Below are positions 1 through 35,102 of a stretch of 35,102 nucleotides of DNA, piece after piece. A model generated the notes under the pieces. That model worked only from the letters and a program-made list of their open reading frames with translations, was not told the DNA's origin and made no database searches. This DNA is from Dongia mobilis (GTDB lineage: Bacteria > Pseudomonadota > Alphaproteobacteria > Dongiales > Dongiaceae): contig NZ_CAMDRA010000017.1 of NCBI RefSeq assembly GCF_945906275.1, positions 1 through 35,102 on the forward strand. Reading direction: 5' to 3'. A program made the translations under genes and the position numbers. Position 1 is the first letter of the stretch. Every line of letters starts with the position of its first letter.

Positions 1-63
1 AAGGCGGATATCATCACCCCCGGTACATGGAGCCATGCGGAAACGCTGCTGCGCCTGCACTAA
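1..63 (+). CDS. C-terminal fragment of an unidentified protein
   Basis: An open frame runs from the window edge and ends with TAA at 61-63. It encodes about 20 residues ending in TWSHAETLLRLH. The gene starts outside the window, and the fragment is too short for me to assign a family. It lies on the same strand as the YqaA-type gene that follows, 77 bases before that gene's chosen start. It could equally be a chance open frame at the edge. Confidence 0.4.
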   Translation, partial: KADIITPGTWSHAETLLRLH

Positions 64-140
64 AGCCGTGGCTGGCGCATGGCCGGCATTGTGCGGTCGC
101 GAACGACCTGATACGAGGGTCACCTTCTTCAGCTAGATCG

Positions 141-728
141 GTGCCTTACGTGCTGCGTCGCCTTTATGACTGGATCATGCGTCTGGCGGAAAGTCCGCGC
201 GCGCTATGGGCATTGGCGCTGGTCTCCTTTGCCGAAAGCTCCTTTTTCCCCATTCCGCCCGATCCGATGCTCATCCCGATGGTGCTGGCCAACCGGCGCC
301 GCGCCTGGGCCTTTGCCAGTGTGGCGACCATTGCGTCGGTGGTGGGCGGCATTGCCGGCTATTTTATCGGCTATTCGCTGGAGAGCCTCGGGCAATCGAT
401 CCTGGCCTTCTATGGCTACCGCGATGCCATGGGCGATTTCCAGGCCATGTTCGCCGAATGGGGCCTGTGGATTATTCTCATCAAGGGCCTGACTCCGATC
501 CCCTACAAATTCGTCACCATCGCCTCGGGCATGGCGGGGTTCGACCTCAAGATCTTCATCCTGGCTTCGATCGCCACCCGCGGCGGGCGCTTCTTCATCA
601 TCGCCACCCTGCTGTTCTTCTTTGGCGAGCCGGTGCGCGCCTTTATCGAGAAGAGGCTGACCTTGGTCACGACCCTGTTCGTCGTGTTGCTGGTCGGTGG
701 CTTCGTCGTGCTCAAGTATATTTTCTGA
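141..728 (+). CDS. YqaA/DedA-family (SNARE-associated-like) inner-membrane protein
   Basis: This is an integral membrane protein of about 195 residues with several hydrophobic segments. The region around FAESSFFPIPPD near the N terminus is typical of the YqaA branch of the DedA/VTT superfamily, as is the later segment with LTPIPYKFVTIASG, where prolines and a lysine sit in a re-entrant-like loop. DedA relatives act in membrane homeostasis, and some are lipid flippases; the YqaA branch itself has no firm function. The open frame extends upstream to base 27, but family members begin close to the LRRLYDW residues. I therefore prefer GTG at 141, with GTG at 150 as the alternative. The gene is followed after 29 bases by dsbB and then coq7, all on one strand, which suggests one transcript. 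The family call is firm; the exact start is not. Confidence 0.8.
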   Translation: MPYVLRRLYDWIMRLAESPRALWALALVSFAESSFFPIPPDPMLIPMVLANRRRAWAFASVATIASVVGGIAGYFIGYSLESLGQSILAFYGYRDAMGDFQAMFAEWGLWIILIKGLTPIPYKFVTIASGMAGFDLKIFILASIATRGGRFFIIATLLFFFGEPVRAFIEKRLTLVTTLFVVLLVGGFVVLKYIF

Positions 729-757
729 AGAATCGTCCTGGCGCGAAAGGATTGATC

Positions 758-1261
758 GTGTCACGTCAAGGTCATCAAAGCTTTGTTGATCCCCGCCATG
801 TTCCCTGGCTGACGGCTGGATCCAGCCTCGCTGCCCTATGTGTCGCCTGGCTGTCGCAATACGGATTCGGTCTGGCGCCCTGCCATCTTTGCCTGTTGCA
901 ACGTGACGCCTACTGGGCGGCGATCGCCCTCTCCATCGTTGCCATAATGCTGGGCAGCCGTTCACCATGGCGGCGCTGGGTCGTAGCCCTTGTCGGCGTC
1001 GCCTTTCTGACCGGCGCCGGTATCGCGCTTCATCATGTCGGTGTCGAGCAGGGCTGGTGGGAAGGTGCCGCGAGCTGTGTCGGCGGTATTTCGGGTCTCT
1101 CCGGTGCCGATCTCGATGCTGCCATCATGAACGCGCCCGTCACGCGCTGCGACGAGGTAGCCTTTGAATTGTTCGGCATTTCCATGGCAGGCTACAATGG
1201 TTTGCTGTCGTTGGCATTGGCGGCTTTCGCCTTCTGGGGCTTTGCCCGCGCCACGCGCTGA
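758..1261 (+). CDS. dsbB: Disulfide bond formation protein DsbB
   Basis: DsbB reoxidises the periplasmic thiol oxidase DsbA and passes the electrons to ubiquinone in the inner membrane. The 167-residue product has the expected four membrane segments. The first cysteine pair is in the CHLC motif (Cys42, Cys45), followed by the conserved LLQRD. The second pair is in the large periplasmic loop (Cys107, Cys131). I chose the GTG start at 758 because GAAAGG lies 7 bases upstream and the first membrane helix follows after a short N terminus. The frame stays open further upstream, but there it overlaps the YqaA gene. The coq7 gene begins 15 bases after the stop, so a quinone consumer and a quinone biosynthetic enzyme are probably co-transcribed. 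Confidence 0.9.
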   Translation: MSRQGHQSFVDPRHVPWLTAGSSLAALCVAWLSQYGFGLAPCHLCLLQRDAYWAAIALSIVAIMLGSRSPWRRWVVALVGVAFLTGAGIALHHVGVEQGWWEGAASCVGGISGLSGADLDAAIMNAPVTRCDEVAFELFGISMAGYNGLLSLALAAFAFWGFARATR

Positions 1262-1276
1262 GGAGAACAGGCCGGC

Positions 1277-1882
1277 ATGTCGATAAAGGGTGAACAGGGG
1301 GATGATGGGGTGAAGTCGCCGGCGCCGATCGCCACGCCGCCCTCCAGCCGCAGCCTGCCCGGCGATCTCAGCCCCGAGGCATTGCTTGACCGGATCATCC
1401 GTGTCGACCATGCCGGCGAATATGGCGCCAAGCGCATCTATGAGGGGCAGCTGGCCGTCTTGGGGAAAAAACCCGAAGGCCATGTCATCCGACACATGCT
1501 GGAGCAGGAGCTGGTCCATCTGCAGGCCTTCGAGAAGCTGATGGTCGAGCGCCGCGCACGACCTTCGGTCTTGTTCCCGATCTGGCATGTCGCCGGCTTT
1601 GCCCTCGGCGCCGCCACCGCCCTGATGGGGCCGAAGGCCGCCATGGCCTGCACGGTCGCCGTGGAGGAGGTTATCGACGAGCATTACCGCCAGCAGACCG
1701 TCGAACTCGGCGCGATGGAGCCTGCCATCCGTGAAAAGATCGAGACTTTCCGCGCCGAGGAAGTGCAGCACCGCGACACGGGCCTCGCCCATGGCGCCGA
1801 GCAGGCGCCGGCCTATCCTGTGCTGAGCAGCGCCATCAAGGCAGGCTCGCGCCTTGCCATCTGGCTGGCCGAGCGGATCTAG
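1277..1882 (+). CDS. coq7: 5-demethoxyubiquinol hydroxylase, COQ7 family
   Basis: COQ7 is a membrane-associated di-iron monooxygenase. It adds the C6 hydroxyl to demethoxyubiquinol in the penultimate step of ubiquinone synthesis. The 201-residue product carries the full ligand set of the carboxylate-bridged di-iron site: Glu48 (in HAGEYGA), Glu78 and His81 (in EQELVH), Glu130 (in VAVEEVIDEH), and Glu162 and His165 (in AEEVQH). The first 25 to 30 residues look disordered. ATG at 1277 is 15 bases after the dsbB stop and has GAGGAGAA upstream. Many gammaproteobacteria use the flavoprotein UbiF here instead, so COQ7 fits an alphaproteobacterial host. Confidence 0.95.
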   Translation: MSIKGEQGDDGVKSPAPIATPPSSRSLPGDLSPEALLDRIIRVDHAGEYGAKRIYEGQLAVLGKKPEGHVIRHMLEQELVHLQAFEKLMVERRARPSVLFPIWHVAGFALGAATALMGPKAAMACTVAVEEVIDEHYRQQTVELGAMEPAIREKIETFRAEEVQHRDTGLAHGAEQAPAYPVLSSAIKAGSRLAIWLAERI

Positions 1883-1903
1883 CCCAGGGAACGATCTGCG
1901 GGG

Positions 1904-2392
1904 CTATCTGATGAGGTCGGCGCCGGCTTCCGATCCTAGCGCCTGAGCGACCAGGGTTTCCAGCCGCTGGGCAAGCTTGTCGCCAAGCGCACCGCCATCG
2001 CCGCGGATTTCCTGGCTCAGCACCAGGCGCATGGCGTCGAGATGTGCTGCCACAAGGTCAAGATCGGCGTCCGGAAAGGGCCGCTTGGCGCGGGTCAATC
2101 GGCAGAGCGAATCGCCCAGCCTAGTCATCAAGGGGAAACCGAAGGAAGAACCCTGACCCTTGATATTGTGGGCGATGGCGTAGAGCGCCTGTGTTGCAAT
2201 CACGCGATCGTCGACGGCTCCGTTCGGCAGATCCGCGACACCCTTCGCATTGCGGGCCGACGCCAGTAAGTCGACGCACTTGTCGACATCGGCCAGGGCC
2301 CAGCTGACATAGCTTTTGGCAAGATCAGCGACCGCCGCTTCAGCGCGGGCCAGGCGCCGCGCCATCTCGCTCTCTTTGCTTTCCTCGTCCAT
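1904..2392 (-). CDS. HPt-domain phosphotransfer protein
   Basis: The 162-residue product contains a histidine phosphotransfer (HPt) four-helix domain over roughly residues 20-155. The signature stretch is AHNIKGQGSSFGF, with the phosphorylatable histidine at residue 75. HPt proteins relay phosphate between hybrid sensor kinases and response regulators. No kinase or regulator gene is adjacent, so this is an orphan HPt whose partners are elsewhere. The N terminus is acidic and probably helical. The upstream gene on the same strand is an MFS transporter 150 bases away, so it may have its own promoter. It converges with coq7, with 21 bases between the two stop codons. Confidence 0.8.
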   Translation of the reverse strand: MDEESKESEMARRLARAEAAVADLAKSYVSWALADVDKCVDLLASARNAKGVADLPNGAVDDRVIATQALYAIAHNIKGQGSSFGFPLMTRLGDSLCRLTRAKRPFPDADLDLVAAHLDAMRLVLSQEIRGDGGALGDKLAQRLETLVAQALGSEAGADLIR

Positions 2393-2542
2393 CCGGTCTT
2401 ACATTCCGCAGCCGACTACCCGGCCCTTCAGTGGAGAATCAACGGGTTATACTAGCCTCTTCGCCTTGATTAGCCTAGGGGATGGTTTTGCCGTGGGGAT
2501 TTTCCCGCGACTTTCTTGAAGCGATGCAGCTAGCTCTCGCAT

Positions 2543-3730
2543 CTACATGCGACGCGGCAAATATTTGGCGAACGCACCCACCACCAGCATCAGGATGCCA
2601 TAGGCGATATAGACCGCCCGCTGATCGAAGAACAGCAGAAGGGCCGTGAAGACCGCAAAGGGCAGTAGATTGCCAATATCGATATAGGTGCGAAAGACCG
2701 ACATCATCAGCGGCCGCTCAAGCGGCCGAACCGCCGGCAGGAACGGGATGTTGCCGAGCGAATCCAGCATCACCACGAAGAAAGCCGCGACCAGGAGCAG
2801 GATGGCGACCAGCAGTGGCGAGTCAAAGAAGAAGGGGATGGCAAGTGTCGTGATGCCGGCCCCGAAAAACGCCACCATGATCGGCAGGCGTATGCCGTAG
2901 CGCCGCCCCAACCAGCCGAACAGCGGCGACAGCGCCAGCAGGATGTTGGCGGCACCGGTAACCGCACCCGACCAGTCGCGATCGACGCCACGCGCGTCGA
3001 AATAGAGCGCTGGATAGACGAAGAACAGGGACCACCAGCCGGACCGCCCAAGCGCGATGGTCCAGGCAAGCCGCAGACGGGGCTGGCCTACGAAGCGCCC
3101 GATGCTCTCGATCGGATTGGGTGGTGGCCTGGTAGCCGCGGCCACCGCCGGGTTTTCCGTGAGGCGCAGATAGCCGAACAGCGCCATGGCGATGAGCGCC
3201 GTTCCCATCCCGGCTGCGGCAACCGACCAGGGACCATAGGATTCGTAAAGCCGGATCCCAATCCACGGCCCAAGCCCCCAGGGCAAGGTGCCGAGCAACA
3301 GCTTCAGCGGTTCGTAGCGCACCAGATCATTGCGCGGGATGAAGTCGAGAACGTAGAGCGTCAGCGCGATGATGCAGGCCGTGCTCGAAAGCGTGCGCAG
3401 GACCTGGCCGGTGAATTGGCCCAGCGGATCGTCGAACGCCAGCGCGACAACGGCAAGCCCTCCCACCAGCAACCCCATCGAATAGACCCAGCGGCGACGA
3501 TAGCGGTGAATGAGTATCGGCACGCCGAAACCGGCGATGAGACCGAAGAAGGTGACGCCGAAATAGAGCGCGCTGACCTTCGCGTCGGAGCCAAAGATCT
3601 CCAGCGCCTGCAGCGGCATCACGGTCAGGACCAGCGCCCTGGTGGTCGATTCCAACATGTAAAGAATGGCAAACACCATCGCGCCGGGCTTGTGCCCGGT
3701 GAGCGGCAGCGAAGGTGACTCAATGGCCAT
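2543..3730 (-). CDS. Major facilitator superfamily (MFS) transporter
   Basis: This is a polytopic membrane protein of about 395 residues with the hydrophobic profile of a 12-helix MFS carrier. A basic cytoplasmic loop (HRYRRRW) sits at the expected position after helix 2, and a longer central loop rich in Pro and Arg separates the two halves. I see no substrate-specific motif. I chose ATG at 3730 (protein beginning MAIESPS). The frame stays open to a TTG at 3772, but a GAGGA lies directly against that TTG with no spacing, so I consider the longer form less likely. It is transcribed divergently from the Lrp/AsnC-type gene, which may control it. Its substrate is unknown. Confidence 0.8.
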   Translation of the reverse strand: MAIESPSLPLTGHKPGAMVFAILYMLESTTRALVLTVMPLQALEIFGSDAKVSALYFGVTFFGLIAGFGVPILIHRYRRRWVYSMGLLVGGLAVVALAFDDPLGQFTGQVLRTLSSTACIIALTLYVLDFIPRNDLVRYEPLKLLLGTLPWGLGPWIGIRLYESYGPWSVAAAGMGTALIAMALFGYLRLTENPAVAAATRPPPNPIESIGRFVGQPRLRLAWTIALGRSGWWSLFFVYPALYFDARGVDRDWSGAVTGAANILLALSPLFGWLGRRYGIRLPIMVAFFGAGITTLAIPFFFDSPLLVAILLLVAAFFVVMLDSLGNIPFLPAVRPLERPLMMSVFRTYIDIGNLLPFAVFTALLLFFDQRAVYIAYGILMLVVGAFAKYLPRRM

Positions 3731-4046
3731 CGGGGAATTTTCAGGATGCGGCGATGAAGGAAAATACGCCAATCCTCAATAGCATGGGCAGGGATGAGCG
3801 TCGTGAGCGGAACCGGCATGGCTCTGTCACAAATCGGCATACCCCACCCGGTTTACCAGAGCAGGTTCAACCGGGCCAACCTGCCCTGGCCTCCTTGCCC
3901 CGGCCCACTTGCCCTGGACGGCAACGACGACGTGGGCAGGGCCGGATTGTGCAGATGCGTACAACGCGGCGCCCGTCCAAAGCTCCTTGCGTTCTGTCGG
4001 CAAAAAGGCGACAAGAAATAAACTTACCGGCACTTCGACGGACCAA
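3731..4046. promoter_or_regulatory. Divergent intergenic region between the MFS and Lrp/AsnC genes
   Basis: This 316-base region must hold the promoters for both divergent genes. The clearest structure is an imperfect 12-base inverted repeat, CCAGAGCAGGTT at 3856-3867 and AACCTGCCCTGG at 3878-3889, with a 10-base spacer and one mismatch. Lrp/AsnC regulators usually bind near their own gene, so this repeat could be an operator. That is inference from position only. I see no convincing -35/-10 pair and no additional gene. Confidence 0.35.
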
Positions 4047-4490
4047 ATGGCGAAACGCAGCCTGGACGATATCGATCGCAAACTCCTCACGCTGTTGCGC
4101 ACCAACGCGCGCACGCCGACCGCGGCCCTGGGGCGCCAACTCTCCTTGTCTCGCAGCGCCGTCCAGGAACGCCTGAAGCGGTTGGAACGCGACGGCATCA
4201 TCGCTGGCTACACCCTGGTCGTCGGCAAGGATGGCGAGGCACCAGGCGTCGGCGCCCATGTGCTGCTCTCGGTTGATCCCAAGGCGCACGACCAGGCAAT
4301 CGGGGCGCTCAAGAAGCTGCCCGAAGTGCAATCGGCCTACACCGTGTCCGGTTCCTTCGACGCCATCGCCATCGTCAGTGCCAGCAATGCCGCCCATCTC
4401 GACGAGATCCTGACGCGGATCGGGCATCTCCCGGGCGTGCAGCGTACGACCTCCTCGATCCTGCTATCCACCGTGGTGGAGCGCCGCTAG
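4047..4490 (+). CDS. Lrp/AsnC-family transcriptional regulator
   Basis: The 147-residue product has the Lrp/AsnC layout. An N-terminal winged helix-turn-helix occupies about residues 5-60 (LDDIDRKLL, LSLSRSAVQERLKRLERDGII), and a C-terminal RAM ligand-binding and oligomerisation domain occupies about residues 70-140. Such regulators sense amino acids and usually control neighbouring amino-acid transport or catabolism genes. The ATG at 4047 gives the normal family length; the open frame extends upstream but has no family resemblance there. Downstream on the same strand are a cupin (39 bases away) and a PLP-dependent dehydratase, which are the likely targets. The divergent MFS gene may also be controlled. 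Confidence 0.9.
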   Translation: MAKRSLDDIDRKLLTLLRTNARTPTAALGRQLSLSRSAVQERLKRLERDGIIAGYTLVVGKDGEAPGVGAHVLLSVDPKAHDQAIGALKKLPEVQSAYTVSGSFDAIAIVSASNAAHLDEILTRIGHLPGVQRTTSSILLSTVVERR

Positions 4491-4528
4491 GATCGTCGCC
4501 CGCACCTCACCAACCGGTAGTGACGACC

Positions 4529-5017
4529 ATGTCCCAGAATTCGATATCGCCGGCCCGCCCGGTTACCGCGGCCGATGTGCCCAAGCGCATCAGTTCGAGC
4601 TATCCAGAGCCGCTGGTGCAGCGGGTCGCTGGTCGCGAAAAGCAGGGATTGGGCGATCTTTTCGGGCTTACGCAGTTCGGGGTCAATCTCGTCACCCTGC
4701 AGCCGGGGTCGGAATCCGCCCTGCGCCACTGGCACACCCAGGAGGACGAGTTCGTTTATATGCTGTCGGGCGAACTCACGCTGATCACCGATGCCGGCAC
4801 CAATACGCTTCGGGCCGGGCAATGCATCGGTTTCAAGGGTGGCGTGCGTGACGCCCACCATCTGGTCAATCGCGGCGAAGCACCCGGCAGCTTCCTGGTG
4901 ATCGGCAGCCTCATCGCCGGTGACAACGGCTTCTATCCCGACGATGATCTGCTCTGGGTCGAATGTCCGGACGAGGTCCTGCCCGCGCACAAGGATGGTA
5001 GCTTCTATCCACGCTGA
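4529..5017 (+). CDS. Cupin-domain protein
   Basis: This is a single-domain cupin of about 162 residues. Cupin motif 1 is visible as HWH (His67, His69) followed by Glu74 and then VYMLSGE. Motif 2 follows near residues 98-115, with His110/His111 in the second strand pair, so a metal site is probably intact. Related stand-alone cupins are common in alphaproteobacteria and have no agreed activity. The gene lies between the Lrp/AsnC regulator and the threonine/serine dehydratase, with 17 bases to the latter, suggesting one transcript and a role linked to amino-acid turnover. I prefer ATG at 4529 to GTG at 4520; neither has a strong ribosome-binding site. Confidence 0.85.
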   Translation: MSQNSISPARPVTAADVPKRISSSYPEPLVQRVAGREKQGLGDLFGLTQFGVNLVTLQPGSESALRHWHTQEDEFVYMLSGELTLITDAGTNTLRAGQCIGFKGGVRDAHHLVNRGEAPGSFLVIGSLIAGDNGFYPDDDLLWVECPDEVLPAHKDGSFYPR

Positions 5018-5034
5018 TTTTTAGGACACGGATC

Positions 5035-5973
5035 ATGATTACTGCCGACGATGTTGAGGCCGCGGCGCGGCGCCTCCACGGCCATGTCCGCCGCACGCCG
5101 ATCCTGCCGCTTGAACTGGGAGCGCTCGGAACGCACGCACAGCTGACGTTGAAGCTGGAACTGCTGCAGCATAGCGGCTCGTTCAAGGCGCGCGGCGCTT
5201 TCAATTCTCTCCTGTCGATGCCGGTACCCGCTGCCGGCGTCATCGCAGCCTCGGGCGGCAATCACGGCGCCGCCGTGGCATTTGCTGCGCAGAGTCTTGG
5301 CCACAAGGCTGAGATTTTCGTGCCGGCATTGGCGAGTGCTGCCAAGGTTGCTCGCATCGAATCCTTCGGCGCAAAAGTCAATGTCGTGCCCGGCGCCTAT
5401 GCTGACGCGCTGGCCGCCGCCGAGCGGCGTATGGCCGAGACCGGTGCGCTCGCCATTCATGCTTATGACGCGCCGGCCACGGTTGCCGGCCAGGGCACGC
5501 TCGGGCGTGAACTCGATGCCCAATGCACAATGCTCGACACCGTGCTGGTGGCAGTTGGCGGCGGCGGCCTTATCAGCGGCGTTGCAGCCTGGTTCCAGAA
5601 CCGCGTACGCGTGGTGGGTGTTGAACCGGTCAATTGTCCGACGCTGCAACGCGCCTTCACCGCCAAGGAACCGGTCGATGTCGAGGTCGGCGGCATCGCC
5701 GCGGATTCCCTGGGCGCCCGCCGCATTGGCGACCTGCCGTTCGCCATCGCCAAGCATTTCGTCGAGGGCGTCGTTCTGGTGGAGGATGATGCTATCCGCG
5801 CCGCACAGAATGTGTTGTGGCGCGACCTGCGCATTGCGAGCGAGCCCGGCGGTGCAACCGCCTTGGCCGCTTTGCTGTCAGGCGCCTACAAGCCCGCTCT
5901 GGGAGAGAAGGTCGCCGTCATTCTGTGCGGTGGCAATGTCGACCCGGCGAGCCTCAACGAACCGGCGTCGTAA
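5035..5973 (+). CDS. Threonine/serine dehydratase (PLP-dependent fold type II)
   Basis: The 312-residue product is a PLP enzyme of the TrpB-like (fold type II) superfamily. The cofactor lysine is Lys51 in SFKARGAFN. The substrate and cofactor loop SGGNHGAA is at 73-80, and the glycine-rich phosphate-binding loop VGGGGLISG is near 174-182. Members deaminate threonine or serine to 2-oxo acids plus ammonia; some related enzymes act on 3-hydroxyaspartate or racemise serine. It lacks the C-terminal ACT-like regulatory domain of biosynthetic IlvA, so a catabolic role fits better. AGGA precedes the ATG at 5035. It ends two bases before the convergent FecR-domain gene. Confidence 0.85.
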   Translation: MITADDVEAAARRLHGHVRRTPILPLELGALGTHAQLTLKLELLQHSGSFKARGAFNSLLSMPVPAAGVIAASGGNHGAAVAFAAQSLGHKAEIFVPALASAAKVARIESFGAKVNVVPGAYADALAAAERRMAETGALAIHAYDAPATVAGQGTLGRELDAQCTMLDTVLVAVGGGGLISGVAAWFQNRVRVVGVEPVNCPTLQRAFTAKEPVDVEVGGIAADSLGARRIGDLPFAIAKHFVEGVVLVEDDAIRAAQNVLWRDLRIASEPGGATALAALLSGAYKPALGEKVAVILCGGNVDPASLNEPAS

Positions 5974-5975
5974 CC

Positions 5976-6677
5976 TCAGTCGAGCGCCAACTCGGCTTTC
6001 AGCTTTTCCAGCCGCGCAGCATCGGCCGGTTTGGGGCCGGCACCTAGCGAGATCTTGCCGACGGTGGTGAACTGGCCGGCACTGAGCAGCATTGCCTTGT
6101 CCTGGTCAATGCTGGGCAGACTGCGGAAACCCAGCGCGGATTCGGCAACATCGACCTTGCCCTCGAGCACAAAGACCGACGTCTCCGCCTTCTTCGCCTC
6201 GACGATCCATTCGGTTGCCCGGGTCGCTGCCACGGTGTTGCTGGTGCGGATGACGAAACTTGAACCAGCCGCGGCCTTGGCAGTGATAGCCTGCAGCAAG
6301 CCGGACTGGAGATCGAAGGCCGCTTCGCGCGACATGGTTTCCGGCGAGAAGTCGAACTGGGCGACGGTCACTCGGGTCAACTCACCCAGATTGAGCTGGG
6401 AGCCATCGGCCAACGCAATACGCAGGCGGCTTTCCGCGAGTGTCGTGACGATATCGCCGGCGACCATTTCCTCGCCACCGGTAAGGATACTCTGCGTCCC
6501 GTCGCGCAGCAGAGACGCCGTTCCCTTGACCTTGCTCACCTTGCCAATGGCATTCGCCGCGGCCCGGGCCGGTTTCCCGACCGGCAACAGGAGCGAAAGG
6601 GGTGCCATCAGGCACAGCCCAAGCATCAGGCGCAGAAAGCTTTTTCTGGAAACCGGCCCGTCCATCAGGGTCCTCAT
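5976..6677 (-). CDS. FecR-domain periplasmic protein
   Basis: The 233-residue product has an N-terminal export signal (residues 1-40: SRKSFLR, a hydrophobic stretch, then ARA-A). A FecR domain spans about residues 45-175, with the typical pattern of a glycine-preceded GDIVTT followed by a polar beta-rich segment (LADGSQLNLGE). The SRKSFLR box resembles a Tat motif but with Arg-Lys instead of Arg-Arg. True FecR proteins are anti-sigma factors for ECF sigma factors. This one has no transmembrane anchor after the signal and no sigma gene nearby, so it is more likely a stand-alone periplasmic FecR-domain protein. A start at 6665 is also possible. Confidence 0.75.
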   Translation of the reverse strand: MRTLMDGPVSRKSFLRLMLGLCLMAPLSLLLPVGKPARAAANAIGKVSKVKGTASLLRDGTQSILTGGEEMVAGDIVTTLAESRLRIALADGSQLNLGELTRVTVAQFDFSPETMSREAAFDLQSGLLQAITAKAAAGSSFVIRTSNTVAATRATEWIVEAKKAETSVFVLEGKVDVAESALGFRSLPSIDQDKAMLLSAGQFTTVGKISLGAGPKPADAARLEKLKAELALD

Positions 6678-6784
6678 CGTCCAATCGGCGGATTTGCCGC
6701 AACATCATGGCTTGCATATTGGGTCCGATCCAGCGCCGCCGCAATGACCGGCATCACATACGCGCGACCCGCCCCCGCCCCGCC

Positions 6785-7291
6785 TCAGGCGATGTTCTCC
6801 AGATCGGCCTCGGTGAGGTTGCCGGGCACGATGGTGATGGGGATGCGCAACCTGCCGATCGACTTGCCGGTGAGCGCCGAGATAAGGGGCCCTGGCCCTT
6901 TAGGGCCGGTCGAGGCGCCCAGCACCAGGATCGAAATGCTCGGCTCCTCGTCAATCAGCTTCATCACCTCTTCCTGCCGCTCACCCTCGCGGAAATAGAG
7001 GATCGGGAAATTGCCGGAGAGCTTCTGCGCCTCGCCAGCCATCTTCTGCATGATGGCTTCGGCCTGCTGGCGTGCTTCGTCACGGATGAGATTGCTGACG
7101 CCGACCCATTCCTGGTAATCGCCCGGCTCCATCACATAGGCCATTGCAATGCGTCCGCCGGTTTTGGCGGCGCGGCGGCAAGCGTAGCGCAGCGCCACTT
7201 TAAGTTCGGGCGAATCATCGATGATGACCAGGAAGACGCGACCGGTGGTCGGTGGCTTGTCACCGGGCTTTTGATCGGCAGCATCGCTCAT
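6785..7291 (-). CDS. Universal stress protein (UspA family)
   Basis: The 168-residue product has a single Usp domain. It starts with the beta strand RVFLVIIDDSPE near residue 18. It ends with the ATP-binding signature GASTGPKGPGP near residue 125, the following glycine and serine in TGKSIG, and the terminal strand ITIVPGN. The motif fits the nucleotide-binding subgroup, although the spacing is a little unusual. It lies 44 bases downstream of the TIGR02186 gene and is likely part of the same minus-strand transcript as the TauE/SafE exporter. Its function is inferred from the family only. Confidence 0.85.
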   Translation of the reverse strand: MSDAADQKPGDKPPTTGRVFLVIIDDSPELKVALRYACRRAAKTGGRIAMAYVMEPGDYQEWVGVSNLIRDEARQQAEAIMQKMAGEAQKLSGNFPILYFREGERQEEVMKLIDEEPSISILVLGASTGPKGPGPLISALTGKSIGRLRIPITIVPGNLTEADLENIA

Positions 7292-7335
7292 CCCACTCGC
7301 TCCATTTTCTGCCCAAGCTTACCGAACCTGCAGCC

Positions 7336-8079
7336 TTAGCGGCGGCGGAAGGCCAAATGCGCCATCCAGCCGGCAAGCAAGGCCACCAGCACGGCTATCA
7401 CACCATAGGTGGCGCTGTGACGGTGCGCAAAGTCGTAAATATCCGCGCCGAACCCGATCTTGCTGATCACCAGCGGAGTCGTTTGCGCTCCGACAACCTT
7501 CTGGTCGCGAACGAGATAGACTTCGGCAAGATAGGTGCCCGTCGGCACAGTCGACGGCACACGAAGATTGACCCGAAACAATCTGTCGCCGATGAACAGG
7601 ATGCGCGCTGGCTGGTCCGAGAACAGACCGCTCTTCTGCTTGGCGCGGATCAATGCCTCGGAGAAGGTCTTGAGGTCACTGTCGTCGGGCGAGACCGGCA
7701 CCATCCGGACATTCTCGATTCCCATCTGGTAGAAGGCGCGTTGATCGACCGGGAGGAGGTCATCGAGCGGCTTGGAACTGGCCAGGATGTAGACGGCGGG
7801 AACGTTCTGGAACCCAAGGCCCTTGCGGTTGATCCAGATGCCGCCGACCCGCTCCTTGCGCATTACCTCGATATCGGCCACCGGGCCCTTGACCACGACG
7901 ATGACATCCCCCGGCCCATCGGTCGTCCCGAACAACAGGACGTCGGCACCCGCAAAACCGGTCGTGATGGCGATGAGATGGTCATCAAGATCGGCGATCA
8001 GCGGCGCCTGCGCCGAAGCCGGACGCATCATGGCCAGCACAATCAGCGCGGCGACCTGCAGGAGCCTGGGGGCGATCAA
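7336..8079 (-). CDS. TIGR02186-family membrane-anchored protein linked to TauE
   Basis: The product of about 247 residues has an N-terminal signal peptide (residues 1-24, ending ASAQA). A beta-rich periplasmic domain follows, and a single C-terminal membrane helix near residues 225-243 ends in a basic FRRR tail. The pattern near the start, LIADLDDHLIAITTGFAG, and the GPVADIEVMRKERVGGIWIN stretch match the uncharacterised alphaproteobacterial TIGR02186 family. I chose the TTG at 8079: GGAGG lies six bases upstream and the TTG overlaps the TauE stop as TTGA, a translational-coupling arrangement. Longer forms run into the TauE gene in another frame. The family almost always neighbours TauE/SafE, so a partner role is likely. 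Confidence 0.8.
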   Translation of the reverse strand: MIAPRLLQVAALIVLAMMRPASAQAPLIADLDDHLIAITTGFAGADVLLFGTTDGPGDVIVVVKGPVADIEVMRKERVGGIWINRKGLGFQNVPAVYILASSKPLDDLLPVDQRAFYQMGIENVRMVPVSPDDSDLKTFSEALIRAKQKSGLFSDQPARILFIGDRLFRVNLRVPSTVPTGTYLAEVYLVRDQKVVGAQTTPLVISKIGFGADIYDFAHRHSATYGVIAVLVALLAGWMAHLAFRRR

Positions 8080-9035
8080 TGCCCGCCTCCGGCAATGACG
8101 ATCGAGAACAATTCCGAAGGTCGTGCAACCAGTTCGTAGAGCAGGACGCCCGCCGTCACCAGGATCACGATCGCCATCAGAAAGCGCAACTGTTCGGCCG
8201 GCAGCTTCCCGCCGAGCCGGCCGCCGATCTGAGCACCCACCACCCCGCCGATGGTCAGGATCAAGGCTAACAGCACATCGACGGTCTGGTTGGTATTCGC
8301 CTGCCAGAACGTCACCCAGGCCTGTACGAAAATGATCTGAAAGAGGGACGTGCCGATCACCACGCCGGTTGCCATGCCCAGCAGATAGATCATGGCCGGG
8401 ACAAGCAGGAAGGCACCGCCGACGCCCATGATGGCTGACATGATGCCGACGATGAAGCCGATGCCGCCGGGCAGGAGGGCAGAGATATAGAGACGCGACT
8501 TCCTGAAGCGCATCTTCAAGGGCAGGCCTTGCGCCCAATTATGCTGGTGCAGCTTCGCGGGTGCCATGGAGCGGCGCGAGCGGCGCAAGGCGCGGATCGA
8601 TTCCACCGCCATCATGATGCCGATACCGGAAAGCGTGATGACATAGGCGATGGCGATCACGAGGTCGATCTGGCCGAGGCTGCGCAGCAAGGTAAACAGG
8701 CCAACGCCGACGCTGGCACCCAGCATGCCGCCGCCCAGCATGACGCTGCCCATCTTGATGTCGACATTGCCGCGCGACCAGTGCGCGAGCACGCCGGAAA
8801 CCGAGGAGGCCACCACCTGATTGGATTGCGTGGCCACGGCGACGGCCGGCGGGACGCCGACAAAGATCAGCAGAGGCGTGAGCAGGAAGCCGCCACCGAC
8901 ACCGAACAGGCCGGAGAGAATCCCGACGCCCGCCCCAAGGCCCAGCAGCAGAAAGACATTGAGCGCCACTTCCGCGATCGGCAGATATATCTGCAATCCA
9001 AGAAACCAATCGAGGATGGCTGTCGCCCAGGTCAC
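8076..9035 (-). CDS. TauE/SafE-family sulfite/anion exporter
   Basis: This is a polytopic membrane protein of about 319 residues with the internal duplication typical of TauE/SafE. The first repeat has GAGVGILSGLFGVGGGFLLTPLL, and the second has GFIVGIMSAIMGVGGAFLLVPAM. Members export sulfite, sulfoacetate or related anions across the inner membrane; the substrate here is not determinable. I chose GTG at 9035 because a run of Gs lies six bases upstream. A TTG at 9050 would add five residues but has no ribosome-binding site. The downstream TIGR02186 gene overlaps it by four bases, so the two products are probably made together. Confidence 0.9.
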   Translation of the reverse strand: MTWATAILDWFLGLQIYLPIAEVALNVFLLLGLGAGVGILSGLFGVGGGFLLTPLLIFVGVPPAVAVATQSNQVVASSVSGVLAHWSRGNVDIKMGSVMLGGGMLGASVGVGLFTLLRSLGQIDLVIAIAYVITLSGIGIMMAVESIRALRRSRRSMAPAKLHQHNWAQGLPLKMRFRKSRLYISALLPGGIGFIVGIMSAIMGVGGAFLLVPAMIYLLGMATGVVIGTSLFQIIFVQAWVTFWQANTNQTVDVLLALILTIGGVVGAQIGGRLGGKLPAEQLRFLMAIVILVTAGVLLYELVARPSELFSIVIAGGGH

Positions 9036-9245
9036 GGCATTCCCCCACAAGACGGGAGCGTGACCGAAACGCTGATCTGACTACGCCGCCGCCGATCTGG
9101 CCCCGGCCGCATCTTCGGCCATCGCTTCACGACCGCGACTCGGGCGCCGCGGTGCCATCCCGAGCAATCTAAATCACTGCGATTCCAAGGGGAAGCCGCA
9201 CATTGCGCAGATCATGCAGAAACTGCCGTTGGCTCTACCGATTTC

Positions 9246-10289
9246 TCACTTCTGCAAGATATCGGTAATCTCCTCGAGTTGTGCCCTCGCCCGGAGCAGA
9301 TAGAAGCCTTGTTCGGCAAGATGGTTGGGCTGGGCCAGCGAGGCAGTCTCGCCGTTGATGACCACCCAGGGCTGCAAGGCGGCACCGTCGAGCATGGATT
9401 CGACCATGCGGTTCCAGATGCGCTCGGCACCCTTTTCCGCCAGCACCGGCTTGAAATCCTGCCCCAGGGCCTTGAGCAGAAGGCCATAGGCATAGAGTTC
9501 GCCCTTGTTGAAATAGAAGGTGTCGTCTGCGCCGAGGTCGAACCAGGCGCCGGATTCCGTGTCGATCTCCTGATCGATATTGTTGGAAGCAGCGCCCAGG
9601 TCCTTGCCGATCCGGTCCAGGGTCGAGAGCAGATTGTCGGCCCGGCGTTCGAACACAGCATCGCCCCGTGTCAGGCGGCCATTGAAATCAAGCAGCGATT
9701 TCCGTGCGTCCTCGTAATAGCTTTCCGATGGCTTCATCGGCGCCCAGGAGCGGCTGAGATCGATGTACCAGAGATCCGGCGGGTTGTTGAGGTAGCCGGC
9801 CGCTGCCTCAAGGGCGCTATCCGATCCACTGGTGCCACGCGCGCGGCCGATCTGGTCGCGGAGTTCCGTCACCACGCGCTGCAATGCCTGGATCTCGCCC
9901 GATTGGAAGTTCGGCATGTTGTCGAGAATGCTGCTTGGCAGGAACCAGGGCGCATTGGCCGGCCAGGATGTGCCGTTGACCTCGCGGTCGATCAGCGCAG
10001 CCGCCAGGGCTACGGCCTGGCTGGCATCCGGCGGGATCGGCGGCGCGGCAAAATTGATGTCGTCGTCGATCCGGTGCGCCATGAAGGCCCCGACCGGGTA
10101 ATAGAGCAGCATGATCGCCAGCAAGGTGCCGCCACCCCAGCGCAACGATGTCGCCAGCCGGCTGCGGCCTTCGGCTGTCGCGAACGTGTCGTGGCTGCGG
10201 CGCAAGTTCCAGGCAGGCAGGCGCCAGGTCGGCAGGAATCGGCGCCAGCTGGCCTTGGGTTGCGGCTCCAGGTCAAAATCGTCGCTCAT
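9246..10289 (-). CDS. DUF2333-family membrane-anchored protein
   Basis: The product of about 347 residues has a basic, Trp- and Arg-rich N terminus. A single membrane helix follows at roughly residues 50-70 (GGGTLLAIMLLYYPVGAFM), then a large soluble, presumably periplasmic domain. The stretches PNFQSGEIQALQRVVTELRD and the region around YIDLSRSWAPMKPSE match the uncharacterised DUF2333 family of proteobacteria. I prefer ATG at 10289 (MSDDFD) over 10307. No function is established. It sits between trpS and the TauE block on the same strand, but with gaps of 141 and 210 bases, so it may be transcribed alone. Confidence 0.8.
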   Translation of the reverse strand: MSDDFDLEPQPKASWRRFLPTWRLPAWNLRRSHDTFATAEGRSRLATSLRWGGGTLLAIMLLYYPVGAFMAHRIDDDINFAAPPIPPDASQAVALAAALIDREVNGTSWPANAPWFLPSSILDNMPNFQSGEIQALQRVVTELRDQIGRARGTSGSDSALEAAAGYLNNPPDLWYIDLSRSWAPMKPSESYYEDARKSLLDFNGRLTRGDAVFERRADNLLSTLDRIGKDLGAASNNIDQEIDTESGAWFDLGADDTFYFNKGELYAYGLLLKALGQDFKPVLAEKGAERIWNRMVESMLDGAALQPWVVINGETASLAQPNHLAEQGFYLLRARAQLEEITDILQK

Positions 10290-10430
10290 TCTTCGGGCAA
10301 TCCCCATCTGGCGGCCGGTCGCCCGGCCCTGTGTTGCTGTGGCGCTCTGCGCTCAGAAATAGGCGGTGAGGCGCCCCAAAACAATCCGCGCACGCCACTC
10401 GACCACAACGCAATGCCCATCGTGCACCGA

Positions 10431-11462
10431 TCAGGCTGGCAAAAAGCCGACCGCGTGCTCGATTTCCTTGAGGATTGGCTCGGAGATGGCGCGTGCCTTG
10501 GCGGCACCCTGCGAGAGAACCTGGTCAATTTCGCCCGGATGATCCAGCAATCGCTTCATTTCGGCACCGATCGGACCCAGAACGGAGACCGCGAGGTCGG
10601 TGAGGTCCCGCTTGAAAGCCGAGAACTCCTTGCCTTCGTAATTGCCGATCACCATCCCGATTTCCTGGTCGGAAAGGGCGGCATAGATCGCCATCAGATT
10701 ATAGGCTTCGGGCCGCAGGGCCTCCGCCTCCGCCTTTACGAAGCCTTTTTCGTCCAATACTTCCAGCCCTGGCAAAGGCGCCGGATCGGTCTTTGCCTTG
10801 CGGAACTTGAGGGCGATCGTGTCGGCATCGTCGGTCATGTTGATGCGGCTGTAATCGCTGGGGTCAGATTTCGACATCTTCTTGGTGCCGTCGCGCAAAG
10901 ACATGACGCGGGCGGCCGGACCGCCGATCACTGGCGCCGGGGGGACCAGGCAATCCACGCCGAAATCGGTGTTGAACTTCTGGGCGATGTCGCGCGCGAG
11001 TTCCAGATGCTGCTTCTGGTCTTCGCCCACTGGAACGTGGGTCGCGCGATATCCCAGGATGTCGGCCGCCATCAGCACTGGATAGGTGTAGAGGCCGACC
11101 GAGGCGTTCTCTCGGTCCTTGCCGGCCTTTTCCTTGAACTGGGTCATCCGGTTGAGCCAGCCCACGCGGGCTACGCAATTGAGAATCCAGGCTAATTGGG
11201 CATGAACGCGGTTCTGGCTCTGGGCAAAGATGATGGAGTGCGATACGTCGATGCCGGATGCCATGAAGGCAGCCGTCACTTCGCGCGTGTTTTTGGTAAG
11301 TTCCACTGGATCCTGGAAGACCGTGATCGCATGCATGTCCACGACGCAGAAGATGCACTCGAATTCTTTCTGCATGCGGACCCAATTGCGCACAGCGCCC
11401 AGGTAATTGCCCAAATGCAGCGTATGGGTCGGCTGGACACCGGAAAAGATGCGGCCCTTCAT
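10431..11462 (-). CDS. trpS: Tryptophan--tRNA ligase
   Basis: TrpRS is a class I aminoacyl-tRNA synthetase that charges tRNA(Trp) in the cytoplasm. The 343-residue product has the normal bacterial length. The HIGH signature is present as HLGN (residues 16-19, after FSGVQPT), and the KMSKS loop is intact at 195-199. [13 protein letters not shown] is the typical TrpRS adenylate and tryptophan pocket segment. ATG at 11462 has GAGGA just upstream. The gene is divergent from the Bax-inhibitor-1 family gene, sharing an intergenic region of about 190 bases. Confidence 0.97.
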
Positions 11463-11572
11463 GATCCTCAGTTCCCCTGCATTTCGCTTGCCTGTCTCTT
11501 GCGGGCCGGTTTATGGCGGCTAAAAGCCCGTTCGGCAATGGCTTTCGCCCCAAGATTCGGCAACTCGGCCTA

Positions 11573-11600
11573 TTGAATTCCGCCCATTCTGGTCTAAATT
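11573..11600 (+). promoter_or_regulatory. Possible sigma-70-type promoter of the BI-1 family gene
   Basis: TTGAAT (11573-11578) and TAAATT (11595-11600) are separated by 16 bases and lie 54 bases upstream of the chosen ATG, in a locally AT-richer stretch. The match to the consensus is partial, so this is only a candidate. Confidence 0.3.
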
Positions 11601-11653
11601 CATCCTTATCCGCGACGATGCGCGGTTGGGATACAGAACGGGGAGTGAACAAT

Positions 11654-12388
11654 ATGGTCAACGGACCAGATCGTGGTTTAGGCAGCCGTACCGTCCAAGG
11701 CGGTTATGCGCGTAGCCAAGCAGCAGAGATTGATGCCGGCCTGCGCGCGCATATGCAGAAGGTCTATGCCTATATGGGCGGGGGCCTCGCGCTGACTGGG
11801 ATAGTCTCCTACTTTATCGGCAGCAATGAAGCGCTGATGGTGTCGATCTGGAGTTCGCCCCTGCGCTGGGTCGCCATCTTCGCCCCACTTGGCGTGGCGA
11901 TGCTGTTCGGTTTCCGCATTCAGGCGATGCGCGCTGTCACCGCCCAGGCGCTGTTCTGGGGTTACGCGGCACTGATGGGCATCAGCCTGTCGATCATCTT
12001 TGCAGTCTATACCGACGCTTCCATCGTCAAGACCTTCTTCGTGACGGCGGCTACCTTTATGGCGGTCAGCCTCTATGGCTACACCACCAAGAAGGATCTC
12101 TCCGGCATGGGGACCTTCCTGTTCATGGGCGCGATCGGCCTGTTCATCGCCATGATCGTCAACATGTTCCTGCAGTCGTCGGCCCTGGATTTCGCCATCT
12201 CGGCGATCGGTGTGCTGGTTTTCACCGGCCTTGCCGCCTATGACACGCAGAAGATCAAGGAATTCTATTGGGAAGCCGACGGCCACGAAGTAGCGACCAA
12301 GAAGTCCATCCTCGGCGCCTTCGCCCTCTATACCGACTTCATCAACCTCTTCCTGTTCATGCTGCGCTTCCTCGGCAACCGCGAGTAG
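11654..12388 (+). CDS. Bax inhibitor-1 / YccA-family membrane protein
   Basis: The 244-residue product has seven hydrophobic segments after a short polar N terminus, as in the BI-1/YccA/YbhL family. Family marks include the LYGYTTKKDLSGMGTFL segment in the middle and the C-terminal AYDTQKIKEFYWEA, followed by ALYTDFINLFLFMLRFLG. Family members are calcium-leak or pH-sensitive channels, and in E. coli they modulate FtsH proteolysis; the role here is not shown. ATG at 11654 has GGGGAG nine bases upstream. The frame is open to 11513 but without family resemblance. A strong terminator follows the stop, so it is probably a single-gene transcript. Confidence 0.92.
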   Translation: MVNGPDRGLGSRTVQGGYARSQAAEIDAGLRAHMQKVYAYMGGGLALTGIVSYFIGSNEALMVSIWSSPLRWVAIFAPLGVAMLFGFRIQAMRAVTAQALFWGYAALMGISLSIIFAVYTDASIVKTFFVTAATFMAVSLYGYTTKKDLSGMGTFLFMGAIGLFIAMIVNMFLQSSALDFAISAIGVLVFTGLAAYDTQKIKEFYWEADGHEVATKKSILGAFALYTDFINLFLFMLRFLGNRE

Positions 12389-12412
12389 GCACCAGCCCCA
12401 CAACTGGCAGAA

Positions 12413-12446
12413 CGGCGGCACCACCGGGTGCCGCCGTTTTTGTTTT
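12413..12446 (+). terminator. Intrinsic terminator after the BI-1 family gene
   Basis: A perfect 9-base-pair stem (CGGCGGCAC at 12413-12421 and GTGCCGCCG at 12428-12436) with a six-base loop is followed by TTTTTGTTTTT. This is a textbook Rho-independent terminator 24 bases after the stop codon. Confidence 0.93.
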
Positions 12447-12458
12447 TCCGCAACCAAG

Positions 12459-12486
12459 AATGAAAAATGCATCGGTCCTTTTCATT
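12459..12486. promoter_or_regulatory. Inverted repeat upstream of the polyamine-type ABC operon
   Basis: AATGAAAA (12459-12466) and TTTTCATT (12479-12486) form perfect 8-base inverted arms around a 12-base spacer. The repeat lies about 100 bases upstream of the ABC ATPase start and just past the preceding terminator, where a promoter or operator would be expected. No regulator is assigned. Confidence 0.3.
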
Positions 12487-12585
12487 GAGCGCCAAAGGCA
12501 GTAAGAATCGAGGCAGATGCATGCGACAGGCATCGGGGGATGGCAAGCAAGCTGAGACAGCCGGATAAAGGGGAGTGCGGCATTC

Positions 12586-13743
12586 GTGGCACCAGGTCAG
12601 TCCCAATCAAGTTCCGAAACTGGGGGCTTCGACGTCGAGTTCCGCTCGGTCGTCAAACATTTCGCCGATGTCAGAGCCGTCGACGATGTGAGCTTTGCGC
12701 TGAAGCGCGGCTCCTTCCATTCCTTCCTGGGGCCATCGGGCTGCGGCAAGACCACCTCCCTGCGGCTCATCGCCGGATTTGAGCAGCCGGATAGCGGCAG
12801 TGTCGAGATTGCCGGACAGTCGGTCGTGGGCGTCCCTGCCTATCGCCGTCCGGTCAACATGGTGTTCCAGCATTACGCCCTGTTTCCACACATGGATGTG
12901 GCCGCCAACGTCGGCTACGGCCTGCGCCAGCGCCGCCCGCGCGCCGACGCGGCCGAGATCGACAAGCGGGTCGCCGAGGCCCTCGAACTGGTGCGCCTGC
13001 CACATCTTGGCAAGCGCCGGACCTGGGAACTTTCCGGCGGCCAGCAGCAGCGCGTGGCGCTGGCCCGCGCCCTCATCAACCGCCCGACTGTCCTGCTGCT
13101 CGATGAGCCGCTGGCGGCCCTCGACCGCAAGCTGCGGCGCGAGATGCAGATCGAACTGCAGAACTTGCAGCGGGAAGTCGGCATCACCTTCGTCCTGGTC
13201 ACGCATGACCAGGAGGAGGCCCTCTCCATGTCCGACACGATCGGCATCATGAAGGACGGCAGGATCGTGCAATTCGGCACACCGGAAGAGCTTTATGACG
13301 CGCCGGTCAATCGCTATGTGGCCGACTTCGTCGGTGAATCCAACTTCTTCAGCGGGTCCGTGGCAAGTTGCGACGAGGTGAGTGCCGCCATCACGACGCC
13401 GAGCGGCCTCACGCTGCAGGCGCCGTTCAGCCGTCTCGGCGGCAAGCTGCAGCCGGGCTCGAAGGCGGCCATCGCGGTGCGGCCGGAGGTGATCGGCCTA
13501 TGGCAGCCGGGCGCCGTTCCAGCGGGCCTCGACATCTCGCGACCGGCGCGCCTCTTGAACCGCATCTACCTCGGCGATCATAGCGAGTTTCAGGTCGAAG
13601 CCGACGGTCTCGGCGCCGTGCTCGTCCGCCTGCCGAAACACTCAACCGAGGGCCAAGGGATCAATGGTGGGGCGCTGGAGCCGGGCGACCAGGTGATCAT
13701 GGGCTGGAAACGCGACCGCGCGCTGGCCCTGAGCGAGGCATGA
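12586..13743 (+). CDS. ABC transporter ATP-binding protein, spermidine/putrescine (PotA) type
   Basis: The 385-residue product is the nucleotide-binding subunit of an importer. It has Walker A GPSGCGKT (49-56), the signature LSGGQ (149-153), Walker B LLLDEP (170-175) and the switch histidine at about 207. A C-terminal TOBE-type regulatory domain covers about residues 290-380. Length and layout fit the PotA/PotG group of polyamine transporters. GTG at 12586 has GGGGAG ten bases upstream. Its stop codon overlaps the start of a 40-residue ORF (ATGA), and then the binding protein and two permeases follow on the same strand, making a complete importer operon. Polyamine specificity is inferred from the family. 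Confidence 0.9.
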   Translation: MAPGQSQSSSETGGFDVEFRSVVKHFADVRAVDDVSFALKRGSFHSFLGPSGCGKTTSLRLIAGFEQPDSGSVEIAGQSVVGVPAYRRPVNMVFQHYALFPHMDVAANVGYGLRQRRPRADAAEIDKRVAEALELVRLPHLGKRRTWELSGGQQQRVALARALINRPTVLLLDEPLAALDRKLRREMQIELQNLQREVGITFVLVTHDQEEALSMSDTIGIMKDGRIVQFGTPEELYDAPVNRYVADFVGESNFFSGSVASCDEVSAAITTPSGLTLQAPFSRLGGKLQPGSKAAIAVRPEVIGLWQPGAVPAGLDISRPARLLNRIYLGDHSEFQVEADGLGAVLVRLPKHSTEGQGINGGALEPGDQVIMGWKRDRALALSEA

Positions 13744-13862
13744 CAGAATTCAAGAAGGATGCGCCGCCGGCGGCGGTGGACGCACCCGACACGACCAGAA
13801 CAACGCCGCCGATCGAATCGGGCTTTGGGACTTTCACGTCTTTCCTCAGGAGAATGAGATGA
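13740..13862 (+). CDS. Small 40-residue ORF coupled between ABC ATPase and binding-protein genes
   Basis: This short ORF starts in the ATGA that ends the ATPase gene and stops in the ATGA that begins the binding-protein gene. It fills the junction exactly in one frame. The product begins MTEFKKDAPPAAVDAP, has a Pro/Thr-rich middle, and ends with GFGTFTSFLRRMR, a short aromatic and basic stretch that could be amphipathic. I recognise no family. Two possible explanations are a genuine small protein of the transporter, or a translated linker that couples ATPase and binding-protein synthesis. The double overlap favours translation, but the length is too short to be certain. Confidence 0.5.
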   Translation: MTEFKKDAPPAAVDAPDTTRTTPPIESGFGTFTSFLRRMR

Positions 13863-15001
13863 TCGATCCACGCAAGGAGTTTATCGCCCAGCTGCGTCGC
13901 TATCAGATGGGCTCGATCTCGCGCCGCAACTTCCTCGGCGTCACCGGCCTCGGCACGGCGATGGCCGTGATGGCCGGCGCTGTCCCCGGCTTTCGTCCGC
14001 GGCCGAGCTTTGCCGGCGATATCGGTGACAAGGTGTCGCTGACCAGCTGGCCGAACTATCACGACCCCGCCAACCTTGAGAAGTTCAAGGAACTGACGGG
14101 CGCCGCGGTTGAACTCACCGTGTTCGGTTCGAATGAGGAGATGTACGCCAAGCTGAAGGCCGGCGGCACCGGCTGGGATGTGTTCGTCCCCACCAACTAC
14201 ACCATCGCCAATTATGTCGAGGCCGACCTCATCGATCCGCTCGATGTGGCTCAGGTGCCGAATTTCGATCCGGCTTCCTACTCCGATCCCCGCATGACCG
14301 AACCCGGCACCGTCAACGGCAAGATTTACGCGCTGCACAAGGATTGGGGCACGACCGGCTTCGTCCAGAACACGAAAAATCTGCCCGACAAGCTCACATC
14401 GTGGAAGGAGTTCTGGGACGTGACCAAGGATAAGGCCACCGGCCGCGTCATGGTCCACGACTACCAGCTCACCACCATCGGCAACGCGCTCAAATATTTC
14501 GGCTATTCCTTCAATTCGATCGATGAAAAGGAGCTGGCCGATGCGGAAAAACTGCTGCTCGAGGTGAAGCCGCATCTCTTTGGCATCAGCAGCGACTATC
14601 AGCCAGCCTTGCGCAATGGCGATGCCTGGATGTCGGTTGCGTGGACCGGCGATGGCAAGCAGTTGCATAAGGACATTCCGGAAATCATCTATGTGCTGGG
14701 CAAGGAAGGCGGCGAGATCTGGTCCGATTTCTATGCCGTGCCGAAGGAAGCGCCGAACAAGAAAGGCGCCTATGCGCTCATCAACTTCCTGCTCGACCCG
14801 CAGGTGAACGCGGCAGAGCTCGCTGTCCACGGCTATCCCATCGCCGACAAGCGGGTGATCGCCCTGCTGCCGCCAGAGGTCGCCACGGACCCGATCATGT
14901 ACCCGGCAGCAGAACTGCTTTCGCCGCTTGAGTTCGGCGCCGGCAATGTGCTCACCAACCCGGCCCGCGCCGAGATCATGGCACGGTTCAAGTCGGCTTG
15001 A
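13859..15001 (+). CDS. ABC transporter substrate-binding protein, PotD/PotF type, Tat-exported
   Basis: The 380-residue product is a periplasmic binding protein. The N terminus has a Tat signal, SRRNFLG (twin Arg22-Arg23), followed by a hydrophobic stretch and a cleavage region near PSFAG. The mature part starts with VSLTSWPNYHDP and contains FGSNEEMYAKLKAGGTGWDVFVPTNY, the typical start of the polyamine-binding fold, with WGTTGF further on. It should bind a polyamine or similar cation and deliver it to the two permeases downstream. ATG at 13859 has AGGAG six bases upstream and overlaps the stop of the 40-residue ORF. Substrate identity is inferred. Confidence 0.9.
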   Translation: MIDPRKEFIAQLRRYQMGSISRRNFLGVTGLGTAMAVMAGAVPGFRPRPSFAGDIGDKVSLTSWPNYHDPANLEKFKELTGAAVELTVFGSNEEMYAKLKAGGTGWDVFVPTNYTIANYVEADLIDPLDVAQVPNFDPASYSDPRMTEPGTVNGKIYALHKDWGTTGFVQNTKNLPDKLTSWKEFWDVTKDKATGRVMVHDYQLTTIGNALKYFGYSFNSIDEKELADAEKLLLEVKPHLFGISSDYQPALRNGDAWMSVAWTGDGKQLHKDIPEIIYVLGKEGGEIWSDFYAVPKEAPNKKGAYALINFLLDPQVNAAELAVHGYPIADKRVIALLPPEVATDPIMYPAAELLSPLEFGAGNVLTNPARAEIMARFKSA

Positions 15002-15023
15002 GCCGACGGCTCCGCACTCGAAG

Positions 15024-15132
15024 CCCCTCGCCCCGCACTTGTGGGGAGATGGGTTGGGGTGAGGGGTTCTTCTGTCGAGGCCGGTCTTAGGACCCCTCAC
15101 CCTGCCCTCTCCCCGCAAGCGGGGCGAGGGTT
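15024..15132. repeat. Large intergenic inverted repeat inside the ABC operon
   Basis: Two copies of a C-rich repeat of about 42 bases face each other. The left copy is at 15024-15067 (CCCTCGCCCCGC, then GTGGGGAGA, then GGGTGAGGGGT). The right copy is at 15092-15132 (ACCCCTCACCCT, then CTCTCCCCGCAAGCGGGGCGAGGG). Each copy also holds its own small hairpin (CCCCGC with GCGGGG in the right copy). The type resembles REP-like palindromes scattered between genes in alphaproteobacterial genomes. It lies between the binding-protein stop and the first permease start, within the presumed transcript, so it could shield the upstream message and lower permease expression. Confidence 0.85.
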
Positions 15133-15156
15133 CTTGCAGAGACCATTGCATTCAAA

Positions 15157-16029
15157 ATGACCACAGCCGCTCTCAAGGAAAAACGCCGGCAAGGCCGATG
15201 GAACGCGCTTCTGCTGGCGCCCTCCGGTCTGTGGTATCTGATGCTCCTCATCCTGCCGCTGATCGTCATCTTGGTCTATTCGGTTGGCGAGCGGGCGCCG
15301 ACCGGCGGCTATCAGGCCGGCTTCACCTTCGACAATTATCTCAACATCGGTGCGCGCTGGACGGCCTTCAAGAATACGCTGCTGCTGGCGCCCACAGGCA
15401 CGCTCATCTGCCTGCTGGCCGGTTATCCGCTGGCCTATTTTCTGGCGGTGAAGGCCAATCCACGGACACGACTGTTCCTGCTCATCCTGGTGGTGGTACC
15501 GTTCTGGACCAGCTTCCTCATCCGCACCTATGCCTGGATGTTCATCTTAGGGGGCCGCGGCCTGCCGCATCTCCTGGAGCTGATCGGCATCGAGGGCGTG
15601 CGCTTCATCAACACGCCGTTCGCGGTGCTGGTCGGCATTGTCTATGCCTATCTACCGCTGATGGTGTTTCCGATCTTCGTCAGCCTTGAAAAGCTCGACA
15701 AGCGACTGTTGGAAGCTTCCGACGATCTTGGGGCATCGCCCTTTGCGACCTTCCGCCAGATCACGCTGCCCCTCTCGGCGCCAGGCATGATCACGGGATG
15801 CATGCTGGTCTTTATCCTGCTGATGGGCGAGTACCTCATCCCGCAGATGCTGGGTGGCGGCAAGGTGTTCTTTATCGGTAATGCGCTGGTCGATCTCTTC
15901 CTGCAAAGCCTCAACTGGCCGTTCGGGTCGGCCTGCGCCATGGCGCTGGTCTTCATCATGATGGTGACGGTCGGCCTCTACCTGAAAGCGACGCGCGCGA
16001 CCGGTGGTCGCGACGTGTCGTTGATGTGA
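15157..16029 (+). CDS. ABC transporter permease, PotB type
   Basis: The 290-residue product is an inner-membrane permease with six hydrophobic segments. Its EAA loop, EASDDLGASPFATFRQITLPLSAPG, lies in the last third and contacts the ATPase. The segment FWTSFLIRTYAWMFIL is typical of the first permease of polyamine importers. ATG at 15157 follows the large inverted repeat by 24 bases. The stop at 16027-16029 is 11 bases before the second permease ATG. Together the two permeases form the membrane channel. Confidence 0.9.
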   Translation: MTTAALKEKRRQGRWNALLLAPSGLWYLMLLILPLIVILVYSVGERAPTGGYQAGFTFDNYLNIGARWTAFKNTLLLAPTGTLICLLAGYPLAYFLAVKANPRTRLFLLILVVVPFWTSFLIRTYAWMFILGGRGLPHLLELIGIEGVRFINTPFAVLVGIVYAYLPLMVFPIFVSLEKLDKRLLEASDDLGASPFATFRQITLPLSAPGMITGCMLVFILLMGEYLIPQMLGGGKVFFIGNALVDLFLQSLNWPFGSACAMALVFIMMVTVGLYLKATRATGGRDVSLM

Positions 16030-16040
16030 AGGGCCGAACC

Positions 16041-16859
16041 ATGCTGCGCGCCTACTCCGCCTTCATCTATCTGTTCCTCTATGCGCCGATCGCCCTTATC
16101 GTCGTGTTCAGCTTCAACAGCGGCAACAATGCCTCTGACTTCCAGGGATTCGGAATTGATTGGTACTTCAAGGCCGCCAATAACAGCCTGATGCTGGCGG
16201 CGCTGGAAAACAGCATCATCGTCGCAGCGACCTCCTCCGTGCTGGCTACGGTGATGGGCACGATGGCGGCCATTGCCCTGCAGAATGTGCGCGGCCCGTT
16301 GCGCGTTGTCTTCGACGGCCTCACCTACATCGCCATCATGGTGCCGGGGATCGTCATCGGCATCGCCACCTTGATCGCCCTGGTCACGACCTTTGACGCC
16401 GCCAACACGGTGCTGGCCAGTATCTGGCCGGGCGAAGCCCCGCCGAAGCTTAGCCTGGGCTATGGATCGATCATCGCCGCCCACACCTTGTTCGCCATGG
16501 CACTGGTGATCATCATCGTGCGCGCCCGCATCGCCGGCATGGACCGCAGTCTCATCGAGGCCTCGGCCGATCTCTATGCCGATCCGATGGCAACCTTCCG
16601 GCAGGTTACACTGCCGCAGCTGATGCCCGGCATTGTCGCCGGCTTCCTTCTCAGCTTCACCTTCAGTTTCGACGATTTCGTCATCGCCTTCTTCGTGGCC
16701 GGCTCCAAGAATACCTTGCCGATCTATGTCTTCTCCTCGATCCGCCGTGGCGTGACGCCGGAAATCAACGCGATCGGCACCGCCGTCATGCTGTTCTCGC
16801 TCACCGCCCTCATCACGGCGCAGGTTCTGCTGCGCCGCGGCAGCAAGCAGGGTCGCTGA
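16041..16859 (+). CDS. ABC transporter permease, PotC type
   Basis: This is the second permease of the importer, about 272 residues, with six membrane segments. Its EAA loop, EASADLYADPMATFRQVTLPQLMPG, is followed by FTFSFDDFVIAFF, the classical PotC-type signature. I chose ATG at 16041, which has AAGGG seven bases upstream; a GTG at 16026 that overlaps the previous stop is also open. It ends the transporter operon. The next gene, a glutathione S-transferase, starts about 100 bases later. Confidence 0.9.
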   Translation: MLRAYSAFIYLFLYAPIALIVVFSFNSGNNASDFQGFGIDWYFKAANNSLMLAALENSIIVAATSSVLATVMGTMAAIALQNVRGPLRVVFDGLTYIAIMVPGIVIGIATLIALVTTFDAANTVLASIWPGEAPPKLSLGYGSIIAAHTLFAMALVIIIVRARIAGMDRSLIEASADLYADPMATFRQVTLPQLMPGIVAGFLLSFTFSFDDFVIAFFVAGSKNTLPIYVFSSIRRGVTPEINAIGTAVMLFSLTALITAQVLLRRGSKQGR

Positions 16860-16957
16860 TCCATCCTGCCCACGCATTGTCAGCATGCCGCCAGGGCATT
16901 GGCGCCGGATCGCCGCTTGCCCTATAAAGCAGCTGACTCAAAAACTGGGGAGATCAC

Positions 16958-17599
16958 ATGTACACGCTCTTTTGGTCGCACAACTCGGCCTCGATCGCCG
17001 CACATTATTGCCTGGAGGAAGCGGGCGCCGAATATGACACCGTGCTGGTCGACATGTCGAAGGACGGTCACAAGCAGCCTGATTTCCTGAAAGTAAGTCC
17101 GGCCGGCAAGCTTCCCGCCATCAAGCTGCCGGAAGGTGGCTTCATCACCGAATGCGCCGCCATTTCGCTGCTCATCGCTGATCGTCACCCGCAAGCGGGC
17201 CTTGCCCCCGCCGCCGCCGATCCGCAGCGCGGCCCCTTCCTGATGTGGCTCTTCCACCTCAACAACACGCTGCAGCCGGCCATGCTGCGCTATTACTATC
17301 CCGACCGTGTCACCTCTGACGCCGCCGGAATTAATGGTGTCCAGGATATGGCGCAGGCAGAAATCGCCGATCTCTGGTCGCGCATTGACGCCCATCTCGC
17401 CAAGAACGGCCCCTTCCTGCTCGGCGATCGCTTCTCGGCCGCCGATGCGCTCTGCTACATGCTCTCGACCTGGCAGGATTGCTGCCCCGGCACCTATAAA
17501 CGCTTTCCCTCCGTGCGCCGCATGGCCGAGAAGGTGCGCGCCCGCCCGGCCATCGCCCGTGTCGCCGAGATGAACGATGTGGGGCCGGTCGCGGCGTGA
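16958..17599 (+). CDS. Glutathione S-transferase family protein
   Basis: The 213-residue product has an N-terminal thioredoxin-like domain (residues 1-78). It contains the cis-proline segment VSPAGKLPAIKL and the glutathione-binding E-C/S pair in FITECAAI. An all-helical C-terminal domain contains the conserved N-capping aspartate motif FSAADALCYM. The beta-class-like N terminus starts YTLFWSHNSASIAAHYCLEEAG, where a serine or cysteine could act on glutathione. The substrate is unknown. AACTGGGGAGATCAC precedes the ATG. Its stop overlaps the next gene's GTG as GTGA, so the two are translationally coupled. Confidence 0.88.
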   Translation: MYTLFWSHNSASIAAHYCLEEAGAEYDTVLVDMSKDGHKQPDFLKVSPAGKLPAIKLPEGGFITECAAISLLIADRHPQAGLAPAAADPQRGPFLMWLFHLNNTLQPAMLRYYYPDRVTSDAAGINGVQDMAQAEIADLWSRIDAHLAKNGPFLLGDRFSAADALCYMLSTWQDCCPGTYKRFPSVRRMAEKVRARPAIARVAEMNDVGPVAA

Positions 17600-18168
17600 T
17601 CGACCCGCGTTCCGTCATCGACTTCTGGTATGCGCCCCGGGCGCGGGCGCTCTGGTTCGAGAAGGACAAGGCCTTCGACGAAGAGATCCGCGCCCGGTTC
17701 GGCACCGCCGTGCATGCGGCACAGATGGGCGAGCTTGACGGCTGGGCGGAAACACAGATGGGGGCACTGGCCCTCCTCATTCTCCTCGACCAGATGGCGC
17801 GCAACATCCATCGCGGTTCGGCCAAGGCGTTCCTCGGCGATGGGCGCGCCCTTGCCATCGCCAAGGCGGCGATCGCCCGCGATTCCGACAAAGGCCTGCC
17901 CTTCGACCAGCGGCGCTTTTTCTATCTGCCCTTCGAGCATGCGGAGGACATGGTGAGCCAGGACAGGTCGATCGATCTCTTCACCCGGCTCTATGCAGAA
18001 ACGCAAGGAGCGGACCGAGAGAATGCCGAGGTCCAGCTCGACTACGCCCATCGCCACCGCGACATCATCAGGCGTTTTGGCCGCTATCCCCATCGCAATG
18101 AGGCGCTGGGCCGGCCATCGACGGACGATGAGATTGCTTTCCTGAAAACGCCGGGCAGTTCGTTCTAG
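17596..18168 (+). CDS. DUF924-family protein
   Basis: The 190-residue product matches the DUF924 family (all-helical, TPR-like fold). It has the N-terminal VIDFWYAPRARALWFEKDKAFDEEI pattern, LILLDQMARNIHRGSAKAF in the middle, and FFYLPFEHAEDMVSQDRS followed by YAHRHRDIIRRFGRYPHRNEALGR near the end. No biochemical function is established. The GTG start overlaps the GST stop by four bases, so the pair is probably made together. A palindromic repeat follows the stop. Confidence 0.88.
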   Translation: MIDPRSVIDFWYAPRARALWFEKDKAFDEEIRARFGTAVHAAQMGELDGWAETQMGALALLILLDQMARNIHRGSAKAFLGDGRALAIAKAAIARDSDKGLPFDQRRFFYLPFEHAEDMVSQDRSIDLFTRLYAETQGADRENAEVQLDYAHRHRDIIRRFGRYPHRNEALGRPSTDDEIAFLKTPGSSF

Positions 18169-18182
18169 GCACGTTGCACTTT

Positions 18183-18273
18183 CGTCATCCCCGGGCTTGA
18201 CCCGGGGATCAGGGACGACTGGGCTCGGCCCGTCACTCGCATGCTGATGCCCGGGTCAAGCCCGGGCATGACG
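18183..18273. repeat. Intergenic palindromic repeat (pair of facing copies)
   Basis: CGTCATCCCCGGGCTTGACC with GGGGATC (18183-18210) faces its inverted copy at 18246-18273 (GATGCCCGGGTCAAGCCCGGGCATGACG). Each arm is itself palindromic around CCCGGGCTTGACCCGGG. This type of unit is scattered between genes in many alphaproteobacteria. It lies between the convergent DUF924 and DUF1636 genes and could act as a bidirectional terminator-like hairpin, although there is no T-run. Confidence 0.85.
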
Positions 18274-18275
18274 AC

Positions 18276-18626
18276 TTAAAGGGAAGGCAGCCCTGGAATG
18301 CGTCCGATGATCTTGCGCCGGATTGCCTTGGGGCGCTCAAGCAGCTTGGTCTGGCCGTCCGGTTTCGACGCGTAGAGTTGCGCCAGTTCGACGAGGGCGG
18401 CGCAGTCATCGGCCGGGTCGATCTCGGCCAGCATATAAGTGGCTTTGCCCGGCGCGCTCAAGGCCACGCTTAATGGCCGCGTGCAGTTCGACATGCAGGC
18501 GGTGCCGATCACCTGGAAATCCGCCGGCAGCCCGGCGCCCGCAAGATCGTCGATGAGACCCGGCCCCAGCGGCGCCTCAGCCGGGCCGCGCTTGCAGGTG
18601 GTGCAGACGAAGAGGGTATGGGTCAC
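18276..18626 (-). CDS. DUF1636-family ferredoxin-like metal-binding protein
   Basis: The 116-residue product has a thioredoxin-like [2Fe-2S] ferredoxin pattern. VCTTCKRG near the N terminus gives a CxxC pair, and CMSNCTRPLSVAL in the middle gives a second pair of cysteines four residues apart. These match the DUF1636 family, which is sometimes found near cobalamin genes. The open frame extends upstream to 18818, but the family begins at THTLFVC. I therefore place the start at GTG 18626, which has GGAGTGCTGGAAG upstream. Iron-sulfur binding is inferred from the cysteines. It diverges from the Sel1-repeat gene. Confidence 0.82.
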   Translation of the reverse strand: MTHTLFVCTTCKRGPAEAPLGPGLIDDLAGAGLPADFQVIGTACMSNCTRPLSVALSAPGKATYMLAEIDPADDCAALVELAQLYASKPDGQTKLLERPKAIRRKIIGRIPGLPSL

Positions 18627-18770
18627 GGCTTCCAGCACTCCTGAAGGGGGTGGCACCCTTAGCAAGGGGGTGCTGCCTATGCAAGTGGGGTGGAACTCCG
18701 GGGTAAGCTGGCTTTTGGCAGCCTGTTTCTGTAGATTGCGCGGCACGAAGCAACCCGGAACGAGCCCATA

Positions 18771-20177
18771 ATGCGCCGCCTTCTGCTGTCCACCGCTGCC
18801 ATTCTTCTGTCGGCGCAAGTCTGCTTGAGCCAGCCCGCAGCCGCCGATTACATTGCCGCCGAGACGGCACTGCAGGCGGGCGACATCGCCACTGCCATCC
18901 CGCTCCTGGCCGAGGAGGCCAAGCTCGGCAACCCGGTGGCGGCGTTCAACCTGGCCAAGATCTACGAGGATGGGGCCGCCGGCGTGCCCGATTTCACCCA
19001 GGCCGCCACCTACTCCCGGATCGCCGCCGAGATCGACACGGCACCACGGTACAATGGTGCGGCTCTCGGCGTGCAGGGTCCGCAGCTGATCGCGGCGGCG
19101 CAGAAATACGGGCAGTTCGCGCTCGGCCGCCTTTATGAAAGCGGCAAGGGTGTGCCCCAGGACAATCTTGAAGCGCTGGCCTGGTACACGCGCTCAGCCG
19201 ATCTCGGTAACATTCAGGCGATGCTGAAGCTCGCCGTCCTGCATCGCGATGGCCTGCCTGGCATCGTGCCTGATCTTGAGCGCAGCGCTTCCTGGCTGCA
19301 GCGAGCCGCCGACGCCGGCAGCATCGCCGCCATGAACGAATTGGGCCGCGCCTATCTCAGCGGGTTGGGGGTCATTCCCAATCAGCAGGAAGCTGCGCGC
19401 TGGTTCGAGAAGGCTGCCGCGGGCGGCAGTGTTGCTGCGGAGTACAATCTGGGTCAGCTCTATCGGACAGGCATTGGTGGCCAGCCTGATTATGTGCGGG
19501 CCGTCGAGCATTTCGAACGTGGCGCCAATGCCAAGGATGCAGCCTCAATGCTGGCGCTGGGCGATCTCTATGTCGCCGGCCAGGGTCTGCCGCCGGACAA
19601 ATCGCAGGCCCATGCCTGGTACAGCCTTGCTGCAGATTATGGTGCCGCCGATGGCACCGCCAAGGCTGCTTCCCTGGCCGGGCAGATGACGCCTCAGGAA
19701 ATGGCCACGGCCAAGGCCTTGCATGACAGCTGGCAGCCAAAAGCCAAGGCGGCCGCGCTGCCGGAACCGAGCGCTGCACCTGTTGCAGCCCCCCAACCAG
19801 CTGCCAGCGATCCGGTGACTGCACAACCGGTTGTGCCGGCAGCACCAGAGCCAGCAGAGCCAGCGGCAAACGCGCCTGCGCCCGACTTGCCGCCCCTGTT
19901 CGAGGAAATGGCGCCGAGCGCCACCGACCCGCTTGCCGGCGCACCGGCCGCGATCCTCCCGGCGGAGCCGGCAGTGACGACATCGGCGCCAGTCCAGACA
20001 CTGGTCCAGGAACCGGCCCAGCCAGTAGACCCGGCAGCAGACCCGGCAGCACCGGCGGCTGCCAGTCCGGCGCCATTGCCCACTTCGACACCGACAGTGC
20101 CGACCGTAGACCCGACTCTTCCACTGATACCGGGATCACCGCAGCCGGGGGCGAAGCCGTTTGTGCCGACACCCTAG
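18771..20177 (+). CDS. Secreted Sel1-repeat protein with Pro/Ala-rich tail
   Basis: The 468-residue product has a signal peptide (residues 1-25, LLLSTAAILLSAQVCLS to PAAA-D). Several Sel1-like (TPR-related) repeats follow between about residues 40 and 300, recognisable by units such as AAFNLAKIYEDGA, FALGRLYESGKGVPQD, AMNELGRAYLSGLGV and AEYNLGQLYRTG. From about residue 325 to the end the sequence is low-complexity and rich in Pro, Ala and Glu (PAAPEPAEPAANAPAPD), probably an extended, disordered tail. Sel1 proteins act as scaffolds for partner proteins, often in the envelope. No partner is evident here. Confidence 0.88.
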   Translation: MRRLLLSTAAILLSAQVCLSQPAAADYIAAETALQAGDIATAIPLLAEEAKLGNPVAAFNLAKIYEDGAAGVPDFTQAATYSRIAAEIDTAPRYNGAALGVQGPQLIAAAQKYGQFALGRLYESGKGVPQDNLEALAWYTRSADLGNIQAMLKLAVLHRDGLPGIVPDLERSASWLQRAADAGSIAAMNELGRAYLSGLGVIPNQQEAARWFEKAAAGGSVAAEYNLGQLYRTGIGGQPDYVRAVEHFERGANAKDAASMLALGDLYVAGQGLPPDKSQAHAWYSLAADYGAADGTAKAASLAGQMTPQEMATAKALHDSWQPKAKAAALPEPSAAPVAAPQPAASDPVTAQPVVPAAPEPAEPAANAPAPDLPPLFEEMAPSATDPLAGAPAAILPAEPAVTTSAPVQTLVQEPAQPVDPAADPAAPAAASPAPLPTSTPTVPTVDPTLPLIPGSPQPGAKPFVPTP

Positions 20178-20411
20178 TCCGGAAACCTGGTTCCATTTGT
20201 CACTAATGCTGGCGATCCGATCCTATCCGGCCTGTGACATTGTGCGTCGGATCACATAAACGTCAGCTGCGCATTACTTGCCGCCCTGTATCTGTTATAG
20301 GCCGCGGCAGCGAGATTCACGACCCGCAGGCGATGATCGGCAGCGGGTCATCTTTCCGCCGCAATGGCTTTGTCTCATTGTCGGCAATTGTTCAATTGAG
20401 GAGTGAGTTCG

Positions 20412-22094
20412 ATGGGGCGTTGGTGGAAATCCGGCCAGATCTCGAAGCTGGGCCTGGTATCGAGAGAGACTTTGGCTGCCGGCAGTGTCGCAGCCTTGCT
20501 GCTGGTGGCTGCCTGCGGCGACGATGCCGACAAGGCAGCCGGCGAGAATGCGCTAGAGACCGTTGCGGCGGTGGCGATCGATCCGGCCCAGGCGCCGATC
20601 ATCCAGAAAGCTACGGAAGAATATCTGCAGCTGGCCGCCGGCAATGCTGAGCAGCGCGTCATCCATTTCAGCGCCGTGAAGGTGACCCCGGGCAGCGATG
20701 CCTTCGATGTCGCGATCGAAAACCTGGTGGTCGGCGTCAAGATCGGCGACCAATGGGCCGATAGCCGACTGGAGGTCGGCACTGTGTCCTATCGTCTGGT
20801 CCCGACGGCAGGCAATGGTTACCGTGCCAGCGATCTCAAACATGCGACCGAAATGCCGGTGCTCGACAAGGATAACAAGAAGACCGGCACCTTCGGCATG
20901 ACCACAAAGGCCTTCTCTGCCGACTGGTCGACCGACATTGGCAACGTTCTGAGCCTCGATTGGCAGGCGGCGAACATTGCCGTGTCGCCGTTTGATGCGG
21001 CCGGTGCGCCAGACACGAAGGCCGGCGGCCTCCAGATCGCCACCGTGAATTGGAACACGACCAGTGCCGACAAGGGGAACGGCGTCTACGACCAGATCAG
21101 CACGTTCTCGACCGGCGACTTCGTGATCAAGACCAGCGACGGCGTCACCGTCAAGATCGGCAAGGTGTCCGGCAGTGGCGGCTATACCGATATCAAGCTG
21201 AAGGAGGCTGCCGCCAAGGGCCGAGAGGTCCAGAAGCTGATGAGCGACATGGCCGAACGGTCGGAAGCAGCCAAGCAGGCCGCGGCTGCGGCAACCGATC
21301 CAGCCAATCCGCCGGCCGCCGCCCCGATGTCACCTGAAGAAGCCAAGCAAATGGGCGATATGATCAAGAGCATCGCCGGACTGTTTGGTGGCTTCAGCTA
21401 TAACGTGGCCCTTGAGAACCTGCACACCACCGACCTCTCGGGCGCCGAGCCCTTCAGTCTGGCCAAGGTCGGATTCGCGATGGGCGTCGCCAGCCTCAAC
21501 ACCGAGAAGGCCACCGTCAACCTTGGCTTCAGCCATGACGGGCTGAAGATCAACAGCCCCAAACTCAACCAGCTGCCGCTCTTTGCCAAGCTGCTGCCGG
21601 CCTCCGGCAAGCTCGACCTCAATCTTGCCGACGTGCCGTCCAAGGAACTGTGGCAGCTCCTTGGCGACAACTTCCCGACACTGGTTTCGTCCAATCCGGC
21701 ACAGGCCGAGGCGGCTGCCGGTGTAATGTTCATTGCCATGCAGCAATTGCTGCAGAAAGCGCCGATGAAACTCACTGTGGCGCCGTCGGGCCTCTCTTCC
21801 GAGGTACTCCAACTCGATGCGACCGGTGCCTTCGATGTGAAGCCCGACGCTGTCTTTGGCCTTGTGGGCGCGCTTGATATCGGCCTCCACGGCCTCGACG
21901 AGGCCATGAAGCTTGCCAATGAAGCGGCCCAGAGCTCGCCTGACGCGGCCCAGATCGTCGGTGGTCTTGCCATGATCCAGTCAATGGCCAAGCGCGAAGA
22001 CGGCAGCGACGGCAAGCCGGTCGACAAGCTGAAGCTGGAGGTCGATGCGACCGGCAACACCATGGTCAACGGCATGCCGATGTCGGGCCAGTAG
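20412..22094 (+). CDS. Predicted lipoprotein of about 560 residues, family not certain
   Basis: The product has a lipoprotein signal: a basic N terminus, a hydrophobic stretch, and the lipobox LVAAC followed by GDD, so it is probably lipid-anchored with an acidic post-cysteine region. The rest is beta-rich and repetitive in style, with alternating polar segments (ENLVVGVKIGDQWADSRLEVG, GFSHDGLKINSPKLNQLP). It ends LKLEVDATGNTMVNGMPMSG. That ending and the layout recall YdgA/DUF945-type periplasmic proteins, but I do not claim membership. ATG at 20412 has GAGGAG nine bases upstream; GTG at 20403 overlaps that site. A strong terminator follows, so it is probably transcribed alone. Confidence 0.75.
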   Translation: MGRWWKSGQISKLGLVSRETLAAGSVAALLLVAACGDDADKAAGENALETVAAVAIDPAQAPIIQKATEEYLQLAAGNAEQRVIHFSAVKVTPGSDAFDVAIENLVVGVKIGDQWADSRLEVGTVSYRLVPTAGNGYRASDLKHATEMPVLDKDNKKTGTFGMTTKAFSADWSTDIGNVLSLDWQAANIAVSPFDAAGAPDTKAGGLQIATVNWNTTSADKGNGVYDQISTFSTGDFVIKTSDGVTVKIGKVSGSGGYTDIKLKEAAAKGREVQKLMSDMAERSEAAKQAAAAATDPANPPAAAPMSPEEAKQMGDMIKSIAGLFGGFSYNVALENLHTTDLSGAEPFSLAKVGFAMGVASLNTEKATVNLGFSHDGLKINSPKLNQLPLFAKLLPASGKLDLNLADVPSKELWQLLGDNFPTLVSSNPAQAEAAAGVMFIAMQQLLQKAPMKLTVAPSGLSSEVLQLDATGAFDVKPDAVFGLVGALDIGLHGLDEAMKLANEAAQSSPDAAQIVGGLAMIQSMAKREDGSDGKPVDKLKLEVDATGNTMVNGMPMSGQ

Positions 22095-22133
22095 CCCAAC
22101 ATGTGAACCCTTTCTTCACCTTCATGATGATAG

Positions 22134-22172
22134 AACCGCGTCGATCACAGGTGATCGGCGCGGTTTCTTTTT
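22134..22172 (+). terminator. Intrinsic terminator after the lipoprotein gene
   Basis: A 15-base arm (AACCGCGTCGATCAC, 22134-22148) pairs with GTGATCGGCGCGGTT (22151-22165). One position is a G:U pair, and a very tight loop joins the arms. TCTTTTT follows. The long GC-rich stem plus T-run makes this a confident Rho-independent terminator about 40 bases after the stop codon. Confidence 0.92.
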
Positions 22173-22398
22173 GGTCGGCCGGAACCTGGATCAGGTTGGG
22201 CAACGAAGACGATTGGATGCGCATTGACGATGCGTGAACTGTTGCAGCGATGACTCAGTGGTCGCGAAATCTGTGGTGGTCGCGCCACGCCCGAATCAAT
22301 TCTGTGTGGATAAGCGCAAAAAAATATGTTGTGATATGCGTGACATGCATATTGACCGAGTCGCGATTTCTGCAACGACCGACATGTTGGTCGCATCC
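22173..22398. promoter_or_regulatory. Region upstream of zapE with a DnaA-box match
   Basis: Between the lipoprotein terminator and the chosen zapE start lies an AT-richer stretch. It contains TGTGGATAA at 22305-22313, which is the reverse complement of the consensus DnaA box TTATCCACA, followed by an A-run and ATATG repeats. A single 9-mer match can occur by chance in a window this size, so DnaA control of zapE is only a suggestion. The zapE frame is open through this region, but the translated part before 22336 shows no family resemblance. Confidence 0.3.
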
Positions 22399-23562
22399 AT
22401 GAGTGATGACGGGCCGCTCCCCGCCTATCGCGCGATGCAGCGTGGCGGTCGCCTGCACCATGACGCTGCGCAAGAGCTCGCAGCGGAGAAGCTGCAATCG
22501 CTTTACAACGCTCTCAAGGATTATCGCCCCGATGCGATCGGCGAATCCGGTGGCTTGCGCAGTTGGGCAGAGCGCCTGGGTCTTGCGCGCCTCGGGTCAA
22601 GATCTGGCCGTGACGAGCAGGCACCGCAGGGCCTTTTCCTCTATGGCGGGGTCGGTCGCGGCAAGTCGATGCTGATGGATCTGTTCTTCGCCCAGGCGCC
22701 GATTCAGCTGAAGCGACGGGTTCATTTCCACGCCTTCATGCTAGAAGTGCACAGCCAGCTGCATCAATGGCGCCAGGAAAAACCGAAACAAGTCGACCTC
22801 ATTCCGGCCTTGGCAGAACAGCTCGCTGCGCAATGCACGCTCATCTGCTTTGATGAATTCCATGTCACCAACATCGCCGACGCGATGATCCTGGGACGTC
22901 TGTTCAGCGCCCTCTTCGAGCGCGGCGTCGTGATGGTGGCGACCTCCAACTGGGCACCCGACGATCTCTACAAGGGCGGCCTGCAACGCGACCAGTTCCT
23001 CCCCTTCATCACCTTGCTGAAGGAAAAACTGGACGTCCTGGAACTCGACGGCGGGCGCGACTACCGCATGGCGCGCCTCAAGGACATGACGGTCTATCAC
23101 TATCCTCTGGGCGATCTGGCCGGTCGCCAGATGCGTGACGCTTTCGCCCGGATGACTGATAACGAGCCGCCGATCGCAACTACCCTCATCGTCCAGGGCC
23201 GCCAGATCGAGATCCTGCGCCAGGTCAGCAACGCCCACGGCCGGGTCGCCTGGTTCGATTTCGACGAATTATGCGCACGCCCCCTGGGGGCTGCCGACTA
23301 CCTCGCCATCGCCACTCATTACGACGTCGTGCTGCTCGATCAGGTGCCGAAGCTGGATGCCGATCGACGCAACGAAGCGCGCCGCTTCATGACGCTGATC
23401 GATGAGCTCTACGAACATAAGGTGACGACGATTGTTGCTGCGGCCGACAAGCCGGAGCGCCTTTATCCGGCCGGTGATGGTGCGTTCGAATTCGAGCGTA
23501 CGATTTCGCGCCTGAACGAGATGCAGTCGGTCGACTATCTGACCCGACCGCATTTGACGTGA
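22399..23562 (+). CDS. zapE: Cell division protein ZapE (AFG1-like ATPase)
   Basis: The product of about 387 residues is an AAA-type P-loop ATPase of the ZapE/AFG1 family. It has Walker A GGVGRGKS at 83-90, followed by MLMDLFF. Walker B CFDEFHV is near 150-155, and the sensor region ATSNWAPDDLYKGGLQRDQFLPFI is highly characteristic. Late features include FDELCARPLGAADYLAIA and KPERLYPAG. In E. coli ZapE associates with FtsZ and the divisome; the mitochondrial relative Afg1 acts in protein quality control. Family members start close to GPLxxYR, so I prefer ATG at 22399; ATGs at 22384, 22345 and 22336 are also in frame. Its position directly before mdh is common in alphaproteobacteria. Confidence 0.92.
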   Translation: MSDDGPLPAYRAMQRGGRLHHDAAQELAAEKLQSLYNALKDYRPDAIGESGGLRSWAERLGLARLGSRSGRDEQAPQGLFLYGGVGRGKSMLMDLFFAQAPIQLKRRVHFHAFMLEVHSQLHQWRQEKPKQVDLIPALAEQLAAQCTLICFDEFHVTNIADAMILGRLFSALFERGVVMVATSNWAPDDLYKGGLQRDQFLPFITLLKEKLDVLELDGGRDYRMARLKDMTVYHYPLGDLAGRQMRDAFARMTDNEPPIATTLIVQGRQIEILRQVSNAHGRVAWFDFDELCARPLGAADYLAIATHYDVVLLDQVPKLDADRRNEARRFMTLIDELYEHKVTTIVAAADKPERLYPAGDGAFEFERTISRLNEMQSVDYLTRPHLT

Positions 23563-23586
23563 CTTGAGTGAGAATTTTCGCGAGAA

Positions 23587-24830
<1,244 letters not shown>

Positions 24831-24926
24831 TTTCGGGCTTCTTTCGAAGCTCAAAACGGCCTGCGACGGCGACAGTCCTATTTCCATGTTGTTACGACGG
24901 GTTTCAGTTCAATTGGCTTGAACCCG

Positions 24927-24999
24927 GCGGGCATGGTGGTAGAGTGCGATCTGCTGCACCACAGCAAATCGTCGGCTGTCGCTGTCGCCCGCTTTTTTT
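24927..24999 (+). terminator. Possible terminator after the mdh / Lys-rich gene pair
   Basis: GCGGGC (24927-24932) can pair with GCCCGC (24987-24992), with an inner pairing of GTGGT and ACCAC. A run of seven Ts follows directly at 24993-24999. The outer stem is short and the loop long, so termination strength is uncertain. If real, sucC would need its own promoter in the AT-rich stretch that follows. Confidence 0.4.
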
Positions 25000-25001
25000 C
25001 T

Positions 25002-25021
25002 TAAGAACTTCTAAGAACTTC
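25002..25021. repeat. 10-base tandem repeat before sucC
   Basis: TAAGAACTTC occurs twice in direct tandem, in an AT-rich segment between the T-run and sucC. Two adjacent copies could be a regulator-binding site for a sucC promoter, or simply a replication-slippage duplication. Confidence 0.4.
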
Positions 25022-25106
25022 CTAGGAAATAATCGCGCGGCTCGGTGGCTGGCGAATGACCGCCGAGGTGCAGTCCTTCGCAACGCAGCAAAGCGGGTCA
25101 CCCTGG

Positions 25107-26273
25107 ATGAACATCCATGAATATCAGGCGAAAGCCCTGATCCGGAAGTTTGGCGTCGCCGTCCCGGACGGCCATGTCGCCTACTCCGCCGACGAAGCAG
25201 TCCAAGCATCTCAGAAACTAGGTGGCGGTCTTTGCGTCGTTAAGGCGCAGATCCACGCCGGCGGCCGCGGCAAGGCCGGTGGCGTCAAGGTCGCCAAGAC
25301 CGAAGGCGAGGTCCGTGATCTCGCCAAATCCATGCTCGGCATGACGCTGGTAACGCACCAGACCGGTCCGGTGGGCAAGGTCGTGAAGCGGATCTATGTC
25401 GAGGCTGGATGCGATATCAAGCGCGAGCTCTATCTCGGCATGCTGGTCGACCGGGCCACTTCGCGCATCACCATCATGGCCTCCGAAGAAGGCGGCATGG
25501 AGATCGAAGAGGTCGCCGCTTCGCACCCGGAAAAGATCCTGAAGATCGCGATCGACCCGGTGATGGGCGTGCAGCCCTTCCATGCGCGCCAGGTCGCCTT
25601 CTTCCTCAAGCTGACCGGCAACCAGGTCGGATCGGCCACCAAGTTCATCATGGCGCTCTACAAGGCGTTCACTGAGCTCGACTGCTCGATCGTCGAGATC
25701 AATCCGCTGGTCATCACCGGTGCCGGCGATGTGCTGGCCCTTGATGCCAAGATCAACTTCGACGACAACGCGCTCTTCCGTCACAAGGACGTCGAAGAAC
25801 TGCGCGATCCGGACGAAGAAGATCCCGCCGAACTCGAGGCCGCCAAGCACAGCCTCAACTACATCAAACTCGACGGCTCGATCGGCTGCATGGTCAATGG
25901 CGCCGGCCTTGCCATGGCGACCATGGACATCATCAAGCTCTATGGCGGATCGCCGGCGAACTTCCTCGACGTGGGTGGCGGTGCCACCAAGGAACGCGTC
26001 ACCGCGGCATTCAAGATCATTCTCTCCGATCCCAATGTCGAAGGCATTATGGTCAACATCTTCGGTGGTATCATGCGCTGCGACGTGATCGCCGAGGGCG
26101 TCGTGGCGGCAGCCCGCGAGGTCAGCCTGCATGTGCCCCTGGTCGTGCGCCTCGAAGGTACCAATGTCGAACTGGGCAAGAAGATTCTGGCACAGTCCGG
26201 ACTTCCCATCCTGTCCGCCGACAATCTCGCGGACGCGGCCGAAAAGGTCGTCAAAGCCGTGAAGGAGGCTTGA
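25107..26273 (+). CDS. sucC: Succinyl-CoA synthetase (ADP-forming) subunit beta
   Basis: The 388-residue product is the ATP-grasp subunit of succinyl-CoA synthetase, which interconverts succinyl-CoA and succinate with phosphorylation of ADP or GDP. It starts with the canonical [22 protein letters not shown]. The nucleotide-binding segment [19 protein letters not shown] is present, as is EINPLV, followed later by [12 protein letters not shown] and [15 protein letters not shown] for the succinate/CoA side. ATG at 25107 is chosen by this canonical N terminus, although the frame is open to 25056. It is followed after six bases by sucD. Confidence 0.98.
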
Positions 26274-26279
26274 GGAATC

Positions 26280-27155
<876 letters not shown>

Positions 27156-27501
27156 GGGTGCTGCCGATCCCAAAAGGGCCCTGTTACCGACCAAACATCA
27201 CAGCCATGCCAGATCCCGGGTTGATATCCCGGGATCTGGTTGCTATCTGGAAGATATCCTTCCCCAGCTGCTAGCTGCGGGAAATCGTAACCATTGGGTA
27301 ACCATCCCATGCGCAAATAAACGCGGGGCGTTCCGCCGACTTAGTCGGGGATTTTCCATCGGCGATCCCCTCCCGACCTAATGGGCGTCAGATCCGGCGG
27401 CCGGGATATTGAACCAGAAATGCTCTCCTGAAGGCCTTGATGCAGGGCTAGACCTTTTGGTGGCTTGACCTATTAGGGGCGTCGGCCCAAACGGGTGAAT
27501 T
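27156..27501. promoter_or_regulatory. Long gap between sucD and sucA with a strong hairpin
   Basis: This stretch has no gene that I can support. Its main feature is a hairpin, CCAGATCCCGGG (27209-27220) with CCCGGGATCTGG (27228-27239), which is perfect over 12 base pairs with a seven-base loop. It lacks a T-run, so it is not a classical intrinsic terminator. A smaller palindrome around CCGACTTAGTCGG lies further on. The size suggests that sucA has its own promoter or leader. I see no clear -35/-10 pair. Confidence 0.5.
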
Positions 27502-30393
27502 ATGAACCAGCCAATTGCCAATTTCCTGTCCGGTCCCAACGCGCCCTTCATCGAAGAGCTCTATGCGAAGTATCTCGCCGACCCCAACTCGGTCGACGCT
27601 TCCTGGCGGAACTTTTTCGAGGATCTGAAGGAAGAGGCGCCGCTCGCCCTGAAGGACCTGCACGGCGCCAGCTGGGCACCGCGCGAACGCGATGTCGAAA
27701 TCGCCCGCAAGGGTGACCATGGTGGCAATGGCAGTGCCAACGGCACCGCTCTGGACAGCGGCGCCCGTTCCTTTGCCGGTGGGCATGTCAGCGCCGCAGA
27801 GCAGCGGCGCGCGGCCCAGGACAGCCTGCACGCCATTATGCTGGTGCGCGTCTATCGCGTGCGCGGCCACCTCGAAGCCAATCTCGATCCCCTGGATCTG
27901 AAACCCCGCGAGAAGCACGCCGACCTCGACTACCGTACTCATGGCTTCACGGAGGCCGATCTCGATCGCGAGATCTTCCTCGATGGCCAGATGGGCTTTG
28001 AGACGGCGACGCTTCGCCAGCTCATTCATGCGCTGCGCCAGACCTATTGCGGGTCGATCGGCGTCGAATACATGCACATCCAGGACTCTGATCAGCGCAA
28101 ATGGCTGCAGCAGAAGATGGAAGGCAGCCGCAACCAGCGCGACTTCACCGATCGCGGCAAGCGGGCCATTCTCGATCGCCTGACCGAAGCCCAGATGTTC
28201 GAGAACTTCCTCGACAAGAAATACACCGGTACCAAGCGCTTCGGCCTCGATGGCGGCGAAACCACCATTCCGGCCTTGGAACAGATCATCAAGCGCGGCA
28301 GCCAGCTCGGCATCAAGGAGGTCGTGATCGGCATGGCCCATCGCGGCCGCCTCTCGATGCTCGCCAACTTCATGAACAAGCCCTATGCCGCGATCTTCTC
28401 GGAATTCCAGGGCAATGCCTCGAACCCCGAGGATGTGCAAGGTTCGGCCGACGTCAAATACCATCTCGGCACCTCGGCCGACCGCGAGTTTGATGGCCGC
28501 ATCGTGCATCTGTCGCTGACCGCCAACCCGTCGCATCTCGAATGCGTCAACACGGTCGTCCTCGGCAAGGTTCGCGCCAAGCAGGACCAGCGCAAGGACA
28601 AGAACCGCGAGCAGGTCATGGGGCTCCTCCTCCATGGCGATGCGGCATTCGCGGGCCAAGGCCTGGTGCCGGAATGCCTCGATCTTTCCCAGCTGTTCGA
28701 TTACGAGGTCGGCGGCACCATCCATTTCATCATCAACAACCAGATCGGCTTCACCACCAGCCCGACCGCCTCGCGCTCCGGTCCCTATTGCTCCGATGTC
28801 GCGAAGGCCGTGCAGGCGCCGATCTTCCACGTCAATGGCGATGACCCCGAAGCCGTGCTCCATGTCTCGCGCATCGCCATGGAATTCCGCCACGAGTTCA
28901 ACCACGACGTCATCATCGACATGTTCTGCTATCGCCGCTTTGGCCACAATGAAAGCGACGAGCCGGCGTTCACTCAGCCTTTGATGTACAAGAAGATCGC
29001 GACACAGCCGACGACGCGCCAGATCTATGCCAAGAAGCTGATCGACGAAGGCAGCATGAGCCAGGCGGAAGTCGACAGCATCATGAACGCTTTCCAGGCG
29101 CGGTTGGAGGCGGAGTTCGAAGCATCCACCTCCTACAAGCCCAACAAGGCCGATTGGCTGGAAGGCGCCTGGGCGGGCCTCGCCGCAGCGTCGGACGACG
29201 ATCGCCGGGGCGAGACGTCGCTCAGCGACGAGAAGCTGCAGATGATCGGCAAGGCGCTCACCACGACCCCGGCCACCTTCAATCTCAACCGCAAGATCAC
29301 CCGCCAGCTCGCCCAGAAGGAAGAGATGTTCAAGACCGGCGAGGGCATCGATTGGGCGACCGGCGAGGCCCTGGCCTTCGGTGGCCTGTTGGATGAGAGC
29401 TTCGGCGTCCGTCTCTCCGGCCAGGATTGCAAGCGCGGCACGTTCAGCCAGCGCCATGCCGCGCTGATCGACCAGGAGAACGAGGAGGAATACGTCCCCC
29501 TGAACCATATCCGCGATGGCCAGGCCTTCTTCGAGGTGATCAACAGCCCGCTTTCCGAAGCCGGCGTACTTGGTTTCGACTATGGCTACAGCCTCGCTGA
29601 ACCGAAGACATTGGTGTTGTGGGAAGCGCAGTTCGGCGATTTCGCCAATGGCGCCCAGGTCATCATCGACCAGTTCATCTCGTCGGGTGAATCGAAATGG
29701 CTACGCATGTCGGGCTTGGTCATGCTGCTGCCCCATGGCTATGAAGGCCAGGGTCCGGAACATTCGTCAGCCCGCCTGGAGCGCTATCTGCAGTCATGCG
29801 CCGATGACAACATGCAGGTGGTGAACCTCACCACACCGGCCAACTATTTCCATGCCTTGCGCCGCCAGCTGCACCGGAATTTCCGCAAGCCGCTCATCGT
29901 CATGACCCCGAAATCCCTGCTGCGTCACAAGCTCGCTGTGTCGAAGCTGTCGGAAATGGGGCCTGGCACGACCTTCCACCGGCTGTTTTGGGACGACAAC
30001 ACGAAGCTGGTCGACAAAAAGATCAAGCGCGTCGTCCTGTGCTCCGGCAAGGTCTATTACGACCTGTTCGAGGAGCGCGAAAAGCGCGAGATCGATGATG
30101 TCTACATCATGCGCGTCGAGCAGCTGTTCCCCTTCCCGGAGAAGGCGCTTAACAATGAATTGTCGCGCTTCCCGGGCGCCGAGATCGTCTGGTGCCAGGA
30201 GGAGCCCAAGAATATGGGCGGCTGGAGCTTCGTGGCCCCGGAGATCGACCAGGTAATGGAAAACCTCGGCACAAAACAGCGCCGCGTGCGTTATGTGGGC
30301 AGGCCGGCTTCCGCCTCGCCCGCCACCGGCCTTTACAAGAGACATATCAAGGAACAGGCGAAACTGGTCGACGAGGCGCTCAGCATCAGCTGA
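27502..30393 (+). CDS. sucA: 2-oxoglutarate dehydrogenase E1 component
   Basis: E1 is the thiamine-diphosphate enzyme that decarboxylates 2-oxoglutarate and transfers the succinyl group to the E2 lipoyl arm. The 963-residue product has the usual length. It starts with the E2-binding N-terminal tail (YAKYLADPNSVDASWRNFF). The active-site segment GMAHRGRLSML is near residue 280. The ThDP/Mg motif begins NGDDPEAV and ends at CYRRFGHNESDEP. The C-terminal half has GFDYGYSLAEP, HGYEGQGPEHSSARLER and the late CQEEPKNMG. It is followed after 49 bases by sucB. Confidence 0.98.
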   Translation: MNQPIANFLSGPNAPFIEELYAKYLADPNSVDASWRNFFEDLKEEAPLALKDLHGASWAPRERDVEIARKGDHGGNGSANGTALDSGARSFAGGHVSAAEQRRAAQDSLHAIMLVRVYRVRGHLEANLDPLDLKPREKHADLDYRTHGFTEADLDREIFLDGQMGFETATLRQLIHALRQTYCGSIGVEYMHIQDSDQRKWLQQKMEGSRNQRDFTDRGKRAILDRLTEAQMFENFLDKKYTGTKRFGLDGGETTIPALEQIIKRGSQLGIKEVVIGMAHRGRLSMLANFMNKPYAAIFSEFQGNASNPEDVQGSADVKYHLGTSADREFDGRIVHLSLTANPSHLECVNTVVLGKVRAKQDQRKDKNREQVMGLLLHGDAAFAGQGLVPECLDLSQLFDYEVGGTIHFIINNQIGFTTSPTASRSGPYCSDVAKAVQAPIFHVNGDDPEAVLHVSRIAMEFRHEFNHDVIIDMFCYRRFGHNESDEPAFTQPLMYKKIATQPTTRQIYAKKLIDEGSMSQAEVDSIMNAFQARLEAEFEASTSYKPNKADWLEGAWAGLAAASDDDRRGETSLSDEKLQMIGKALTTTPATFNLNRKITRQLAQKEEMFKTGEGIDWATGEALAFGGLLDESFGVRLSGQDCKRGTFSQRHAALIDQENEEEYVPLNHIRDGQAFFEVINSPLSEAGVLGFDYGYSLAEPKTLVLWEAQFGDFANGAQVIIDQFISSGESKWLRMSGLVMLLPHGYEGQGPEHSSARLERYLQSCADDNMQVVNLTTPANYFHALRRQLHRNFRKPLIVMTPKSLLRHKLAVSKLSEMGPGTTFHRLFWDDNTKLVDKKIKRVVLCSGKVYYDLFEEREKREIDDVYIMRVEQLFPFPEKALNNELSRFPGAEIVWCQEEPKNMGGWSFVAPEIDQVMENLGTKQRRVRYVGRPASASPATGLYKRHIKEQAKLVDEALSIS

Positions 30394-30442
30394 AGCATCG
30401 TCCCTGGCACCGCTCCAAATAATCGGCTTCTGGAGGTAGAGA

Positions 30443-31678
30443 ATGACAACCCCGATCACGGTCCCCGCCTTGGGTGAATCGGTCAGCGAGGCGACGGTCG
30501 CCAAGTGGATGAAGAATGTCGGCGATGCCGTGAAAAAAGACGAAGCGCTGGTCGAGTTGGAGACCGACAAGGTCACCGTCGAGGTCTTCGCCAGCGTCGC
30601 CGGTACCTTAGGCGAGATCATCGCCCCCGCCGGCACCACCGTCGCCGTCGGCACGCTGATCGGCAACATCACCGCCGGCGGCGCTGCCGCGGCTCCAGCC
30701 GCCAAGGCGACCGCTGCCGCTGCGGCGCCCGCACCCTCCGTCGCGCAGGCAGCCCCGGCAAAGGATGATGGCCTGGCGCCGGCGGTCCGCAAGCTGATCG
30801 AGGAAAACGGCCTTAATCCCGCCATCATCGCTGCCAGCGGCAAGGACGGCCGCCTCACCAAGGGCGACGTGCTTGAGCATCTGGAAAAAAAGAAAGCGGC
30901 GCCGGCTGCCGCCCCAGCGCCCGTCGCGGCAGCTGCTCCGGCTGCACCCGCAGTACCCCATGTGCCGCGCGCCCTGGGTGAACGCGAAGAGCGCGTGCCG
31001 ATGTCGCGCCTGCGCAAGCGCATCGCCGAGCGGTTGAAACAGGCGCAGAACACCGCCGCCATGCTGACCACCTTCAACGAGGTGGACATGTCGGCCGTGA
31101 TGGCCCTGCGGGAGAAATACAAGGAAGGTTTCGAGAAGCGCCACAAGGTGAAACTGGGCTTCATGTCCTTCTTCGTGAAGGCCGCCATCCAGGCGCTGAA
31201 GGAGATTCCCGCGGTCAATGCCGAGATCGATGGCGGCGACATCATCTACAAGAACCACTATGATATCGGCGTCGCGGTCGGCACCGAACAGGGCCTGGTC
31301 GTGCCGGTCGTGCGCGATGTCGACAAATTGAGCTTTGCTGGTATCGAGAGCACGATTGCCGACTTCGGCAAGAAAGCGCGTGACGGCAAGCTCTCGATCG
31401 AGGATTTGACCGGCGGAACCTTCACCATCTCGAATGGCGGCACCTATGGTTCGCTGATGTCGACGCCGATCATCAACCCGCCGCAATCGGCCATCCTTGG
31501 CATGCACAAGATCCAGCAGAGGCCGATGGCGATCGACGGCAAGGTCGAGATCCGGCCAATGATGTATCTGGCCCTCTCCTACGATCATCGCATCATCGAC
31601 GGACGCGAGGCCGTCACCTTCCTGGTACGCCTGAAGGAAAGCCTTGAAGATCCGCAGCGCCTGCTGATTGAGATGTAA
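30443..31678 (+). CDS. sucB: 2-oxoglutarate dehydrogenase E2 (dihydrolipoyl succinyltransferase)
   Basis: The 411-residue product is the core of the complex. It has one lipoyl domain (residues 1-75) with the lipoylated lysine at 43 (ETDKVTVEV) and an Ala/Pro-rich linker. A peripheral subunit-binding domain lies near 110-145 ([15 protein letters not shown], then [12 protein letters not shown]), followed by a second Ala/Pro linker. The catalytic domain has the HxxxDG motif, His382 and Asp386, in [15 protein letters not shown] at 30443 has GGAGGT upstream. The C39-like peptidase gene starts five bases after its stop. Confidence 0.98.
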
Positions 31679-31683
31679 GCGCA

Positions 31684-32403
31684 ATGGCAATTGCAAAGCG
31701 GAAAGCCAGGTCAGCGCCCAAAAGCAAGGGCGCAGCAAAAGCCGCCGCCGTAAAGTCAAAGCGGCGGCGCCTGCCCTATTACAATCAGACCACTGATTTC
31801 AGCTGCGGGGCTGCCTCGCTGCTGATGGCGATGCGTGGCCTCGACAAGGAAATTCCCTTCGACCGAGTGCACGAACTGCAGGTTTGGCGGGAAGCCAACA
31901 CGGTCTATATGGGCGCCGGCCATGCCGGCTCATCGCCTTATGGAATCGCCCTTGCAGCCTGGCGCCGTGGTTTCCATGCCGAGATATGGGTCAGCCATAA
32001 GGGGGCCGTTCTGCTCGACTACCAGAAGAAGCCTGAATGGCGGAAGGCCGGCAAGCTGATGCAGGAGGCTGACGAGGCCAGCGTGCGTGAGTTGGGCATG
32101 CCGGTCGAGAAGCGCAGCTGGGACGTGGCCGATCTGGCACAAGCCCGCGCCGAGGGTGCCGTGCCGATCGTCCTGGTATCCACCAAGGCGTTTCACGGCG
32201 ACAACACCCCGCACTGGGTGGTCTTCGCCGACAGCGACGAGACAAGGGTCTATATCAACGACCCCTGGATCTCGCGCAACAAAGGCCAGACTGCGAAATT
32301 CCAGACCGGACGCGCCGCCACGCATGCGGCCTTCATGAACATGGCGAAGTATGGCCCCCGCAATGAGCGAGCCGTCGTTCTGATCCGCGGGCCGCAGATC
32401 TAG
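31684..32403 (+). CDS. C39-like cysteine peptidase-family protein (DUF3335 type)
   Basis: The 239-residue product has a basic Lys/Ala-rich N terminus (residues 1-29), then a papain-like C39-type fold. The oxyanion glutamine is Gln35 and the nucleophile Cys41 (NQTTDFSCGAASLLMAM), the histidine is His177 (PHWVVF), and the acidic residue is Asp193 (YINDPW). All catalytic positions are intact. C39 peptidases process bacteriocin leaders in ABC exporters; this stand-alone form resembles the DUF3335 group, for which I know no substrate. No signal peptide is visible, so it is probably cytoplasmic. It lies five bases after sucB and 57 bases before lpdA, so it is likely co-transcribed with the 2-oxoglutarate dehydrogenase genes. 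Confidence 0.8.
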   Translation: MAIAKRKARSAPKSKGAAKAAAVKSKRRRLPYYNQTTDFSCGAASLLMAMRGLDKEIPFDRVHELQVWREANTVYMGAGHAGSSPYGIALAAWRRGFHAEIWVSHKGAVLLDYQKKPEWRKAGKLMQEADEASVRELGMPVEKRSWDVADLAQARAEGAVPIVLVSTKAFHGDNTPHWVVFADSDETRVYINDPWISRNKGQTAKFQTGRAATHAAFMNMAKYGPRNERAVVLIRGPQI

Positions 32404-32460
32404 AGTCGAAACCGCGTGCAAAATTGAAGTGGCGCACTGGCGCCTCAAGGGAGTTAGGTT

Positions 32461-33864
32461 ATGGCCGAAGAATCCTTCGACGTCGTCATTATCGGTGGTG
32501 GTCCGGGCGGTTATGTCTGCGCCATCAAGGCGGCACAACTCGGCCTCAGCGTCGCCTGCATCGAAAAGCGCGGTGCGCTCGGCGGTACTTGCCTCAACGT
32601 CGGCTGCATTCCCTCGAAGGCGTTGCTTGCGTCATCGGAGAAATTCGAAGAAGCAGGACATCATCTGGCTGCCCATGGAATCAAGATGAGCGGCGTGGCG
32701 CTCGATCTCAAGGCCATGTTGGCACGCAAGGACAAGGTCGTGGGCGAACTCACCAAGGGTATCGAATTTCTGTTCAAGAAGAACAAGATCACCTACCTCA
32801 AAGGCACCGGCGCGCTGCTCGGCAACGGCAAGGTGGAGGTAACCGGCGACAGCAAGCAGGTGATTGCCGCCAAGAATATCGTCATCGCAACCGGCTCGGA
32901 CTCGACCCCGCTACCCGGCCTTACCATCGACGAAAAGAAGATCGTGACCTCGACCGGTGCGCTTACGCTTGAGAAAGTGCCGGAGCATCTTGTCGTCGTC
33001 GGCGGCGGCGTTATCGGCCTGGAACTCGGATCCGTCTGGCGGCGCCTTGGCGCCAAGGTGACGGTGGTCGAGTTTCTTGACCGTATCGTGCCCACCATGG
33101 ACACCGAGATCGGTGCTCAGTTCCAGAAACTGCTCGCCAAGCAGGGCATCGAATTCCGCCTCGGCCAGAAAGTGACCGGGGCGAAAGCCAAAGGCGCCAA
33201 GACCGAGCTGAACGTGGAGCCCGCCAAAGGCGGTGCGGCGGAGAGCATCGTCGCCGATATCGTGCTGGTTTCGATCGGCCGCCGTCCCTATGTCGAGGGC
33301 CTGGGACTGGACAAGGCCGGTGTGAAGCTGGATGAGAAGGGCCGCATTGCCACCAGCGGGCATTTTGCGACCAATGTGCCCGGCATCTATGCCATCGGTG
33401 ACGTCATCGTCGGCCCAATGCTGGCCCACAAGGCCGAGGAAGAAGGCGTCGCCCTGGCCGAGATTCTCGCCGGCCAGAAAGGGCATGTGAATTACGACAC
33501 CTGCCCCAACATCGTCTACACTCAGCCCGAACTCGCGTCGGTCGGGAAGACCGAAGAGGAATTGAAGGCCGCCGGCATCGCCTACAAGGTTGGCAAGTTC
33601 CCGTTCATGGTGAACGCACGGGCCAAGGCAGCCGGCGATACCGATGGCAGTGTCAAGCTGTTGGCCGATGCCAAGACCGACCGGCTGCTTGGGGCCCATA
33701 TCCTGGGGCCAGGCGCCGGGACGATGATCCATGAATGCGTCATGGCGATGGAGTTCCAGGCGTCAGCCGAAGATGTTGCCCGCGCATTCCATGGTCACCC
33801 GACGCACAACGAGGCGATCAAGGAAGCAGCACTCGCCATCAGCAGCAAGACAATTCACATGTAG
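32461..33864 (+). CDS. lpdA: Dihydrolipoyl dehydrogenase (E3)
   Basis: E3 is the FAD-dependent disulfide oxidoreductase that reoxidises the lipoyl groups of 2-oxoacid dehydrogenase complexes with NAD+. The 467-residue product has the FAD Rossmann motif GGGPGGY (12-18) and the redox cysteines Cys44 and Cys49 in [13 protein letters not shown]. The second Rossmann motif is [13 protein letters not shown], the FAD segment is YAIGDV, and the C-terminal catalytic pair is His446 and Glu451 in HPTHNE. ATG at 32461 has AAGGGAG upstream. It completes the suc cluster. Confidence 0.97.
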
Positions 33865-33893
33865 TCTTGCGAAAGGTCGGAAGCGAGAAGGCT

Positions 33894-35069
33894 ATGCCGG
33901 AAGATGCAAGACCGACCATAGATGCTCTGCTTGCCGAAGCAGAGAATGCGTTTGAAGGCAGTCATGCTCAAGCCCTTGTGCTGACGCTCAAGGCACTCGC
34001 GCTGGCAATCGAAGATGGTGATGTCGAACTCATTGCCTGCTGTCAGCTGGAATGCGCCCGGCAGCAACGCGTCATGTGCCGGTATGGCGAGGCACTAGCC
34101 AATCTCGAAGACAGCTTCAATTACTTCGTTCAAACAGGCGACCGGCTGCGTGAAGGCATCGCACTTCGAACCTATGCCGCAATCTATGATGAAGTCGGAT
34201 TGTTCGACGAGGCGCTGGATTGCAATCAACGCGCCCTGGTTCTGTTTGAAGAGACCAATCAGACGCTTTTCCGGGCTATCTGCTTTGAAGATACCGGCAA
34301 CATCATGCGTCGACGCGGCTATCACGCGGAGGCCGTGGCAGCCTTTGAGAATGGCTTGGCGCTGCTGGATGAATTGCCGCCCGGGCTGGCCATCACCCGC
34401 TCGCGAGCGCATCTCGGCTGTGGCCTCCTGGAAGCTTGCCTGGAGGCTGGCGACGACGGCCGCGTTCTGGCCTCGATAGGTCGCGTGCTTGAGCAGGTCT
34501 GCATCATCGGCAACGGCAATCTCGAGGCCTATTGCCACAGTATGGCGGCCCTGGCGCAAGCCAGGCAGGGAGATGCCGCCGCCAGCCTCGCCACGGCTGC
34601 GACGGCGCGCCATGCCCTGGCCCGGGCGGAATCACCTTATGAACGCGTCGGCTGCCTGATGCATCTCGGTCGCGCCCGTGATGCGGTGGGCGATTTTGCC
34701 CAGGCACCGGCATTGCTTTCAGAGGCGCTCGAAACGGCTGTCCTTGCTGGTATCCAGGACCTTACCCTGAAATGCCATTCCGAACTGGCGCAGATCTGCG
34801 AACGAGCCGGCAATGTGACTTTGGCTCTTGAGCACCTCAAGACATTGCGGCGGCTCGAAGCCGATCTGCTCAATAGTCGGACCGATATCCGGCTCGATCG
34901 GCTACGGCTGGAAGTGGAGCGCGAAAGGTCGCGTCATAGCGAGGTTGATCTCGCGCGCCAGGAATTGGAACGACAGGTTGCCGCCCGCACCGTCGAGTTG
35001 CGTGCCGCCAAGGAGACGGCTGAACGCGTGTCAACGCCGGAGACAAAATGCATCGGTACGCCGGAGTAA
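33894..35069 (+). pseudogene. TPR plus coiled-coil signalling gene cut off by an insertion sequence
   Basis: The frame encodes 391 residues. Residues 1-330 carry TPR-like helical repeats (for example ALANLEDSFNYFVQTGDRLREG, DEALDCNQRALVLFEETNQ, HAEAVAAFENGLALLDEL). From about 335 a charged coiled coil follows, ending in QVAARTVELRAAKETAERV. That linker is typical of the stretch just before the histidine-kinase or GGDEF domain of TPR-type sensors. The downstream domain is absent: from base 35029 the sequence switches to terminal repeats of a mobile element, which contribute the last 13 residues and the TAA at 35067. The gene is therefore most likely a truncated sensor. ATG at 33894 has GAGAAGG upstream and follows lpdA by 29 bases. 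Confidence 0.7.
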
Positions 35070-35102
35070 AATTGCATCAGTGAGGCTGGCAGGAAGGCCC
35101 CC
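35029..35102. mobile_element. End of an IS21-family-like insertion sequence (continues past the window)
   Basis: The sequence starts with TGT at 35029, where the TPR gene's normal coding character ends. It carries two direct copies of a 21-base unit, ACGCCGGAGACAAAATGCAT and following base at 35034-35054 and ACGCCGGAGTAAAATTGCAT and following base at 35058-35078, spaced 24 bases apart. A TG terminus with tandem subterminal repeats is characteristic of IS21-family ends. The transposase genes would lie outside the window, so the family is inferred from the end only. Confidence 0.65.

Follow-up and report, generated by a model that had tools for sequence, protein, structure and literature searches.

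A multi-copy insertion sequence (IS) of the IS21 family has almost certainly transposed into a gene for a TPR histidine kinase that follows lpd in the genome of Dongia mobilis. The window, meaning the whole stretch of 35,102 nucleotides analysed here, is an entire contig (C17:1-35102) of a 3.72 Mb assembly in 271 contigs, and it stops 74 bp into this element. Reading the odd end of the window as an IS border means that any 391-residue TPR protein annotated at this position needs correcting, and places contig C17 next to contig C165. It also points to an expansion of IS21-type elements that has broken several genes in this genome, and leaves general understanding unchanged. The features of the window that carry the argument are as follows:

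32461-33864, + strand: lpd, dihydrolipoyl dehydrogenase, the upstream gene (TIGR01350, 3.8e-169)
33894-35028, + strand: 5' part of the TPR-HisKA-HATPase kinase gene, with TPR repeats and coiled-coil linker, 378 codons plus one base (TPR_12, 2.2e-12)
35023-35028, + strand: target-site duplication AACGCG (second copy at C165:149-154, right after the left end of the IS)
35029-35069, + strand: bases of the element coding for 13 residues, the first from a codon that straddles the border, and for the stop TAA (frame translation)
35029-35102, - strand: right (istB-side) end of the IS21-family IS, cut by the contig end (14 other copies; C11 copy)
35034-35057, + strand: terminal repeat R1 (repeat comparison)
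35058-35081, + strand: terminal repeat R2 (repeat comparison)
35089-35102, + strand: first arm of a long, terminator-like, GC-rich palindrome that separates R2 from the istB stop (longer copies)

An interrupted kinase gene and its intact relatives

The truncated frame (33894-35066, 391 codons, with the stop TAA at 35067-35069) is of mixed origin: 378 codons belong to the host, whereas the element supplies the final 13 residues (VSTPETKCIGTPE) and the stop, with one codon (G from the host, TG from the element) straddling the border at the start of this tail. An earlier reading of the DNA, made from the sequence alone, had proposed both this foreign tail and an end of coding at 35029. The border is exact, in that the same sequence begins behind 14 other, differing flanks in the same genome, and alignment with the proteins of relatives retains similarity up to residue 378 (35027). 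Further upstream in the window, sucB and lpd of the 2-oxoglutarate dehydrogenase cluster are separated by a DUF3335 peptidase-C39-like gene (31684-32403).

Homologues of the TPR half were sought in 41 genomes, that of D. mobilis included. Six held matches, namely its own, three of the six other genomes of the genus (G003, an uncultured Dongia sp. MAG, G001 and G006) and two less closely related ones (33% and 26%), with no homologue found in the same-genus genomes G002, G004 and G005. The TPR half is 84, 78 and 76% identical to the genes of G003, G001 and G006 (L048-L050, respectively), all of which are intact, stand after lpd and are followed by a converging gene, a GH5 by Pfam (PF00150, checked in L048 and in L060 on C165). 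Counted from the first start codon, these kinases are 627, 637 and 622 residues long and continue some 245-250 residues past the point of interruption, with TPR_12, HisKA and HATPase_c in one frame, whereas in D. mobilis Pfam places TPR and HisKA/HATPase_c in two separate halves. A gene ending naturally at 35069 is ruled out, as the three same-genus homologues run on into the kinase; an intact relative with the same stop, which would have spoken for such a gene, is not among them. Of the two outputs that the sequence-only reading had envisaged beyond the coiled-coil linker, the histidine kinase is the one identified by Pfam (HisKA and HATPase_c), and GGDEF is ruled out.

The missing half was located by searching the D. 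mobilis genome with the corresponding C-terminal part of L048. This search gave 55 kinase-like matches, the best of them by far at C165:154-861 (75%, E 3.3e-106), and the GH5 gene adjoins it (C165:897-1664, 84%) in the gene order of L048-L050. The TPR sensor gene beside lpd had been suspected of being interrupted, with its C-terminal domain on the far side of the element, and its two halves indeed lie in C17 and on C165. The opening 148 bases of C165 end in ...GCTTACA and pass directly into AACGCGCCAATCG, so that AACGCG stands on both sides of the element, a short duplication of the kind anticipated; target-site duplications in the IS21 family are 4-8 bp long. Joined with one AACGCG removed, the flanks yield a 630-codon frame, gapless at the junction, that is 80.5, 76.6 and 75.0% identical to L048, L049 and L050 (75-80% over 608-610 residues, 610 for L048) and has the same neighbours. 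Unlike these intact kinases, the D. mobilis gene is interrupted, and the last 20 residues of its joined frame (C165 about 800-910, L060) align with none of the three, perhaps through a late change of frame.

The two ends of the element

The 74-bp right end recurs in 14 further copies at or near contig ends, 100% identical over the shared length and with flanks that all differ, which gives 15 right ends in this genome, each with a distinct flank; a sixteenth match covers 16 bases only (E 0.24). Where copies extend past the 74 bases, they are 99-100% alike. R1 and R2 agree at 20 of 24 bases with a spacing of 24, a match never reached when the 74-bp end was shuffled 1000 times with its dinucleotides preserved, which rules out chance repeats. 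The repeats and their spacing had been recognised from the sequence alone, with a unit of 21 bases that is to be revised to about 24. Among the right-end copies, that on C11 extends furthest (226 bases): in reverse it crosses the GC-rich palindrome (fold of -43 kcal/mol, z -3.8) and enters istB over its final 40 codons, a C-terminus that matches NF006616 (2e-5) and PF01695 (5.1e-5), being short and below both curated cut-offs. Contig C17 ends within this palindrome, which is probably the reason why the assembly broke off at 35102. In the window istA-istB would run from right to left, against the kinase gene. An exact 47-base right-end pattern had no matches in a contig database from which this and near genomes are perhaps left out, and within the order right-end DNA is present in two of 17 genomes, D. 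mobilis itself and G001, the latter with a match of 38 bases. One more match to the IS-end pattern (TGTAGACGCCGGAG) at C236:1246-1259 is perhaps a related end, perhaps chance.

The left end (TGTAAGCGCCGGAG...) forms the first 148 bases of C165 and was found behind 25 distinct flanks in this genome with few single-base differences, alongside a diverged piece on C6 (56 bases, 89%). Its longest copy (C144, 286 bases) reads into the N-terminus of IstA (MKGVELYGLVRHAV...), the first 58 codons of which match NF033546 at 1.8e-5, again short and below the cut-off. The two ends are inverted and both start 5'-TG (TGTCAACGCCGGAG at the right, TGTAAGCGCCGGAG at the left), with 17 of their first 24 bases identical and CGCCGGAG boxes at positions 7 and 31 of the right end and 7 and 53 of the left. 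An IS21-like element with a TG terminus, an inverted opposite end and istA/istB genes is what the sequence-only reading had foreseen, and all of these were recovered, the two genes as fragments only. On C80 (11605-11746, L080) a left end lies inside the contig and gives way to other sequence after 142 bases, perhaps owing to an internal deletion or a misassembly.

Judged by its sequence, with TG inverted ends bearing repeated boxes, fragments of istA (for the DDE transposase) and istB (for the AAA+ helper) and a short duplication, the element would belong to the IS21 family, and the fit is good. As described in PMC10122671, the istA and istB genes of IS21 members are bounded by ends that carry the repeats L1/L2 and R1/R2; IstB captures the target, to which IstA joins the ends at staggered positions, and the target duplication of IS5376 is 5 bp. 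The element described here resembles IS21 and IS5376 in its istA and istB fragments, TG inverted ends, two repeats per end and short duplication, and differs from IS5376 in that the duplication at the kinase site is 6 bp. Its IstA N-terminus is 65.5% identical to that of the top-ranked plasmid relative, and left-end DNA from genomes of the same class reaches 96% identity (over 79 bases). The element is probably an unnamed IS21 member, probably the only novelty of the case; a literature search on Dongia insertion sequences returned, in the excerpts it offered, nothing apparently on the subject.

A related element assembled in full

A class-wide DNA search found the left end in 22 of 385 genomes, D. 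mobilis included, and eight stretches from six of these 22 were examined. The right end was sought in L121, L123, L124 and L126, and L124 alone held both ends. L124 (G250, contig C10) is an apparently complete element of about 2.5 kb, assembled through, in which a full istA (NF033546, 2.8e-87) and a full istB (NF038214, 1.4e-84) lie between similar ends, 75% identical to ours at the left and 81-91% at the right over the aligned pieces. Shared with our element are the IstB end RLTHHVHILEMNGDSYRL, the IstA start MKGVELYG and a GC-rich palindrome after istB, and the right end of L124 carries two GCCGGAG boxes. Unlike the element in C17, L124 has an assembled interior, and no target duplication was seen around it by eye.

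Profile searches with PF01695 and NF033546 found no contig with the full element in the D. mobilis genome, so the pairing of the left and right ends is inferred. PF01695 gave four matches, of which C11 alone is the element; the best, on C5 (27 bits, above the cut-off), lies inside a 671-codon frame, and those on C86 and C30 likewise fall in long frames. NF033546 gave three, none above the cut-off, and only C144 is the element.

Insertion, its consequence and alternative explanations

What is directly observed at the kinase site comprises the junction on either side, the duplicated AACGCG, the two halves of the host gene and the nature of the IS ends. The IS almost certainly entered at codon 379 of the kinase gene in the 2-oxoglutarate dehydrogenase cluster, with IstA and IstB of this element, whose interior is unassembled at the site, presumably carrying out the insertion. 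Transposition left the 6-bp duplication AACGCG and an element opposite in direction to the gene, so that the TPR half abuts the istB end. With transposition of the IS21 type, the host-element border, the duplicated bases and the number of copies are all explained, and the near identity of ends among copies, with the gene halves still open, points to a recent insertion. Loss of the kinase is the likely result, because the insertion closes the TPR half with 13 foreign residues and severs the HisKA/HATPase half from both sensor and promoter. As istA-istB reads against the gene, an istAB promoter would give the kinase half no transcript, and no promoter-like sites were found within the first 400 bases of C165. 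The lost kinase would be one of many in the genome, and inactivation by an IS is ordinary.

A population with both empty and filled sites is an unlikely alternative: the near-identical element ends across copies, suggesting recent activity, would suit such a polymorphism, but the assembly showed the filled form only. There is very little to be said for the insertion having uncoupled the kinase instead of killing it, with the kinase half still translated free of the TPR sensor and the TPR half made as a separate protein. The kinase half does keep an open frame, which extends into the left end of the IS, and an uncoupled product would start in-frame at the junction or at the Met just before the H-box. 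It is equally improbable that the window ends in a composite or altered element, such as a transposon with other cargo, rather than a full IS21 copy; the unassembled interior at the kinase site leaves room for one, but the longest right copy leads into istB, the longest left copy into istA, and L124 carries both genes between such ends. Finally, a chimeric join of the last 74 bases, with an intact kinase gene on the chromosome, is scarcely credible, for whilst the window ends at the junction, the element is repeated (the usual place for misjoins) and the C80 end copy is odd, two contigs break off at one and the same host position, each in a different end of the IS and with 6 bp of host DNA duplicated, and no intact copy of the kinase gene was found in the assembly.

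Other insertion sites in the genome

Transposition of a multi-copy IS21-family element, the reading preferred for the kinase gene, would also apply elsewhere in D. mobilis. Among the 375 combinations of right and left flanks, five share 5 or 6 border bases, against a chance expectation of about 0.4 for at least 5 shared bases under equal base frequencies. Besides the kinase, three further pairs have duplications of 6, 6 and 5 bp and continuous joined frames:

L035/L062: malic enzyme, apparently split by the same IS (Pfam matches in one half only)
L037/L079: HD-GYP-like protein with HAMP, GAF and HD_5, apparently split by the same IS (continuous joined frame)
L039/L070: HisKA/HATPase histidine kinase, apparently split by the same IS (Pfam matches in one half only)

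The fifth pair, a 6-bp match between flanks of C195 and C80, was rejected as chance (FAD_binding_4 against DUF3300). Counted by its left flanks, of which there are 25 (that on C80 being odd), the genome holds about 25 or more insertion sites, and at least three signalling genes, this kinase included, have apparently been struck. Expansion of the same IS, with its nearly identical ends, accounts for a number of contig breaks.

At the start of C178 (L041), the flank of a right end looks by eye like a tRNA gene's 3' portion (T-arm, CCA), and one IS copy may split such a gene there; ARAGORN found no tRNA genes on this flank, and joining it to each of the 25 left flanks gave no tRNA and no partner. 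As for genome size, the D. mobilis assembly is small at 3.7 Mb, with five of the six other genomes of the genus spanning 4.2-6.1 Mb; the sixth, G002, is also 3.7 Mb, in about 330 contigs.
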